Positions 1-64,000 of a stretch of 64,000 nucleotides of DNA are shown here, piece after piece; within the stretch, counting starts at the first letter, position 1; each line of letters begins with the position of its first letter. Location of the stretch: the IMG/VR virus record IMGVR_UViG_3300037584_005429, positions 1 through 64,000 of that record; one strand, given 5' to 3'. The stretch is from a virus. Below the pieces are notes generated by a model that worked only from the letters and a program-made list of their open reading frames with translations, searched no databases and was not told the origin of the DNA. The position numbers and the translations under genes were made by a program.

Positions 1-1149
1 CCAACCATCATATAAGGAAGGTAAACCATTTAATTCTATTTCACCTAAATCAGAAAAATTTTCAACATTGTTTGTACCAATAATTTGTAATAATTGTTTC
101 CATGTTATATACATTTCGGTGTTTCTTCCTCTTTCATCATAGTCAAATATTTTTGCTTCATCTATCTCTTGTTTAGTAGCTTCTGCTCTACTTCTCCAAA
201 CTGCACAACCTAAACTTTCTAACCAACTATCACCCATTCTCTCCGCTTCCACTGGAAAATATTTTTCAAGGAAATCATATACAGTCCCTTCATCGTTTCG
301 TAATTCCTCTTCTGTAAATTTAGGTTCGCCTACTAACTCTCTAAGATTTTGTAATCGTCCACGATTTTCTGGGGTTAAATAAGAGTTCATATAATTTAAC
401 TCCTCTGTATCCATTTCCTCACAATCACCATAATAACCACGGTAACCCATAGCTGCGTTATATGCCCAGTCATCATCCTCACTTAAATCTAAAAACTTAT
501 CTTTAAAAGTTTCGTCGTTAGTAATTATTAAAATTCCTTCTCCATCAGGCATGATTCCTATTTCATCGTCATTCATATTATCAAAAAACCAACTATCTGT
601 AGATACTGTAGTGTTGTCGTTACCTTCAAACTTTTCCCAGTCCAAATTTTGTCCTTTCTCACCTCTTATCTCATCATAAACTGCTTTTGCAAAATCATTT
701 TTTTCTGAATATGATTTCATTTCCTTTTCAGTAAAAGGCATTTCAAATTTTAATCTTTCTTTGAGGGAGTATGGTATGTTTAGTTTTTCTATTAGTTTTG
801 GTTTGTCACTAAAGAATTCTTTTGTGTCTTTTTTCTGGTACCAATTTATATTTAACGCTGCGTCTCTGAGTGGGTCAAAAAGAGAATATTCTCCACTAAA
901 TCTTAAAGGTATTTTACTTTTGGTATCGTGTACTATCCCTGCTTTGTTTTTATCCTTTTCTATTATTATATAGGTTACCCCACCACTTTTAAATGCGTTT
1001 ACGGTAGCTTCTTTAATTTTTTCATCCTTACACCATTGGGGTGCTATAGAACAAATAGATGCAATATTATAAGGTAATACGAGTTCATATTTATCATCCT
1101 CGTATACAACTCTTTTATTTACCTGTTCGTTTAACATATTCATAGTCAT
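1..1149 (-). CDS. Hypothetical phage protein, C-terminus cut by window edge
   Basis: An open frame of 383 codons runs from the ATG at 1149 to the first base of the window with no stop, so the C-terminus is missing. In-frame ATGs also occur at 1143 and 1137; no Shine-Dalgarno sequence favours any of them. The protein is soluble-looking, with a basic first half and an acidic Asp/Glu-rich middle, and no signal peptide or membrane segment. I recognise no domain or catalytic motif. It lies downstream of a string of small unknown genes on the same strand and is probably co-transcribed with them, although a TATTTATA element sits 4 nt before its start and could drive it separately. Confidence 0.75.
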   Translation of the reverse strand, partial: MTMNMLNEQVNKRVVYEDDKYELVLPYNIASICSIAPQWCKDEKIKEATVNAFKSGGVTYIIIEKDKNKAGIVHDTKSKIPLRFSGEYSLFDPLRDAALNINWYQKKDTKEFFSDKPKLIEKLNIPYSLKERLKFEMPFTEKEMKSYSEKNDFAKAVYDEIRGEKGQNLDWEKFEGNDNTTVSTDSWFFDNMNDDEIGIMPDGEGILIITNDETFKDKFLDLSEDDDWAYNAAMGYRGYYGDCEEMDTEELNYMNSYLTPENRGRLQNLRELVGEPKFTEEELRNDEGTVYDFLEKYFPVEAERMGDSWLESLGCAVWRSRAEATKQEIDEAKIFDYDERGRNTEMYITWKQLLQIIGTNNVENFSDLGEIELNGLPSLYDGW

Positions 1150-1153
1150 CTAC

Positions 1154-1161
1154 TATAAATA
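1154..1161 (-). promoter_or_regulatory. TATTTATA element 4 nt before a start codon
   Basis: On the coding strand the octamer TATTTATA ends 4 nt before the ATG at 1149. The same element recurs at a similar distance before several other genes here. Either a phage promoter element or an A/T-rich translation-start signal is possible. A single octamer in AT-rich DNA is weak evidence. Confidence 0.35.
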
Positions 1162-1169
1162 TAAAGTAA

Positions 1170-1406
1170 TTACAAGTTATATTTGGAATAATCGGAAAGT
1201 CTTCCTTGTTTTATTTTTTGGAGGGTTGAGCATTTTTCGTACTCTTCTGTTTTTTCAAAGAAAGTAATTAGTTTATCTATTGTTTTGTGTGGTAAGTCTT
1301 TATTAACAAATTCAAGATTTTCATATTCCTCACCTTCTTCCATAGAATTTACAATAAATTCATAAGCTAGTCTAAAGGCTGCGTTTTTTTCAAATGGGTC
1401 TAACAT
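1170..1406 (-). CDS. Small hypothetical protein
   Basis: Protein of 78 residues, charged and probably helical, with no recognisable domain. I place the start at the ATG at 1406. A TTG at 1412 would overlap the preceding stop (1409-1411) and is less likely. The gap to the upstream gene is 2 nt, so translational coupling is likely. It belongs to a cluster of five small unknown genes between the glutamine synthetase gene and the left edge. Function unknown. Confidence 0.6.
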   Translation of the reverse strand: MLDPFEKNAAFRLAYEFIVNSMEEGEEYENLEFVNKDLPHKTIDKLITFFEKTEEYEKCSTLQKIKQGRLSDYSKYNL

Positions 1407-1408
1407 TA

Positions 1409-1630
1409 TCAAACTGTTGTTTTTTTAAGAATTTTACCATCCCATGCAATTATTTGGTCTAGTTTGTATTTAGCACCATCTAATGTAGAGGCTCCTACAG
1501 GTCCTATCTGTGGTATATCTAAATCTAAATCTCTTGTCCAAGATATCATCCATAAAAACTTTTTACGTTTTTCTATAATGTATTGTATTTTACCACTTAA
1601 TCTATTTTCTTCTTTTACTATTCTATACAT
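1409..1630 (-). CDS. Small hypothetical protein
   Basis: Protein of 73 residues starting at ATG 1630, basic in the first third, with the segment ISWTRDLDLD in the middle. No domain recognised. It is separated by 1 nt from the upstream membrane protein gene and by 2 nt from the next gene, consistent with one polycistronic transcript. Confidence 0.6.
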   Translation of the reverse strand: MYRIVKEENRLSGKIQYIIEKRKKFLWMISWTRDLDLDIPQIGPVGASTLDGAKYKLDQIIAWDGKILKKTTV

Positions 1631-1631
1631 A

Positions 1632-2024
1632 TTATTCTCCTTTTTTAATATAATTATACCACCAAGTTGCGGCTAATATTAATACTAACAGTGTTCCCAT
1701 CGTGTATACTAGAAACCACGGTGTGTGGTGTTCAACAAAAAATGATGGTACACCCATCACTATCAACCATATTAGAAATATATATCCTGTATTATTTTCT
1801 AATTTTTTTTCTACCTTAACAGTTCTCTCTTGGTTAATTAGTCTACTTAGTGCATCTTGCATATCTTTACCGTATACTGGTTGGGTGTGTTTTGTACCAT
1901 CTTTTTCACCTATTGTAACTAAGTACTTCAGGTATCCTGGATTATTTTTACTTTTTTCTACAAATTTACATTCTAGAGCTCTTCTCCTATTAAATTTATA
2001 TTTATGTGTATTTTTTTTTAACAT
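1632..2024 (-). CDS. Small membrane protein with basic N-terminal domain
   Basis: Protein of 130 residues from ATG 2024. An upstream in-frame extension would overlap the preceding gene and is disregarded. The first about 75 residues are hydrophilic and rich in Lys/Arg. Two hydrophobic segments follow near residues 78-95 and 101-120 (LIWLIVMGVPSFF and LVYTMGTLLVLILAA), ending in a short basic tail. It should sit in the inner membrane as a hairpin with both ends in the cytoplasm. Function unknown; one untranslated base separates it from the preceding stop codon. Confidence 0.6.
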   Translation of the reverse strand: MLKKNTHKYKFNRRRALECKFVEKSKNNPGYLKYLVTIGEKDGTKHTQPVYGKDMQDALSRLINQERTVKVEKKLENNTGYIFLIWLIVMGVPSFFVEHHTPWFLVYTMGTLLVLILAATWWYNYIKKGE

Positions 2025-2025
2025 T

Positions 2026-2220
2026 TTATTTACTATTACAAGTTTTTCTAACTTTATAAGCCCAACCACTATCTGAATTTTCTGTCAACATAGTAGCTAT
2101 TCTATGAGCTTCTTTTTCACTTTTTACATCCCATATTTGGGATAGTCCGTCTGTTAGTAGGACAAAAGATTTATTACCTGTTTTAGGGTCTATCATTTCT
2201 TTTATTATATTATATGGCAT
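2026..2220 (-). CDS. Small hypothetical protein
   Basis: Protein of 64 residues from ATG 2220, soluble and of mixed charge. It begins with MPYNII and has a strand-like segment (SFVLLTDG) followed by a probable helix. No family recognised. Its 5' end overlaps the preceding gene by 11 nt, typical of coupled phage genes. Confidence 0.55.
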   Translation of the reverse strand: MPYNIIKEMIDPKTGNKSFVLLTDGLSQIWDVKSEKEAHRIATMLTENSDSGWAYKVRKTCNSK

Positions 2221-2407
2221 TTTTGTATTTTTTATTTAAAAGGTTAACATAAAAATCTGCTACTCCTGGTCCTAATAAGTCATTCCACTTATTTTCAAAG
2301 TTTATTATCAACTTTTTTAAAGCTGGTTTATGAACTTCTTTATTATTTGGATTATTTAGTACTTTTAGTACAAAATTGGCATCTTTTTTAATATTAGGAC
2401 TTTTCAT
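2210..2407 (-). CDS. Small hypothetical protein
   Basis: Protein of 65 residues from ATG 2407, Lys/Asn-rich and mostly helical, with a proline-glycine turn (LLGPGV) near residue 44. No domain recognised. A TATATTTG element lies 4 nt before the start codon, so this may be the first gene of a short unit running to the left edge. Function unknown. Confidence 0.55.
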   Translation of the reverse strand: MKSPNIKKDANFVLKVLNNPNNKEVHKPALKKLIINFENKWNDLLGPGVADFYVNLLNKKYKNAI

Positions 2408-2411
2408 GCCA

Positions 2412-2419
2412 CAAATATA
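2412..2419 (-). promoter_or_regulatory. TATATTTG, Bacteroidetes -7-like element
   Basis: The coding strand reads TATATTTG, matching the TAnnTTTG consensus of the Bacteroidetes housekeeping -7 element, ending 4 nt before the ATG at 2407. I found no clear TTTG -33 element at the usual distance. If used, the transcript would be almost leaderless. Confidence 0.35.
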
Positions 2420-2434
2420 ATAATTATTTTTTAA

Positions 2435-3478
2435 CTAGTCTACCAATTCTGGTTGGGTTTTTAAAGTTTCTAGTAATCTCTTAGTGATTTTGTATGGGTC
2501 ACCATTACTTGCTGGCCTTCTATCTTCTACGTAACCTTTCCAATTATTTTTAACCGTAGATACTGGAATTCTAATACTAGCACCTCTGTCTGACACACCA
2601 TAACTAAATTTATTTATAGATTGTGTTTCGTGTAAACCTGTTAATCTTTTCTCATTATCACTACCATAATTATTAATGTGTTCTTCATGATAAAAAGATA
2701 AAGTATCACAAATACCTTCGATTAAATCTTTACCACCAACCTCTCTCATTTCTTTAGTTGAGAAGTTTACATGCATTCCTGAACCGTTCCAGTCACCAAC
2801 TACTGGTTTTGGGTGTAGGTCTACTGTCACTCCATGATTTTCAGTAATTCTATATAAAAGATACCTACTAACCCATAAATCATCAGAAACCTTTAGAGCT
2901 CCTTTACCAAATAGTTGGTACTCCCATTGACCTAACATTACCTCCGCGTTAACACCTGTAATATCTAATCCAATATTCATACAAGCATCTAAATGTTGTT
3001 CTACAATTTCTCTACCAATAACTCTATCTGTACCAACACCACAATAATATTTTCCTTGTGGTTCTGGATACCCTTCTTTTGGGAATCCTAGTGGTTTACC
3101 GTCTTTCATTAAAACATACTCTTGTTCAAACCCAAACCACCAACCTTCTTGGTGTCTATGAAAATCTATATCTTCTAGTTCTGCTCTTTCATTAGTCTTA
3201 TGTGACATACCCTTTTCATTTAATACCTCACATAATGCAAGATAAGACCCTACTCTTTGTGGGTCTGGATAAACCCTTACCGGTCTTAGGATACAATCTG
3301 AATTATTACCGGTAGCTTGTTTTGTTGAACTACCATCAAATGACCATTCTGGTAAATTATCTGGGTCTGGTTTAGTAATAGTACTATCTAAATCTACAAT
3401 TTTAGTTTTACTTCTTAAAGTTTGTTCTGGTTTATTACCATCTAACCAAATGTATTCAATCTTTGTTTTTATTTTCAT
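2435..3478 (-). CDS. Glutamine synthetase, type II (beta-grasp GS)
   Basis: ATP-dependent ligation of ammonia to glutamate to form glutamine. The protein has 347 residues, the normal length for type II GS, and looks complete. Visible landmarks are WSFDGSST (about 45-52), the metal-binding FGFEQE (115-120), NGSGMHVNFS (231-240), and the C-terminal RRPASNGDPYKI. The overall pattern resembles the GS type common in eukaryotes and flavobacteria, rather than 12-subunit GSI. I chose ATG 3478; a TTG 9 nt upstream is less likely. Its 5' end overlaps a small coiled-coil gene by 23 nt. In a phage this is an auxiliary metabolic gene, probably taken from a Bacteroidetes host, that could raise glutamine (nitrogen) supply for nucleotide and protein synthesis during infection. 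Confidence 0.95.
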   Translation of the reverse strand: MKIKTKIEYIWLDGNKPEQTLRSKTKIVDLDSTITKPDPDNLPEWSFDGSSTKQATGNNSDCILRPVRVYPDPQRVGSYLALCEVLNEKGMSHKTNERAELEDIDFHRHQEGWWFGFEQEYVLMKDGKPLGFPKEGYPEPQGKYYCGVGTDRVIGREIVEQHLDACMNIGLDITGVNAEVMLGQWEYQLFGKGALKVSDDLWVSRYLLYRITENHGVTVDLHPKPVVGDWNGSGMHVNFSTKEMREVGGKDLIEGICDTLSFYHEEHINNYGSDNEKRLTGLHETQSINKFSYGVSDRGASIRIPVSTVKNNWKGYVEDRRPASNGDPYKITKRLLETLKTQPELVD

Positions 3479-3629
3479 TTTTATCAAATTTTTTAATTAA
3501 TTTATCTAATTGAGAATTGATGTGGTTCATGTCAGCCACAGATTCTTTATCTTTAACCTCAATGGTTCCTACTAGTTCTTTTAACTCTTCCACTTGTTTT
3601 TTTAATTCTTTGTTTGTTTCTTGTTCCAT
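3456..3629 (-). CDS. Small coiled-coil protein
   Basis: Protein of 57 residues from ATG 3629 to a TGA at 3456-3458, overlapping the start of the glutamine synthetase gene by 23 nt. It is very rich in Lys and Glu with leucines at heptad-like spacing (KELKKQVEELKELV and NSQLDKLIKKF), so it should form a helical coiled coil. It fills an otherwise empty stretch between glutamine synthetase and the divergent DUF192 gene. Function unknown; it could be a partner of glutamine synthetase only by position. Confidence 0.6.
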   Translation of the reverse strand: MEQETNKELKKQVEELKELVGTIEVKDKESVADMNHINSQLDKLIKKFDKNENKNKD

Positions 3630-3634
3630 CTAAA

Positions 3635-3642
3635 TATTTATA
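3635..3642 (+). promoter_or_regulatory. TATTTATA element in a divergent intergenic gap
   Basis: The 18-nt gap between the minus-strand coiled-coil gene (start 3629) and the plus-strand DUF192 gene (start 3648) holds TATTTATA on the plus strand, ending 5 nt before the ATG. The spacing matches the elements before minus-strand genes, which argues that the orientation is meaningful. Confidence 0.4.
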
Positions 3643-3647
3643 ATAAT

Positions 3648-3983
3648 ATGAATGTTATTTTAGATAATAAAGTCCTACCATTAGAGATTATGTCAACTCC
3701 TAATGCCATTAGTACTGGTATGATGGGTAGGAAATATATTGATGGTGGAATGTTATTTATTTTTCCTTCCGTATCTGAACGTTCTTTCTGGATGAAAGAT
3801 TGTTTAATTTCTTTGGATATAATCTTTATCATTAAGAATAAAGTTACTCAAGTTCATTATAATTGTCCACCCTGTAATTTAAGTAAATGTAAATCTTATT
3901 ATGGTGTGGCTGATAAAGTTTTGGAATTGCCTTCAGGAAAATATAATGTAAGTGAGGGTGATATTTTAAAATTTACTAATTAG
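3648..3983 (+). CDS. DUF192 family protein
   Basis: Protein of 111 residues from ATG 3648. The pattern GMMGR...GGMLFIF...SFWMKDCLISLDIIFI is typical of DUF192, a small beta-barrel family of unknown molecular role found in bacteria, archaea and some phages. There is no signal peptide here, unlike many cellular members. It carries four cysteines in the second half (WMKDC, NCPPCNLSKC). It is one of only three plus-strand genes, and its stop overlaps the stop of the convergent DHH phosphoesterase gene by 8 nt. Being isolated, it must have its own promoter, for which the TATTTATA just upstream is the candidate. Confidence 0.8.
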   Translation: MNVILDNKVLPLEIMSTPNAISTGMMGRKYIDGGMLFIFPSVSERSFWMKDCLISLDIIFIIKNKVTQVHYNCPPCNLSKCKSYYGVADKVLELPSGKYNVSEGDILKFTN

Positions 3984-5418
3984 TATCTATAGTTTCTTTA
4001 ATTTTATTAACCATTTGTTTTTGAACCCATTTTACAAATTCAACATATCTTGTTGGTTTAGAATCTGCTTTTTTCTTATAAGGTCCTTCTGGTTGTCTAG
4101 TAGCTCTACTAAAGAAATTTAAACCACTAATATTTGTTATACATTTATGTCCACCACTATTAGCTTGAATTACGTCCCATGCTGGTACTGTTATCTTATC
4201 TAAAACAGCTTTTTGTTTTTCACTTAATTTTTCCCAAGGTGTGTCAATTATACTAACTGCCATATTGTAGTATTTTGAGTCTGGTGAAGGCATATTTTGT
4301 AAATGGTCTTTATATAAAGCAAATAGGTCAGATGTTTTAAACCCAATACTTTCATCTTCTGCTTTTGTTTCTCCTATTCTTTTAATAACTGAAACTGGTA
4401 CTTGGTGTTTTTTAAGTTGTGGTTCTACTTCTTTAAGAACTTCTTGTGCTATATCACCTAAATTAACACCTTTTAAAGCCCTATCTTTTTTAAATGGATT
4501 ACAAGAAGCTTGTACTAGACCCATTGGCCAAGCTATTACTAAAAAGTCTGCGTCTGGATATATTTGGAATGGAGTGTACCTATCATAAGAACCTGGTTTA
4601 AATAATTTTCCACCACCATATTGTACAATTATATTATCATCTATATTTAAGTTATCACTTTCTTGTTGTGATTTTATGTATTCTGCTTGATTCTGTGCCA
4701 TTTCCTCTGGTGAAGCAAATCCTTTTTCTTTTGCATATGAAGTTATGTTTTGGTATATGTTCATTAAAGAAGGGGACGAATTCATAACTAGGTATTCTAA
4801 AAATCCTGGTTTGTTTTTATAAGCTAATAATAATTTATTGGTTAAAAGACCTAACATCCATCTTTTTTCATAAGTTTGGTCACCAGATTCAAAATCTCTA
4901 ACTAAATTCATAACTTGTTCTGGTTCAATATTGTGTTTTGCGTAATCTGCTGAATCTACAGTATTAATCATCATAATATCTTCATCAGTAAAAATATCAC
5001 TAGGACTTATAGTTTGTGATATAGTTTCTACATTTGACCTAGCTCCTCTAAATTGTGTTGCTGTATCATCTTCTACACCTGCTTGGGAATCGTGATGGTC
5101 CGTATGGATTTTAAATATTGGCTTGCCGTGTGCAAAATCTACTAGGACTGGCATTACATCACCACTAGCATCTGGTTTTTTAACAGAGAATTCTTTATCC
5201 CCGTATTGAATTACGTTTGTACCTATTACTTCTATCCCATAATTTTCAAGATAATTTTTCATTCCTAATGCAGATACCACACCGTCTAGGTCTTGGTGAA
5301 AGTATATTTCTGCTTTAGGGTATCTTTTAGCTAAATTATTAATGTCTCTAATTCCACCTTCATTTAAAAGGGATTCATTAATAACTTTTAATTGTTTTTC
5401 TGTTATCTCGATTTTCAT
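3976..5418 (-). CDS. DHH family phosphoesterase with N-terminal tag
   Basis: Protein of 480 residues from ATG 5418. The DHH superfamily covers RecJ, nanoRNases and pyrophosphatases that hydrolyse phosphodiester or pyrophosphate bonds with bound Mn2+. Signature residues are HQDLDG (41-46), a D near 94 in LVDFAHG, and TDHHD (106-110), with a C-terminal NSGGHK that recalls the DHHA1 glycine motif. A large helical middle segment of unknown role separates the two. The N-terminus (ITEKQLKVINE, then LLNE-GG) resembles the tag on the neighbouring hydrolase and may be a removable capsid-targeting peptide. It follows the SleB-like gene by 25 nt. The substrate cannot be told; oligonucleotide or nucleotide hydrolysis is the likely class. 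Confidence 0.8.
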   Translation of the reverse strand: MKIEITEKQLKVINESLLNEGGIRDINNLAKRYPKAEIYFHQDLDGVVSALGMKNYLENYGIEVIGTNVIQYGDKEFSVKKPDASGDVMPVLVDFAHGKPIFKIHTDHHDSQAGVEDDTATQFRGARSNVETISQTISPSDIFTDEDIMMINTVDSADYAKHNIEPEQVMNLVRDFESGDQTYEKRWMLGLLTNKLLLAYKNKPGFLEYLVMNSSPSLMNIYQNITSYAKEKGFASPEEMAQNQAEYIKSQQESDNLNIDDNIIVQYGGGKLFKPGSYDRYTPFQIYPDADFLVIAWPMGLVQASCNPFKKDRALKGVNLGDIAQEVLKEVEPQLKKHQVPVSVIKRIGETKAEDESIGFKTSDLFALYKDHLQNMPSPDSKYYNMAVSIIDTPWEKLSEKQKAVLDKITVPAWDVIQANSGGHKCITNISGLNFFSRATRQPEGPYKKKADSKPTRYVEFVKWVQKQMVNKIKETIDTN

Positions 5419-5422
5419 ATTA

Positions 5423-5430
5423 TATAAATA
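5423..5430 (-). promoter_or_regulatory. TATTTATA element before the DHH gene
   Basis: TATTTATA on the coding strand ends 4 nt before the ATG at 5418, in the 25-nt gap after the SleB-like gene. The position supports 5418 over the in-frame upstream extension as the true start. Confidence 0.38.
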
Positions 5431-5443
5431 TCTACTTATTTGA

Positions 5444-6229
5444 TTAACACGGATGTCTCTTATCCCACCAAAATATGTGGTCACCTATTTTCTTAGCTGA
5501 CTTTTTATTGTTATTATAAGACTTTACTATAGTTCTAGTACTACTACTACTTAAGTCTACAATATCTGGATTTACGTAATGATTTACCCTAATTACATCT
5601 CCATCACTAAAATTTTCAACAATTTTTAACATACTATCAAACCCTTTTACTTTTTGATTGGTTATTCTATTAAGTAACTCTTCAAACTTCCCTTCTTTAC
5701 TTAATCTATTAAAGTAATTCCATGTTGAGTATTGTTTTCCTTTTAATACTGAGTCTTTCATACTATACCCACATTTATCAGCTCGGTTTTTTATTGTTGA
5801 CAGTATAGCTTTTAATTCTTTTTCTCCAGCTATTTGATTTTCTCCTACAAGTGTTGATGCTAATATGTAATCTTCATCATCTTCTGGTATTTCTATATAT
5901 AAATCTAATTTTTTTAAACCATTGGGTCCTATGGGTATATTGTTATTAATTTGTTTACACAAATCTATATCTAGTTGAGTGGACAAAGCTTTTAACATAT
6001 CTTTACCATAATACCCATCTCTACTTATACCTAATTTTTTTTGAATGACGTATATTGGGTGGGTTTTATCTAAATCGTAATCACCATAATTTAAAATACT
6101 ATTATTATATAACATATCATAAAAAGAAATGTCCACTTTAGAGAATTTTGTTTCTCCAGTAGGTACACACTTAACTTCCTCTTGTTCAAAAAGTCTACCG
6201 TATTGATTTTCTGTAATTATTATACGCAT
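5444..6229 (-). CDS. Peptidoglycan-binding / SleB-like cell wall hydrolase
   Basis: Protein of 261 residues from ATG 6229, which follows a hairpin and T-tract. Residues about 57-95 (IYVIQKKLGISRDGYYG) match a peptidoglycan-binding domain with its repeat-like VQ-x2-LG...DG-x2-G pattern. Residues about 122-261 match the SleB/CwlJ hydrolase fold: LVGENQIAGEKE with the probable catalytic Glu 130, then ILSTIKNR and YSTWNYF. It would cut peptidoglycan glycan strands. There is no signal peptide; instead the N-terminus carries ITENQYGRLFE, a tag shared with the next gene. Packaging in the virion and use during entry is therefore as plausible as end-of-cycle lysis. Confidence 0.75.
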   Translation of the reverse strand: MRIIITENQYGRLFEQEEVKCVPTGETKFSKVDISFYDMLYNNSILNYGDYDLDKTHPIYVIQKKLGISRDGYYGKDMLKALSTQLDIDLCKQINNNIPIGPNGLKKLDLYIEIPEDDEDYILASTLVGENQIAGEKELKAILSTIKNRADKCGYSMKDSVLKGKQYSTWNYFNRLSKEGKFEELLNRITNQKVKGFDSMLKIVENFSDGDVIRVNHYVNPDIVDLSSSSTRTIVKSYNNNKKSAKKIGDHIFWWDKRHPC

Positions 6230-6233
6230 AAAA

Positions 6234-6268
6234 AAGTCGTTTACAATAAATATAATCATAAACGACTT
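6234..6268 (-). terminator. Hairpin plus T-tract between cysteine synthase and hydrolase genes
   Basis: A perfect 10-bp inverted repeat (AAGTCGTTTA / TAAACGACTT) with a 15-nt loop is followed on the minus strand by a run of T up to the ATG at 6229. This has the form of an intrinsic terminator for the cysteine synthase unit. The loop contains TATATTTATTG, close to the start-associated element seen elsewhere, so it may also hold the promoter of the next gene. Confidence 0.6.
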
Positions 6269-6293
6269 ACTCTTATAAATAAACTATAGTTAT

Positions 6294-7190
6294 TTACATA
6301 CAACTAAAATATCTTTCTCCCCTATCACACAATATAGTTATAGCATCCGTTTCATCATTATCCCTTAACCACTGAAATGACGCAAATACGTTTGCTGCTG
6401 CACTTATACCAATAAATAGGCCATAATTTTTAGCTAAATGTCTTGCACATGCCTTAGCACATTCTGTACTAACCATTCTTACTTCTGAAACCCTATCCAA
6501 ATCTACCAAAAATTTACTACCATCACCTATTCCTTGTATACCATGAAGACCTGGTTCAAACCCTGACATTACCGCACTTTCTGCTGGTTCAATAGCTACT
6601 GATTTTATATTTGGCCACATTTCTTTTAAAAATTTATCCGTACCCATTAAAGTACCACCAGTACCTGTCCCAGCCACAAAAACAGCTGGGTGTGATTTTT
6701 CACCTTTAAGTTCTTTGTATTGATTATAAAATTCTGGACCTGTGGTTTGGTAGTGTGCTTGAATGTTAAGTGGGTTATGAAATTGATTGCAATTAAACCA
6801 TCCCTTATCCTCACACATCTTATCTCTTAGGTCTATTGCCCCATCAAAATCACCATCCTCAACTTCTATTAATTCAGCCCCATAATATCTAAACATATTT
6901 TTACGTTCCTCGGACATATTAGAAGGCATAATTATAACCATTTTATAACCTCTTTCAGCTGCTAACATAGCAAAAGCAATCCCACTATTACCACTAGTGG
7001 CTTCACATAAAGTACTTCCTTTGATGATTAACCCCTTTCTTTCCGCGTTATTAATGATAAATGTTGCCATTCTATCTTTAACAGAACCACTTGGGTTCAT
7101 AAATTCAGCTTTTCCCCAAACTGTATAACTACCTATAGTTATTGGTATTAGAGGAGTGTTACCTACATTATCAGATAATTTAGTTTTCAT
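6294..7190 (-). CDS. Cysteine synthase (O-acetylserine sulfhydrylase family)
   Basis: PLP-dependent beta-replacement enzyme making cysteine from O-acetylserine and sulfide. It has 298 residues, normal length. Motifs: GNTP (10-13), PSGSVKDR with the PLP lysine K38, the substrate-binding TSGNSG (65-70), the phosphate-binding GTGTGGT near residue 175, and a C-terminal CDRGERYFS typical of CysK/CysM. CysM-like or cystathionine-synthase-like specificity cannot be excluded. Its ATG overlaps the last base of the cyclophilin stop codon (TAATG), so the two are coupled. A hairpin terminator lies just downstream. This is an auxiliary metabolic gene, rare in phages, and is of interest because late proteins here are exceptionally rich in cysteine. 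Confidence 0.92.
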   Translation of the reverse strand: MKTKLSDNVGNTPLIPITIGSYTVWGKAEFMNPSGSVKDRMATFIINNAERKGLIIKGSTLCEATSGNSGIAFAMLAAERGYKMVIIMPSNMSEERKNMFRYYGAELIEVEDGDFDGAIDLRDKMCEDKGWFNCNQFHNPLNIQAHYQTTGPEFYNQYKELKGEKSHPAVFVAGTGTGGTLMGTDKFLKEMWPNIKSVAIEPAESAVMSGFEPGLHGIQGIGDGSKFLVDLDRVSEVRMVSTECAKACARHLAKNYGLFIGISAAANVFASFQWLRDNDETDAITILCDRGERYFSCM

Positions 7191-7618
7191 TAACCCTCTA
7201 TCTCTACGTTAAATGTATCTCCTTGTTGTATTTTATCTATAACATCTAGTCCTTCTACAACCTTACCAAAACAAGTGTGATTACGGTCTAAGTGTTGTGT
7301 GTTTTGTCTCCCATGACAAATAAAGAATTGTGAACCTCCCGTATTTCTTCCTGCGTGTGCCATAGATAAAACTCCTTTATCGTGATATTGATTATCACCA
7401 TTTAGTTCACAATCTATTTTATATCCTGGTCCACCAGCTCCTGTACCATTAGGGCAACCACCCTGTACTACAAAATTAGGTATAACTCTATGGAAATTTA
7501 AATTTTTATAAAATCCGTCTTTTGCTAATTTAACAAAATTATTTACTGTGTTTGGTGCATCTTTTTCATAGAACTCTACCACCATCGTTCCTTTATCTGT
7601 ATTAATTTTACCTTTCAT
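7190..7618 (-). CDS. Cyclophilin-type peptidyl-prolyl cis-trans isomerase
   Basis: Protein of 142 residues with the compact bacterial cyclophilin pattern: [15 protein letters not shown] with the catalytic Arg, [20 protein letters not shown] and [12 protein letters not shown]. All active-site regions are present and there is no signal peptide, so it works in the cytoplasm. It catalyses proline isomerisation and would suit the folding of very proline-rich virion proteins encoded later in the window (inference). It overlaps DUF3310 at its 5' end by 11 nt and cysteine synthase by 1 nt. Confidence 0.95.
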
Positions 7619-7835
7619 TTTTTATTTTATTTATTTCTCTGTTTATATACCAACTAGCTTTTTCTAAGTCTTCTAGTTTATTATTTTTTTTCTCTGCTCT
7701 GGAAATATATTTTATTGAATTCCCTAAGTTAAACCCTAAATCCCAAGCTTCAATAACTTTAATAGCTTCGTATAAATTATTTTTACCTCCGTAGTGACTT
7801 GGGTGGTCAACCATTTCATTATTTTCTTTACCCAT
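7608..7835 (-). CDS. DUF3310 family protein
   Basis: Protein of 75 residues with the DUF3310 pattern: DHPSHYGG near the N-terminus, then [22 protein letters not shown] and [15 protein letters not shown]. The family is common in phages, sometimes fused or labelled as nucleotide-kinase-associated, but its molecular role is not established. It is cytoplasmic. It overlaps the methyltransferase gene by 8 nt and the cyclophilin gene by 11 nt. Confidence 0.85.
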
Positions 7836-8571
7836 TTTTAATTTTATTTATTACAAACCCATTAGTATATTTTTTATTACCTATTAAATAACTTTCCCCC
7901 ATCTCATCTATTTCCTTATCAGGTAATTGTGATAAATCAATTATTGTACTATTCAGGTATATACGTTCATAATCTAATACTTCAATTTTTAAATTATTTT
8001 TTTCTAAAAAATTATTTAACTTTTTTTCGCTCATAACCCATGATACTTGTTCCTCAACCATACCAGCCCATTCATTAGTTTGTTGTATATCATCCATATC
8101 CCCTAGATGTATTGTTGTTCTATTGAAGAAAATATAATCACATATATTTAACAATTCAAGAACTGTTTTATATGGATTTTTAAGCATCGGTAAAATACTA
8201 TCTATGTATATAATGTCTACTTTTTCATCAATTTTTTCGTAATCAATATCTAACTCTATAAATTTTACATTTTTACAATTTTCATATCTTTTGATGGCTT
8301 TATCCAAACAAAACGTATTTATATCGTACCCAATATAATTAATATTATTTAATGTACTTGTTGGTGGGTTATTAATTATTTCTAAAACCCTTCCATTTCC
8401 ACAACCAATATCAATTATTTTTAGATTTTCACCACTAAAATTAGTATTTAACCATTCACTGAATACCTTATGATGTTTATTTGATTCTTTAGTATATGAC
8501 GCATCATCTAAGTATCGATGTTCTCTTGCCACCGTGTATCTGGCCCATTGGTTATGTTGTTTACCACTCAC
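7828..8571 (-). CDS. SAM-dependent methyltransferase
   Basis: Class I methyltransferase fold of 247 residues. Motif I is IIDIGCGNGRVLE near residue 52 and the acidic end of strand 2 is IGYDIN; a later FFNRTTIHL fits the strand 5 region. No target-recognition domain is visible, so the substrate (small molecule, sugar, protein or tRNA) is unknown. The start is a GTG at 8571, one base after the upstream stop codon, with no in-frame ATG near it. It lies in the same minus-strand run as DUF3310. Confidence 0.75.
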   Translation of the reverse strand: MSGKQHNQWARYTVAREHRYLDDASYTKESNKHHKVFSEWLNTNFSGENLKIIDIGCGNGRVLEIINNPPTSTLNNINYIGYDINTFCLDKAIKRYENCKNVKFIELDIDYEKIDEKVDIIYIDSILPMLKNPYKTVLELLNICDYIFFNRTTIHLGDMDDIQQTNEWAGMVEEQVSWVMSEKKLNNFLEKNNLKIEVLDYERIYLNSTIIDLSQLPDKEIDEMGESYLIGNKKYTNGFVINKIKNG

Positions 8572-8572
8572 T

Positions 8573-8908
8573 TTATTTTCTTTTTTTAATTATATCTTTA
8601 ATCTTAGTAAATGGTGTATTTTCTAAACTTTGGGATTTGTATTTAGTAAAAATATATTCTCTTAGTTCTTCTATTTCTTCTGTTTCGTTCCCACACACAC
8701 TAACTAGTTTTAAATCGGTTTCCTCTTCATTCGGAAACATAAGTACCTCATATCCGGTTTTTTTACTTATGTCTAATGCAAATTTTTCTAAATTTTCACC
8801 TAGTCTTATGGTTGAAGGTGTGGATAATTTAACCATTAAAACAGGTGTATAATTTTGTAATAATAAGTCATTGACCACTTTTTTAGATTTATCTAGTTTG
8901 TTTGTCAT
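8573..8908 (-). CDS. Hypothetical protein
   Basis: Protein of 111 residues from ATG 8908, beginning with a Lys-rich helix and then alternating strand-like and helical stretches (YTPVLMVKLSTPS, GYEVLMFPN, LKLVSVCG). The small alpha/beta composition is clear but no family is recognised. It ends 1 nt before the GTG start of the methyltransferase gene, so the two are probably coupled. Confidence 0.6.
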   Translation of the reverse strand: MTNKLDKSKKVVNDLLLQNYTPVLMVKLSTPSTIRLGENLEKFALDISKKTGYEVLMFPNEEETDLKLVSVCGNETEEIEELREYIFTKYKSQSLENTPFTKIKDIIKKRK

Positions 8909-8957
8909 AACTTAAAATTAATTAATTGTTAAATTATTGTCAATAAAGATATTTTAT

Positions 8958-9287
8958 TTAATTTAGACAAAATGGTGGAAAACCATCTTTTACGTGGATA
9001 AATACTTTTTCTATTTCTTGTTCTCTTTTAATAAACTGTTTAACGTCTAATTCTTTTTCAACATCTTTTAAAGCTAAATCTGTTACAATTTCTAACATTT
9101 CAGTACCACTTAACATAGGGTCTCCATTCTTTTTAATATTAATGGTCGCTTGTTTTGCGACCATTTTAAAAAATTCTTCCATAGAAACTTGTGTTTGACC
9201 AAACATATCTTCTCTCGCTTGTTTGTCGTTTTCAAAAAACTCTTTCAATCTTTTTAAATAGATATGTAGATTAACATCCATGTACAT
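8958..9287 (-). CDS. Hypothetical protein
   Basis: Protein of 109 residues, acidic and mostly helical, with no recognised domain. Two starts are possible: ATG 9287 and ATG 9281 (MDVNLHIYLKRLKEFF). The sequence AATATTTATG covers the first of these, so 9281 may be the true start. About 50 nt of AT-rich non-coding DNA with no clear signal separate it from the next gene downstream. Confidence 0.6.
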   Translation of the reverse strand: MYMDVNLHIYLKRLKEFFENDKQAREDMFGQTQVSMEEFFKMVAKQATINIKKNGDPMLSGTEMLEIVTDLALKDVEKELDVKQFIKREQEIEKVFIHVKDGFPPFCLN

Positions 9288-9292
9288 AAATA

Positions 9293-9577
9293 TTATGATA
9301 AATTATATTTTTTAATCAATTTTTTATCTATGTTAGTAGTTTTACCCTCTTTTTTAAGTATGTCATAGATTTTTTGTGCAGCTACTTTAATATCTTTCAT
9401 TCCACCCTCTAACTTACTTTTAGTCTTGTAAATCATAACTTCTACATCACCTGGAGTTTTTACTATTTTACCCCCTATTCTCTTTGAGGTTTCTTTTGTT
9501 ATTTTTTGTCTAACTTCATAATTCACCATTTTACAGATATGGTGACCTCTTTTTTCCATTGTTGTGCTTCCACCCAT
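9293..9577 (-). CDS. Small basic hypothetical protein
   Basis: Protein of 94 residues from ATG 9577, strongly basic with many lysines spread through probable helices. MEKRGHHICKMV near the N-terminus has a CHH-like cluster but no complete metal site. No family recognised. A nucleic-acid-binding role would fit the charge but is not shown. Confidence 0.55.
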   Translation of the reverse strand: MGGSTTMEKRGHHICKMVNYEVRQKITKETSKRIGGKIVKTPGDVEVMIYKTKSKLEGGMKDIKVAAQKIYDILKKEGKTTNIDKKLIKKYNLS

Positions 9578-9590
9578 TTTATTTTACTTT

Positions 9591-9839
9591 TTAAAAATTA
9601 ATACTAGTCCATTTTAAATTACCACTATAGGTAATCATCTTATCAAACATCCTATTTTGGTATATACTTTTTAGATTTTCTGCTTGTTCTAATTTACCAA
9701 AAAGTTTTAGGTCATTATACCCAAAATTATTTTTTAGAAATAAATCTAGTTCTTTTTTTCCTAAGACAAGATGTATGTTTCTAATAACCCAGTCTTGGAA
9801 GTCGTATGTGTCCCAGTTTGATTTTTCTTTTGTTTCCAT
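9591..9839 (-). CDS. Small hypothetical protein
   Basis: Protein of 82 residues from ATG 9839, mixed charge, rich in Leu, Asn and aromatic residues (DTYDFQDWVIRNIHLVLG at the front). No domain recognised. TATATTTG lies 4 nt before the start, so this may open a transcription unit. Confidence 0.55.
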   Translation of the reverse strand: METKEKSNWDTYDFQDWVIRNIHLVLGKKELDLFLKNNFGYNDLKLFGKLEQAENLKSIYQNRMFDKMITYSGNLKWTSINF

Positions 9840-9843
9840 AGTA

Positions 9844-9851
9844 CAAATATA
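9844..9851 (-). promoter_or_regulatory. TATATTTG, Bacteroidetes -7-like element
   Basis: TATATTTG ends 4 nt before the ATG at 9839, the same element and spacing as at 2412. The flank upstream holds no convincing TTTG at -33. Confidence 0.35.
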
Positions 9852-9875
9852 CGACTTTTTTATTATTTTATTGTA

Positions 9876-10436
9876 TTATTTGGGGAAAACTTTTATCTCT
9901 TTTGTTTTACTTACTAAATCACCCCATACACTGTCTTTTTTATATCGAGTAGCTCTAACTTTATGGTTGTCTATGTAATGATACTCTGTAACATCTTCGT
10001 GGATTCTTGGTTTACCGAAAATTATGTAATGCCATCTTACTTCATTGTCTCTTAACCATTGTTCAGTAATTTCTCTATGTTCTTCTTTCCTAGATGTAAA
10101 AAAGGTAATTATATTGCCTTCTTCATACCATTTATTAATTGTTTCTATTGAATTATGGTATGGTTTTGCGTTAGCCATTCTTTCAAATTGTTCGTTTGGG
10201 ATGTCGTCACAAATAGTCCCATCAATATCTATAATATAATTAGTTTTACTGACTTGTTTTCTAATTTGTCTATACCCTACCATTTTTTTATCCAAGTATT
10301 CATCTATATCATATCTATATTCACCACATGAAGAATATAGACATTTTTTTTGGATTACTGTTTTTTTGTCTTCTGTTAAATAAATTTCGGTTATACTATT
10401 TGCGTAATGTTGTGTGTAAATTAATATTTCTTCCAT
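9876..10436 (-). CDS. HAD superfamily phosphatase
   Basis: Protein of 186 residues. An N-terminal part of about 65 residues without a recognised fold precedes a HAD core: IIDIDGTICDD gives the nucleophile D70 and D72, FFTSRKEEHRE is motif II with the Thr/Ser, and HYIDNHKVRAT the acidic motif near the end. Phage HAD proteins of this size include 3'-phosphatases and sugar-phosphate phosphatases; the substrate here is not determined. Cytoplasmic. It lies 1 nt downstream of a small membrane protein gene on the same strand. Confidence 0.75.
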   Translation of the reverse strand: MEEILIYTQHYANSITEIYLTEDKKTVIQKKCLYSSCGEYRYDIDEYLDKKMVGYRQIRKQVSKTNYIIDIDGTICDDIPNEQFERMANAKPYHNSIETINKWYEEGNIITFFTSRKEEHREITEQWLRDNEVRWHYIIFGKPRIHEDVTEYHYIDNHKVRATRYKKDSVWGDLVSKTKEIKVFPK

Positions 10437-10437
10437 T

Positions 10438-10632
10438 TTATTTATTTTTATCTATTTTTTTAATTATTGTTCTTTCCATTGTTATTATAACTCTTTCTAG
10501 TTTTAATATTTGTTTTTCTAACTGGATTATCTGTTCTCTTTTTTCTCTTCCTACTCTTGCCTCCCAAATTAACCACCCAAAAGCAAGTATTTCTAGAATG
10601 AATAATGATATTAATAGTATTGTTTGTAACAT
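10438..10632 (-). CDS. Small membrane-anchored coiled-coil protein
   Basis: Protein of 64 residues: one N-terminal hydrophobic helix (about residues 3-23, ILLISLFILEILAFGWLIW) followed by a charged heptad-patterned helix to the end. This would be an inner-membrane anchor with a coiled coil. Such a plan occurs in phage spanins, holin partners and superinfection proteins; none can be chosen here. One base separates it from each neighbouring gene. Confidence 0.6.
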   Translation of the reverse strand: MLQTILLISLFILEILAFGWLIWEARVGREKREQIIQLEKQILKLERVIITMERTIIKKIDKNK

Positions 10633-10633
10633 T

Positions 10634-11809
10634 TTATCTTCCTACTTCTTTTATATATTTTTCTTTCGTTTCTTCCCAGGATAAATCAATCACATCCCAG
10701 TAAAATAATTGTTCTTCTTTAATTCTACTTTGTTTCCAAATATTTTCATATCTACGGATAGCTTTAGGTTTCCACCATTTTTCAGTATAAGATATATCTT
10801 CTTTAAATTTCTTTTTTAAAATTAGGTCTTTTTCTTCTATTTCACCTCTTAAAAACTCACAACCATTATCATACATCATTGCAAGATAGACCCCTCTCTT
10901 AAATCCGTGGTCATAATCTGAACCCTTTATACCACAATGTTTAAAAACTTTGTTAAGAACGTTCTGTTTAGGTCCCGTAGCGTTTATAGCTTTTTTATGT
11001 TCTTCTGGGTGATTTTCTTTTAACCATTTATTCCAAGGTAAATAAGCTTCGTCATCTGGTTTTAATCTTACTTTACCAGATGTTTCTCCCATAGTTTTGA
11101 AGTGTGGCATACCATTATACATTGAGTTGATACCGTATAGAGATGTTGTTCCTACAGCGATTAGTTTGTCTCCATATTTTTCTTCCCAAGCATCTCTAAT
11201 AGTTTTACATGTTGTTAGAGCTGCCACTAATTTACCCATTAACATATTATATCCACCTGGTTGAGTGGAACATATAGTGGTAGCAATTGCTGTATTGTTT
11301 AGTTTGTGTTGGTCGAATTTATTAGTTTTATCCCAACCTATATAAGCGTCCCTAACTTTAATACTAGTCACATCAGACCCCAAACAAATCAATCCAAGAA
11401 CTTTTTCTGTTTTTCTATCCTTAACCCAGAATTTCATGTTTCTTCCAGGATTTGCAACCCATTCCATTGTATGTATAAGTTTACGGTAGTTTACCCACTC
11501 TGTTACCCCCTTACCAGGTGTTGCCATTTCAACATAAGGTTCTAAGTTTTCAATTTCTGTTATTGTTTGTAACGTATCTATTAAAAAGGTTGGTTTCCAT
11601 AAATTTTCTTTATATGGATATAACTTCTTTTTTATTTTTGACATTTTACCACCCTTATTCATTTCTTGCCATTTTTTATAAAGAGTTTGTTCTTGTACTG
11701 ACATAGATTTTAACATCTCTAAATTATTAATTAGATTTTGTTTTTGGCCTTCAAAGTCAAAAATTTCTTCATTTTCTATAATATCAAATATTGTTGTTTG
11801 TTCTCCCAT
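10634..11809 (-). CDS. DUF4338 / DruA-like protein
   Basis: Protein of 391 residues. The central part (about 120-270) fits the DUF4338 family that includes DruA of the Druantia defence system: VLGLICLGSDV, RDAYIGWD, a long helix with LMGKLVAALTT, DAWEEKYGDKL, then TTSLYG and FKTMGETSGK. The flanking N- and C-terminal regions are helical and charged and not recognised. The biochemical activity of the family is not established to my knowledge. In a lytic phage without the other Druantia genes it may act alone in DNA metabolism or counter-defence; this is inference. It begins an apparently continuous unit with the two genes below it. Confidence 0.6.
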   Translation of the reverse strand: MGEQTTIFDIIENEEIFDFEGQKQNLINNLEMLKSMSVQEQTLYKKWQEMNKGGKMSKIKKKLYPYKENLWKPTFLIDTLQTITEIENLEPYVEMATPGKGVTEWVNYRKLIHTMEWVANPGRNMKFWVKDRKTEKVLGLICLGSDVTSIKVRDAYIGWDKTNKFDQHKLNNTAIATTICSTQPGGYNMLMGKLVAALTTCKTIRDAWEEKYGDKLIAVGTTSLYGINSMYNGMPHFKTMGETSGKVRLKPDDEAYLPWNKWLKENHPEEHKKAINATGPKQNVLNKVFKHCGIKGSDYDHGFKRGVYLAMMYDNGCEFLRGEIEEKDLILKKKFKEDISYTEKWWKPKAIRRYENIWKQSRIKEEQLFYWDVIDLSWEETKEKYIKEVGR

Positions 11810-11868
11810 GTTATAATAATAATATATTTTAATAGTCTTTTCAAGTTTTGTTTACTTACGAATTGTAA

Positions 11869-11876
11869 TATTTATT
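11869..11876 (+). promoter_or_regulatory. TATTTATT, variant start-associated element
   Basis: AATATTTATT on the plus strand lies 16 nt before the ATG at 11893, in the 83-nt gap between divergent genes. It differs in the last base from the exact octamer elsewhere. It is the only candidate promoter seen for this isolated plus-strand gene. Confidence 0.3.
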
Positions 11877-11892
11877 TTTAAATAAAAAAATT

Positions 11893-12111
11893 ATGGGTTG
11901 TAAAAGTTGTAAGTCTCAAAAAATACTAAATGAAGCTAATAGGATTCAAAAAAATCTTCTAAACGTTTCTAAAACTATGGAAGAACAAGTTTATGACAAA
12001 ACTTTAGGTCAAGTAAGTCCAGGAGAAAGATTTGTTGTTATATTGTTTGGTTTTGTACCTATGATTATAGGTTACATATCTATAATAAAATTTATTATTT
12101 CTATTTTATAA
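11893..12111 (+). CDS. Small membrane protein
   Basis: Protein of 72 residues from ATG 11893. It starts with MGCKSCKSQK (CxxC), has a helical charged middle, and ends in a hydrophobic segment of about 28 residues (VVILFGFVPMIIGYISIIKF), so it is probably tail-anchored in the membrane with the bulk in the cytoplasm. Single plus-strand gene in a minus-strand region; its 3' end overlaps the end of the convergent dnaJ gene by 11 nt. Function unknown. Confidence 0.6.
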   Translation: MGCKSCKSQKILNEANRIQKNLLNVSKTMEEQVYDKTLGQVSPGERFVVILFGFVPMIIGYISIIKFIISIL

Positions 12112-13102
12112 AACTTTCTGAGTTATATAATCCCCTAATTATTTGTTCTTCTTGTGCACTTAATCTTGTAGGCATTTTAATTTTAGGTCTAACTAAAATA
12201 TCACCACTTAATCCATTATTTTTCATAAGTCCTTTACCACCAACTTTAAATGTTGTTGTAGGTTGACTACAAGGTGGTATGTTTGTATTTATATATCCAG
12301 TGAAGTAGGGTATTTCTATAATTCTACCTAATAGAAAATCTAAAATACTAATTTCTGGTTCGTAAAGTAAATCTCTATCTGAAATTTTAAAATGTTCATG
12401 TCTAGATATAACAACTTGTATTTGTAAGTCTCCCGGTTGTCCATTTTCAATCTCCTCACCCATACCTCTAAAAGTATATACTTGTCCAGTCATCAAATCT
12501 TTTGGGATTGGGAAATCTATTATACTTTCTTTTTTTTCTTTTCCGACACCTCCACATTTAAAACAAGCGTTTATAACTGTTTTACCTCTACCGCCACAAT
12601 TTGGGCACTTTACTCTTCTTATTTGTCTAAAAAAAGCATTTCCAACTGCCTGTTCTAAAGCACCAGTACCATTACAACTACCACACATTTGTGTTTGTCC
12701 ACCGGTACCCCTACATGTACCACAATTAATATCTCTATTGTAACGTAATTTTTTTGTTGTACCAAAAAATACATCATTTAGAGATATAGTTAACGGTATA
12801 CTTAAATTTTTACCCTTCCTAACTTGTCTATGTTGCTGATTTTGTCTAAAAAATTGATTAAATACATCTTCCATATTAACATCCCCACCGTTATGAAAAG
12901 GATTATCTAATTTATGGTTGTATTCTTGTCTTTTGTTGGGGTCGCCTAATGTATCATAAGCTTCTGAAATTTCTTTAAATACATTTTCATCACCTCCCTT
13001 ATCTGGGTGATGTTGTTTAGATAATTGACGAAATGACTTTTTTATCTCATCTTGAGTTGCATTTCTATTTATATTTAGAGTTTTATAGTAATCTTTATTC
13101 AT
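12101..13102 (-). CDS. dnaJ: DnaJ-type co-chaperone (type A, Hsp40)
   Basis: Co-chaperone that stimulates Hsp70 ATPase and binds unfolded proteins. The 333 residues contain a J domain with HPD at 32-34, a short linker with little of the usual Gly/Phe region, and a zinc-binding domain with four CxxCxGxG-like repeats (C128/C131, C141/C144, C167/C170, C181/C184). Two C-terminal substrate-binding domains then end in the GLSGDILVRPKI strand. It is about 40 residues shorter than cellular DnaJ, mainly in the linker. Its start codon abuts the start codon of the divergent plus-strand gene (CATATG), so any promoter lies inside that gene. It may recruit host DnaK for folding large virion proteins (inference). 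Confidence 0.93.
   Translation of the reverse strand: MNKDYYKTLNINRNATQDEIKKSFRQLSKQHHPDKGGDENVFKEISEAYDTLGDPNKRQEYNHKLDNPFHNGGDVNMEDVFNQFFRQNQQHRQVRKGKNLSIPLTISLNDVFFGTTKKLRYNRDINCGTCRGTGGQTQMCGSCNGTGALEQAVGNAFFRQIRRVKCPNCGGRGKTVINACFKCGGVGKEKKESIIDFPIPKDLMTGQVYTFRGMGEEIENGQPGDLQIQVVISRHEHFKISDRDLLYEPEISILDFLLGRIIEIPYFTGYINTNIPPCSQPTTTFKVGGKGLMKNNGLSGDILVRPKIKMPTRLSAQEEQIIRGLYNSESFIK
13066..13073 (+). promoter_or_regulatory. TATTTATA inside the 5' end of dnaJ, facing the plus-strand gene
   Basis: The exact octamer occurs on the plus strand 29 nt before the ATG at 13103, within dnaJ codons. The two divergent genes have no intergenic DNA, so a promoter for the plus-strand gene has to lie here. 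Confidence 0.3.
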
Positions 13103-13738
13103 ATGAGTTATAATCGTAATAAATATAAAATAGTTTTGTTTAAAAATGGAGAAAGAAATAAAGTATTTTTTTCTTCAAATAATAAAAAAAGTATTTTAAA
13201 CAAATATAATAAACTTATCGGAGAAAAAAAGCCTAAATTCATAACAGAATATATTTCTCGTAAAAAGGTTATGTTTGAGTTATCTATTATAACCACTGAA
13301 ACATCAAAAGAAAGTATTTTTGTTAAAGATGAGATGGGTAGAAATAAAAAAATTAGTCTAGGAGAATCTAACTATAATATAATTAAGTTACTACCTTACT
13401 GGAAGGAAGAAATGATTTATGACCATCATACTAAAAATAAAATAAATTTTAATGACTTAATACAAACATATCTGAATTCTAAAGATTTTAAACAAGTTTT
13501 TACTTTAAATAATAAACTAGTAATTCAAAAAGATGAAATATTTAATCTTTTTAGTTTGAAAACAATTTCTGACGCAACTAGATTATTAAAAATTATTGAG
13601 TTAGACTTTTTAGATAATGGTAGATATGATTGTTTGTTTGTGTCTGATACTAATACTGTACAACGTAAACAACTTTATGATTTGTTGGTTGGTGTTGGTT
13701 ATAAACGAGAATTTTTAAGGAAACAATTTACTTATTAG
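13103..13738 (+). CDS. Hypothetical protein
   Basis: Protein of 211 residues from ATG 13103, Lys/Asn-rich, mixed alpha/beta, no signal peptide or membrane segment. The N-terminus (NKYKIVLFKNGERNKVFF) looks like paired strands; the C-terminal 60 residues (ATRLLKIIELDFLD, RKQLYDLLVGVGY) look helical. No family recognised. It starts back-to-back with dnaJ and overlaps the stop of the convergent next gene by 4 nt. Confidence 0.65.
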   Translation: MSYNRNKYKIVLFKNGERNKVFFSSNNKKSILNKYNKLIGEKKPKFITEYISRKKVMFELSIITTETSKESIFVKDEMGRNKKISLGESNYNIIKLLPYWKEEMIYDHHTKNKINFNDLIQTYLNSKDFKQVFTLNNKLVIQKDEIFNLFSLKTISDATRLLKIIELDFLDNGRYDCLFVSDTNTVQRKQLYDLLVGVGYKREFLRKQFTY

Positions 13739-13968
13739 TCTCTATTAAATATAAATTCTGTTTTTCCTATAGTTAATGATATTGTTGATTGATTTCTATT
13801 TACTCGACTCTTAACAAATTCTTCTATTTCTTGGATTATTTCTAGGTAATTTTTGGGATTTGTGTTTAGAGTAACTTTTGTGTTGGTGAATAGATTTTCT
13901 TTTTCTAGTTTTTCAGCTATTTCTGCACATTCACCTAAATACCTAAAAACTTTTTGATTTTTTTCCAT
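13735..13968 (-). CDS. Small hypothetical protein
   Basis: Protein of 77 residues from ATG 13968, helical first half then a probable beta pair at the end (STISLTIGKTEFIF). No domain recognised. Its stop overlaps that of the convergent plus-strand gene by 4 nt and its start lies inside the preceding small gene by 34 nt. Confidence 0.55.
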   Translation of the reverse strand: MEKNQKVFRYLGECAEIAEKLEKENLFTNTKVTLNTNPKNYLEIIQEIEEFVKSRVNRNQSTISLTIGKTEFIFNRD

Positions 13969-14123
13969 ACCCCTTTTTGTTTTTTAGGTTTAGGTTTAGA
14001 CATAATTCCTGTTACCCCTTCTTTTTTTATTTGATTTATTAGCTTTTTTTTATGTTGTAGTATCTCGTTCTGGTCTTTCTCCATCTCCTTCTCTAACCAA
14101 CGGCCCAATTTTTGTTTCTCCAT
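13935..14123 (-). CDS. Possible small basic protein (overlapping frame)
   Basis: Frame of 62 codons with a very basic, helical product ending in KPKPKKQKGVWKKIKKFLGI. From ATG 14123 it overlaps the upstream gene by 74 nt, which is long; an internal ATG at 14003 would give a 22-residue cationic peptide without overlap. Without it a gap of about 80 nt would be left, so some product is plausible, but start and reality are uncertain. Confidence 0.4.
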   Translation of the reverse strand: MEKQKLGRWLEKEMEKDQNEILQHKKKLINQIKKEGVTGIMSKPKPKKQKGVWKKIKKFLGI

Positions 14124-14511
14124 TTAAATTTAAAAGATTTGTTTTAAAATTTATATCTAAATTTCTTAAAGAATTTATATCATTTTCATTAAATACTTTT
14201 TCCAACTCAATCATTTTTTGTTGTAGTAATAATTGTTTTTCTTCCGTTTCTATATTCCATTTTATTACAGCTAAAACTTCTTCTTCTAGTATTACACTTT
14301 CCTTTTCCTCAAAAGAAGAAAAAAATGAAACTATTTTTTGTGTTTTACTTTCACTACCTTTTTGTAATTGGATTTTATTTCCTCTACTACCCACTATTTC
14401 TTTTACTTTCCAATCTATAGGTAGTTTTAAGTCTATTACTAATAAACCTTCGTGTATTCTAAGGCTATTAAAATACCCACTTAATTTTGATATTTCTTCG
14501 TATAATCCCAT
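14050..14511 (-). CDS. Hypothetical protein
   Basis: Protein of 153 residues from ATG 14511. Residues 20-75 look like beta strands (GLLVIDLKLPIDWKVKEIVG, KIQLQKGSES), and the rest is a long helix (IKWNIETEEKQLLLQQKMIELEK broken over two turns). No family recognised. The start abuts the stop of a small membrane-protein gene directly, indicating coupled translation. Confidence 0.6.
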   Translation of the reverse strand: MGLYEEISKLSGYFNSLRIHEGLLVIDLKLPIDWKVKEIVGSRGNKIQLQKGSESKTQKIVSFFSSFEEKESVILEEEVLAVIKWNIETEEKQLLLQQKMIELEKVFNENDINSLRNLDINFKTNLLNLNGETKIGPLVREGDGERPERDTTT

Positions 14512-14691
14512 TTAGTGTATAATAAATGTTAATGAATAAGATAAAGAAATACCTAATAACAGTAGTTCTCTATAGTTTAGTTTATAGGTTGACGGTTCAG
14601 CTGAAAATAATTTAGTTAAAACTAAAAAAATATTTCTCCCAATTACCAGTAGGGAAAATATAAACATTAAAGTGTAAATCCAACTATTCAT
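14512..14691 (-). CDS. Small two-helix membrane protein
   Basis: Protein of 59 residues from ATG 14691 to TAA at 14512-14514. It has two hydrophobic segments (WIYTLMFIFSLLVIG and ELLLLGISLSYSLTFII) around a polar loop (KLFSAEPSTYKLNYRE). Its stop abuts the next ATG (14511), and its start directly follows the TAA of the gene upstream, which supports it as a real gene. A holin-like role is possible from size and topology but is not shown. Confidence 0.6.
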   Translation of the reverse strand: MNSWIYTLMFIFSLLVIGRNIFLVLTKLFSAEPSTYKLNYRELLLLGISLSYSLTFIIH

Positions 14692-14865
14692 TTATTTTTT
14701 ACTTTCTTCTAGTATTTCTTTTCTTAATTCTTGTAGAACTTGTTTAAGTTCTTGTGCTGATTTTCTAGCTCTAATTCCAGCGCTTTTATTTTTTTTATCA
14801 AAAAATTTCTCAGCATCTACTTTTATAGATGTTACTAATGTTTCTAATTGTGTTAATGTTTCCAT
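14692..14865 (-). CDS. Histone H1-like (Hc1 type) DNA-binding protein
   Basis: Protein of 57 residues, Lys/Arg-rich, a single long helix pair. The segment KFFDKKNKSAGIRARKSAQELK followed by LRKEI (given here as two parts around residues 20-51) matches the GN-K-AAGTRARKA...L pattern of the short Hc1/H1-like basic proteins widespread in Bacteroidetes. These bind DNA without strong sequence preference. In a phage it could compact DNA or alter host nucleoid structure. Its stop is followed immediately by the next ATG, so it is coupled to the downstream membrane protein gene. Confidence 0.7.
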   Translation of the reverse strand: METLTQLETLVTSIKVDAEKFFDKKNKSAGIRARKSAQELKQVLQELRKEILEESKK

Positions 14866-14872
14866 AATATTT

Positions 14873-15079
14873 TTATTCTTCTTTTTTATATTTAGTTATG
14901 TATGACTCCCAAGTTAACATTGTATTACTAACTTGTGTCAGTTTATTTAATAATTTTAATGATTCTTTAACCATTTTTTCTGTTGGGAGTTCGGGGCTAT
15001 TTAAAACCCTTTCCAACTCATTTTCTAGCTTTTGTTTTTCAATGATTATTTCATTACTAATTATATTTAATATTCTCAT
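14873..15079 (-). CDS. Small coiled-coil protein
   Basis: Protein of 68 residues from ATG 15079, hydrophobic at the first few positions (MRILNII) and then heptad-patterned and acidic (EKQKLENELERVL, SLKLLNKLTQV). Probably a helical hairpin. No family recognised. It sits 7 nt upstream of the H1-like gene on the same strand. Confidence 0.55.
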   Translation of the reverse strand: MRILNIISNEIIIEKQKLENELERVLNSPELPTEKMVKESLKLLNKLTQVSNTMLTWESYITKYKKEE

Positions 15080-15096
15080 GATTTAATTTTAAAAAA

Positions 15097-15582
15097 TTAT
15101 TCATTAACAGTCAAGTTATTTTCTAATATCTTGTAAATTTCTGATAATACATCTAATTCTGATTCTGTTTTTAATTTATATAATTGGAACAACTCTACTA
15201 AAAATTTTTTTAGTTTACTTATTTTATCATCTATTTCATTATTGTAAAACCCTTCATAAAAAAAATGATAAAAATAATTATAATGTTCTCCTTTATAATT
15301 AAATTTTATATTTTCTTTATCAAAATTATCAAGTGTTATTTTCCAACACCAATCAAAATGACCTTTTTTGTCTTCCTCAGTTTTTATAACATCTTTACCC
15401 AAATATGTCTCTTCTATAAGATAAAATAAAGATATTACTAAATCAAAAAATAATTCTGTTTTTTCAACATTAATATTATTGACCTTAACCCACATGCGCA
15501 TTTCTTCATAACTAATTCTTTTAGTTACATAATTTAAAAATTCTTCAGGTAATAATCTTTTCCTTTCCATATCTTTTATCAT
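15097..15582 (-). CDS. Hypothetical protein of phage type
   Basis: Protein of 161 residues from ATG 15582 (or ATG 15570, MERKR). It is acidic and helical with many aromatic residues, including GHFDWCWKITLDNF and YKGEHYNYFYHFF. I believe similar aromatic patterns occur in uncharacterised proteins of marine T4-like phages, but no function is known to me. It precedes the small coiled-coil gene on the same strand with a 17-nt gap. Confidence 0.6.
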   Translation of the reverse strand: MIKDMERKRLLPEEFLNYVTKRISYEEMRMWVKVNNINVEKTELFFDLVISLFYLIEETYLGKDVIKTEEDKKGHFDWCWKITLDNFDKENIKFNYKGEHYNYFYHFFYEGFYNNEIDDKISKLKKFLVELFQLYKLKTESELDVLSEIYKILENNLTVNE

Positions 15583-15619
15583 TATAAAGATAGGTATAGA
15601 GATTGGGTGGTAAATAGAT

Positions 15620-16543
15620 TTATTGTGTCTTTTTATTATAGGACCACAATTTTTTCATTTCTTCTATATTTAAATCTACACCTTCTTTAACTTGTTTTAC
15701 TTTTTGTACATCAGGTGTTATCCCTCTTAAATTAGTCATTGACGCTTTTTGTGCGTCTATCTTTTCTTTTCTACGTTTTTTATTTTTAAGCATTTTTTCT
15801 CCTAAATCACTAGGTACTACATTACCTACAGCTTTGCCGTCTTCATCTGTTTGTGCATTACCAGTTTCTGAACTACCTTCTAAATAATCAGCTAATCTTT
15901 CCATATTTTGGTTATGTGCATCGAAATCCTGTAACCCTGGATAGGCAAAATCTTCAACAAATTCTTCATCTTCAGTAGTATTTCTATACATAGGTGAATG
16001 TGTATCAGTTGTAGAATTTTGTTGGTTAGGGAATTCTGGGTTAGAATTACCTTCAAAGTCTGCATAATCCTTAAATTTCTTTTCTGTTTCTTTCATAGCT
16101 TCATCATTCTGAGTTTTAGATTTTTTAACAGCTTTTTCATAAGCATCGTATCCTGGTACTTTACTACCTTCAGAAATATTTTTTGTTTTTTCTAATTTTT
16201 TCTTAACTAATTTTTTTATAGTGTTTTTAGTCCCTTCTTCTATTTTTACTTCTTTGGTTGAATTATCTTTTTCGTTTTTTAAAACGTCTTTTACCATATT
16301 ATCTATTGTATTCTCTAATACCATTTTTTCTGCCATTTCATCAGCAACAGCTTTCAAAGACTCCTCTATAACTGTAGTGGTCTCTCTCCACTCTTTTCTG
16401 TCTTCTTCTATTTCAGCTGGACGCATCTCCACACCTTTATTATCTCTAGCTAATGAATGATTTTCACCAATTCTTTTAACTGATTTTTCTATAATTTTGT
16501 CCAAATCAGGACTTGAAGCTAATACTGTATCTTTGATTGACAT
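15620..16543 (-). CDS. Probable virion-associated hydrophilic protein
   Basis: Protein of 307 residues, highly charged with low hydrophobic content, helical in the first 150 residues (EESLKAVADEMAEKM, KNTIKKLVKKKLEK) and low-complexity after that (NQQNSTTDTHSPMYRN). The C-terminus is LNIEEMKKLWSYNKKTQ. It could be a scaffold-like or internal head protein judged only on composition and on the neighbouring genes with similar style; no domain is recognised. TATTTATA lies 13 nt before the ATG at 16543. Confidence 0.5.
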   Translation of the reverse strand: MSIKDTVLASSPDLDKIIEKSVKRIGENHSLARDNKGVEMRPAEIEEDRKEWRETTTVIEESLKAVADEMAEKMVLENTIDNMVKDVLKNEKDNSTKEVKIEEGTKNTIKKLVKKKLEKTKNISEGSKVPGYDAYEKAVKKSKTQNDEAMKETEKKFKDYADFEGNSNPEFPNQQNSTTDTHSPMYRNTTEDEEFVEDFAYPGLQDFDAHNQNMERLADYLEGSSETGNAQTDEDGKAVGNVVPSDLGEKMLKNKKRRKEKIDAQKASMTNLRGITPDVQKVKQVKEGVDLNIEEMKKLWSYNKKTQ

Positions 16544-16556
16544 AATTTCTTTTTAT

Positions 16557-16564
16557 TATAAATA
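16557..16564 (-). promoter_or_regulatory. TATTTATA element
   Basis: GATATTTATAATAAA on the coding strand, octamer ending 13 nt before the ATG at 16543, in the 26-nt gap after the preceding gene. Sequence around it is nearly identical to that at 50895. Confidence 0.4.
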
Positions 16565-16569
16565 TCTAT

Positions 16570-17283
16570 TTATTCGTATTTTCCACCTACATTAGACCCC
16601 ATTGTAAAAATTTTACCTATTGGTGCATTCATTTTAGTTTTAGGACCTAATATAGAAGTTATAGGTGATTTATAAATACTGCGTCTTATAATCTCCTCTA
16701 AATCTTTTTTTACTAATTGTTTTATATAGTTTTTACCTTTACCTGTTTTTTTAGCGACCTCATCAATTGCCTTTGCGATTTTTTTATTTTCATATAAATC
16801 CAAAGCATTTATATCTCCTTGGTTACAGTAAGGAAATTTTTTACATTTATCTTTTACTTTTACAAATTTTCCACCAGGCCACTGTGTTTTTGATGCTCCT
16901 CTCCAATTTTTTTCATTTTTTGCTAAGAACCTTGGTGTCGCGTATTGTCCAGAACTAGCAGCTGTTGTAGCTTCACCAACTTCTTCTTTTTTCTTCCTTT
17001 TTTTCTTTTTACCTGCGAATCTAGGGTCCATCCCCATAGGAGCCATAAAAGCTCCTGCACTTGCTGAAGTCGTAGCTTCTTCCATTTCTTTTTGTTCATT
17101 TTTTTCCCAGTCTTCGTGAGTTATTTCTGGGTGAATTTCTTCACAAGTTTTTCCTTTATGTTTTTTCATATTTTCTTTTTCTTCTAAATCTTTAGCATTT
17201 TTTAATAAAGATTTGTAAAACATTTTATCTTTACCTTCTATAGCCTTATTTAAACTTTTTTGGAAATTGTCTTTTATCCCCAT
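16570..17283 (-). CDS. Probable virion-associated protein with EATT repeats
   Basis: Protein of 237 residues, basic, with two copies of a motif: EEATTSASAGAFMAPMG near residue 88 and GEATTAASSGQYATPRF near 118, separated by a Lys-rich linker (KKKKRKKKEE). Comparable EATT-(S/A)S-G-x-Y-x-x-P motifs are, as I recall, common in structural proteins of marine myoviruses. The C-terminal half is basic and helical, then strand-like (ITSILGPKTK). Likely packaged with or near DNA, but this is inference. Its start abuts the stop of the next small gene. Confidence 0.5.
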   Translation of the reverse strand: MGIKDNFQKSLNKAIEGKDKMFYKSLLKNAKDLEEKENMKKHKGKTCEEIHPEITHEDWEKNEQKEMEEATTSASAGAFMAPMGMDPRFAGKKKKRKKKEEVGEATTAASSGQYATPRFLAKNEKNWRGASKTQWPGGKFVKVKDKCKKFPYCNQGDINALDLYENKKIAKAIDEVAKKTGKGKNYIKQLVKKDLEEIIRRSIYKSPITSILGPKTKMNAPIGKIFTMGSNVGGKYE

Positions 17284-17526
17284 TTATCTTACTCTTTTTA
17301 TTTCTGATTGCCACATACTACGTCTAAACCAAAAAGTTTTATATAACTCTAACATAACTTTACTAACTATATCTACAATTTCATTTCTGGTATTTCTACC
17401 TTTTTTGATTTCGTCTACGACAAGTTTTTGAATTTCATTTCTAAACTGAGGTTTAGACATAAAATCTTTAATCTCTTTTCTTGCTATTCTAGCAATTTCG
17501 TCTTTATCTGTTTTTGTTAGTGCCAT
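17284..17526 (-). CDS. Small helical protein
   Basis: Protein of 80 residues from ATG 17526, helical and charged (DEIARIARKEIKDFM, RNEIQKLVVDEIKKG), ending in an aromatic/basic segment (KTFWFRRSMWQSEIKRVR). No family recognised. The stop is followed at once by the next ATG (17283), so the two are translated together. Confidence 0.55.
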   Translation of the reverse strand: MALTKTDKDEIARIARKEIKDFMSKPQFRNEIQKLVVDEIKKGRNTRNEIVDIVSKVMLELYKTFWFRRSMWQSEIKRVR

Positions 17527-17530
17527 TACT

Positions 17531-17538
17531 TATAAATA
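17531..17538 (-). promoter_or_regulatory. TATTTATA element
   Basis: AATATTTATAA on the coding strand ends 4 nt before the ATG at 17526 and fills the whole 12-nt gap after the upstream stop codon. Confidence 0.38.
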
Positions 17539-17913
17539 TTACTTAACATTAGATACGACCCAAGAAGCTGTAACAATTGTTGCTGCACCTAAAAAGAAGT
17601 GAACTACGGGTTTGTTATACCATTTTGGTTGTAGTTCTTTTGTTAAATCTATATATAAATCTATTCTTTGATTTAATAGATTTGTTTTTTCCGTCATAAA
17701 AGCTAAATGTAAACTATCTTGGGTGTGTAGAGTTTTATAATTTATTAATTGAGTTTTAAGTAAATTAATCTCTAGTTTCTGTAGACTATCATTTTGTTCG
17801 TATACTTGAAACAAGGAATCCATTTCAATTACCTCTTTTTCAGTAAAAGTATGTGTTTGACTAAAGGCCCATACTGGAGTAAGCAATAATAATATTATTA
17901 TTAGTTTTTTCAT
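17539..17913 (-). CDS. Signal-peptide membrane protein with coiled coil
   Basis: Protein of 124 residues. MKKLIIILLLLTPVWAFSQ is a typical Bacteroidetes-style signal peptide. A helical coiled coil follows (about 25-85, with repeated Leu-Gln-Leu patterns), then a hydrophobic segment near residues 104-120 (VVHFFLGAATIVTASWVV). The product is exported or membrane-anchored in the cell envelope. It directly follows the lipoprotein gene and is part of a four-gene envelope group that may serve lysis. No family recognised. Confidence 0.6.
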   Translation of the reverse strand: MKKLIIILLLLTPVWAFSQTHTFTEKEVIEMDSLFQVYEQNDSLQKLEINLLKTQLINYKTLHTQDSLHLAFMTEKTNLLNQRIDLYIDLTKELQPKWYNKPVVHFFLGAATIVTASWVVSNVK

Positions 17914-17915
17914 TT

Positions 17916-18083
17916 TTATTTACAACAAGAATGGTCGGGAAGACATCTTTTACCCTCTTTCATTAAATCACAACCATGTGTGATAGTTTTATTAGTGGTA
18001 CTACAAGATACATGTACCATAATCATTAAAGATACAATCATCATAACTAATAGTCCCCATGATTTTTCTGTCCAATTTTTCAT
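17916..18083 (-). CDS. Small lipoprotein (possible o-spanin)
   Basis: Protein of 55 residues from ATG 18083. After a hydrophobic stretch (GLLVMMIVSLMIMVHVSC) the Cys at residue 27 lies in a lipobox-like VHVSC, so the mature product would be an about 29-residue, Cys-containing lipoprotein. Its gene starts 2 nt after the stop of a gene for a membrane-anchored coiled-coil protein. That order, i-spanin then small outer-membrane lipoprotein, is the classic Rz/Rz1 plan, but no sequence similarity to known spanins can be claimed. Confidence 0.55.
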   Translation of the reverse strand: MKNWTEKSWGLLVMMIVSLMIMVHVSCSTTNKTITHGCDLMKEGKRCLPDHSCCK

Positions 18084-18085
18084 TT

Positions 18086-18403
18086 TTAATTATTTTTTTT
18101 AAGTCTGTCTTTTAATGCCTTTGTGGATTGTTTTCCTGTTTTCTTTTTTACTTTAGGTTTTTTTGTTTTAAGTTCTTTTAATTCCTTATCTACATCAGCA
18201 ATTTTTTTCTTTGTAACTTTCTTTTTCTTTTTTATGTTTTCTATTTTTTTATCAACTTCTTTTGTTTTCTTTTGGTTGTTTTTAATACTCTTTTTTATTT
18301 TTTTAACCTTTTTAGTTGAGTTGTTATTCATAAACCATACAAAGCCTATAAAAAATCCTATAACCCCAATTACCCATTTCCATGATTTTTTTAAAAATTC
18401 CAT
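18086..18403 (-). CDS. Membrane-anchored Lys-rich coiled-coil protein (possible i-spanin)
   Basis: Protein of 105 residues: an N-terminal membrane helix (residues 9-26, WVIGVIGFFIGFVWFM) followed by a very Lys-rich helical coiled coil up to the end. Topology and the adjacent small lipoprotein gene suggest an i-spanin, which would fuse the membranes at lysis. The very high lysine content is unusual for a spanin, so a DNA- or wall-binding membrane protein is an alternative. It lies 1 nt after the next gene upstream. Confidence 0.5.
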   Translation of the reverse strand: MEFLKKSWKWVIGVIGFFIGFVWFMNNNSTKKVKKIKKSIKNNQKKTKEVDKKIENIKKKKKVTKKKIADVDKELKELKTKKPKVKKKTGKQSTKALKDRLKKNN

Positions 18404-18404
18404 A

Positions 18405-18935
18405 TTATTTATTTTCGTCTTCCATTTTTTTAGTTGACTTTCTATCAGCCAATACTTTTGCCCATTTCGCTGAAAATATTTGGTAATAATCTTTTAGATT
18501 ATTTAACATTTCAAGAGTTTCTTCGTCTACTTTAATCATACTACCTGTTATATAAACACCGTTTCTCTCACCTACTGTGTAGAAGAATTCTGTATCAAAT
18601 TTTACTAATTGTCCAGACCATTCTACATTATTATCATATATGTTTAAAGAATTATAATCTACTAAATCAGAAACTTGTTCTATAAAGTCGTCCATAGTCT
18701 CTTGGTAGGTATTTTTTTCCTCGTCAGTTAATGTAATATCTGTGGTAGTATAACCGTGTACCACTATTTTACCACTAGAAACTTCATATTCTTTTGTTTT
18801 TTCTTCGTCTCTTTGCATTTGTTGTTCATCCTCTACTTGTTCAAATAATCTTTTAGATTTATTTAAAAGAGACTTCATTTCATCATATTTATCGTTTTGG
18901 TACTCTGTATAATTTTTAATAATAGTTTTTTTCAT
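18405..18935 (-). CDS. Hypothetical protein
   Basis: Protein of 176 residues, acidic. The first 45 residues are helical (NDKYDEMKSLLNKSKRLFEQ). The middle looks beta-rich (GKIVVHGYTTTDITL, VEWSGQLVKFDTEFFYTVG) and the end is helical and basic. No family recognised. Its start overlaps the stop of the amidase-like gene by 4 nt. Confidence 0.6.
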   Translation of the reverse strand: MKKTIIKNYTEYQNDKYDEMKSLLNKSKRLFEQVEDEQQMQRDEEKTKEYEVSSGKIVVHGYTTTDITLTDEEKNTYQETMDDFIEQVSDLVDYNSLNIYDNNVEWSGQLVKFDTEFFYTVGERNGVYITGSMIKVDEETLEMLNNLKDYYQIFSAKWAKVLADRKSTKKMEDENK

Positions 18936-19489
18936 AATAATTCAAAATTAAAAGATGGGTTTATGTCGGTCCAATATTCATTATAGTTACTTCTGGAAAC
19001 AATACCTTTAAAATTTTCTATTCCATCTACTAAAACATTATGTCCTATAAAATCTTGTGGTATGTTTTGTTTTTTACAAATATCTTTAACTAGTTTTAAA
19101 GTACTCTCCATCTGTTTATTACTATAAATATCCCAAAAATATTTACCTCTCCATTTTTTCTCATGGACTTTATTAGTATAAATATCACCTAACCAATCAA
19201 CAAACTTTCCGTCTTGACTTCTTCTTTTTAACCAACCTAAATTTTCCAAACAAATAATAACAACACCTGTATGGGTATAACCATCTAAATAGTGAGATGT
19301 TACATCTTGATTATTTAAATTATGTATTTTTCCAGATTTTTCTATTAAATAATTAGGTATTTTTTTGTAATTACCATTTAATCTAAATTTTAATGAATTT
19401 AAGAAATCTTGACTATTTCTATTTGTATTACATAAAAGAATTTGTTTACTTTCTACCTTCGTACTTGAGTGTATTTTTGTTTTCTTCAT
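18932..19489 (-). CDS. N-acetylmuramoyl-L-alanine amidase-like protein
   Basis: Protein of 185 residues with an Amidase_2-like layout. QILLCNTNRN near residue 16 stands where the first zinc ligand sits, HTGVVIICLENLGWL (about 73-86) matches the central strand, IGHN the second ligand, and SNYNEYWTDINPSF the C-terminal loop. The first ligand, normally His in H(H/N)T, is Cys20, so zinc binding may be altered rather than lost. The enzyme would cleave the amide bond between the sugar and peptide of peptidoglycan. No signal peptide; release would need a holin. It overlaps the next gene by 4 nt and the preceding membrane protein gene by 44 nt. Confidence 0.6.
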   Translation of the reverse strand: MKKTKIHSSTKVESKQILLCNTNRNSQDFLNSLKFRLNGNYKKIPNYLIEKSGKIHNLNNQDVTSHYLDGYTHTGVVIICLENLGWLKRRSQDGKFVDWLGDIYTNKVHEKKWRGKYFWDIYSNKQMESTLKLVKDICKKQNIPQDFIGHNVLVDGIENFKGIVSRSNYNEYWTDINPSFNFELL

Positions 19490-20768
19490 CTTTAGAGTTT
19501 ACAACTTTATTTATTAATGTCTGTGTCGTATCTGTTAGTCTGTCTAAATCTACGTTTTCATCACTATAATTAATATTAAGTGCTTCGGCTAATTTTTCAA
19601 GTTCTTTTTTGGTGGGATTTATTGGATTTTCCTCTATAGTGTTTTCTGTTTTTGCTATTTCTTTACTCAAATTTTCAACCTCTTCTTCTGTTAAATTTTT
19701 TGTTGTTGTAATTAAATTTTTATAATTGTCTTCTTTATCATAATGTATTCCATCATTCCCATTTTGACCTATAACATTCATTCGTTTTTCATCTTCTTCC
19801 GTATATAATTCTTCTTCAATATTCCTATCTTTTTTATCTTGTCTAGCAAAAGCTTTTGAAACTTCTTCCATGTTATATGGTGTGTTAAATTCTAACCCGT
19901 TTGGTTTTGACATTTTTACATCTTTAGGACTAATTCCACCAGTTTGAATTATAAATTCTTCTTTTTTTGATTTTATCTGTGCAAATGCAAAATTAGCTGC
20001 CACAACTAATGCAATTGCTAGTGGGTCAAATACAAATATAATTAATAATAAAAACCAATTAACAACCTCATTCATTGGTTTACCGGTAGTTTCCGCCAAA
20101 TACTTTAAAGGTCCCAGTTCTCTTTCAGCTTCGTTACTAACTTCTTTATCTAATAATAATACGTCGGTTGAATTTATAGAATCAAGAACAGCTTCTAATT
20201 TTATGTTAACGTCATCTCTATCTTTTATTGTGTTTTCTAATTCTTTTTGTAAAGCTCGTCTCGTAGAACTAGATGTAGTTGTTATTACCTGTTCGGCTTC
20301 TTTATCATAATATGATACTGAACTTGGGTTTGATAGGGATACTCTTAATTCAGAAATTGATTTATTTAATTGAGTTTTTTCAATAGTTAAATCTGTTTTT
20401 TGTTCTTCAAATCTTATTTGTTTTTGATTTAGTATAGCTAAAGATTTGTCTAATAACTCGGATTTGGTTGCTGTCTCTTGGTAAGCTCCTGATAAAAATC
20501 CATATATACCCCCACTTGTAATTAATATGAGTATAAAGCAAGCTAATGAAAGATAGATTTTTAAAGCTCTATTAATTGTATCCCAGTATTGGTATAGTAG
20601 TGAAGCTACTACTAGTTTTGCAAATTCTAGTGAACCGGCCATTATTATTACCTGGGTGGAGGCTCCGGCGAATAGTTTACTTAATCCAAACACCGAATAG
20701 AATGCTGCACTACCAGATACCGCTAATGCGGATAAAGCTATTAATAATGGAAACAATCTTTTTTTCAT
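19446..20768 (-). CDS. Multi-pass membrane protein with coiled coil
   Basis: Protein of 440 residues. Hydrophobic segments lie near residues 7-27, 37-60, 69-93 and 238-262. Between the third and fourth there is a long helical domain with coiled-coil character (LNQKQIRFEEQKTDLT, STRRALQKELENTIKD). The C-terminal about 170 residues are acidic and disordered. The plan resembles a DUF4407-like membrane protein, and similar proteins occur in marine phages as I recall; function unknown. It sits next to the amidase-like gene, so an envelope role in lysis or host-cell remodelling is possible. A variant TATTTATC element lies 13 nt before the ATG. Confidence 0.6.
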   Translation of the reverse strand: MKKRLFPLLIALSALAVSGSAAFYSVFGLSKLFAGASTQVIIMAGSLEFAKLVVASLLYQYWDTINRALKIYLSLACFILILITSGGIYGFLSGAYQETATKSELLDKSLAILNQKQIRFEEQKTDLTIEKTQLNKSISELRVSLSNPSSVSYYDKEAEQVITTTSSSTRRALQKELENTIKDRDDVNIKLEAVLDSINSTDVLLLDKEVSNEAERELGPLKYLAETTGKPMNEVVNWFLLLIIFVFDPLAIALVVAANFAFAQIKSKKEEFIIQTGGISPKDVKMSKPNGLEFNTPYNMEEVSKAFARQDKKDRNIEEELYTEEDEKRMNVIGQNGNDGIHYDKEDNYKNLITTTKNLTEEEVENLSKEIAKTENTIEENPINPTKKELEKLAEALNINYSDENVDLDRLTDTTQTLINKVVNSKDEENKNTLKYEGRK

Positions 20769-20789
20769 TTATCCTTTTATTGATAAATA

Positions 20790-21587
20790 TTAATCTGTTA
20801 GGTATTCTAATAGTTGGTAGCTATCATTTCTAAGTTTACGTAAGGCTTTTTCTTTTATTTGTCTAACTCTCTCCTTTGTTAGTGATAGTCCGTCTCCTAT
20901 TTCTTGTAAAGTCATAGGTGTATTATGTAAACCATAATAATCTATTATTATATTTTTTTCCCTTTCGTCTAAAACTGACATTAACTTAGTTAGTTCATCT
21001 TTTAGATTTACTTCATCAGCAAAAGCATCTTCTGGATTATCAGCATCTTTATTTATAAGAATATCTATCAAAGTATCACCTTCTTCATTTATTGGTCTAT
21101 CGTAGTTAATTGTTGTTGGTAACATAGCTAACTTACTATTCAATTTAGTTATTTCTTCACTAACTTTTTTCCTTTCTCTATGTAACTCTTGTATAATATT
21201 TACTGGTAGTCTTATAGTACGTGCATGTTCATTTAAAGACTGTAGTATTGATTGTTTTACCCACCATACCGCGTATGATATAAATCTAAAACCTTTTTCC
21301 CATTTAAAGTTATTGATTGCTTTTAAAAGTCCGTAATTACCCTCAGCTATTAAATCCGGTAAATCCATACCTTGTCCCTGATAGTCTTTAGCTACACTAA
21401 TAACAAATCTTAGATTACCCTCTAATAATTCTAGATGTACTTTTTCTTTCTCTTGTAGAGATAGTTCATTATTTAACATCATTTTAGCTAATTCTTTTTC
21501 TCTATCCGGTGTTAAAACTTTTCTTTTTCTAACGTCTTTTAGGTATTGGGATATTTCTGTTTGATTTATGAATGTATTTTTTGACAT
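20790..21587 (-). CDS. RNA polymerase sigma factor, sigma-70 family (RpoD-like)
   Basis: Protein of 265 residues. Region 2 spans about 50-128: GNLRFVISVAKDYQGQG, DLIAEGNYGLLKA, GFRFISYAVWWVKQSIL and RTIRLP. Region 4 spans about 199-254: LDEREKNIIIDYYGLH and TKERVRQIKEKALRKLR, the helix-turn-helix for the -35 side. Region 1.1 is absent, as in Bacteroidetes RpoD. Region 3 is shorter than in cellular proteins. The close fit to flavobacterial primary sigma factors suggests acquisition from the host. It would redirect host RNA polymerase to phage promoters, perhaps those with the ATATTTRTA element. A 150-nt untranslated leader with a hairpin precedes it, the longest gap in the window. Confidence 0.92.
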   Translation of the reverse strand: MSKNTFINQTEISQYLKDVRKRKVLTPDREKELAKMMLNNELSLQEKEKVHLELLEGNLRFVISVAKDYQGQGMDLPDLIAEGNYGLLKAINNFKWEKGFRFISYAVWWVKQSILQSLNEHARTIRLPVNIIQELHRERKKVSEEITKLNSKLAMLPTTINYDRPINEEGDTLIDILINKDADNPEDAFADEVNLKDELTKLMSVLDEREKNIIIDYYGLHNTPMTLQEIGDGLSLTKERVRQIKEKALRKLRNDSYQLLEYLTD

Positions 21588-21656
21588 ATAATTACTTTTT
21601 ATTTATTAAACGTTTATATAGCTATTTTATTACAAATAGTGTACCATTAATTTAGT

Positions 21657-21673
21657 ACTGACTTTTTGTCAGT
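21657..21673 (-). promoter_or_regulatory. Hairpin in the sigma factor leader
   Basis: Perfect 6-bp inverted repeat ACTGAC / GTCAGT with a 5-nt loop, extendable by further partly paired bases on both sides. It sits between a TATATTTG element (21691-21698) and the sigma start (21587). It lacks a T-tract on the minus strand, so it is more likely an operator or mRNA structure than a terminator. The rest of the 21588-21738 gap is AT-rich with nothing else recognised. Confidence 0.4.
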
Positions 21674-21690
21674 TCATACTAAATATTGTA

Positions 21691-21698
21691 CAAATATA
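21691..21698 (-). promoter_or_regulatory. TATATTTG, Bacteroidetes -7-like element upstream of the sigma gene
   Basis: TATATTTG lies about 104 nt before the sigma start. It is the third exact copy found near a gene start. It would give the sigma mRNA a leader of about 95 nt that contains the hairpin. No clear TTTG at -33 was found. Confidence 0.4.
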
Positions 21699-21738
21699 AC
21701 AAATAAATTTTAATTATTATGTATTTTACGATAAAATT

Positions 21739-22107
21739 TTAAATTAGATATGGTGTTAAAACCTTGTTTACATTTTCTGATGTCATAGTATTGATACAAT
21801 TTCCTTCATCACAATTTACTTTGTCTTGGACTGATGGTATATAGAATGTCTTCCCGTCAACACTTTCTACAATCATAACTGGTGTAAACCAGTTAAGTCC
21901 ATCATTAGTATCTCTTTCCGCGTCTATAAAGTCCCATCTATTAGCAGAATTAATTTTTTTTTGTTTTTCTGATTCTACTTTAGTGGTTATACTTAGATTG
22001 GTGAATGGGATGTTATTTTGTTTAAGTATTTCTTTTAGGGTTTGACAGTCTTCACACACATCTTCTGTGAATAATGATAATTTGTATTCTGCTGTATTAA
22101 ATTTCAT
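21739..22107 (-). CDS. Glutaredoxin-like protein
   Basis: Protein of 122 residues. LSLFTEDVCEDCQTLKEIL has the redox CxxC pair C18/C21 at the start of helix 1, followed by IPFTNLSI as strand 2. WFTPVMIVES near residue 73 gives the cis-proline loop. The fold is that of thioredoxin/glutaredoxin. The CEDC active site and an insertion between strand 2 and the TP loop are unlike host glutaredoxin 1. Likely partners are ribonucleotide reductase (not in this window) or general thiol-disulfide balance in the cytoplasm. A further pair, CDEGNC near residue 99, is unusual. Confidence 0.8.
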   Translation of the reverse strand: MKFNTAEYKLSLFTEDVCEDCQTLKEILKQNNIPFTNLSITTKVESEKQKKINSANRWDFIDAERDTNDGLNWFTPVMIVESVDGKTFYIPSVQDKVNCDEGNCINTMTSENVNKVLTPYLI

Positions 22108-22135
22108 ATAACAATATTTTTTTAAACTTATTTTA

Positions 22136-22693
22136 TTAAATATTATTATATTTTTTTAAGAAATCAAGTTCTTCTTGTGTTAGACTTTCCATACCCTCAT
22201 CGATTATCTTGTCCAGTACATTATCCACATTTAGAGGTCTTAGTTGGTGGGTTTTTGTTTTTTCTATAGGGTTTAGTAAAGTCTCTTTTAATCTATTAAT
22301 TTTGTTACTCATTAAATTCTTTAGTTGGTCTGCTAAAGCCTGTGCGACTCTAGGGTCTACATTTAATTGTGGGTGAAAAGGTGCTTTACCAAATAAGTGA
22401 TTTTCTAAATTTTCATCTAACCTATACCCTAATTTTCTAGGTTTAGGCATTAAAAAATAAGTAGAAATGTGTGGTTCTAAAAATTCTTGTAGTATTTGAT
22501 TTATGTCTTCAAATGTTAATTCGGATTTTATACACATTATAATAACTTTGTCTCCTGTTACAAAAGTAAATTCTTGTGTAGTAACTATTGTTTCCATAAT
22601 ATCTCTGATGTTATTCATTATTGGGGCATTTCTTTCTATTGTTTCCCAATTTCCAAACATAAATAATAGATACTTTTTTACTCTAGGTTTCAT
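22136..22693 (-). CDS. Hypothetical protein with C-terminal LTQEE motif
   Basis: Protein of 185 residues. The first about 80 residues look like an alternating alpha/beta unit (KKYLLFMFGNWE, TFVTGDKVIIMCI). The last 30 (NVLDKIIDEGMESLTQEE and DFLKKY) match a short helical motif often seen at the end of Bacteroidetes proteins (DUF6576-like). Function unknown. TATTTATA lies 3 nt before the ATG, and the gene immediately follows the SbcC-like gene. Confidence 0.6.
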   Translation of the reverse strand: MKPRVKKYLLFMFGNWETIERNAPIMNNIRDIMETIVTTQEFTFVTGDKVIIMCIKSELTFEDINQILQEFLEPHISTYFLMPKPRKLGYRLDENLENHLFGKAPFHPQLNVDPRVAQALADQLKNLMSNKINRLKETLLNPIEKTKTHQLRPLNVDNVLDKIIDEGMESLTQEELDFLKKYNNI

Positions 22694-22696
22694 AAT

Positions 22697-22704
22697 TATA
22701 AATA
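22697..22704 (-). promoter_or_regulatory. TATTTATA element
   Basis: AATATTTATAA on the coding strand ends 3 nt before the ATG at 22693, filling the 12-nt gap after the SbcC-like gene stop, as at 17531. Confidence 0.38.
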
Positions 22705-22705
22705 T

Positions 22706-25036
22706 TTAAATAAGTTTTGAAATATTATTTTCTTTTTTAATTGTTATGTTATTGTCTGCCCATTCTCTAACTAGTGGATTGTGGGTGATTAAAAAAACGT
22801 TTTCAAAATAATCCTTAATCCTACTAAAAAATACCCCTACTTGGTCTAAATTTTCATTACTAACTTTACCTAATACCTCATCGAATACAGTAATATTAGG
22901 TCTTGGTAAACAGGAAACTTTTGTTAAAACAGTTCTTATCGCTAACGAAGATAGAGTTTTTTCAAACCCACTACCAGTAGATAATAATTTTTCAACATTA
23001 GTTTGATTGTCTACCATCCAAAATTCAACTTCATTTTTATCATTAACTCTGATTTCTACCATAAAATTTGTAACATCTGATAATAGTCTCATTAACTCAT
23101 TATTTAATTTAGGTACAACACTTTTAACAATTGTTTTTATTATACCATTTTTACCAAATACTGTTAAGTAAGCTCTAAAAATTTTTTCTACGTTATTTTC
23201 TTTTTTTATTTTTTCTATTTTGTTTTGATTTTCATTTATTGAGTTTTCTATTGTTTCTACTCTATTATTGTTATACTCAACCTCCCTAAATATATTTTCT
23301 TTTTTATTTTTTAATACGTCTATTTCTGAATTTATAGTTAAAATTTGTTTTTCTAATTTTGTATTATTTTCTAATCTTTCTTTATTTTCTTTCCATTTAG
23401 TAAGTTTATTTTTTAATTTTTCCAACCCTAATTCTTTTTGTCCAACCTCTAAAATTAATCTTTCTTTTTTAAGAAGTTCTTTTTCATATTCATCAAAAAC
23501 AATTTTTTTGGTTGTTAACTCATCTATTTCATTATCTAATTTTTTTATTTCTAAATCTTTGTCTTCAATAATTAAATTTAAGCTTTTTGTTTCTTCTTCT
23601 AAATTAGATATTTCTTCACTATGGTCCACATCTTTTAGTGTTTGTTTACACATAGGACATATTTCTGATTCTCTTAAATTTTTTAAGGTATTAGTTAAAT
23701 TTTTTAAATTAGTTTTATTTTTTATATTTTGTATATTAGTTTCTTCTCTAATTTTAGTTTGTTTTCTTAAAAATTCTAAATCTATTTCTTCTGGTATTTC
23801 TTTATCACCATAAACATTTAATTTTACATTTAAATCTTTTAATTCTTTTTCTTCTTGTTCTATAGTATTTTCAACCAGTCTTGGATTAACATTTTGTATT
23901 TCAACATCTATGTCACTTATTTTTTGACTTATTAACTTATCTCTGGAGATATTTTTTTCTTTTAGTTCTTTATCCCAAATTTTTAAATTATCGTTATTTG
24001 TTGAATTAGTTTTTATTAAGTTATCTTTTTCTTCAATATATTTTTTTATCTCTTCCTTTAATTCCTCTATATTATACACATTAGAAATTAAAGTTTTAGA
24101 CCATTTTGAGTACATCTCTTTACAAACTTTTTCTTTATCTTTTAAAACCTCCAAACCTATAAATCTACTAAGTATATTTCCTCTCTCTGTTGGTTTTGAT
24201 TCGATTAGTGATTCTAGATTAGATGCTGTTGATAGTACTGTTAATAAAAAATCGTTCATAGTTCCAATAGATTCTTTTATGAACTTTTCGGTTTCTCTTC
24301 TTTGTTCACCAGTAAAATTTTGTAGTGACCCATCTTTTTTTCTTTCTAAAAATTCTAGGTTTGTACTAACTGACCAGTCACCTTTTTTAGTTTTTCTTCT
24401 TTTTACTTTTCTAACAATAATATAGTCACGACCATCTATCTCTACCTCACCTTGTACAAAAACTTCGTTTGATTTTTTAAACCTATTAAATATTTCAGAT
24501 GCTTTAGTAGATTTTGTAGTGGTATTAAAAAATAAAAATAATATTAGGTCTACTGCGAGTACAGATTTACCACCAAAGTTAGGTGGGTTAGAATCTATTA
24601 CTGTTATCCCACCTAATTTTTTAACATCCAAATAATTATTATCACCAAAAGATAAAAAATTAGAAAATTTAATATTTTTTATATAAACTCTCTTATATTT
24701 TGTATCTATTTCTACAGCATCAGATAATTCTGCATTTACCTTATCATCTAATCTTTTTAGTAAATTTATATCGACACCCATATCATTTGTCATTACAAAT
24801 TGTGACATTAAATTTCTTTGGTATGCTGTGTCTAATATATTTTGTTCTAAATCTAAATCTAGTTCTTTACCTGATTTTCTATCTATACCTCTAGTTAAGA
24901 TTGTTACGTTTTTAGAATTGTACTTATTTTGGAAGTAACTTCTAACCCTTTTTATTCTTTCTTGTGTAAAATTTTCTGGTATATCTTCCCAAGTTACTTT
25001 AATAAATGGATTTTTTAGATTTTTTAATGCTTTCAT
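22706..25036 (-). CDS. SbcC/Rad50-like recombination ATPase (T4 gp46-like)
   Basis: Large subunit of the recombination nuclease; ATP-driven, it works with the SbcD-like subunit on DNA ends. Of 776 residues, the first about 115 are an extension without a known fold. The ATPase half follows: KFSNFLSFGDNN, and the P-loop NPPNFGGKS (150-158), where the usual first Gly is replaced. The middle is two long coiled-coil arms around a zinc hook, CPMC. The second ATPase half has LSTGSGFEKTLSSLA as signature and TVFDEVLGKV as Walker B, followed by FLITHN. Its start overlaps the glycosyltransferase stop by 4 nt. In T4 the gp47 and gp46 genes are close together; here four genes lie between them. Confidence 0.9.
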   Translation of the reverse strand: MKALKNLKNPFIKVTWEDIPENFTQERIKRVRSYFQNKYNSKNVTILTRGIDRKSGKELDLDLEQNILDTAYQRNLMSQFVMTNDMGVDINLLKRLDDKVNAELSDAVEIDTKYKRVYIKNIKFSNFLSFGDNNYLDVKKLGGITVIDSNPPNFGGKSVLAVDLILFLFFNTTTKSTKASEIFNRFKKSNEVFVQGEVEIDGRDYIIVRKVKRRKTKKGDWSVSTNLEFLERKKDGSLQNFTGEQRRETEKFIKESIGTMNDFLLTVLSTASNLESLIESKPTERGNILSRFIGLEVLKDKEKVCKEMYSKWSKTLISNVYNIEELKEEIKKYIEEKDNLIKTNSTNNDNLKIWDKELKEKNISRDKLISQKISDIDVEIQNVNPRLVENTIEQEEKELKDLNVKLNVYGDKEIPEEIDLEFLRKQTKIREETNIQNIKNKTNLKNLTNTLKNLRESEICPMCKQTLKDVDHSEEISNLEEETKSLNLIIEDKDLEIKKLDNEIDELTTKKIVFDEYEKELLKKERLILEVGQKELGLEKLKNKLTKWKENKERLENNTKLEKQILTINSEIDVLKNKKENIFREVEYNNNRVETIENSINENQNKIEKIKKENNVEKIFRAYLTVFGKNGIIKTIVKSVVPKLNNELMRLLSDVTNFMVEIRVNDKNEVEFWMVDNQTNVEKLLSTGSGFEKTLSSLAIRTVLTKVSCLPRPNITVFDEVLGKVSNENLDQVGVFFSRIKDYFENVFLITHNPLVREWADNNITIKKENNISKLI

Positions 25037-26097
25037 ATAATTTTCTTTATCGCTTCGATACTTTTAATAATAATATTCTTAAAACTAACTTCGTCAAGTT
25101 TTCTTTTTTTACTGTTGGCGTATTTTTTAAATTTTTTATTTTTCCATTTTTCTAATTTTCCGTATAATTCACCATTTTTATTTTGTTTAATATCTTGTAA
25201 ATATAAATCCATTTCTTTGGGTGTTCTAGGTAATAAAAGTTCCCATAGTTCTGAAGGTGCTTTTTCTAAACCCCAGTGATTATATACGTACCTCATCCCT
25301 AAATTATCAGATATTTTTTTTAAATTTTTTATGTAAATAGACTTATTAACTATAATCATTAAAAACCACATTAGTGGAGACTTAAATTTTTTAAATATAT
25401 TTTTTTTATTCACTATAATATCTGGGTGTTTTAATAAAAAATTATTATGTTCCTTAACACTATAAAATTTTAATATTTCTTTTTTTAGTTTTTTTTGTGT
25501 TTCATTATTGTGGGTCATTAGGACACTAGTGGTACCACCAAAATGTAGGTATTTCATTCTAACCTTTTTAATTTTTTTTCCAATTTTGTAAATAGCATTA
25601 GATAATTTTAAATCTTCATAACCAAAATAATACTCTTCATCATACCCACCTATTTCTAAAAATTTATTTCTTTCCATAATCATAGGTGCTTCTTTTAAAA
25701 AAAATTTTGTTTTAAATTTTTTATATGGTAAACCTGTCGTATTTAAATCTGGACCAACAGCGTAAACTTCGTCTGATAGTATTTTAGTGGATTTTAAAAT
25801 CCAATTATAATCTAATATATCTACATCATCATGAAAAAATGCTAGATACTTTTTATCTGTGTTTTTTACACCTAAATTATATGCTTTAGGTATATGATAT
25901 GGTAGTGATTTAATAACTTTTACATCTTCCATTTTAAAATCCTGAGTTGGCCCATTATCTACCACTATAATTTCTACATCCCAGTCTTTTAAGTGTTTTG
26001 TGGTTCTTTTAATACTAGGTATCAATCTCTCCTTAACAAATAAATCATTTAAACAATTTAAAATAATACAAGAAATGCTTTTATTACCAACCATCAT
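25033..26097 (-). CDS. Glycosyltransferase family 2
   Basis: Protein of 354 residues with a GT-A fold. SCIILNCLND is strand 1, EIIVVDNGP the nucleotide-binding strand, FFHDDVDI (about 87-94) the DxD-type metal site, and GGYDEEYYFGYEDLKL (150-165) the ED acceptor-site motif. It transfers a sugar from a nucleotide sugar to an unknown acceptor. The C-terminal 150 residues are basic and helical with one moderately hydrophobic segment (SPLMWFLMIIVNKS). It is coupled to the upstream aminotransferase gene by a 14-nt overlap, so the pair may make and attach an amino sugar to DNA, virion or host surface glycan. Start ATG 26097 or 26094. Confidence 0.85.
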   Translation of the reverse strand: MMVGNKSISCIILNCLNDLFVKERLIPSIKRTTKHLKDWDVEIIVVDNGPTQDFKMEDVKVIKSLPYHIPKAYNLGVKNTDKKYLAFFHDDVDILDYNWILKSTKILSDEVYAVGPDLNTTGLPYKKFKTKFFLKEAPMIMERNKFLEIGGYDEEYYFGYEDLKLSNAIYKIGKKIKKVRMKYLHFGGTTSVLMTHNNETQKKLKKEILKFYSVKEHNNFLLKHPDIIVNKKNIFKKFKSPLMWFLMIIVNKSIYIKNLKKISDNLGMRYVYNHWGLEKAPSELWELLLPRTPKEMDLYLQDIKQNKNGELYGKLEKWKNKKFKKYANSKKRKLDEVSFKNIIIKSIEAIKKII

Positions 26098-27253
26098 TTA
26101 TGAGTTTTACTATTTTTTTAATTTCTTTTTTACTTAACCACCACCCCACAGGTAAACAAATCATCTCCTCAACCATTTTATCTAGATTTGGTAATTTTGT
26201 ATTGTATCTGAATACACATGAATGTTTGTCATTTCTTTCATGTACTCTACTAACCATTATGTTATTTTTATCCATTTTTTCCATAAATTTTCTTTGGTTT
26301 TTTACCTTTATTGTATAAACCCAATATGATGGATTATTTTCTTTTTCTACTTTTAATAAAGTAATGTTTGGGTTATTTTTTAAATTTTTTGAGTAGTATT
26401 CTGCGTTTTTTCTATTAACTTTTAATAATTTATTTACATATTTAAGATTTTCTATGCCCACAGTTGCACATATGTCGTTCATATGAAATTTAAATCCCCA
26501 CTCAGAAATATTATTTTCACATCTAAAATCTTTTGTGTTATCATCTCTATCAATACCATACCACCTTAAAAGTTTTGCTTGTTTTGTTAATTTTTTATCT
26601 GGAAGTATAACACACCCACCATCAATACTTGTGATGTGTTTTATAGCTTGAAAACTGTGTATTTTTATATTATCGTTTTTTATTGCTCCTAACATTTTTC
26701 CTTTATATGTGGTACCAAATGAATGAGCTGCATCTTCTATTATAATAGGTCTAAATCCATATTTTTTTTCTGAATAATTTTTTATTTCTTCTATTTTTTT
26801 TAGGTCTATTGGATTGCCTCCCCAGTGAACTAGTATTATAATTTTAGTTTTTGTAGATAATTTATTTTTTAAATCGTCTAAACAAATATTACACGTGTCT
26901 CTATCTACGTCAACCCATTTTAAATTTAAATTATTGGCTAATACTGGCCAGTTAGTTGCGGTACATGTTAGTGGACAACTTAAAACCTCATCACCTTCTT
27001 TTACAAAAGGCCAATTATATTTTTTGTGACCATGAATATTATTTTTAAGTAGGTGAAGTGTTAAATGTATTGCTGAAGTAGCAGAATTAGTTGTTATTAA
27101 ATTATCACAACCTATGTATTTTTTTAGATTTTTTTCAAATAATTTTACCTGTTCACCCTCACCTATAAATCCAGATTGTAAAATTTGTTTTACTTTTTCT
27201 GGAGCATTAGGTGACATGAATACCTTAAACAGTGGTATGTTAGTTTTCTTCAT
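26084..27253 (-). CDS. DegT/DnrJ/EryC1 family sugar aminotransferase
   Basis: PLP-dependent aminotransferase of 389 residues that converts a keto-sugar nucleotide to an amino sugar. Landmarks: NSATSAIHL (56-64) for cofactor phosphate, IIIEDAAHSFG (170-180) with D174, and HSFQAIKHITSIDGG with the PLP lysine K205. The length is standard. Usual products are 3- or 4-amino sugars in O-antigen or capsule. In the phage it lies next to a glycosyltransferase gene and between the genes of the two recombination nuclease subunits, as if inserted as a cassette. Confidence 0.9.
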   Translation of the reverse strand: MKKTNIPLFKVFMSPNAPEKVKQILQSGFIGEGEQVKLFEKNLKKYIGCDNLITTNSATSAIHLTLHLLKNNIHGHKKYNWPFVKEGDEVLSCPLTCTATNWPVLANNLNLKWVDVDRDTCNICLDDLKNKLSTKTKIIILVHWGGNPIDLKKIEEIKNYSEKKYGFRPIIIEDAAHSFGTTYKGKMLGAIKNDNIKIHSFQAIKHITSIDGGCVILPDKKLTKQAKLLRWYGIDRDDNTKDFRCENNISEWGFKFHMNDICATVGIENLKYVNKLLKVNRKNAEYYSKNLKNNPNITLLKVEKENNPSYWVYTIKVKNQRKFMEKMDKNNIMVSRVHERNDKHSCVFRYNTKLPNLDKMVEEMICLPVGWWLSKKEIKKIVKLINDGW

Positions 27254-27289
27254 ATGTAAAATATAAAGAATTTTAAAGTGTAAATCAAT

Positions 27290-27613
27290 TTATTGTACTC
27301 CTGGTCCTTTGTCTATTCTATTTTCTTCAAACCATTCTACTATAGCGTTTATAGCCCACACAGAACCACTAGCTAACATACCATCAAAAAACCAACTTGT
27401 ATAAGGTATATTTGTTAACTCTGCTGTTGGTGAGAAAAATGCTAATGAGAAAAAGAATCCTACCCACGTAGATGTACACATCATACATTGTATTAGGTCA
27501 CCAAAAAATTCTGATTTTTTTATTAACCAATTTCTTAGGTTTTCAAAAATACTACCAAACACTAATATGTTTGACATTCCATAAGCTGCTAAAATCCAAA
27601 TAAATATTTCCAT
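27290..27613 (-). CDS. DUF1360-like small membrane protein
   Basis: Protein of 107 residues with hydrophobic segments near residues 3-22, 44-62 and 78-92. QCMMCTSTWVGFFFS after the first polar loop recalls the conserved CxxC-x-W-x-G segment of DUF1360 membrane proteins. Function unknown; it is expected in the inner membrane. It lies 36 nt before the aminotransferase gene. Confidence 0.6.
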   Translation of the reverse strand: MEIFIWILAAYGMSNILVFGSIFENLRNWLIKKSEFFGDLIQCMMCTSTWVGFFFSLAFFSPTAELTNIPYTSWFFDGMLASGSVWAINAIVEWFEENRIDKGPGVQ

Positions 27614-27617
27614 AATT

Positions 27618-28058
27618 TTAATCGTAATAAGTGTCGTTTAAGTTAGATGACCTCATGTGTTTAGTTCTCCTATTGACAGTAACGTTTTTAAAATGTTCTA
27701 ACACATCATCTTGTTCTTTTATTTTATTTTTTTGTTCGTTTATTATATTATTTTTTTCAGTTAACTCTTTTTTAAGTTTTTCTAACTCATCAATCAACTG
27801 AGTGTCTTTTACTTCTTTAGTTATTATTTTTTCAATTATAACTTCTTTTTCTACCGGTATTTCTTTAATTACTTCTTTTATAACTTCTTTTTCTACTGGT
27901 ACTTCTTGTATTTGTGATTTGGGTAAAAATGGTGCTATACCGTACTTGTCTAGTGTTAGCCCATCTTTAGCACATTTAACAATAAATCCATCAATATCTT
28001 CTATTTCATTTAATTGGCAATATTCTTTAAACTCTTTCTGTTGTGTTTTACTAAGCAT
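27618..28058 (-). CDS. Coiled-coil protein with PVEKEV repeats
   Basis: Protein of 146 residues. The first 45 look like a small helical domain. Residues about 50-85 are a degenerate repeat in Val, Glu, Lys and Ile (VPVEKEVIKEV, then IPVEKEVIIEK), and then a coiled coil runs to about 125. The tail is basic. No enzymatic motif. It overlaps the SbcD-like gene by 8 nt, so it may associate with the nuclease, but that is only positional. Confidence 0.6.
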   Translation of the reverse strand: MLSKTQQKEFKEYCQLNEIEDIDGFIVKCAKDGLTLDKYGIAPFLPKSQIQEVPVEKEVIKEVIKEIPVEKEVIIEKIITKEVKDTQLIDELEKLKKELTEKNNIINEQKNKIKEQDDVLEHFKNVTVNRRTKHMRSSNLNDTYYD

Positions 28059-28836
28059 TTGTTAAAATTTCTTTACCGTTTTCAATATCTTCTATATCTT
28101 TTATCTTAAAATTAAGATAAGGTTGGGGATTATCAATATTAAAAAACTTATATTTTTTTGTTTCTACATTATATAATCCGTATCCGTGATTTTTTATACT
28201 TTCACCAAAATTCTGATTTATCATTGACCCCACCATATAAGCTTTTTTATTACCTGGTATTTTAAATGTTTGTCTTTTATGTATATCTCCAGCTAATACT
28301 ACATCACACCCCTCAAATATTTCAACACTATAACCATCTTCAAATTCAAAACCTATATCAGTATATAAACCAATTATTGGTCCGTGAAATAAACCTATTT
28401 TATGTTCTTTACAACTTTCTGGAATTTCAGGTCTAGTATTATGTGTTAATAATGAGTATACACACCACAATATATTATTGTCTTTATAACATCCTTTATC
28501 TTTATAGTATGTTATATTAGGATTATTTAAACTTTCTACTACTGGAGATATAGCGTCCATCCTATCTAGATTATTTTCTAAAAAATCATGATTACCAATT
28601 ATGTAAACACATTTACAGATTTTTGCGGTTTCTGTCATAAACCATGACATTAAATTTATAAGTTCTGGTGTCATTTGGTTTTTAGAATGAACAAAATCAC
28701 CGGTAAAAACTATTCTATCTGGTGATAATTTTTTCCACTCTTTAAGTGCAATTTCTAATATATTTTTATCCCTTAAATGTTGTTTATATAACTTTAAGTG
28801 TAAATCTGAATAGTGTATGATAGTTTTAATAGACAT
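28051..28836 (-). CDS. SbcD/Mre11-like nuclease subunit (T4 gp47-like)
   Basis: Metallophosphoesterase of 261 residues with the complete di-metal set: SDLHL (D11, H13), TGDFVH (D47), IGNHD (N82, H83, D84), LFHGP (H151) and AGDIHKRQ (183-190). It is the nuclease partner of the SbcC-like ATPase and acts on DNA ends in recombination-dependent replication. It is shorter than T4 gp47 (about 340), mainly at the C-terminus, where a capping domain and the SbcC-binding part are expected. The start codon overlaps the upstream stop by 1 nt. Confidence 0.92.
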   Translation of the reverse strand: MSIKTIIHYSDLHLKLYKQHLRDKNILEIALKEWKKLSPDRIVFTGDFVHSKNQMTPELINLMSWFMTETAKICKCVYIIGNHDFLENNLDRMDAISPVVESLNNPNITYYKDKGCYKDNNILWCVYSLLTHNTRPEIPESCKEHKIGLFHGPIIGLYTDIGFEFEDGYSVEIFEGCDVVLAGDIHKRQTFKIPGNKKAYMVGSMINQNFGESIKNHGYGLYNVETKKYKFFNIDNPQPYLNFKIKDIEDIENGKEILTNA

Positions 28837-29522
28837 TAACTTTTAATTTGTTTTAAATGCATAAATAAAGCTGTTAAAGACATACAAATTACCATTTTAA
28901 TAAAGCCCCCATAAGCTATATAAATTATATAACCTAAAACAGTTAACATTAAAATAATTACTCTCATATTTTTGTATAAATTTAACCAAATTGTATAAAG
29001 ATACGGAAATTTATCTCTCCACTTTTTTTTGTCGGGGTCTCCTTCATAATAAACTGGTAGTGAATAGGTATTTTCAGGAAAATATCTTATAGTGAACCAA
29101 GTTATAATACCTAACATAACGGTAGCTAAAAAGTTATCTATAAAAAAGTACCAGATAATAATAGCAAATAATATAAAATTTATTATTTTAATTATTTTTT
29201 TTTGATTACTACTAAATAAAGGTTTTAACATTCTCTCATATAAATCTTTTAATGAAGTTTTAGGTGCATCTTGTAAAATAACTTCTACTTCATAATCTTC
29301 ACCATACATTTCTTCTAAAACTTTTACTCTGTGATTGCCATTTATTACATTATATTTTTCTTCTTGTTTATAAACTAGAATATATGAAAAATTTTCTGGT
29401 TTATAGCCTTGGGTTTTTATACTTTTTCTTAGTCTACGCCAACTATAGAATATTGATGTTGTTGTTCTTTTACCTATGGTCTTAATATCTTTTAGTTTTA
29501 CTTTTATTTTTTGTTTACCCAT
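28836..29522 (-). CDS. ParB-like domain fused to membrane segments
   Basis: Protein of 228 residues. Residues about 1-85 resemble a ParB/Srx-type fold: VKLKDIKTIG, then YILVYKQEEKYNVINGNHRVKVLEE (residues 46-70, read as two parts) with the NGNHR motif at 61-65. The rest holds about four hydrophobic segments (108-127, 129-146, 186-206, 208-225) around a polar loop. ParB-fold proteins in phages can be CTPases or nucleases; the membrane tether is unusual. It overlaps the PD-(D/E)XK nuclease gene by 8 nt, placing it in the recombination block. Confidence 0.65.
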   Translation of the reverse strand: MGKQKIKVKLKDIKTIGKRTTTSIFYSWRRLRKSIKTQGYKPENFSYILVYKQEEKYNVINGNHRVKVLEEMYGEDYEVEVILQDAPKTSLKDLYERMLKPLFSSNQKKIIKIINFILFAIIIWYFFIDNFLATVMLGIITWFTIRYFPENTYSLPVYYEGDPDKKKWRDKFPYLYTIWLNLYKNMRVIILMLTVLGYIIYIAYGGFIKMVICMSLTALFMHLKQIKS

Positions 29523-30288
29523 TCTTATTCATTATTTTTAAAATTTCATCTCTAAAATCGTAACACTTCATAATCTTATAAGTTTCATTATTTTCATTAA
29601 ACCAAACAATATAACAATCACCTATTTCTAATTCGGTATTTCTTTCAACTATTAATTTATAAAAAGATAGTTGTAAAGAGTATGTATTCAATTCACAAAC
29701 ATCTAGATGAGATAAAGGTTCTTTAAATTGTTGCCATTTATTATATTTTTTTATTTCTTTATTGGTTTTCCAATCCCAAATTTCTAATTTTTTAGACTTT
29801 TCATTATAAAATAACTGGTCAATCATCCCTGTAATACCCCACTCTTTATCTCCAACTACAATTTCTGCTCTAACTGGTATTAATTTACCAAAAGATTTTT
29901 CATAAAACTCACCAAACATTTTTGTTAGTTTGTTAACAGCTTGTTTACATTCTAACATATTTTCTACACTACCTAAAGCTTCTGTAATTTTATGTTCTGG
30001 AAAAGGAAATAATTTATTTGTTAAAAAATTTTCAGCATATTCATGAAAAGCCGAACCTTTTTCACAAGAAAAGTCTGCCTTATATTTCCATTCTTTTAAT
30101 ATTTCTTCTTTTGTAATCCCTCTTTCATCTGCCTTTTTTTGTGACCAATAATCTTTATCAAATGGATGTTTATATTTAGATATTACAGATGTAACAGATT
30201 TAGTTCTTACACCATCTAGATAATATATGTGTTCCTTATCATGAAACTTTATATTATTAAACTTAGCTAATTCTCTAATAATTTTCAT
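29515..30288 (-). CDS. PD-(D/E)XK nuclease (Cas4/RecB-like exonuclease)
   Basis: Protein of 257 residues with the motif order of this superfamily: GSAFHEYAE (78-86), GMIDQL with D157, IWDWKT with D172 and K174, and YSLQLSFYK as the C-terminal QxxxY-like helix. The four-cysteine iron-sulfur cluster of Cas4/AddB is absent. It probably degrades DNA ends or processes replication and recombination intermediates. It lies directly between the ParB-like gene and the primase gene, with overlaps or zero spacing. Confidence 0.85.
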   Translation of the reverse strand: MKIIRELAKFNNIKFHDKEHIYYLDGVRTKSVTSVISKYKHPFDKDYWSQKKADERGITKEEILKEWKYKADFSCEKGSAFHEYAENFLTNKLFPFPEHKITEALGSVENMLECKQAVNKLTKMFGEFYEKSFGKLIPVRAEIVVGDKEWGITGMIDQLFYNEKSKKLEIWDWKTNKEIKKYNKWQQFKEPLSHLDVCELNTYSLQLSFYKLIVERNTELEIGDCYIVWFNENNETYKIMKCYDFRDEILKIMNKNG

Positions 30289-31203
30289 TTACAATAATTT
30301 TATTTCTTTTAGGCCTTCTAAACCACCTAGTTCACCAACATCTTTATCTTTAGGTAATTTTATTAATCTAATTCTACCTGTTAATTTACCACCATCTAAT
30401 TTACGGTATAGTTTTTCTGCGTCATTCCACGCATCACCATCTAAACAAATTATAACATTTTTTTTACAATTATCATATAGTTTATTCCATAATTTATCAC
30501 TAACATTTTTACCTAAAACTGGTATTGAGTTACTAACGAAAAACATATCGAATACACCTTCTACCAAATAAACATCTTCTTCCCAATTTATTTGGTGTTC
30601 ATTAAAAATAATCTTGTCTTTTTCTGCTTCTGGATTTTTATATTTATTTTTGTGTCCAACATATGAACGAGAAACAAAGTAGTTAATATCACCACTTTCG
30701 TCAAATGAAGGTACTATAATCCTACCTCTATAATTACCCTCGGTAGTATATCCTAAAGAATATTTTGTTATAATTTCATCACTTATATTTCTTTTTCTTA
30801 AATAATTATAAGCTTCTTTGTATGGTATAGTTAATTTATTACCCTTAGTAAAAGATATATATTCGTTAGGTAAAGTAACATCTTTATAGGTTCTTTTTTG
30901 TGTTTTTATAAAATCACCACCTATTAATTTCCATGTAGATTTATTTCTTTTATTACCCCACTTTAAAAATAATTTATTTAAAGAACCATGTGTACCGTAG
31001 GTCTCCGAACATGCCCAACACTTATAGACCCCTTGATGATAGTTTACCTCAAAATTACCTTTACCATCACCCCTGTCTAAACCTTTTATGTCATACGAAC
31101 ATACTGGACAATCAAATGAAATTTGTCCTTTGTTTGGGTAGTGTGAATTTATGTCACCTAAAACATCTTGTAATAGTTCTAATAGTAGTGGGTTATCTTC
31201 CAT
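30289..31203 (-). CDS. DNA primase (DnaG-like, zinc finger and Toprim)
   Basis: Makes RNA primers for lagging-strand synthesis. The 304 residues hold an N-terminal zinc site (CPVC at 32-35 and CWAC at 62-65), a linker, and a Toprim catalytic domain with VEGVFD (214-219) and LDGDAWND (254-261). No helicase domain is attached, so it resembles T4 gp61-type stand-alone primases and needs a separate helicase. The start ATG 31203 follows TACATTTAC, a weak -7-like sequence. Its stop abuts the nuclease gene start. Confidence 0.92.
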   Translation of the reverse strand: MEDNPLLLELLQDVLGDINSHYPNKGQISFDCPVCSYDIKGLDRGDGKGNFEVNYHQGVYKCWACSETYGTHGSLNKLFLKWGNKRNKSTWKLIGGDFIKTQKRTYKDVTLPNEYISFTKGNKLTIPYKEAYNYLRKRNISDEIITKYSLGYTTEGNYRGRIIVPSFDESGDINYFVSRSYVGHKNKYKNPEAEKDKIIFNEHQINWEEDVYLVEGVFDMFFVSNSIPVLGKNVSDKLWNKLYDNCKKNVIICLDGDAWNDAEKLYRKLDGGKLTGRIRLIKLPKDKDVGELGGLEGLKEIKLL

Positions 31204-31238
31204 GTAGTAAATGTATGGAATTTTTATTGGTTAATCAA

Positions 31239-31835
31239 TTACCAAATGTTTTTTTGTTTCATAGCACCTAACACACAAGTATAAGCATCTGCCATGTCAT
31301 AATTTTCTTTTTTAAGTGTATTATTACGTGTATATGCCCATGTTAAGTGAGGTTCTCTGTCTGAAACGTGTTGCCAAATTATCTGTTTTTTATCACACCC
31401 TACTTCATATTTTCCAAATAATACTTTTCTACCTTTATTATTTTCTGTAAATAAACTAGGAAAAGCAAATTTTCTTGAGTTGTATGTTGATATGAATTCT
31501 GGGACTATACCTAAAACATCATAGATTACTCTAGTAATAAATGAGTTATATCTCATTAGAGTAGCAACAGTTCTAATGTTATTAGAATTAATTAGTGGCT
31601 CTTCTATCACTACTTGTGTTATGCCAACTTTAGTATAATCACTTAGTTTATTCTTAAAGTGGTTAGTTTTTTCTAACATTTCTTCTACTTTACTATCTTT
31701 AGGTGGTTTAATTTTTGGTGAAAAATGTGTTAACTCTAAAAGTTGTCCATCTTGTAAGTCAAATAAAGCCCACCCTATAGTTTTTGTAGATATATCTAAC
31801 CCTAAAATTTTAGGTCTATTTCCAATATTTTTCAT
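31239..31835 (-). CDS. RuvC-like Holliday junction resolvase
   Basis: Protein of 198 residues with the RNase H-like RuvC fold: ILGLDISTKTIGWA (D14), VVIEEPL (E78/E79), and YDMADAYTCVLG (D180, D183). It would cleave branched DNA before packaging or during recombination. Phages with T4-like replication often use either endonuclease VII or such a RuvC type. It precedes the primase by 35 nt and follows the first structural gene by 10 nt, marking the boundary between replication genes and virion genes. Confidence 0.9.
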   Translation of the reverse strand: MKNIGNRPKILGLDISTKTIGWALFDLQDGQLLELTHFSPKIKPPKDSKVEEMLEKTNHFKNKLSDYTKVGITQVVIEEPLINSNNIRTVATLMRYNSFITRVIYDVLGIVPEFISTYNSRKFAFPSLFTENNKGRKVLFGKYEVGCDKKQIIWQHVSDREPHLTWAYTRNNTLKKENYDMADAYTCVLGAMKQKNIW

Positions 31836-31845
31836 AATTAAAATA

Positions 31846-33051
31846 TTAGAATTTTAACTTCAAAGTCAAGGTTACTGGTGTATTTTTAGGTTTTTTAATT
31901 GGTCTATCTGGTTTTGCTATAGCTAATAATCTATTTTGTGCATCATATAACCCTATCTCTGTTATAAAAGTAGATGTTACATCTGATAAATCCCATACTT
32001 GATTTACTTCACCAAAAGGTGTCATAAATTGTATTCCAGTATCACTACCTCCAGCGCCATAATAAGGTGCATCTGCACTTGCTGCCGTTTGGTTTTCTGT
32101 TATAAAGAATTCACCGGAATTGGCGACAACATTAATAGTTAACAATATTTCTCTTTCAAAAGAATAATAAGTACAAGAACCAGATGTATCTGCCGTAAAA
32201 AATACTTGGGTAAATGCTGATTCTGCACCAGTGTAACCATAGTCAATTGTAGTTGCACTTGTACCAGAAGCTGAACCAGAATATAAGAAATTTTGTACTA
32301 TTGTTGGGTCTGTTAGAACTATAAATCCTTTGTCTAAGTAACAAATTCCTACTGGAATATCTTGTGATTGTGCATATGCTTTAGGTGTGTTAGATGAAGA
32401 TACTGTGTCGGTAAATCTAAAGTTATCTACACCACCATCAGTATATCCGTTAGGTATTATATCTTCTTGCCAACCACTAGACCAGCTTGTTATGGTAGTT
32501 GTTGTAGAGGATAATTGTGGGCCTAAAATTTCATCTGTAAATAAAAATGCTATATTTGTGGAGTGCATACTAGGGTCACCTTTCACATTTTCATCTCTTA
32601 TAGATGGGTTACCAAAATATTCACCATTTAAAGAATTATCAGATGAAAATGGTTCTGGTTCGTAATAAGAACTATAGAAATCTAAGGTATTACCAACTTC
32701 ACCCCCACGGTATGTTCCACCCATAGGTAATGTTAGTTTAATTGTTCTCCCATCTATAAGTTCACCATAGGTGTTAACTCCTATATCAACAACAACTACG
32801 TTCTCTTGACTTAGACCACTAAAACCACTTCTTACCCAAGAAGACTCAAATGTTTCACATTGTGCTGAAGTTGTAGGGAGGTTAAATGATGAGAATAAGT
32901 TTGAAAAGGGTCTCCCATTAGAAGGGTCTCGTTGTACTGCTGTAAATGTTAGTGAAGTACCTGTTGTAGTAGTCCATCCATTCCCTGACCAAGGAACTAA
33001 TGTAGTTTCTATAAATTTTTCGTTTGCTGATATTCTTTTAAGTTTTCCCAT
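31846..33051 (-). CDS. Tail/fiber structural protein with shared C-terminal motif
   Basis: Protein of 401 residues, rich in Ser, Thr, Gly and aromatic residues with strand-like stretches, as in phage fibers. The C-terminus (FITEIGLYDAQNRLLAIAK, then PIKKPKNTPVTLTLKLKF) is clearly related to the C-terminus of the 809-residue protein (36238-38667), so both may use the same subunit interface. No enzymatic motif. First gene of the structural run that continues to the right edge. Confidence 0.6.
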   Translation of the reverse strand: MGKLKRISANEKFIETTLVPWSGNGWTTTTGTSLTFTAVQRDPSNGRPFSNLFSSFNLPTTSAQCETFESSWVRSGFSGLSQENVVVVDIGVNTYGELIDGRTIKLTLPMGGTYRGGEVGNTLDFYSSYYEPEPFSSDNSLNGEYFGNPSIRDENVKGDPSMHSTNIAFLFTDEILGPQLSSTTTTITSWSSGWQEDIIPNGYTDGGVDNFRFTDTVSSSNTPKAYAQSQDIPVGICYLDKGFIVLTDPTIVQNFLYSGSASGTSATTIDYGYTGAESAFTQVFFTADTSGSCTYYSFEREILLTINVVANSGEFFITENQTAASADAPYYGAGGSDTGIQFMTPFGEVNQVWDLSDVTSTFITEIGLYDAQNRLLAIAKPDRPIKKPKNTPVTLTLKLKF

Positions 33052-33052
33052 T

Positions 33053-33487
33053 TTAATTCCAATTTTTATAATTAGCTGAATTAGTGTTTGTATCTAAAGC
33101 TAAGGACGCTCTACCTGGAAAGTAAAGTTTTATCATATGAAAAGGGCTAGCTTCACCCATATTATTTCCATTACTTTGTACTCCAGGAAAAACTGTTCTT
33201 TTTGTTAGTTTACCATTACTAGGGTAATCAACAAACATTATTTTACCTTTATCAGGTGAACTCATTACTGATAAATATTTAGATGTTTTAAATCTAGCAC
33301 TATACTCACCAGGTGTACCAAAAAAATCCATTCCGTTCCCTCCTGTAGATACTATATCCTGGTATCTATTTCTACCACCTTTTATAGTTTGCATGTCAAA
33401 GTATTGAATGGGTATTTTACCCACTTTACCACTATTTTCAGTGTAATTACTATTCTGTCTGTACCAATTTAATGCTTTTACATTCAT
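33053..33487 (-). CDS. Probable small virion protein
   Basis: Protein of 144 residues, Asn/Gly/Ser-rich and strand-like, with DMQTIKGGRNRYQDIV and PDKGKIMFVDYPSNGK. No membrane segment or signal peptide. No family recognised; location between two fiber genes suggests a tail component. Start ATG 33487, 4 nt after the upstream stop. Confidence 0.5.
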   Translation of the reverse strand: MNVKALNWYRQNSNYTENSGKVGKIPIQYFDMQTIKGGRNRYQDIVSTGGNGMDFFGTPGEYSARFKTSKYLSVMSSPDKGKIMFVDYPSNGKLTKRTVFPGVQSNGNNMGEASPFHMIKLYFPGRASLALDTNTNSANYKNWN

Positions 33488-33491
33488 AATT

Positions 33492-35378
33492 TTAAATTTC
33501 TTGTCCTGTTATTACTTTCCTAAATAAAGCATCCCCCGCACTTGTTGTCCAAGTAGTGGAAGCTCCTGAAGCGTAACCAAATCCTCTAGGGTCTGGTGAA
33601 AATGATGTCTTAGTTTCTCCTGCAGCACCATAAAACTTAAATTCTGCGTCATCATATATTCTATAATAATTTTGTGAAGAAACAGTATTGTACGATACTG
33701 AGTCAGTAACAGCCTCTTTATTAAATTTAAATCTAACGGTTACTTTACAAGGTGCTGCACTAGGTGAGTTTTGAGAATATACTGTCCATGTTACTGGTAT
33801 AGATATATTGTAGTGGTTAAGACTGGAACCACTTAACCCACTTCTAAAACCACCACTATAGGTGTCTGTTCTCCAAAAATTGTTATTTTGTGATGCTACA
33901 CCAACGAATATTTCGTCAGCCATTTTCATCATACGTGTACTTAGGGTGTAGTAAGGTTCAGTTTGTGCAGCAACTCTTCCAGAATCTATACTTATTGCAT
34001 TATCTTTAGATGGTAAAATACTAAAATAAGGACTAGCTCCTCTTAAACCATTTTGATTTATGTTCCAGTTGGATGTGTATTCTAACCCACCAACTAATAA
34101 TCCAAAAGTATCTGAAGGATGAGTAGTTTTAGTTATATTAATACCTTTAGCTTGTTGTCCATTTATTTCAATATATTTACCTTCTTCTTGACTTAATCTT
34201 TTCATTTTTATTGGGTAGTATGTTGGGGATACGTCATTACCTTTATTGATGTTTAATACTAACCTTGCTGTAGGTAATGTGGTTGTGATATTAGCGTATC
34301 CCTCATTTTCTAAGTTCTCAGTACCCACACTTGTTTCCATATCCACAGTAGAAACAAACCCCATAAAAGTATTTGTGATGTCTATCATGTCAGTTGCCCA
34401 ACCTGTTTGTTTATTAGACATATCAAATGTTGGGTACGGTGCTACACTACTTTCATCCCAATTATTTATACCACCACAATTTAAATAACCCATACTAAAA
34501 GCTTCGAAACCTATACCTGCAGAACCAGAACCTTTTGTATATCTAGTTCTTTCATTATTTAATGAAGGTGAAAATACTAAAGAAAATGGAGATGCTACAT
34601 TTAATCCTTTTAGGTAGGTACCATTAAAATTAATACCCATATTTTCACCCCTAGTCATAAACGCTCCACCAGCTAAAGCTAAACCATTAAAATAACTATA
34701 GTCTTTCATTGGTACTAACTTTACATCTTCACTTCTAAATTCTGCTCCAGTATATACTCTGACACTATCCCAAAAATCTAAGTATTGACTAATACCGAAT
34801 TCAGATAAGTCGTTAAGAAAAGAATCATAATCAGAATTAGTTAAAACATTTAAAGTATCTTTAAAATAATTGTTAAGACTTTCCTCAATAGTTGTTGGGT
34901 TGGATGATAGTATGTCTTTATGGTCTGCTATATATTTCGAAGCTAATAATTTATTTAATACAAAATAGTCGTGAAGATACACATCTATTTCTACATTATC
35001 TCTATAATATTTAACACTACCATTTGTTGTTTTAACACCTACAGCTACATATGTTGTTTCATTACCTCTAATGTTAATAGCATTAGTTTCAGGTGTTGCC
35101 CATATTATATTTTTTTGTTTATAACCATTGTTAACTTGTTTTCTAAAATTTATTAGATTACCTGTAGGGTATGGAATATAGCCTAATTGTGCAGAATCAT
35201 TAGTCGTAGCGTTAGTATCTGCGTGTTTTTGGGAATTTCTGTAGTCTATGTCAGCATCTGAAATAGCAAATTTTTCAAATAATGAAGTTAAACTCTTGCT
35301 TTCTAAGACCCGTCTACGTCCCTCATCAGTTAATTGTAACTCTAATGTCGTTGTTGTTGCACTCGTTATATATGCCAT
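33492..35378 (-). CDS. Tail fiber-like protein, N-terminal module paralog
   Basis: Protein of 628 residues. The N-terminal 50 residues (LELQLTDEGRRRVLE, then FEKFAISDADIDYRN) are shared in pattern with the next two upstream genes and probably form the attachment domain to the tail. The rest is beta-rich, Ser/Asn/Gly-rich, with few cysteines. No enzymatic motif was found. The C-terminal region (VPTWTVY-like strands, SYNTVSSQNYYRIYDDAEF) looks like a receptor-binding head, which is inference. Confidence 0.6.
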   Translation of the reverse strand: MAYITSATTTTLELQLTDEGRRRVLESKSLTSLFEKFAISDADIDYRNSQKHADTNATTNDSAQLGYIPYPTGNLINFRKQVNNGYKQKNIIWATPETNAINIRGNETTYVAVGVKTTNGSVKYYRDNVEIDVYLHDYFVLNKLLASKYIADHKDILSSNPTTIEESLNNYFKDTLNVLTNSDYDSFLNDLSEFGISQYLDFWDSVRVYTGAEFRSEDVKLVPMKDYSYFNGLALAGGAFMTRGENMGINFNGTYLKGLNVASPFSLVFSPSLNNERTRYTKGSGSAGIGFEAFSMGYLNCGGINNWDESSVAPYPTFDMSNKQTGWATDMIDITNTFMGFVSTVDMETSVGTENLENEGYANITTTLPTARLVLNINKGNDVSPTYYPIKMKRLSQEEGKYIEINGQQAKGINITKTTHPSDTFGLLVGGLEYTSNWNINQNGLRGASPYFSILPSKDNAISIDSGRVAAQTEPYYTLSTRMMKMADEIFVGVASQNNNFWRTDTYSGGFRSGLSGSSLNHYNISIPVTWTVYSQNSPSAAPCKVTVRFKFNKEAVTDSVSYNTVSSQNYYRIYDDAEFKFYGAAGETKTSFSPDPRGFGYASGASTTWTTSAGDALFRKVITGQEI

Positions 35379-35428
35379 TTTTTTATTCTCTTATTATATA
35401 ATTATCTCGTTAAACGATTTCTTTTAAT

Positions 35429-36238
35429 TTAAATACAAGTCATACAATCTCCATTACAAGGTGATTCTTTACCCATATATTCACATAACATACAAAAAAC
35501 ATATTCATCTTTACAATATTCAAATATGTTTTCTCCGTTATTACCCAAACATTTTAAAAAACTATTTAAATCTTTTACACCCACTATACCATCACCATCA
35601 AAATCCCCAATTAATTCATTATTTGTACTTTTATTACCCATTAAACTTAAAAAAGTTTTAAAGTCATTTATATCAACATACCCATCTTGATTAAAATCTG
35701 CACATATAGTGCAGTAAGAAGGAAAATAAGTAGTGACTGACATACCCATACTCCAACAACTACTTTTCATACCAGAAGACGGTATTTCTACTTCTTGGTA
35801 TTTTACGGGTGGTTTATATGCTGACCACAAAGTAGATTGTACATAGTCACTACCAATACTACTATTATAAAATTTAATGTTGCCTTTCTTTATTTCAAAT
35901 TTAGGTCCTTTCATTACAGAGGAAAGAGTTCCATAATCACCTGAAAGTACTAAAGGATTACCACCTCTAGAATCTGGTAAATCATAGAAACAAGAACCAG
36001 TTAAAGCACTAACACTTGTCCCTGTTACACCACAATCACCTGTAACTGATATATTATCTACACAACTACCGTCACCCACAAATCTACGATAATCAATATC
36101 TGAATCTGATAATCCAAATTTTTGAATGGCGTCTAATAGACTAACTTGGGATGTTAGCACTGCTTTTCCGTAATCTGATAGATATAGTCTCATCGTATTA
36201 CCGGATAAAGAATTGTTATGTATGTTTAAAAATGCCAT
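35429..36238 (-). CDS. Tail protein with two dockerin-type calcium loops
   Basis: Protein of 269 residues. The N-terminus (MRLYLSDYGKAVL, FGLSDSDIDYRRF) is the shared tail-attachment module. Residues 180-202 and 211-233 are two dockerin type I repeats: ADFNQDGYVDINDF with D181, N183, D185, D192 and GDFDGDGIVGVKDL with D212, D214, D216, D223, each followed by a helix ending in L-x-G-N. Dockerins bind cohesins or, as single loops, calcium. A Cys-rich end follows (FCMLCEYMGKESPC, CMTC). Its start overlaps the stop of the preceding gene by 1 nt. A dockerin in a phage tail protein is unusual; cohesin partners were not seen here. Confidence 0.75.
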   Translation of the reverse strand: MAFLNIHNNSLSGNTMRLYLSDYGKAVLTSQVSLLDAIQKFGLSDSDIDYRRFVGDGSCVDNISVTGDCGVTGTSVSALTGSCFYDLPDSRGGNPLVLSGDYGTLSSVMKGPKFEIKKGNIKFYNSSIGSDYVQSTLWSAYKPPVKYQEVEIPSSGMKSSCWSMGMSVTTYFPSYCTICADFNQDGYVDINDFKTFLSLMGNKSTNNELIGDFDGDGIVGVKDLNSFLKCLGNNGENIFEYCKDEYVFCMLCEYMGKESPCNGDCMTCI

Positions 36239-38667
36239 TAAAAATCAATAGTTATTGTAAATTGTTGAGTCCCCGTTCTTGTAATAGGTGACTGCAATTT
36301 AGCAATAGCCATTAAATCTGGATTCCCATTTTCATTATCAAATAAACCAATTTCCGTTATTCTAGCGTTTGCTGCTGGTAAACTAGGATTTGCTGCATTA
36401 TAATCTACCCAAGTAGGATTGGTTGATTGTGTGTACTGATTATTACCTAACTGTACTACGTGTTTCATTTCATATATTGTTGCCATTATATCAGTAGCTA
36501 AACTACCGTAGAAGAAATATTCATCACCAAATTGTAAGTGTGTTGGTTGTGTCGAACTAGGAATATTTATAAAATTATCTAAGTTATATGAAGTCATCGC
36601 TGACCAAAAAGGACAAGTTGCTGTACTACCTGCAGTGTAATCTTCAGTTATATAAAACGTGTGACCTACTAGTTGTGAAGCAGAAATTTTATCACCTACA
36701 GTATGGTTTGTTAATTGTGCTGTCACATCTCTGTAATACCAATTTGCTGGGTTTAGTGTGTTACCATTAGGAACTAATTGTGTTAGTATATATACTTCTG
36801 TCGCTGTAAACCCGGTACCCAACTCATCAGTAATTAAATAAGGAAATTCTCTACCTAATGTAAAAGCTACATCAAAAGCATTTTCTCCTGGTTCTTTTGT
36901 TTCTTTAACATAGTAATTACAATGTAATCCTGTCGTCATACCTGTATTAATCAACATATAAGTTATATAAAGAGTATCCCCATCAAATTGTACGGCACCA
37001 TTAGTACATCCTGTAGTACACATAGTACCAGCTGGAAATTTTTCTGTTTTAGGAGCTGGTAGTGTCCAACTTCTATTAGATTTATACGACATTGCTGCTA
37101 ATAATTCTTCATCATCAATTACAACCATTTTATAATCCGGGAATACTTTACCAACTCTATTAGGTCTAGTTGTACCACTACCAGAATTATCGTCCCATAA
37201 ATGATAATACCTTAATCCATCATCATTCATGTTATTGTTTAAGTTGGATTGCATTAGATGTGGTTGTGCACCAACAGGAAAAACGTTGAATCCGGCTGGG
37301 TCAACATAAAAAGTTTGACCGTATACCGTTTCATCACCCATACCAGTACCAACACCTGAACCCGTAGTACTTGTTTTTTTATGCCACATTAACCAAGGTA
37401 AATGCATTTCAAAATTACGTGCTTCACCTATTGTGGTTGCTGGATTATATCCTTGAGCTTCTAAAGCAAATTTCTCACCATAAAAATCTGTTGTATTTAA
37501 ATTTGTATAATGTATAAATCCAGCACATTTTTGTTCTGATGGTTTAACACCTCTTACATTACTAAAAGAATCATAATACCAAGTACCACAAAACATATCT
37601 TGATAATCGTCATATGCTGTATCACTAAATGTTTGTCCATTGTCACTTTCTAAACCAAAATACTCTTTAGAACCTGAATACCCACTAGAACCATACTCAT
37701 TAACCCCTTCATAAATGCTAGTATCTACACCAGCTACAGTGTGTGTCCAATTAATATTCATATTCCATATTTGTGCATCAAATTGTGAAACATCACAACA
37801 ACTATTAAAAGATAGTGTATCGTCACACCAATATGTTGATGTATTAGCTGTAACATATATACTATCAGTTGTCATAGGGTCAGCTGATAGGCCAGGATAA
37901 ACCCTTACCCTAGCAAAAGTTTCAGCGGAGTATGATTGAAATGCTAAATTTGCACTGTTATTAAAATCAGCTATATCTCTATCTACCGTTAGTGTTATAG
38001 TAGTACTTTGTTGGTCGGCTGCTACACCTCCATTATCTAAAACTTGGTAAAACAGTGTAGGTGAGGGTGCGTCACAGTTTAACTCAAAACAGCTTGTACC
38101 ACCCGATAGTTGGTAGGTTACAGAAATTAAATCTCCTGGTTGTGGGGTATAATCTATACCATTAGAAGAATAGCACTCGTTAGGAAAAAGACTTGTTGTA
38201 CCAGCACTTAAAATTTGCATGGTTGCTCCTCCTGTCATAGCTGAGGTTGGTATTACCCAATTTGAATTTAGTACGTACTCGAATCCTACCTCCGCACCAA
38301 AGTTACATCCTGTTCCACTAAAAAATCCTCTTTGAGCTGCTGTATTATAAACCTCTTCAAATCCTGGTTGTGGTATTGTTGGGCCAAACGTATCACCACT
38401 AGCTATACCATCCTGTAATGGATATTTAACATGTCCTTTATTTTTCGCTGGAAAACCTAAAAGATTTTGTGCGTTATGTTCAGCTTGTAAAATATGTGTG
38501 CCCCTAGCAAATGGTAATGAATTTGTATAACAGTCATAACAAAATTCACTGTCTCCGATTTGGAATAACCCTATATTTAATTTACCTTCTGATAATTTTT
38601 TTCTACCAGCGTCTGTTAGTCTAGCTACGATAGCTCCTTGTGTACTGTTTTTAACTATATAACTCAT
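36238..38667 (-). CDS. Large tail fiber-like protein, N-terminal module paralog
   Basis: Protein of 809 residues. The N-terminus (VARLTDAGRKKLSEG, FQIGDSEFCYDCY) is the third copy of the shared attachment module. The body is beta-rich with Cys-containing loops, for example DVSQFDAQIW after CCD. The end (ARITEIGLFDNENG, LMAIAKLQSPITR, TIDF) matches the end of the 401-residue protein. It probably forms trimeric fibers, as in other phages, but this is inference. A TATTTATG variant element lies 16 nt before the ATG. Confidence 0.65.
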   Translation of the reverse strand: MSYIVKNSTQGAIVARLTDAGRKKLSEGKLNIGLFQIGDSEFCYDCYTNSLPFARGTHILQAEHNAQNLLGFPAKNKGHVKYPLQDGIASGDTFGPTIPQPGFEEVYNTAAQRGFFSGTGCNFGAEVGFEYVLNSNWVIPTSAMTGGATMQILSAGTTSLFPNECYSSNGIDYTPQPGDLISVTYQLSGGTSCFELNCDAPSPTLFYQVLDNGGVAADQQSTTITLTVDRDIADFNNSANLAFQSYSAETFARVRVYPGLSADPMTTDSIYVTANTSTYWCDDTLSFNSCCDVSQFDAQIWNMNINWTHTVAGVDTSIYEGVNEYGSSGYSGSKEYFGLESDNGQTFSDTAYDDYQDMFCGTWYYDSFSNVRGVKPSEQKCAGFIHYTNLNTTDFYGEKFALEAQGYNPATTIGEARNFEMHLPWLMWHKKTSTTGSGVGTGMGDETVYGQTFYVDPAGFNVFPVGAQPHLMQSNLNNNMNDDGLRYYHLWDDNSGSGTTRPNRVGKVFPDYKMVVIDDEELLAAMSYKSNRSWTLPAPKTEKFPAGTMCTTGCTNGAVQFDGDTLYITYMLINTGMTTGLHCNYYVKETKEPGENAFDVAFTLGREFPYLITDELGTGFTATEVYILTQLVPNGNTLNPANWYYRDVTAQLTNHTVGDKISASQLVGHTFYITEDYTAGSTATCPFWSAMTSYNLDNFINIPSSTQPTHLQFGDEYFFYGSLATDIMATIYEMKHVVQLGNNQYTQSTNPTWVDYNAANPSLPAANARITEIGLFDNENGNPDLMAIAKLQSPITRTGTQQFTITIDF

Positions 38668-38722
38668 AATTTTTCTCTTTAATCATAAATACCTTTTATT
38701 TTAATTTGTTCATTTTACTACT

Positions 38723-41700
38723 TTAATATCCACCGCCGCCTCCACCATCTGAAGAAATAGTTCCACTAATTAAACTACGATTTATCCCTGTTGAAGTATT
38801 ATTTCTATTTGGTGAATAGAATACATTTCTATCTATGACAAAATTTATCATGTCAGTTTGTGACTCAGTTGTAATTGTTTGCCCACCTAATAGTGGGTAG
38901 TATCTTCTTATTATAATATAATAATAATAACTATCTACATTAGGTGGTAGTAATGTAAATTCTTTAAATATATTACCTGTAATATCAACATCAATTACCT
39001 CAATAAGTTCTTGAACTAAGTTACCGGTGGAGTCAAAAAGTTTAACTATTATTTCTTCCTTTAAATTGTTATCTTTTGTATAAGTAACAGGTAATATTGG
39101 ATTTTTATTTATTGGTGATGATATTACTTGATAGATTGTTTTATAAAATAGAACAATTGTGTCCCCGCTACTATATGTCGATGTTTCGTGTAATAGTTGT
39201 ATCTTATTATCACTAAATTTAACATAATCCTTTTCGTCATATTGTAAAACACCATTTATAGCTACTGTAATTGCACCTATAGATTGTCTATCTAAATTAA
39301 TGTAATAATATTCATTTTCTTCATATATTTTTTCTGTTGTATCTGTACTAACCGTTTCTGGTATTGTAACAAATTGTGAAAAGACACCACCGTTAGTGTC
39401 ATATAAAAACTGTAAATCATCACCGTTTTGTACCGTTTCTGGGTGAAATATAACACTTCTAGTATTTTCATAAAAATAATAGTCACCATAATCAATTTGG
39501 CCTGGGTCCCCGAGATTATAACCATCTGGTATAGTAGTACCACTTCTACCTTCTTTTAAAATTACACCATTAACACTAACTAATGGTCTACTAGCTGGTT
39601 TTTGTTGTAAATTATAATAGAATGTTGATGAACTGTATGTACTAGCCGAAGTTTCTGGTAAATCACCTGAACCACTAATTAATTTGTAAGTTTCAATTCT
39701 TAATGTTGGTGGTCTGCTATCAACAGGTACATTAAAACTATCTAAAAATAATTGTGGTGTTGGTGGATTTTTTACTAAAACCATATAAAAATCACTACCA
39801 GCATCTATGTCGGTATCCGTTGGATACTCTGCTGTATCTACCCACGTATCAGTTGTTGACTTTTTATCTTTATATAAATAACTAGGTCTAATAATAAACT
39901 CCCATGAACTATCTGTGGATAAACCTGAGAAAGGCATAAAGGTTTCAGCACTAAATACTATAGATTTAACGTCACTATCCATATAAGCTGGCATCGTATC
40001 AAATATAGCTTCATAGTCCGCTAATGGGGCAACTTGTTCTGTTTCAAATATATATGGATACACCCTAAATTTAGGATACATATTTTCAAAAATCATATCT
40101 TGATTGTTACCACCAAAATAAAATTGTATATTTTTACCTTTATCATTTTCTAAATTATAAACTTCTAAAGCTGGTCTTCCACCTATTTCTGTAGATATTG
40201 TGGTTGTTGGTCTACTTAATCCATTAATTGTTAATGAAGGATTAGGCATAGTTTGTAAAGATACATTAACTGTTGGTCTAACCTGTGGTACTCCTTTTTG
40301 GGTGGTATTGTATTTAGGCCTACATTTTGTATTATTTATGTTTACTGTAGTTGCTGTTGAAGCTGTGATTCCCACAGTAGTAGTTGGTCCATTATCTACA
40401 CCACATATAGGTCCTTCCATATATTCATTAAATGAATTACCTGTAAATTGCATGTGATAAAATCTTGCATCGTCTTGGGAACTACTCCAAAAACCAATTT
40501 TTCTTGAACCTAGGAATTTACATAGTCCATAATTATCTGTCCATTCTGGTGCAGAGTCATTATTACCTACCCATGTAGTTTTATCTAATAAGTTAAAATC
40601 TATAGTATAATCTGAATTAAATGGATTTGCGTCACCATTACCTTTTGTAATAGCACCCCCAGATACATTTGCCATTGTATCGGTAAATTCTACTCTAAAA
40701 AATTGGCCGTAATCACCGTACCTATTACACCTTACTCTAGTAGCTCCCATAGAACTCCAATTTGTTCCACTAGTAAATGGTGTTTTAGCACCTGTATTAC
40801 TGATAATTGTTGTGATACCAAAATCTGGTGCTGATGAAGGACATCCTCCATTACAATTTCTAAATTTAGGGGTTTTATACTTACTCCAAGCGTAAGCGTC
40901 TTGTCCATAGTTGTAGACAACATTTATTCTGTCACTACCTGCTGTCATTACAACGTCTATAGTATATGTAACACCAGTAGGTCCATATTTACCCCTATCA
41001 TCTCTAAATGACGCTATTGTAAACGCTATTGTGTCATCATCTCCAGCACCTGACCTAAAAGTAAATTCCCAATTATAGTTATAATAAGAACATAAACTTT
41101 GTTTACCTGCAGGAGCACTATTATTACCACTAGTAGTATATAGTTGGGATGAACCTCCTTCTAAAACTATTCCAGTTGCAACAGCAACGGTACCTCCTGA
41201 ATTAACTGAAAAATCGTTAGATGTGACATCTTCAATAGTTACACCATATGTAATACCTGTTAAACCACTCACAGCTACCGGACTCCCAAATATACCATAA
41301 TCATCTCTAGGGTCTAATGTTCTCCAGGCATATCCTGCTCCTTGTGCTGGCCACCAGTATAGATATTTTTCAATTACTGTATTATAATAAAATTTACCTA
41401 TATTAGCTGCACTTGATGCTAAAGTAACTGGACCTAAATTACCACCTTCTGTCATATCAATAGCTGCTTCACCTAAATACCAATCAGCACTTGTATCAGT
41501 TAATCTACTTGCTGTTGTTCCCGTATAAAACCAAACATATGGGTTACTACTATAAACTTTACCATCTTTAGCTAAACCAGTATCATAATATTCTGTAGCA
41601 CTACCACCACCATTTGGTCCCCATCCAGCAAGAAATCCTTGGTCATAGGGAGCGTTAGGTACGTATGGTACCCAAGATATTGTTGTTGAGGATAGTGTAT

Positions 41701-42301
41701 TTAAATTCCAACCGGCCGTACTCATTCCATTATTACCGTCATTATAATTATATGGAGTACATCCACTGTTGTCTGGTGCAAGATTTGTATTCATAGGTCT
41801 ATCTTCAATAACACTAACTGTATATACACCATTAGTGATAGAAGAAAATGTATGTGTCGTATCTGCTGTTGTACCATAATGCGTGTCCACAACTCTACCA
41901 TTTTTAACTAATTCGTATCTAAAACTTGACGTTGTTGTGGTAGAATCTATAACACTTATTTGACCTAATTTATTAGTGTTTAAAACACAGTCATCATTTG
42001 ATAGATTTGCTTCAATAACTGGGACTGTAAATCCACTTATTTGTAGTTCTGTACTACCTGTATTACCTATAGAATCTGTTATGGTTGCCTTATACCAACC
42101 TTCACAAAGATTTATAATATCAAAAGTATCAGCAGTATAACTACCACTACTACCTGACCAACTAACACTATATGGTGGTATAACACTTGTATTACCAGAA
42201 ACGTCAACAGACCATATTTGTCCATTACATTTACTACTTAATGTGTGTTCCACATTATAGTTAATTAACATTATGTCTCCGTTTGATGTTGCTATTGCCA
42301 T
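38723..42301 (-). CDS. Large fiber/adhesin protein with SprB-like N-terminus and Gly-rich end
   Basis: Protein of 1192 residues. Residues about 15-90 resemble a SprB-type repeat (YSVSWSGSSGSY..., LCEGWYKATITDS), the module of Bacteroidetes gliding adhesins. A second such unit may follow (FSSITNGVYTVSVIED). Further on there are two related beta units of the kind VSVNGVILKEG...SVIFHPETVQNGDDLQF and VAINGVLQYDE...IQLLHETSTYSSGD, typical of phage fiber shafts. The C-terminus is DGGGGGGY, shared with the 1148-residue protein. No signal peptide, so it is assembled in the cytoplasm as a virion part rather than secreted. Confidence 0.65.
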   Translation of the reverse strand: MAIATSNGDIMLINYNVEHTLSSKCNGQIWSVDVSGNTSVIPPYSVSWSGSSGSYTADTFDIINLCEGWYKATITDSIGNTGSTELQISGFTVPVIEANLSNDDCVLNTNKLGQISVIDSTTTTSSFRYELVKNGRVVDTHYGTTADTTHTFSSITNGVYTVSVIEDRPMNTNLAPDNSGCTPYNYNDGNNGMSTAGWNLNTLSSTTISWVPYVPNAPYDQGFLAGWGPNGGGSATEYYDTGLAKDGKVYSSNPYVWFYTGTTASRLTDTSADWYLGEAAIDMTEGGNLGPVTLASSAANIGKFYYNTVIEKYLYWWPAQGAGYAWRTLDPRDDYGIFGSPVAVSGLTGITYGVTIEDVTSNDFSVNSGGTVAVATGIVLEGGSSQLYTTSGNNSAPAGKQSLCSYYNYNWEFTFRSGAGDDDTIAFTIASFRDDRGKYGPTGVTYTIDVVMTAGSDRINVVYNYGQDAYAWSKYKTPKFRNCNGGCPSSAPDFGITTIISNTGAKTPFTSGTNWSSMGATRVRCNRYGDYGQFFRVEFTDTMANVSGGAITKGNGDANPFNSDYTIDFNLLDKTTWVGNNDSAPEWTDNYGLCKFLGSRKIGFWSSSQDDARFYHMQFTGNSFNEYMEGPICGVDNGPTTTVGITASTATTVNINNTKCRPKYNTTQKGVPQVRPTVNVSLQTMPNPSLTINGLSRPTTTISTEIGGRPALEVYNLENDKGKNIQFYFGGNNQDMIFENMYPKFRVYPYIFETEQVAPLADYEAIFDTMPAYMDSDVKSIVFSAETFMPFSGLSTDSSWEFIIRPSYLYKDKKSTTDTWVDTAEYPTDTDIDAGSDFYMVLVKNPPTPQLFLDSFNVPVDSRPPTLRIETYKLISGSGDLPETSASTYSSSTFYYNLQQKPASRPLVSVNGVILKEGRSGTTIPDGYNLGDPGQIDYGDYYFYENTRSVIFHPETVQNGDDLQFLYDTNGGVFSQFVTIPETVSTDTTEKIYEENEYYYINLDRQSIGAITVAINGVLQYDEKDYVKFSDNKIQLLHETSTYSSGDTIVLFYKTIYQVISSPINKNPILPVTYTKDNNLKEEIIVKLFDSTGNLVQELIEVIDVDITGNIFKEFTLLPPNVDSYYYYIIIRRYYPLLGGQTITTESQTDMINFVIDRNVFYSPNRNNTSTGINRSLISGTISSDGGGGGGY

Positions 42302-42315
42302 TACTATTTTTTATT

Positions 42316-45300
42316 TTATCCTTTACAAGGTTCTTTTTCACTTATGCATTTACCCACACTTTCACACCAATAATAACCAGGTTTACACAAACCTGAATCC
42401 TTACTACTAGGAGATTCTAACTTACTAATTTTATCATAATCCTCTACATATACATCATCGGATAAATCTCTTCCTGGTTCATCCTCTGGGTCTGATTTTG
42501 GTGGTTTAACTGGTCCACCACCTTCATTAATTACTGCTGGGGTACAAAGTTTTACACATTCTTCAAATGAGGTAAATCTTCCATTTGGGTCTTCAAAACA
42601 TAAACCATCTTTACAACTATATCTTATAGTTTGTATACCCTCATCACCTGTGTAATAAATACCACCACCAGGATTTGTAAATATGTTAATGTTTACATTA
42701 TCTTCTAATTCATCTGGATTTCTTGGTCTACCACCAGGTCTGCCTTTTGGTTCTATACCTCCTCTATCTTCTCCTTCTACATACGGTGGTTTTTTAGGTT
42801 CTGGACCACCTGGTCCTACCGGTTTACCACCACCAGAAGATACTTCTTCACCACCATAAAGTGTATTGGTTGCAGGTGTACTTAAAATTTCTGGTCTTAA
42901 ATTATTTATAACTTGTCCTATATAAACGTTGTCTACTGCACAATCACCAACTAAGTGAGCTCTACAATTATTATTCAGAGAAAAACAATATTCTTGTGCA
43001 TTTTTTAAACAATCATTACATTCTTTAGTTTCTAAATCGTGAAATATATTTGTTATACCGTATATTGGGTCTAAGTCTAAACTACGCGAAAGTTCTTGTC
43101 CACAATGACAATAATATTTACATTTAGTACTATTAGAAACCACTTCTGGTTCTGGGTTGTAATGTGAAAAAGCGGAAACAATATTAACTTCTTTTCCTTT
43201 TATATTTAACTTTTTATTTAAATTAACTACTCTCCAATCTGCTGGCGTAGTTTTATGTATAATATCATAAGTACTAGCTACTTTTGTTCCAGAACAAGGT
43301 TTGTGGAAACCACAATCTGGAGTAACAACTATATAATGTAACAAAGTATTACCATAATAATTTTTAAAATTATTAACTATAATATATGATTGTGATAGTT
43401 GTGGAAAATTAAAATCACATTTTGCTCCATATTCATGACTATTATATGTAGGTATATAGAAACAAAATATTCCATTTTCTTTCATTTGTGTCATACTAGA
43501 TTTAGACTTATCACTTAAAACATAATCTTTGATTGTATTGTCTTCAATCATTAATTGCCAATTATTAGATGGTTTTTCTGTGGTTATGTTCCAAACTAAT
43601 TTATTGTCTGGTGCATTACTATCTACAAAATTTAAACTACCAAAAGTATTTGTACTAACAAAAGGTATTTGTATATTACCACATTCGCTATCTGATAGAT
43701 ATAAACTACCATCTAGTTCTATAGTTTTTGTTATATCACCTACCTTATAATCAAACGGTAAAGATTTTTTAGTTGGGTCGAAGAATAATTTTTTACTAAC
43801 GACACCATTTGATGCTTTAATACCTCTGTAGTATGGTGATTCAAGAGTGTTACCACTCATATCTAATCTATGTCCAAAATTTATATCTATTGCTGTCGCA
43901 CCACCAGTTAAGTAATAAAATCCACCTTTAGAAGTTGTGTTCCAAGCTGTTTCATATTTTAATTGTATAGTTTGTCCACTTATTAAATTTATTAAACCAG
44001 TATCTAATGTAACAGGTATTTGTTTATGGAATATTGTGGATGATGTCATAGAACTTAATACACAACTATTTGTACCACTAGTTGTCATATCATTTTTGTC
44101 AACATCTAATGTTAGATATGCATTTGCAAAACCGTCTGTTTGTCTACTTCTAACAACCTTAAATTGTGTTAATGTTGTACCTGTACCACCTGTAGAGGAA
44201 CCACGTACTAATGAAGCTGTAAAGTTAAAGTTTAAAATACCTGTATTAGCCGGTGCATCACCACAAATATATTTTTCTCTACCTGATTTACAATCTCTAT
44301 ATTTTTCACCAGCATTAAATTTAAAATCTGTATCGGTAGCCACTACTTCTTTTTCACCGTCACCCGCTTGAATTATTGAGGTATTTATAAGTCTTTTTAT
44401 TTCGTAATCGTTGCTTGGATAGTTTCCTGTAAAACCTGAAGGATATGCCTTTTCAAGATATTCACACCATTGGCTATCGGTATATTTTATATTTAAATAA
44501 CCTTTATATGTAAACCTATAAACACCACTAGTTATCGCTGAATAAGTTAAATAATTATCCGCATCTGTTTCATTAAAAATTAATGTACCATTATTCCTAC
44601 CATAAGCCTCACTAAATGTATATGGTCTATATTCTAGAGTAGTATCACCGATTAGTTTCATTTTTGTTTGTCTCTCTATATTACTAATAGGTACTATCGT
44701 ATTAGCTGAAAAAGAAGCTCCACTTAAATGTAGGTCATAGGTTTTATTAGTTATATTAGGGTCATCGGTCGTAGCTGTAAATCCGGTGTATAATTCTGTT
44801 TCATCTTTTTTATCGTATGTTGTAAAACAAAAATCTGTTACAGTGTTAGCACTAATAGGTGCTATAGTATACAGAGCTGTGAGAAGGTCATGTGCTTTAG
44901 GACTATGTTTTGCTCCAACCATTGCACCTTTTTCTGGGTGTACATGGTAGAAACCTACATATTCTTCTCCGTTTGGTAGTAGGTATTCATTACCTGATGT
45001 ATATAATCCTTCTTCCGAACCTATTTTTGTGGGGCCTACAATACATTCTTTACTAGGACAAATAGTTATTGTGTTAATATCACCATCGACAGTATATGTA
45101 AACCTTACATCTGTAAATGTATTTAAAGAACTTCTATTAACCCATTGAGAAATTCTAGAGTATGTTCTAGGAATATTTTGTACTTGTCCTTGACTGTTAA
45201 TTGTGGGATAAGTTTCAACACTACCTATTTGTTGGTTTTTTAATTTTTCACTGAATGCTTTTAGTTGTGTTTTTGTTGCAAATTTTAATGAGTAGCATTT

Positions 45301-46284
45301 ATCAGCATCTACAAAAAGTTCATTATTCTGTAATTCTTGTGCCCAGTTTAGTGGAAAAACGTATTTACCATTTTTAAATACTTTTCTACTTTCTTTAATT
45401 TCATTATTTTCTACAAACCTAGAAACATTATATGGTATTTCTATTAAATTATTACTAGGTAAATTTACATCTTCCAAATTAACGTTAGGTGTTAATGGAT
45501 TTTCTACGGCGTAAACCCTACTACTAATTAAATCTAATGTTTCAGGTAGACAATTTTGTGGTGTTAATTGTTTCTTGTAATCATATATTAATTCTCTATC
45601 AGCTAAGTCTTTTGGGTGTAGGGTTAGGTAAGTTGTTTCTAATTTTATTTCCTGTGGTGGTGTGGTAATTTGTTTTACTGGTTCTATACTTATTATGTCA
45701 CCTTTTATTATTTTATCCTCATCTAAATTAACTTTAAAATCTAGTGAATGTACATATTGTCCACAATTCTCTATGAACATATCCATATCAAAAGAAAGGT
45801 TATGTATTGTATTTTTTCTAAATGCAATACCTGGAATTATCATTTGTAATGCATGAGCCTTACCACCTACAATTTTACCAAATGATTTAATACCCCCACT
45901 ATTTGGGTTTGTACTAAAATAGTTTCTGTGGCTTAGGAAAGCTCCTGCCATCCCTCCTTGTATTTTTTCAAACCCAAAATTACCTTTAGAATTTCTAAAA
46001 ACTTCTAGTATTATAGGTGTTCTTTTTAAACCTATAAATTTATTTATATTATAGAATTTTAATAATTTTTCATCAAAGTATAAAAATACTCTTTGTGTAC
46101 CATTTTTAACTTCTACTATAACATCTACTGGGTAATCAGTATTATAAATAAAATGAAAAGATGCTCTTTTGTTAATAATTTCAGAGGGCACTCTACTATT
46201 AACGTTTCCAGACATGAAAAAAACAAATTTTATTTCATCACCTAAAACCCTTAAATCTACTTTTGTTCTATATACTTTTTCCAC
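42316..46284 (-). CDS. Very large tail protein with HxHP motif and Cys-rich end
   Basis: Protein of 1322 residues. The first 200 look like a tail-type beta domain. GFYHVHPEKGAMVG (444-457) followed by HSPKAHD (460-466) resembles the HxHP...S...D metal site of JAMM/MPN+ proteases, though the spacing to the Asp does not fit exactly. Near the C-terminus a proline-rich linker (GGGKPVGPGGPEPKKPP) leads to a Cys module (CKDGLCFEDPNGRFTSFEEC) related to those of the 2645-residue protein, and to a last Cys cluster (GYYWCESVGKC). Function: tail or baseplate-attached adhesin, by position and composition. Confidence 0.6.
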   Translation of the reverse strand: MEKVYRTKVDLRVLGDEIKFVFFMSGNVNSRVPSEIINKRASFHFIYNTDYPVDVIVEVKNGTQRVFLYFDEKLLKFYNINKFIGLKRTPIILEVFRNSKGNFGFEKIQGGMAGAFLSHRNYFSTNPNSGGIKSFGKIVGGKAHALQMIIPGIAFRKNTIHNLSFDMDMFIENCGQYVHSLDFKVNLDEDKIIKGDIISIEPVKQITTPPQEIKLETTYLTLHPKDLADRELIYDYKKQLTPQNCLPETLDLISSRVYAVENPLTPNVNLEDVNLPSNNLIEIPYNVSRFVENNEIKESRKVFKNGKYVFPLNWAQELQNNELFVDADKCYSLKFATKTQLKAFSEKLKNQQIGSVETYPTINSQGQVQNIPRTYSRISQWVNRSSLNTFTDVRFTYTVDGDINTITICPSKECIVGPTKIGSEEGLYTSGNEYLLPNGEEYVGFYHVHPEKGAMVGAKHSPKAHDLLTALYTIAPISANTVTDFCFTTYDKKDETELYTGFTATTDDPNITNKTYDLHLSGASFSANTIVPISNIERQTKMKLIGDTTLEYRPYTFSEAYGRNNGTLIFNETDADNYLTYSAITSGVYRFTYKGYLNIKYTDSQWCEYLEKAYPSGFTGNYPSNDYEIKRLINTSIIQAGDGEKEVVATDTDFKFNAGEKYRDCKSGREKYICGDAPANTGILNFNFTASLVRGSSTGGTGTTLTQFKVVRSRQTDGFANAYLTLDVDKNDMTTSGTNSCVLSSMTSSTIFHKQIPVTLDTGLINLISGQTIQLKYETAWNTTSKGGFYYLTGGATAIDINFGHRLDMSGNTLESPYYRGIKASNGVVSKKLFFDPTKKSLPFDYKVGDITKTIELDGSLYLSDSECGNIQIPFVSTNTFGSLNFVDSNAPDNKLVWNITTEKPSNNWQLMIEDNTIKDYVLSDKSKSSMTQMKENGIFCFYIPTYNSHEYGAKCDFNFPQLSQSYIIVNNFKNYYGNTLLHYIVVTPDCGFHKPCSGTKVASTYDIIHKTTPADWRVVNLNKKLNIKGKEVNIVSAFSHYNPEPEVVSNSTKCKYYCHCGQELSRSLDLDPIYGITNIFHDLETKECNDCLKNAQEYCFSLNNNCRAHLVGDCAVDNVYIGQVINNLRPEILSTPATNTLYGGEEVSSGGGKPVGPGGPEPKKPPYVEGEDRGGIEPKGRPGGRPRNPDELEDNVNINIFTNPGGGIYYTGDEGIQTIRYSCKDGLCFEDPNGRFTSFEECVKLCTPAVINEGGGPVKPPKSDPEDEPGRDLSDDVYVEDYDKISKLESPSSKDSGLCKPGYYWCESVGKCISEKEPCKG

Positions 46285-46295
46285 TATATTATTAT

Positions 46296-49200
46296 TTAAT
46301 ATCCTCCACCACCACCGCCTGAGGAACCTCCTCCACCATAAGAACCTCCTCCACCACCACTAGATGAAGAACCAGCACTTGACGTACCACCACCACTAGA
46401 TGAATAACTAGTTGTGGAAGGTGTACTTATCCCCGCTGCACCACCACCAGATGGTGATGATGATGTAGTAGTTGGTGCCGATGGGGTTATAGGACTATCA
46501 CTACTATTTAAATTATAGGTTTTTAACCAACTCAATCCTTTGGTACCAAATTCTTTTAAACCATATATACATAAAAGATTATTCGTACTACCTTGTTTTG
46601 TAAAGGTTGGTTTTGATTGAAATTTTCTTTTATTAGTGTTAAATTCTTGAGCTAGTATTTTTGTTTCTTTAACCACTAATTGACTTCCTGAAATTAAAGA
46701 CCTTTCATTTATGTCATAAGATGAAGCGTATGTTGATACTGGATTAGTTGTGTTACCTGTAAGTATGTTATTGTAATAAGTTGTATTTTCTTGGGGGGCT
46801 GCAGGAGGAGCGTTAAAACTCATCATTCTTGCCTGAAATTGAGGTGCTGGGAATGATGTATATCCTGTTGGATTTACTGTAAATTGACCGGTATGAATAC
46901 TACTAAGTGGTGTACCGGACATTGAGTAACATCTATAAACAAACTTGTCTCTATGAAAATCTGAATTTTCTACTTTAACACCACTAGTCCATAAAGTGGT
47001 AGCTGGTACCATTTGTTCAATTATTCTTATCCAATAATCCCCCATTGATTGAGCATAATCCACCATTTTTGTGTAAGTATACTTATTATTATCACCACAA
47101 CTTTGATTTAAATAATCTAAATACATCTGTTGTAATACGGGATATCCACCTGTTTTACCATCATTAATGGTCATTCTACATTTAACGTCAATAAAATATT
47201 TCCAAAAATTATCTCTAAATAATTTAAAGTCTAATTTTTTAGCGTTTATTTTTGGGTTAGTAGCATCCCAAGTACCTCCACTTGTTGGGTATGGTGGTGG
47301 TAATGTTCCACCACTAAACATACAATTATAAAGACTAGATTGTCTCCAAACATCGTATGTCAATCCTTGTCCTATGTTTAGGTTTAAATCAACATTTTTA
47401 ACATTTAGAATTAGTTTTTCATTACTAGTTTGGTAATAGGCACTTCTCCAGTACCTATCATTAAAACTATATTTTCTCGTTTCATTCTCCGCAATACATT
47501 TATTTTTTTGGAACATTTCAATGTACCTAATTCTACCCATAAGCATTTTTCTCCATTTCGGGTGTGTCTGTGCTGCGGTTAACTCTTCAAATTTTTCAAT
47601 TAATCTTTCTTTTTGACTCTGTAATTGCCCACAATTAAATCTAAATACCTTATTTTTAAAACCTGTTTGTTCAAAATTACCAGAAGTTGAAAAAATACCG
47701 ATATCAGCTTCTATATCTGGTCTATATATATCTTGTCCTATTTCTACCCAAGATTTTTTATCGTCTATAATCCTTTCTAAACTATATCCCAAATACATAT
47801 GTGGGAATCTTCTAAATCTGTCTAGATAAGGAGCTTTTGGGTCATTTGAAAATTGACCTGTTGTCCAAAATCCACCCCATGTAAATTCTCTAAATTTAGT
47901 TACAACACTAGGATTACAACCACTTAACGTTGAGTCTTGTTGATTTATAATTAAGTCTGATTTATGTTCTTCAGTTCTTTCGAACCAACCAGCTCCTCTT
48001 TGGAAATAGAAATTATCTGTTATTCTAGGAACTTTGGGGTAACCTTCACTAGTTATAGGGTAATCACTAAGTGTGAATGGGTGTGTTGTTGTACCAGTAA
48101 CATATGTAAAAGATGAAAATGGTATACTATATTTAATGGTTTTTGTTTCGTAGGTACCACCTGAAATAAATGACCAATTATCATAAAATTTATTTATATT
48201 TATTTTAGCATCTGCTAAAACTATGTACTCATTAAATTCAACTAAAGCTTCAGGTGCTCCTAACAATCCAAGTAAAAACTCTATAGATTTTCTAGTCCCT
48301 TTCGACTTAAATAGATATCCAGTATTAAGTAATATTCTTCTGTACAACTCAATATCTAGTTCTGCTGGTGTCATACTAACACTAGTTCCTGAATATTCTG
48401 GAACAGAAACTCCTAATACATTATCTAAAAATGTGTTATTATTTAAAGTATTTGGTGTTGACCAACCCAAAGTTTTTGCAAAGTTTTTAATTAATTCATT
48501 TGGTATGTTATTTTTACCATCATATGTTACATTAGTCATGTAGGCTATACCGTCAACAAATAATTTTATATCGTCAAAACTTCTTCCATATATTTGTAAA
48601 GTTTTTTCTACTTTTTGGTCGGAGGTGTCAAATTCTTTAAGTACTGGTGATGTTAAAAATCTAGATACTAAATTAGTTTTTTGTATATCTAATTCTTGAC
48701 CTAAATCTGATAACTTAGTTAAATAATCAGTATATGCATTTGTAGTAACATCAATATTAATAGCATCTTGTTTAGTCCAAGTAACTAAATTATCACTGTA
48801 AAAAGTTCCACCCATGCTGGATTCTTTTATAAGTCTAAAATTAGCTGTATACTCTGGAACAACTTCTCTATTCATTAAAAATCTTTCTACATAATCAAAA
48901 TTTTTGAATACGTCATCACTTTCTAATTTGTTAGGTTTTACAAAAAAAGTATCTGTTGTACTAGTATTATTTATAAATGGGTTACCCTCTACTGTAAAAG
49001 TTAAAAACCCTGTAGTTACTGTTTGAGGTTTAAAGTCTATTATCTTATACTCTAGTGCATTTATTTCTCCCCCTAAAGTTAAAACATAATTTTTATATTC
49101 CGTGGTTAGATTTCTTAGTTTTGATACTGTACCATCAGCAACTTTGATTATGGTATCTGAACCATACCCAAACATTTCTAAATTATTTAAAATTTGTTCT

Positions 49201-49742
49201 TTACTAATAGGTGTATTTAATAACTCACCATTTGATGTGAATTCTATGACAAATGGATTTGATATGTGGTCTACATTAACATTAAATGTAGTTTGATTCG
49301 TACCGATGTCGTAATTTATATTATAAGCTGTAGTATTTCCACTTTGGTTTAATGAATTTACACCGTCAATAAATAAAGCTGCTGGAAAAAAATTAATTAT
49401 ATTTTGAGTTGCGACACTTAATCTCTTTTTTAATGAGCCATATAAAACTAATTCAGCTATATTACTAGTATCAGTATTTATGTATACTTGGTAATTATTT
49501 TTTGCAAAAGATTGTGCTGTTTTTAAATCACTAAAATCTAAAGATTCCAATGTAATTGGTTTAGAAAAACCTTCTAAAACTTGGTTAGTAGCTACACTTC
49601 TAGTATATTCTTGACTTATAGAAAAATTACCCATAGTCATCTGTGATGAACCATCGGTTATTTGATTACCAACTAAATTATCACTAAAGGTATCTCCTCC
49701 GTGTCCTGGTGCTGGTGGATATCTAAATCTATTACTAGCCAT
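46296..49742 (-). CDS. Large tail/baseplate protein with Gly-rich C-terminus
   Basis: Protein of 1148 residues, with aromatic, Asn-rich beta/alpha character. Residues 384-399 (IYGRSFDDIKLFVDGI) and 468-497 (RRILLNTGYLFKSKG, TRKSIEFLLGLLGAP) recall segments of baseplate wedge or tail-protein-I-like proteins of contractile-tailed phages. The last about 65 residues are Ser/Gly/Thr-rich, ending in GGGGSSGGGGGGY, like the 1192-residue fiber. It is likely a baseplate hub or wedge part that carries an adhesin. No Cys-rich modules. Start ATG 49742. Confidence 0.6.
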   Translation of the reverse strand: MASNRFRYPPAPGHGGDTFSDNLVGNQITDGSSQMTMGNFSISQEYTRSVATNQVLEGFSKPITLESLDFSDLKTAQSFAKNNYQVYINTDTSNIAELVLYGSLKKRLSVATQNIINFFPAALFIDGVNSLNQSGNTTAYNINYDIGTNQTTFNVNVDHISNPFVIEFTSNGELLNTPISKEQILNNLEMFGYGSDTIIKVADGTVSKLRNLTTEYKNYVLTLGGEINALEYKIIDFKPQTVTTGFLTFTVEGNPFINNTSTTDTFFVKPNKLESDDVFKNFDYVERFLMNREVVPEYTANFRLIKESSMGGTFYSDNLVTWTKQDAINIDVTTNAYTDYLTKLSDLGQELDIQKTNLVSRFLTSPVLKEFDTSDQKVEKTLQIYGRSFDDIKLFVDGIAYMTNVTYDGKNNIPNELIKNFAKTLGWSTPNTLNNNTFLDNVLGVSVPEYSGTSVSMTPAELDIELYRRILLNTGYLFKSKGTRKSIEFLLGLLGAPEALVEFNEYIVLADAKININKFYDNWSFISGGTYETKTIKYSIPFSSFTYVTGTTTHPFTLSDYPITSEGYPKVPRITDNFYFQRGAGWFERTEEHKSDLIINQQDSTLSGCNPSVVTKFREFTWGGFWTTGQFSNDPKAPYLDRFRRFPHMYLGYSLERIIDDKKSWVEIGQDIYRPDIEADIGIFSTSGNFEQTGFKNKVFRFNCGQLQSQKERLIEKFEELTAAQTHPKWRKMLMGRIRYIEMFQKNKCIAENETRKYSFNDRYWRSAYYQTSNEKLILNVKNVDLNLNIGQGLTYDVWRQSSLYNCMFSGGTLPPPYPTSGGTWDATNPKINAKKLDFKLFRDNFWKYFIDVKCRMTINDGKTGGYPVLQQMYLDYLNQSCGDNNKYTYTKMVDYAQSMGDYWIRIIEQMVPATTLWTSGVKVENSDFHRDKFVYRCYSMSGTPLSSIHTGQFTVNPTGYTSFPAPQFQARMMSFNAPPAAPQENTTYYNNILTGNTTNPVSTYASSYDINERSLISGSQLVVKETKILAQEFNTNKRKFQSKPTFTKQGSTNNLLCIYGLKEFGTKGLSWLKTYNLNSSDSPITPSAPTTTSSSPSGGGAAGISTPSTTSYSSSGGGTSSAGSSSSGGGGGSYGGGGSSGGGGGGY

Positions 49743-49748
49743 AAGTTG

Positions 49749-50657
49749 TTAAACGTTTATTGTACTAAATGTCTTACTAAAATCTATGTTGTTACCCCTA
49801 TTTGCTCTAATTTCGTATAATTGGTCATTAAATTGGTCTCTGACTTCATATAAATCGTACTGTTGGTAGATATTTTGATTAAAGTCATAAAGGGTGTAGA
49901 TTCCGTCGTCTATCGATTTAGATTGATTACCGTATAATGCAATTGCTAAAGTATCAAAGTCATGGTCTACCATTTCTACATCTAAAACAATAGGGTTAAA
50001 GAAAGTATTTGTAATTATAACATTTTGACCTGGTTGTCCTATAAATGGAATCGCGTTAGGATTATTAGAAGGTGCACTAGTTGGTGTTAGTGTACAAAAT
50101 ATTAAATTTGTTTCGGTATTAGTGTAGACATATCTAGGTGCTATTTGATTTGGGTTTGTTAGGTTTGCTGCTACTGGTTCACAATAAAAATTAGATGTTA
50201 CTATTCTAAAAAAGTTATGTATTTTTTCTCCATTTGCTTGTAAATATTCTATTCTATAACCAACTAGAGAATGTGGTTTAAATCTACTTCTATATGCTGC
50301 TGGTACATTATTTAAATCAAATACCAGTCCTTTTACGTTTGGCAGTGATGCCAATATACCACAATCTATTATAGTGGTTCTTATTTCTACTGGTCTTATA
50401 TAGATTGTATAGATACCTTTTGCGGCAAAAACATTAGATGGTAATTGTAAATCATATAAACCACCTAAAATTTCAACACCATTTTGTCCACCAGTATTGT
50501 TTTGGTGATAGTGAGGTGTAAGTAGGGTGGTAGCTGGTAATTGCGAGACCACAAAATTAGAAGTAGCATCCCTACTAGGGGTATAGTGTACAATAATTTG
50601 TACATCATCTGGAAGTACGTCAGCTGGTCTTTTTATTCCGTATGCTCCTAATGCCAT
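49749..50657 (-). CDS. Probable tail or baseplate protein
   Basis: Protein of 302 residues from ATG 50657, beta-rich with many Asn and Pro. Notable parts are VQIIVHYTPSRDATS, YIRPVEIRTTIIDCG and YDLYEVRDQFNDQLYEIR near the end. No domain recognised. It lies between a small gene and the 1148-residue gene with gaps of only 3-6 nt, in the structural run. Confidence 0.5.
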   Translation of the reverse strand: MALGAYGIKRPADVLPDDVQIIVHYTPSRDATSNFVVSQLPATTLLTPHYHQNNTGGQNGVEILGGLYDLQLPSNVFAAKGIYTIYIRPVEIRTTIIDCGILASLPNVKGLVFDLNNVPAAYRSRFKPHSLVGYRIEYLQANGEKIHNFFRIVTSNFYCEPVAANLTNPNQIAPRYVYTNTETNLIFCTLTPTSAPSNNPNAIPFIGQPGQNVIITNTFFNPIVLDVEMVDHDFDTLAIALYGNQSKSIDDGIYTLYDFNQNIYQQYDLYEVRDQFNDQLYEIRANRGNNIDFSKTFSTINV

Positions 50658-50660
50658 CTT

Positions 50661-50882
50661 TTAAGGTTGTTTATTTATTTTATAAAACCCATATCCATGT
50701 AACTCTAATTCACCTAAATTTGGTGTTTGTCCTAGTCTTTGGGGTCTTTCAAAGACGGTTATTTTACCTCTTTCAATAAATATATTGGACCTAGTTTCTG
50801 GTCTTTCACAAACATTCATTAAAACCTCTTCTTTTGTTAAAGGTGGTATACAACCATTTCTAAAAATTTTTTTAAATCCCAT
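50661..50882 (-). CDS. Small probable virion protein
   Basis: Protein of 73 residues from ATG 50882: basic N-terminus (MGFKKIFRNGC), a middle with VLMNVCERPETRSNIFIERG, and a Gly/Tyr-rich end. No family recognised. TATTTATA lies 12 nt before the ATG, so it may start a late transcript that runs through the genes below it. Confidence 0.5.
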   Translation of the reverse strand: MGFKKIFRNGCIPPLTKEEVLMNVCERPETRSNIFIERGKITVFERPQRLGQTPNLGELELHGYGFYKINKQP

Positions 50883-50894
50883 CTATTATTTTAT

Positions 50895-50902
50895 TATAAA
50901 TA
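50895..50902 (-). promoter_or_regulatory. TATTTATA element
   Basis: GATATTTATAATAAA on the coding strand, octamer ending 12 nt before the ATG at 50882, within the 33-nt gap after the nucleotidyltransferase-like gene. It is the only exact copy found at a start in the 32-64 kb structural run. Confidence 0.4.
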
Positions 50903-50915
50903 TCCCAGTAATAAT

Positions 50916-51488
50916 TTATACTGACACATTTTGTTTATAATATTTTTCTTTATATTCTTTTATTGAAATTGGTTTGCCATACTTAAAACCAAAATTATTT
51001 TTTGCTATATGTTTTTTTAAGGGAAACTTTCTATGTATTTCCCATAAATCTTTAACCAACTCTACGTTGCCTTTATCACTATATTTAATAGCTTTTACTA
51101 TATGGGTATCCGCTTTATTTAGTGATTGACCTGGTTTTAACCCCCATATATCTTTTTTCCTTTGGAAACTGATGTCCATCCAAAAATCACAATCTATTAA
51201 AGCAACTTCCATAGATTCTAGTAAAACTTTTTTAATTAAATCGTACTCTAATTCTTTGCCTTCTTCTTGTGTTACAATCATATCTACATCCCAAGTAGGC
51301 CAAAAAGGTCTTATTTTCATTATGTGACTTGTAAAAGAACCCGTAATATAAAATTCAAAATTATTATACCACTTTTTTTTAGACACTATATCAACCCATT
51401 TATCCAATCTTTCTACTGTAGGCATATAAATTTTTTTATCTACTTTGATATATCCTATTTCATATTTTTTGTATTTCCCACATTCCAT
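50916..51488 (-). CDS. Nucleotidyltransferase-fold protein
   Basis: Protein of 190 residues with the minimal Pol-beta-like nucleotidyltransferase pattern: YITGSFTS (G50, S51), then WPTWDVDMIV with D67 and D69, and a third acidic residue D105 in DFWMDISFQ. The C-terminal part is Lys-rich and helical. All three catalytic carboxylates look present, so nucleotidyl transfer to a protein, tRNA or small molecule is possible. It is out of place among tail genes, right after the 2645-residue gene. No partner domain (HEPN) is seen, so a toxin-antitoxin pair is not supported. Confidence 0.6.
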   Translation of the reverse strand: MECGKYKKYEIGYIKVDKKIYMPTVERLDKWVDIVSKKKWYNNFEFYITGSFTSHIMKIRPFWPTWDVDMIVTQEEGKELEYDLIKKVLLESMEVALIDCDFWMDISFQRKKDIWGLKPGQSLNKADTHIVKAIKYSDKGNVELVKDLWEIHRKFPLKKHIAKNNFGFKYGKPISIKEYKEKYYKQNVSV

Positions 51489-51509
51489 ATTATTCTAAAT
51501 TAATACTAT

Positions 51510-54500
51510 TTAATTAGGTCCTTGAATAAAAGGGTCAATAGATGATGTCGGTTGTATAGAGGATGAGGAAGAACTGTTTGCACCACCACAAGGTGTATTA
51601 AGACTATTGACACCACAAGGTAACCACATACTATGATAAGTACCATTATTAACTATAAATTGTCCACTATTAGGGTCACCAGTACCAGGGTCCATACCTA
51701 CAATTTGACAAGGTGGTGGCATAGAACCAGATAAATTAGCTGGTTGTAGAGTTGTTCCACCTGGAGCAACAGGTTGAGCGGGGTCTTTACATTTATTTAA
51801 TACTGAATCCCACCCTAATTCACAAGCACAACACCAACAACAATTTTCGTTAATGTTAGTCGGGTCTACATTATATATACATTCACCTACTTGGAACGGC
51901 ACACTAGTATATGCTGGATTAATTGATTGGTGTGGAAAGGTTACTGGAGTTGGTGGTACATAACCATTTAATGTTATATTACAGTCTTCACACTCAGTAC
52001 TCACACTAGGTACACACGGGTCGTTATTAGCATCAACATTACAAGGTAACCACATACCACCACCAATATTCTGTCCAACTATACTACTTGGTTCTGGTTG
52101 TCCATCTTTACATCGTGCTGGTGCACTCACCGAGAATAATAAACTTTGTAAACTTTCAGGTGCGTATGGATTTGCTCCTGCTGGACTTGGTCCAGCTGGT
52201 ACACAACAATAACAACAATCACCATCAGTAGGGTCAAAAACACAATCATTTATATTGTATAATGCTGCAGGACTCCAAGGACCCAAATAATTTACAGGAC
52301 CAGTTAACAAACTACCTAAAGTAACATCACAATCATCACAACCTAAAAGTGGGTCTACACAGTCTGCAAGACAGTCTTGAAGAGCTGTTGGACCCGTATA
52401 TTGTCCCATTCCATTTCCTGGGTCTACACAATTACATGGACCCGGACAATTAACACAATCAAAAGTATCTGGTATTGTTGGGTCCTCACAACAATTAAAA
52501 GCTTGTTGACAATCTAAAAGACTAGGGTATATACCTGAAGGGTCTGGTGCGCACTGACAAGGGGGTCTACATATATTACTAGAGGTTACATCTATACACA
52601 GATTAGAATTACTACTACAACCCGGAGCGTTGTTACAAGGAGTATTAGGGTCATTAGCTATTTTTGAACTTACCGTTAATAAATTAATTAAAAAACCATC
52701 AGGTGAATATGCAGGGTTTCCTGCCGCACCTTGAGCTGGATTATAGAGGTCGTTCCATGTTGGTGGTGTAACACATCCTTGAGCGATATTCCACATAAAA
52801 TGGTAGTAACTAGGTGTCGTGAAAGACATCATATCTGGATGACTAAATTCTATTTTACTTTTTTTAAGACGATATGTATTACCAGGACCATTTAAATTTG
52901 TTTCTTCAAAACAGCCTGGTGTCAACGCCAATCCAGGATTAGCTCCGTAAGGGTCAACTTGTGTACCACCTACAAAATTTACCCAATCAGTCTGATATGC
53001 TGGCCAATTTGTACCTGGTATACTAGTGCTATTATTAACATTATATCCTGCTGCTCTATGTTTTAATAATAATACTTGTAAAGCTGTACCAGCATTAGAA
53101 TAAAAACCTGCATTTACAATAGCATTAACTTGAGCGTTACTATATCCTAGAGGAAGTAATAATGAAGCGTCGGAAGGGTTTACGGTAAATGCGTTTGAAT
53201 AACTTTGGGTTAGACCAAGTCCATTTGGTTGATTAACATATGGAAGATTAGAACCGACACCAATATTCCAACCTGTCCAAGCTGATGATACTGTATTATC
53301 ACCCTTACATGACCAAGTCTCTGGTATATAACAACATGTAGTAGTATCTGCGGTACACGAAGCTAAAGTATTATACCCAACAGTAGCATTTGCATCCCAA
53401 ATACATGGACAAATTCCTGTACCTGGGTCTGGATTTCCTGTGTTACAAACATAATAACCAGTTGTTGGGGGTTGACAACAAGGATTAGCGTTTGCCGCAA
53501 TATTACAAGTAAATAAATCGTTATAAATACAATTAGGTCCAGTAACACAAGGTTGGCAATAACAAGGAGCTATTGTACAATTACAGTATTCTGGACAACA
53601 GTAGTTGTAACCACCCATAGTTCCACCCCAATTTTGTCCACCTTCTGTGTTAGACGCACCACAATGAGTCTGCCAAGCTGTAGAGTTTTGTTGGTGTGAA
53701 TTACCTAAACTTACTCCTGGTACACCTACAGCTGTTGATTGTGCAACCCAATCAGCGTAAGAAGTTGTAATTATACCCCCTCCAATTGCTGCATCTACTG
53801 CTGCATCATTAGGACACCCCCCAAGTGCCAATCCTACGGACCTCCATGAGGTACCAGGTCCGTTTGGTGTGATACATATTCCAACAACACCGTTCCCTTC
53901 AACTTTAATCCCTGTAAATGGTACATTGTGGTATGCTGGATTTGCTGCTATCCACATCATATAAAAACTCATGCTGGCCATAGGTAGCGTTGTACCTACA
54001 CTAATAGCATCAGCATTAGTTAAAAAATAATTTCCGGCCGTGACACAAGAATTTGTTAAATTACCACCTTCTATACATTCAAACATAGTTGTTGCTGCTG
54101 TGGTAGGGCAAGAAGTGTCACATGGTACCCACATTGGGTACCCACCATTTGTTTGTCCACCAGGAAACGTGTTTGGTACATTAGCTGCTAAGAAATTTGA
54201 ATATTCGTTATACCACTGTGATGGGTTCATACCACTATGTAAAGCTGGGTCATATTGGTCGTATACCATAACATAACAACAACAAGTGTTTGCTGAATCA
54301 CAATGTGTTACCACATCCGCTATATTATACATAACACCAGGTGTCCAAGTAGGTGCACTAATAGTACTACCTACAATTGGAGTTGGGATGTTAACGGAAC
54401 TTAGTGACCAATTACCACTTGCATCAATTACAGGGAAAGTAACATTACCCGCGGTTAAACAATCGTTACATGGACAACAAGTTGTATTGTCTGAACCTAC

Positions 54501-57500
54501 ACCACCTAATGGATAAGAGTTTGTGGTACAAGCCGACATAGTATTGTAAGCCGTACAACCTAAATAAGGCGGATTTGCGGTCAAAAATGGTATAGTTATA
54601 AGACTACAATGACATGGGTCTGGTTGAGCTATCGCACCTAAATCTGGTTTACATTCTCCACATACAAAGTTACACTCATCTTGACAATCTGCTGGGTTTG
54701 AAAAAGGTCCATGTACACAATCTGATGGCATGGTACCAACAAAACTTATACAACCATCCGTTGCGTGACAACAATATTCTGTTGATTGTGGACAACAAGG
54801 GTATTGAGCTTGTAAACTTATACAATCTCCTATTGATATCGCACAACTAAAATTATATGGATTTAAGTCACATAAACAACTAACAGTTGTATCACAACAA
54901 AATCTACAAGCAGCTTGACAGTCACTTAGACTAGCAAATCCTGTAGCTCCCGCTGGATACGGTGTAGCATTACCTTGTTGACCGAAAACTTGATTTTGTG
55001 TCCAACCTGGGAAAGGTGGTGTTGTAATCCACCCTTGAATTGTTGTTTCTGGAAAACAATTTGTTGTTGTAGCTGACTGTCCCGGATTAGTATCACAAAA
55101 GTAAACTGATGGTGCTGTACAATTACAATTATTTGTATTTGCCCAACAATCAAAAGCTGACGTATGTTCTGGGAATAAACCTAATGGGTTACTACCCACA
55201 AACTGACATTGTCCTCCTGTTGATGATGCGTCACATGCCCATTTACAGTTTTCTTGACAGTCTGCTAAAGTAGTGTAAGCAGCAGATGGATATAGTGGGT
55301 CCCCTGGAAAAACTTCTATACACCCACAACCATCAGGTGCTACACAAGGTGATAAAGAACTACACCATTCTGTATCATCACAATGAAATTTACTAGTTGC
55401 TCCAGAACAACAATCTAAATTATTTGGTGGTGGTGCTAATATACCTTGTTGACACTGAAATACACTTATAAACCCATACCAACTTGATGTGTTAGTTGTC
55501 ACCCCATTTATAACATCTTGTAACATAACACAATCTGTAAAGTCATCAGTTGGGTCAGCAGGTGTACCATTATCATCACAGAAACAACCCGCTTTACAAT
55601 GGTCCATACATGTACTTGCTGTATAACAATTGTTCGCGGCCTCTTGACCGAAAACATAATTACAAGGTACAACATTAAGGGTACAACCATTAAAAAAGTC
55701 ACAACTATATGTATCACCAGATACTTGTTGACATGGGTCACAACCAAAACCTATACCTGCAGTAGCTCCACTTGGTGTACTACCACAACTTATCCACGTA
55801 TTAGGGGTTCCATTTGGTGCATCTGGACCTCCCGGTATAAAATAATTACAATCATAGAATCCTCCTGGATAAGGGTTACTATATATTGGTGTATCACAAT
55901 AATAGCAACACACATCAGGTGACCCTAATTGCCAGGATACATAATCATATAACTCATAAGCATTATATACACTATCCCATTCTCCTTGGTCTACACCAAT
56001 ACCTCCAGTAAATGGGTCACAAGCACATTCACAAGTTACTTCATCAGGTACACACCCAGTAGGGTTATCTGTAGTACATTGTGTAAAGTTACAATATATA
56101 GGTCCAAGAGGGCTACAAGGTGGATTAGCACCCACAACCGAAATATATACACAAGGCCAGTATGGCCAAGATGGGTCATACTGACCACTTGCTGGATTAA
56201 ATATTTGTGAATCTTCATCACATTCTATATCACAACAACCTGTTGCCATACAACAAGCTGAAAAAGAATCATAGGGACCTCCAGGTGACCAACCCCAACC
56301 ACTAGGTAATGTTGCTGGATTTGAATAATTTTGACAGTTACCGTAGCTACTACCATCTGTTAAATTAACAAGACAGTCATGCCCACCATCTGTGGGACAA
56401 TTGTCGTCACAAAGTTGTGCGGTGGCATAACTTCCATTTGGGTATAAAGCTAATAAACCTGGGTCTATAGGATTTGGGTTTGCACCGAACCCACTTAAAG
56501 GTACGTTTGCTGGGTTAATAGCCCAAGTTGCTTCCCAAGCTGGTAATGGTGTAGGGCAAGGTGATAATTGTTGGCAGGGTGTGGCATCACCACTTAAACA
56601 AACCCAACAGCTAGTTAATGGTGGTACACAATAAGTACAACACTGTGCTGATGTAGTATAAGGACCACAACCTGGTGTAAAACAAGGTATACATGTACTA
56701 CTACCAGGAAAACCAGTACCACCACTACAAGGTTGTACCCATGGGTCGTAACAAAGCCAAGCACAAGGACCAGGTATCCCATTATTATTATTTGGGTCAC
56801 TAGCACAATCACCAGAAGTAGCGTAAGTACCCCCAACTATTTGTACACAACCTTGGTCACAAAAATATTCCCAAGCTGTAAAATCACAACACGCTGATAT
56901 TCCTTGGCCTGGAACACCGTTTTCACAATCATTTAAAGTATAAAATGGGTCTAAAAATAACTGATTATTATTAGCTGTTATTTGTGGGTTAGCTAGAATA
57001 TAATTTGTCATTATATCGTAATAGTCCGCATCCGGTAAAGCTGCACATGATACTTCAGAACAACAAGGTGTTGATGTTGGTGTTGTACATGACCAAGCTA
57101 TTGGATTACACCAATCTTCACAATCTGTCATTGAAGAGAATGTAACTGAAAAAGGATATGTGGCTGCTGAGTAAGCTGGGTGTGTATAATCTATTTGAAT
57201 ACACCCTGGTTGGTCACAATTATATTGGTTTGGGCAATGCCATCTATCATCGACTGGACAATTACCATTATTATATTCTGTTAAACAACCACCAGGACCA
57301 GCGTAAAAAGTAAAACTATTAGGTGTACTTCCTGAAATTAATTCACAAACATAAGGACCTGGATTGTTCAAATCTGGTGGACATACCCAACTTACACAAC
57401 CTACATAATCCCAATAAGATACGTTAGTAGTTGCTGTAGGTACTATACCTGCTGGTACATTAGTTAAAGCTCTATAACAATTTCCATCTGGACCATATAT

Positions 57501-59447
57501 AAACTCTCCTGTATTAAATGTTTGGGTGTTATCCCATTGTCCCGCTACACCAATACCACCCATAGGTGAATAAGCGTTGAATGGACTATATGGGTCAGCA
57601 CATGGTAGTGCACTACCTGTAGGACAAGTTACACAGTCTGGTGTACAGGCTTCCCAAACATGTACATCTGTACCCCCAGTAGGGTTAAGATAAACTCCTT
57701 GGTATAACTGATGTGGTAGTATTCCAGCAAATGGACTATTACCGCCCACATTACTTGTTTGTACTATATCTGTTACTGCTATATAACAACAACAAGATTG
57801 TGGTGTAACATCATAAACTATATCTCCTTTAACATAATCTACAAATGGTGACCAATTAGGTGGATTAGCAGGTGCATTAGCTGTTATAGTTTCTACAGTT
57901 AAAGTAACTCTGTCAATATATTCATCTTTTGTTAAACAAAATTCACAAGTTTCTTCAGGGCACTCAAAACAATCTTCACCACCAAAAGCTAAAGAATTTA
58001 AACCACAACTAGTAGCTACGAAAATAGTTATTCCATTTCTAAAATCGTAAAAATCTATTGGTGTTTGTCCATTAGCTGAAGATATCGTGTATCCCGTATA
58101 TTGTACATTTGCCGCAAATATGTTTCCAACCATACCTGCTGTTATAGTATTTGTTAGTGGGTCAACAACATCACCACCAACTGGTACTATAGTAAATAAT
58201 TCAAAACCATCAGGTAAAAATCCTGGTGCTAAAGTAGATGGTGCATTACTATAACTTGCAAATATACCTACTGTACTTTCTGTTATACCAGTAACTTCAA
58301 AACATGGAGTTATATTAGTACCACTATATTCGTTTATATTAGTACCGGAATCCAATGGATAGTAATTAGGTGTTCCTATGGTCCCATAAGTACCGTGATA
58401 CGCGGTTGATGTAAATAATGGTGGTGGAAACACAGAAGGTGTTGGGTTAGGTCCACTTACATTTACTTGATATGGATTACCTCCTGGTGTACTAGGTGAT
58501 AAAGGACCACCCATACCCGCACCAGTAGGTGGGGCTGTAGAGAAGGGTTGAGATAATATTTGTGTATACGTTAGATTAGGTACTGTTATTATTTGACTAA
58601 CTGAAGTTGGTCCCCATGGACCATTATGTGTTATACTAATACTGTACTGTGAAGGATTCACATATTCGTATTCACTAGTTAGAGAAGGATATTGTAAATC
58701 TTCACAACATGGATAGCCGTTTGCATTGAAGGGAACGGAACAGTCACATTCTCCCCAATCAATTCTATATGATGATTTTTGAAATTCTTTATACGAACCA
58801 AAATCTGTTGTGTTATACACCTGTATTTTCATCCCATTACCTGTTGTATTAGCTGTAAAATTAAAATTAGAAAATACTTGTTGTTGGTCTATTCTTCCGT
58901 CCCAAATACTATAATGTCCTATATCGTTATAATCTTGTGTTAAAGTTACTGGAAGTTTATATAAAATACTATCTAAGGGGTCTAAACAACTACATATTTC
59001 TACACTTTCACCCCAAAACGCATTAATACCTTGTGAGTTTAATGACTGATTTATATTTGTATTAGTAACGTCATATATTGTAATTAAATCATTATAACTA
59101 CCAGTATAAAAAGTTGAACCTGAAGTAAGTACTAAACCTTTAAACTGAACATAACTATATCCATCTGGGTTGAAGCAATTAGTTGGGTTTGGACTTAACG
59201 GTTGGTCCCATAGAATTACACACGGATTAGTCGGTGAACAATCTTTTAATTCGGTTGGAAAACTAGACATAACACTACTATCTATAGCATTCATTATTTG
59301 AGAACCTGTTGAGTTGTACATGGTTATCCCAGAACAATTTGTACTAAGGTTTATTGGATAAAAATTTGTTCCTCCAGTACATGGCATTGTCCAAGTACTT
59401 CCAGTATCTGGGGTACTTCTTCTTATTGTAAACTTTTGTATATCCAT
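51510..59447 (-). CDS. Giant Cys-rich multi-modular virion adhesin (2645 residues)
   Basis: The largest gene, 2645 residues with no stop or frameshift. I counted about 200 cysteines by hand, sparse before residue 480 and dense after. Two kinds of module alternate. One is a Cys-rich unit with an aromatic-x-C start and a final TLADCQENC-like end (about 736-780, 1354-1401, 1403-1441, 1449-1514, 1557-1592, 1999-2038, 2292-2319, 2329-2363). The other is a unit with W-x3-Y-x2-GD-x-V, then CCY, then W-x-x-C (starts near 531, 637, 1156, 1700, 2390, 2508), which resembles chitin-binding CBM5/12 folds. The end is Ser/Gly-rich. No signal peptide, no membrane segment. Likely a long tail appendage that binds host glycans (inference). 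Confidence 0.75.
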   Translation of the reverse strand: MDIQKFTIRRSTPDTGSTWTMPCTGGTNFYPINLSTNCSGITMYNSTGSQIMNAIDSSVMSSFPTELKDCSPTNPCVILWDQPLSPNPTNCFNPDGYSYVQFKGLVLTSGSTFYTGSYNDLITIYDVTNTNINQSLNSQGINAFWGESVEICSCLDPLDSILYKLPVTLTQDYNDIGHYSIWDGRIDQQQVFSNFNFTANTTGNGMKIQVYNTTDFGSYKEFQKSSYRIDWGECDCSVPFNANGYPCCEDLQYPSLTSEYEYVNPSQYSISITHNGPWGPTSVSQIITVPNLTYTQILSQPFSTAPPTGAGMGGPLSPSTPGGNPYQVNVSGPNPTPSVFPPPLFTSTAYHGTYGTIGTPNYYPLDSGTNINEYSGTNITPCFEVTGITESTVGIFASYSNAPSTLAPGFLPDGFELFTIVPVGGDVVDPLTNTITAGMVGNIFAANVQYTGYTISSANGQTPIDFYDFRNGITIFVATSCGLNSLAFGGEDCFECPEETCEFCLTKDEYIDRVTLTVETITANAPANPPNWSPFVDYVKGDIVYDVTPQSCCCYIAVTDIVQTSNVGGNSPFAGILPHQLYQGVYLNPTGGTDVHVWEACTPDCVTCPTGSALPCADPYSPFNAYSPMGGIGVAGQWDNTQTFNTGEFIYGPDGNCYRALTNVPAGIVPTATTNVSYWDYVGCVSWVCPPDLNNPGPYVCELISGSTPNSFTFYAGPGGCLTEYNNGNCPVDDRWHCPNQYNCDQPGCIQIDYTHPAYSAATYPFSVTFSSMTDCEDWCNPIAWSCTTPTSTPCCSEVSCAALPDADYYDIMTNYILANPQITANNNQLFLDPFYTLNDCENGVPGQGISACCDFTAWEYFCDQGCVQIVGGTYATSGDCASDPNNNNGIPGPCAWLCYDPWVQPCSGGTGFPGSSTCIPCFTPGCGPYTTSAQCCTYCVPPLTSCWVCLSGDATPCQQLSPCPTPLPAWEATWAINPANVPLSGFGANPNPIDPGLLALYPNGSYATAQLCDDNCPTDGGHDCLVNLTDGSSYGNCQNYSNPATLPSGWGWSPGGPYDSFSACCMATGCCDIECDEDSQIFNPASGQYDPSWPYWPCVYISVVGANPPCSPLGPIYCNFTQCTTDNPTGCVPDEVTCECACDPFTGGIGVDQGEWDSVYNAYELYDYVSWQLGSPDVCCYYCDTPIYSNPYPGGFYDCNYFIPGGPDAPNGTPNTWISCGSTPSGATAGIGFGCDPCQQVSGDTYSCDFFNGCTLNVVPCNYVFGQEAANNCYTASTCMDHCKAGCFCDDNGTPADPTDDFTDCVMLQDVINGVTTNTSSWYGFISVFQCQQGILAPPPNNLDCCSGATSKFHCDDTEWCSSLSPCVAPDGCGCIEVFPGDPLYPSAAYTTLADCQENCKWACDASSTGGQCQFVGSNPLGLFPEHTSAFDCWANTNNCNCTAPSVYFCDTNPGQSATTTNCFPETTIQGWITTPPFPGWTQNQVFGQQGNATPYPAGATGFASLSDCQAACRFCCDTTVSCLCDLNPYNFSCAISIGDCISLQAQYPCCPQSTEYCCHATDGCISFVGTMPSDCVHGPFSNPADCQDECNFVCGECKPDLGAIAQPDPCHCSLITIPFLTANPPYLGCTAYNTMSACTTNSYPLGGVGSDNTTCCPCNDCLTAGNVTFPVIDASGNWSLSSVNIPTPIVGSTISAPTWTPGVMYNIADVVTHCDSANTCCCYVMVYDQYDPALHSGMNPSQWYNEYSNFLAANVPNTFPGGQTNGGYPMWVPCDTSCPTTAATTMFECIEGGNLTNSCVTAGNYFLTNADAISVGTTLPMASMSFYMMWIAANPAYHNVPFTGIKVEGNGVVGICITPNGPGTSWRSVGLALGGCPNDAAVDAAIGGGIITTSYADWVAQSTAVGVPGVSLGNSHQQNSTAWQTHCGASNTEGGQNWGGTMGGYNYCCPEYCNCTIAPCYCQPCVTGPNCIYNDLFTCNIAANANPCCQPPTTGYYVCNTGNPDPGTGICPCIWDANATVGYNTLASCTADTTTCCYIPETWSCKGDNTVSSAWTGWNIGVGSNLPYVNQPNGLGLTQSYSNAFTVNPSDASLLLPLGYSNAQVNAIVNAGFYSNAGTALQVLLLKHRAAGYNVNNSTSIPGTNWPAYQTDWVNFVGGTQVDPYGANPGLALTPGCFEETNLNGPGNTYRLKKSKIEFSHPDMMSFTTPSYYHFMWNIAQGCVTPPTWNDLYNPAQGAAGNPAYSPDGFLINLLTVSSKIANDPNTPCNNAPGCSSNSNLCIDVTSSNICRPPCQCAPDPSGIYPSLLDCQQAFNCCEDPTIPDTFDCVNCPGPCNCVDPGNGMGQYTGPTALQDCLADCVDPLLGCDDCDVTLGSLLTGPVNYLGPWSPAALYNINDCVFDPTDGDCCYCCVPAGPSPAGANPYAPESLQSLLFSVSAPARCKDGQPEPSSIVGQNIGGGMWLPCNVDANNDPCVPSVSTECEDCNITLNGYVPPTPVTFPHQSINPAYTSVPFQVGECIYNVDPTNINENCCWCCACELGWDSVLNKCKDPAQPVAPGGTTLQPANLSGSMPPPCQIVGMDPGTGDPNSGQFIVNNGTYHSMWLPCGVNSLNTPCGGANSSSSSSIQPTSSIDPFIQGPN

Positions 59448-59448
59448 C

Positions 59449-60312
59449 CTATGTTGTTACGTATTCATAAAATTTTATTGGTCCATTGACCGTCTCACCT
59501 AATGGTGACAATACAATTCCCGTAGCTCCAGCTACTGAATTATATGGGTGTATAGTATAATTATATTTAGGTGTTGTATTGTATGTTTCTATATTTAAAA
59601 TTACTTGGTAGTAGAAAAAATCTTCAAAACTGTATTGTCCTTGTATTGGTGTCGGTTCTTGATTTAACATTCTCATTACAGTACCAGTTCTAGCATTAAA
59701 AAATTTACATGTCATGTAAAATGTGTTAGCTGTAAATAAGTCTCTATCTTTTAACCATTGTAAATAATAATTTTCATTTGCACCTTCTGGTGCTGAAGCG
59801 GCAGAAAAAGCTGGTGTATATACATCATACAATGGTAGATTTATACCTTGACTTTTTTGTCTCCAATACTCTTCAGGGTCTTCAGCTAAAATTACGGGTA
59901 CTGTTTGTTTTCTACAGTTATTAGTAGGCATTATTGTTGAGAAGAGTAGTTTTTGTTCTTCTCTTACTGGTACATCGAAAAAATCAAATTTAAAAAAACT
60001 TTTAGTAAATGATTGTGAATTTCTAGCCAGCTCTCCATTAGTATAACCTAATATATTAAAATCATTGACATAAGTAGTATTTAAACTATCCCAAAATTCA
60101 AACTCGTAATATATTTCAAAGTTGGGTGGGTAGTTAGGTGTATATCTAGTAGTTTCATAATCTTGTATAAAATTTATATTACTTTGTAATTCAATTTCAT
60201 CATACATTTCTAAAAGTTGTTCTCTACCAACTTCATCAAATATTTGACCTAAAGGTACAACTACTTTCTTATCTTCCGAAGAAGCTTTTATTTGTATTCT
60301 ATTCACAGACAT
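59449..60312 (-). CDS. Probable tail or baseplate protein
   Basis: Protein of 287 residues from ATG 60312, aromatic and acidic, with helical start (VVVPLGQIFDEVGREQLLEM) and beta-rich rest (EIYYEFEFWDSLNTTYVNDF). No domain recognised. It overlaps the preceding gene by 14 nt and precedes the giant gene with a 1-nt gap, so it may be a connector for it. Confidence 0.5.
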   Translation of the reverse strand: MSVNRIQIKASSEDKKVVVPLGQIFDEVGREQLLEMYDEIELQSNINFIQDYETTRYTPNYPPNFEIYYEFEFWDSLNTTYVNDFNILGYTNGELARNSQSFTKSFFKFDFFDVPVREEQKLLFSTIMPTNNCRKQTVPVILAEDPEEYWRQKSQGINLPLYDVYTPAFSAASAPEGANENYYLQWLKDRDLFTANTFYMTCKFFNARTGTVMRMLNQEPTPIQGQYSFEDFFYYQVILNIETYNTTPKYNYTIHPYNSVAGATGIVLSPLGETVNGPIKFYEYVTT

Positions 60313-62116
60313 CTACAAATTCTGAAACTACATTTATGCTACTAGAGCTATAACCAAACATTACAGGTTCTATTTTAAATTCTGTATTTAAATAAGGGTA
60401 ATGTGCGTCATTTAAAAACGGATAACTAACACCATTATCCCCATCTTCAAAAAAATCTATAGGCAAGATAGGTCTCCACCTAAAGGTACCTTCTGATAAA
60501 GAATAAGTAGCGTATGGGGGTGTTGTAAATAGACTATCTTCATAACTTATAGTTGTGGATAATTTACGTATTGGTATTCTATGGTGTGGTTGATAGTTAT
60601 ATATTGATTTTACATATTGACTAGGTATAGAGGTATTGGGGTATCCCGCAAATTCATACATAGCATCTCTATTAAATTTTAAAGAGTGTTTGATTTCTGA
60701 AATTACTCTTTCTTTTAACTCAAAGGCATTGTATTCAACAAAAGCACCTCTATAGGTAGTACCACTTAAAGGTAGTGGGTCTAAACCATTAGTATTATTT
60801 TGAAATAGGTTTGTGGGGTTTGTATTATTATCGACAAATGGGTCTATGAATCCATTATGTCTAAAGTTCCACTCCCACCCATATCCAGTTGGTGAGTTAG
60901 CGGGAGCCTCATAATGCCACATTAAGTTTCTATTTGTTTGAAAAATTGTTAGATATAATTCTGTCAAAGGTCTATTAAGGTTATCAGAAAATTCTTCCAC
61001 GTCTATATCAAGATTTATATTCCATAAAAAAGATTTAAAATCTTCTATAATTGCTGTTTTATCACCGTAACCATCAGGAGTTCTTCTAGATTTATAAACT
61101 CTACCTTTTTTATTATATATTCCATTTTCAAATCCAGTTCTATCTAATGTATAATCGGATGAATTAGTTATCAATTTATGAATATGGGTACAATAAGTAG
61201 AACGTGTCTCATTAATATTATCTAAATTTATTATACGTTTTATAACACAAAAGGAATTTGTTGGTACGGCTGCTGGGTCTATACCTTTAGTGTATATGTT
61301 TAGGACATAACTTTCTGAATTTGCAAATTCATTACCTAGAAAATCTACCTTGAATATGTTTTGATTAACTGTATTTGATACATTATTTATATCGGAAGTA
61401 ATTGGTACGGTTGGTACTAGGTTTGCTCCACCAAAACTATTAATAGACACACTACTTTGTAATTCTACAAATTCACCTGAAGATATTCCGTGAGGAGATG
61501 CTGTTGTTATTCTTATAGTTTCTTTTCCATCTGTCGTTACTACTTGTATACGAGCTGGTATACCATCCCCACTATTAAAATTAATACCATCTGTACCATC
61601 ACCCATACTAAATGACATAGTTTGTCCTGTATCACAACCTGAAATATAAGATATGTAAGCTACCCAATTATCTTGGTAGGAATCTAAACTACTAAATTGT
61701 GAAGCTGTTGTTATCCCATATCTATATGGTGGCATAAAAGTAAATAAATCTGATGGTGGTAAACCAACACATGGTGGTCCTGTCCAATAACCTAAACCTG
61801 GACTTGCAATCGCGGGGTCTGGACAACCGATATAATCCGGTGTAAAATACATGTATTCCAAAACTCTACTATCGTTAGTTACCCCAGTTATCTGATTACT
61901 ATATAATATATCTATTTTACCATAAGGTCTATATGTTGTGGAGTATTCTCTTTCAAAATCAAATTGGTCTCTTAGGTTAAGAACTAAATTTCTATCACCC
62001 TCTATCATAGCACGTTGTTCTGCTGTTAAAAAAGGTTGTAAACTAATATCTTTATTTTGAGCTCCCGCAAATCTAGATTCACCCCTAACAATTCTTATAT
62101 TTTTTTTATTACTCAT
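60299..62116 (-). CDS. Probable tail or baseplate protein
   Basis: Protein of 605 residues from ATG 62116. The N-terminus is basic (KKNIRIVRGESRFAG), then beta-rich with DGKETIRITTASPHGISSG, a known motif type of phage tail repeats, and then a segment of strands and helices (TELYLTIFQTNRNLMWHYE). Some Cys, not modular. Its start overlaps the stop of the upstream gene by 1 nt. No family claimed. Confidence 0.5.
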   Translation of the reverse strand: MSNKKNIRIVRGESRFAGAQNKDISLQPFLTAEQRAMIEGDRNLVLNLRDQFDFEREYSTTYRPYGKIDILYSNQITGVTNDSRVLEYMYFTPDYIGCPDPAIASPGLGYWTGPPCVGLPPSDLFTFMPPYRYGITTASQFSSLDSYQDNWVAYISYISGCDTGQTMSFSMGDGTDGINFNSGDGIPARIQVVTTDGKETIRITTASPHGISSGEFVELQSSVSINSFGGANLVPTVPITSDINNVSNTVNQNIFKVDFLGNEFANSESYVLNIYTKGIDPAAVPTNSFCVIKRIINLDNINETRSTYCTHIHKLITNSSDYTLDRTGFENGIYNKKGRVYKSRRTPDGYGDKTAIIEDFKSFLWNINLDIDVEEFSDNLNRPLTELYLTIFQTNRNLMWHYEAPANSPTGYGWEWNFRHNGFIDPFVDNNTNPTNLFQNNTNGLDPLPLSGTTYRGAFVEYNAFELKERVISEIKHSLKFNRDAMYEFAGYPNTSIPSQYVKSIYNYQPHHRIPIRKLSTTISYEDSLFTTPPYATYSLSEGTFRWRPILPIDFFEDGDNGVSYPFLNDAHYPYLNTEFKIEPVMFGYSSSSINVVSEFVDVCE

Positions 62117-64000
62117 TATATTACACTATCTGCTAGTTCTTCATCAACATATAATCTAATGAATTTATTATAAGCTGTTTCTCCTGGTCTTAAACCAAAA
62201 TAATAAAATAATGGTTGAGAAAATAACATAGATGGACCTGTATTTTGTGTCATTGGTGGATACGCGTCTCCTGGAGTACCTGGTTGTGGAAAACTATTTA
62301 GTAAACCTACATTAGCTTGATAGTCACCAGAATTTATAGTTGGTGGATTACCTGATGGAACTGTCCAATCATCTCCTTGTGATTGGTATGGTCCTGTAGT
62401 AAACTGCCAATCATTGTTTTCGTTACCAAAACCACCAGAACCATCAACTCTCCAAGTATAAAAAGGTATTACTTGTGAACTACCAGATAAATCATAAGCT
62501 AAACAATCTATTAAATCTGCTCCAGTCATAATTGTTGGTGTGGATGCTGTAAATAAATGTGGTCTCCACTGTATATCGTATGCTGGATTTACATTAACAG
62601 CATAATCAACATAAGTACCACTATTAGCGTAACTGTTTGGTGTTGGGTATTCTATATCTTCTATGATTTGTCCTCCTGGAGGTGGTGCTCCTGGTGGAAC
62701 AGTACAATCACAATTAGTGGTTGTGGTATTAGTTTCATAACCAAATACACCTAACATACAATTTTGCATTAAAGCTTGTGCCATATCACCCCCTATTTCA
62801 TCTTCTGGTCTAGCAAACAAATCACCTAAATTCATATTAGGTTCAGAAGCTTTAAGATTATAAGCATCAGAAACTAAATCTGTTATATCTTGAAACGTTG
62901 TACTGCCTATTTGGTCGGTTACTGAACATTCTTGAGCAAATTCTTCGTCTAAACATATTTGTTGAATGCATTGATTTCTTGAACCCATATCAACTATGGT
63001 AGTTGGGAAATATAAGTGTCTATCCATATCACCTTCCGAATGATTATTAGAACTATTGTTACCTCCTCTAACACCATCTGTATCACCTATAAAACTACCC
63101 GTAGTAGATGTATTCCATCTAAATGGAGAACATCTATAGTAAAAAGTATGGTCGTTAGGGTGTAAATAAACTACTTTTTTACAATATCTCGTACCTGAAG
63201 TATCATAAGTGTCATTAGCCGCGTCATAAGATAATTTAGCTCTAAATTGGAATTGGTATAAAAATCCGTTTACCCAAGCGTTTTCCCAAAAATAATTCAT
63301 TATACCATTACATAACGCGGAAAATACCCTTTCTCTTCTATACCACTCTCTTATTACTACTGTATTAGTATTAAATCCAGCACAAGCTACATTCATACAA
63401 ATTGGTTTAACATAACAACCTCCACCAGCAGCTAAATCATTATCAGCGTCTGTAGAACCACCTAACGCGTTTGGTGGTGGGCTAGAAGTTGTCGAATTGT
63501 ACCCATATGAATCAGGACAACAAACTACATCTCTTTCAACACCAAAAGCATTAGTAGACACCCCACAATCATCATTACTCCAACCATAACCAGATTGTAA
63601 CACAGCCATGTCTGCGTTTGCGTTTGTTCTACACATACAATCTTCACATTCAGGATATTTTTTTTGTCTTAATGTGAATAAAATAAATCCTGATGGTATT
63701 CCGAAAACAGTACATGCTGGTTGACAGGAACTAGACCAACTTAGTTGGGAACAGATGGTTGGTGCTGGTGGAAAGTTTAACATACTAGCTAACCAACTCC
63801 AAGCATTAATTAAGTTGTAAATAGTACAAACTACTGACATTACAACAGCGACTACAACCATTACAATACCAAAAACAGTTGCTATAATACCTATTATTGA
63901 GGTTAATGCTAGATATATAGCGTAAGTAAAAAATAAGATGAATTGGTTTAAAAATATAATAGCTTTTGCTCTTCTAACCGCACTATTAATTGGAAAAAAC
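62116..64000 (-). CDS. Virion protein with N-terminal membrane segments, 5' end outside the window
   Basis: The frame stays open from the stop at 62116 to the right edge (about 628 codons seen). The internal ATG at 63861 is therefore probably not the start. Upstream codons encode hydrophobic segments (IIFLNQFILFFTYAIYLAL and SIIGIIATVFGIVMVVVAV), giving two or three membrane helices near the present N-terminus. The rest is Cys-rich and Asn/Gly-rich (YPECEDCMC, DVVCCPDSYGYN, NCDCTVPPGAPPPGG). A virion protein with membrane helices could act at the host membrane during DNA entry; that is inference. Confidence 0.65.
   Translation of the reverse strand, partial: FFPINSAVRRAKAIIFLNQFILFFTYAIYLALTSIIGIIATVFGIVMVVVAVVMSVVCTIYNLINAWSWLASMLNFPPAPTICSQLSWSSSCQPACTVFGIPSGFILFTLRQKKYPECEDCMCRTNANADMAVLQSGYGWSNDDCGVSTNAFGVERDVVCCPDSYGYNSTTSSPPPNALGGSTDADNDLAAGGGCYVKPICMNVACAGFNTNTVVIREWYRRERVFSALCNGIMNYFWENAWVNGFLYQFQFRAKLSYDAANDTYDTSGTRYCKKVVYLHPNDHTFYYRCSPFRWNTSTTGSFIGDTDGVRGGNNSSNNHSEGDMDRHLYFPTTIVDMGSRNQCIQQICLDEEFAQECSVTDQIGSTTFQDITDLVSDAYNLKASEPNMNLGDLFARPEDEIGGDMAQALMQNCMLGVFGYETNTTTTNCDCTVPPGAPPPGGQIIEDIEYPTPNSYANSGTYVDYAVNVNPAYDIQWRPHLFTASTPTIMTGADLIDCLAYDLSGSSQVIPFYTWRVDGSGGFGNENNDWQFTTGPYQSQGDDWTVPSGNPPTINSGDYQANVGLLNSFPQPGTPGDAYPPMTQNTGPSMLFSQPLFYYFGLRPGETAYNKFIRLYVDEELADSVI

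Follow-up and report, generated by a model that had tools for sequence, protein, structure and literature searches.

The products of two adjacent, unrelated genes of a large aquatic phage start with the same short peptide, which is likely to be a lineage-specific capsid-targeting propeptide, an analogue of the capsid-targeting peptide (CTS) of T4, so that the enzyme behind it would be packed in the head, cut by an S77 protease, and ejected. The full tag, at the N-terminus, is M-K/R-I-x-I-T-E-x-Q-(L/F/Y)-x-x-(L/I)-x-E, and it is best read as a new class of such propeptides. It is borne by large aquatic T4-like phages of one lineage, whose hosts are probably Bacteroidota. The window, the whole 64,000-nucleotide stretch of DNA that was analyzed, comprises bases 1-64000 of an 83,059-base IMG/VR virus record, an AT-rich piece of a large phage in which contractile-tail and baseplate genes are present. 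The features of the two tagged genes are listed below, with the evidence for each in parentheses.

3976-5418, minus strand: tagged gene for a DHH/DHHA1-type phosphoesterase, 480 aa (ORF; Pfam, AF2/Foldseek, invariant motifs)
5389-5418, minus strand: N-terminal tag of the DHH protein, MKIEITEKQL (sequence; tag profile; kept in most orthologs)
5359-5367, minus strand: putative prohead protease site of the DHH protein, L18-N-E20/G21, with INE15/S16 just upstream as an alternative (E20 conservation, (L/I)xE statistics, AF2)
5424-5430, minus strand: TATTTAT element, candidate late promoter, 5 nt upstream of the DHH start codon (sequence; enrichment before tagged genes)
5444-6229, minus strand: tagged gene for a putative cell-wall hydrolase, 261 aa (PHROG 938 endolysin, E=6e-4)
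6200-6229, minus strand: N-terminal tag of the hydrolase, MRIIITENQY (sequence; core kept in 4 orthologs)
6185-6193, minus strand: putative prohead protease site of the hydrolase, L13-F-E15/Q16 (L13, E15, and Q16 invariant)
6246-6252, minus strand: TATTTAT element, 16 nt upstream of the hydrolase start codon (sequence)

The N-terminus of the DHH protein is MKIEITEKQLKVINESLLNEGGIRDINN and that of the hydrolase is MRIIITENQYGRLFEQEEVK; both are present as described in the original prediction, which had noted one N-terminal pattern on two neighboring enzymes. Mechanically called ORFs are longer than those chosen here and begin at a GTG at 5484 (DHH) and an ATG at 6259 (hydrolase). The extension upstream of the MKI and MRI starts is interrupted by a nearby stop in several relatives, and since it is unconserved among orthologs, these starts were taken as right. 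When the proteins encoded by this DNA were searched for the pattern, these two ORFs were the only matches in the window, and a tag running throughout the window's genes was rejected on that count. By eye, the tagged genes are flanked by genes for glutamine synthetase, cysteine synthase, and a peptidyl-prolyl isomerase (2435-3487, 6294-7190, and 7190-7618, all on the minus strand), and a DUF192-like protein is encoded on the opposite strand adjoining them (3621-3983, plus strand). Within the tail gene region of the window, 51510-59447 (minus strand) encodes a structural-looking protein of 2645 aa that is very rich in Cys and Pro.

At the DNA level, a search pattern encoding (M)(K/R)IxITExQ(L/F) matched at least 119 IMG/VR stretches, versus 1 match for a permuted pattern of equal degeneracy. 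Read backwards, the pattern had 0 matches in a set of 17 genomes that either have the tag or are related to it. In 257 Gb of genome sequence from bacteria and archaea there were 20 matches, most of them implausible as gene starts (an early stop, or an internal location). A chance match was rejected, given these two controls and the virtual absence of the tag from bacterial genomes. The fetched loci, five larger genomes, and the window's record together (the contigs themselves having been found via the tag) hold 277 tagged proteins in 88 BLAST-unrelated families, and common ancestry of the tagged proteins was rejected because these families are unrelated. The earlier statement that similar N-termini occur on many aquatic phage proteins was right in kind, these 88 families being found in related aquatic phages. 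A broader form of the tag starts 4-11% of all proteins in five tagged genomes, where internal offsets give 0-1; genes of unannotated genomes were called as simple longest ORFs. A 20-residue tblastn search of the tag against named cultured phages gave no match, and a search of open-licence papers for the motif strings found nothing relevant.

Tagged cargo was characterized with Pfam and PHROGs for 80 family representatives. It includes peptidoglycan hydrolases (Hydrolase_2, phage lysozyme, VanY, LysM, and PG_binding among them, with at least 6 endolysin PHROGs), as well as tRNA nucleotidyltransferase, RNase T/DnaQ exonuclease, pterin-4a-carbinolamine dehydratase, and HD and DHH enzymes; the majority of the representatives had no assignment from either source. 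The product of 3976-5418 is, by modeled fold and motifs, a DHH/DHHA1 phosphoesterase. Foldseek searches with its AF2 model, which is of moderate confidence (mean pLDDT 69), gave top matches that were all DHH enzymes (PggH, DhhP, RecJ, GdpP, and others), and all 12 orthologs keep the DHH and GGHK motifs unchanged. In fold and motifs it thus resembles the known DHH/DHHA1 phosphodiesterases; unlike them, it scores under the curated Pfam cut-off for DHH (E=0.0011) and carries an extra N-terminal tag. The product of 5444-6229 is provisionally a wall hydrolase. Its PHROG match is weak, Pfam gave no match, PG-binding-like and SleB-like segments were recognized by eye only, and its AF2 model (pLDDT 35, from 4 sequences only) was too poor for use.

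An L-x-E site following the pattern within about 20 residues, likened to the site of the T4 prohead protease, was the second element of the original prediction, and such sites proved to be enriched across tagged families. T4 gp21 cuts after (L/I)-X-E (PMC9026906). Directly behind the tag, (L/I)xE is 5.3-fold enriched (p=1e-18) and (L/I)xD is not enriched; at +9/+10 the ratio of E to D is 44:3, and the residue after the E (P1′) is skewed to Q/S/N/A/G. These downstream positions are not circular, because the search motif was defined only as far as Q. At residues 13-24, (L/I)xE occurs in 51/77 tagged families versus 295/1430 untagged proteins (p ~1e-16). Within the tested reach, 22/77 families (~30%) have no (L/I)xE, and a relaxed (L/I/V/M/F)xE was found in 65/77. 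In the T4 IPIII propeptide, Asp at position 10 (P1) blocks processing but not targeting (PMC9026906).

The gp21-type site is conserved in both window proteins. The DHH protein has two candidates, INE15/S and LNE20/G, and E20 alone is invariant, in 12/12 orthologs, despite variable flanks and a 4-aa indel between tag and site. Some of the DHH orthologs (L270 and L275-277) keep IKE/S or NE/S and have lost the ITExQ part. In the AF2 model, residues 1-5 and 11-24 have pLDDT <50, a low-confidence helix spans residues 7-20, and the fold begins at about residue 26, so that a cut at E20/G21 would leave the enzyme whole. In the 4 hydrolase orthologs, the core M-R-I-x-I-T-E-x-Q-Y is invariant, as are L13, E15, and Q16 (4/4), while position 14 is variable.

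A cut at these sites would call for a gp21-like protease, for which the original prediction proposed looking outside the window. The Pfam S77 family (T4 gp21-type) was found in 10/31 tagged contigs >40 kb (together ~3.28 Mb, or about one per 330 kb), in 5/6 tagged contigs >150 kb, and in 0/14 control contigs (1.11 Mb). The window's own 83-kb record, a fragment, has no S77 match. A 214-kb contig with 20 tags (G004) also has none, possibly because it is incomplete. The closest large relative of the window phage is a 210-kb contig (G033) in which 64/84 proteins were matched in the same order with a mean identity of 64% (88% for the DHH protein). Its S77 protease (E=2.7e-27) adjoins a Gp23 major capsid protein (E=5e-73), portal, terminase, and an acidic scaffold-like protein. 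In 6/6 genomes with the MKIxITE tag (tag 1) that were aligned, INE/A of the major capsid protein lines up with LTE65/A66 of T4 gp23, by sequence only. With INE/A at the gp23 cut position, the S77 protease of the tagged phages probably has T4 cleavage specificity. The major capsid protein of Flavobacterium phage immuto has VSE/A at the T4 gp23 cut site.

The strongest argument for capsid targeting comes from a 635-kb relative, LR745206 (W01; 634,780 bases), in which no protein has the MKIxITE tag. Its DHH ortholog starts MISKYNQFINE/EVGLRNI, its exonuclease ortholog starts MKLKKYKQFIKE/S, and other orthologs start MILKKYKMFLE/S (tRNA nucleotidyltransferase) and MIKKFNQFLE/N. T4 IPII and IPIII start MKTYQEFIAE/A (T4 record), and CTS targeting in T4 was mapped in IPIII to Tyr4 and Phe7 (PMC9026906). 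The T4 targeting residues 4 and 7 and processing residues 8 and 10 (Y, F, I, and E) are all kept in W01. Depending on stringency, 26-41 W01 proteins have T4-CTS-like starts, versus 2-6 at internal offsets, and neither lineage has the tag of the other. Among W01 proteins matched by tag-1 families, 7/8 have a KYxxF-type start versus a background of 13% (p=5e-6); these 7 are the DHH enzyme, the tRNA nucleotidyltransferase, a HAD-like protein, a DnaQ-like exonuclease, and three others. When the 57 W01 proteins with tag-1 orthologs were considered, 3/3 tagged proteins had tagged orthologs (p=3e-4); in the remaining pairs, two further tag-1 orthologs were tagged and 52 were untagged on both sides. 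These comparisons indicate that two unrelated peptides, one of them closely similar to the T4 CTS, are interchangeable on the same cargo, and for these reasons both are read as capsid-targeting. Starts of the form MKHIKxFNE or MKYLKxYKxFE are also found on many W01 proteins and are probably more variants of the T4-like tag, and the S77 match of W01 sits in an open frame of >700 aa.

Tag 1 is like the CTS of T4 IPI, IPII, and IPIII in being a short, conserved N-terminal peptide common to unrelated and diverse cargo proteins (here 88 families), with an (L/I)xE end and a gp21-type protease (PMC3012670, PMC9026906), and the S77 protease of G033 and the 10 contigs and the (L/I)xE site in the aligned capsid proteins extend this likeness in relatives. 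T4 IP propeptides are 10-19 residues long (PMC9026906). Unlike the T4 CTS, the tag reads MKIxITExQL..LIxE and not MKTYQEFIAE, and each lineage has it on dozens of families, most of them enzymes, compared with three or four small proteins in T4. MKIEITEKQ and MRIIITENQ have neither Tyr4 nor Phe7, whereas the W01 tags have KYxxF. Without the mapped targeting residues, the tag is not a sequence member of the T4 CTS, though it is CTS-like in its putative working. The W01 tags (M..KKYxxFIxE) share with tag 1 the DHH, tRNA nucleotidyltransferase, and exonuclease cargo families and the (L/I)xE end; they differ in the targeting half, which is near that of T4. The giant phages phiKZ and SPN3US are similar in that a gp21-like protease processes head and ejection proteins (PMC9026906), but their consensus is (S/A)xE, their propeptides are longer, and a common short tag is not described in PMC9026906.

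An explanation at the level of DNA or RNA, such as a promoter with a translation-enhancing start, or a mobile 5′ cassette, is barely credible and already largely refuted by codon usage. The profile of the tag (aligned on T-E, one member per family) is M-K-I-I-I-T-E-S-Q-(L/F/Y)-K-x-(L/I)-x-E, and its information drops to background about ten residues past the T. Within this stretch the codons match the codon usage of the gene bodies, synonymous positions vary alike, and orthologs keep the peptide with different codons. Since codon usage in the tag is ordinary, selection acts on the protein, and a nucleotide signal or the recent spread of a cassette is ruled out as the main cause; a DNA-level signal was rejected on this basis. 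Such a signal would account for TATTTAT, which often lies 4-6 nt before the ATG of tagged genes and is found within 25 nt upstream of 15/29 tagged versus 244/1205 untagged genes (p=2e-4). However, many tagged genes lack the element, and it also precedes untagged terminase and portal genes, so that it appears to be these phages' late promoter and not a component of the tag. TATTTAT corresponds to T4's TATAAATA read on the other strand; as a late-promoter candidate, it would yield almost leaderless mRNAs.

Two alternatives keep the signal in the protein. The tag could be a sorting or docking peptide for the tail or baseplate, a replication compartment, or a holding complex, with (L/I)xE as the end of an amphipathic helix. 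It does resemble a short strand followed by a helix (LxxLIxxE), in line with the low-confidence helix of the DHH model; the ~30% of families without (L/I)xE fit this idea, and several cargoes are wall hydrolases, which would be sensible in a tail too. A generic helix, however, would not give the preference for E over D (44:3) or that at P1′, nor would it hold the E fixed when an indel alters the distance from tag to site. The presence of S77 also argues against it, as does the finding that in another lineage this cargo bears a tag resembling the T4 CTS, which has the same FIxE ending, and we consider it unlikely. Still less probable, and by a clear step, is a head-targeting tag that is left unprocessed or is cut at I-T-E7 within the tag and not at the later (L/I)xE. 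ITE formally fits (L/I)xE, is the sole such site wherever a tagged family lacks one farther along, and has a match in ITE/A of the T4 IPI propeptide region; yet a cut there leaves the enrichment of (L/I)xE at +9/+10 and the invariant E20 unexplained.

A capsid-targeting propeptide is therefore the reading that we prefer. By analogy with T4, the enzyme would be recruited into the head as it assembles, through binding of residues ~1-14 (MKIxITExQLxxLI) to some component of the prohead core. The S77 (gp21-type) prohead protease would then cut behind the Glu of the next (L/I)-x-E, and the mature enzyme would be freed among the packaged DNA and ejected into the host along with the genome. The original prediction that the two enzymes are packed in the head and injected is partly supported. 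All of its computable predictions held: the tag is on many unrelated proteins, the (L/I)xE is E-specific, S77 and T4-type capsid genes are present in tag-bearing phages (the colinear relative of the window phage among them), and orthologous cargo in another lineage bears a T4-CTS-like tag. Against it stand the lack of homology to the T4 CTS targeting residues and the lack of a protease in the window's incomplete 83-kb record.

Head-packed proteins of giant phages that are delivered with the DNA are known for a few cultured phages only. If the tag is a capsid address label, the sets of packaged and injected proteins of many uncultured phages could be read from sequence alone, and a new, sequence-defined CTS would be usable in packaging experiments. 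Two non-homologous tags with the same job on the same enzymes would mean that the interface between core and tag is exchangeable in evolution. A wider proposal, on which we are almost evenly divided and lean slightly to doubt, is that large aquatic T4-like phages have a general zip-code system in which a lineage-specific, non-homologous tag is read by the phage's own prohead core and is present on tens of enzymes. Wall hydrolases, phosphodiesterases, tRNA nucleotidyltransferases, ADP-ribosyltransferase-like proteins, and exonucleases would be its cargo, which would move between lineages by tag swap, and the injected first-wave proteome would be readable from sequence.

Other recurrent N-termini were observed in these and related genomes. 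The cultured relative immuto (L422-L425, NC_055915; T4-like) has no MKIxITE; it has other repeated N-termini instead, namely MKKSQLRxIIKxEL, FDLKKFLVENKLTxNSxLLxE, and MKKQILSEQFxRMQxLAGIITES. In the tagged genomes G001, G033, and G034, a further recurrent tag is M(K)KIIxLTES(D/E)LxxLIxxVIxE (e.g., G001:186729-187427 and G033:206679-207482), and another is MKKxIxEEEKNRILxMH (G001:173390-174190); both often end in (I/L/V)xE. Small tagged proteins (~100 aa) with diverged bodies, mostly without (L/I)xE, are encoded in tandem at L114:6708-7965 and G001:182259-187427.
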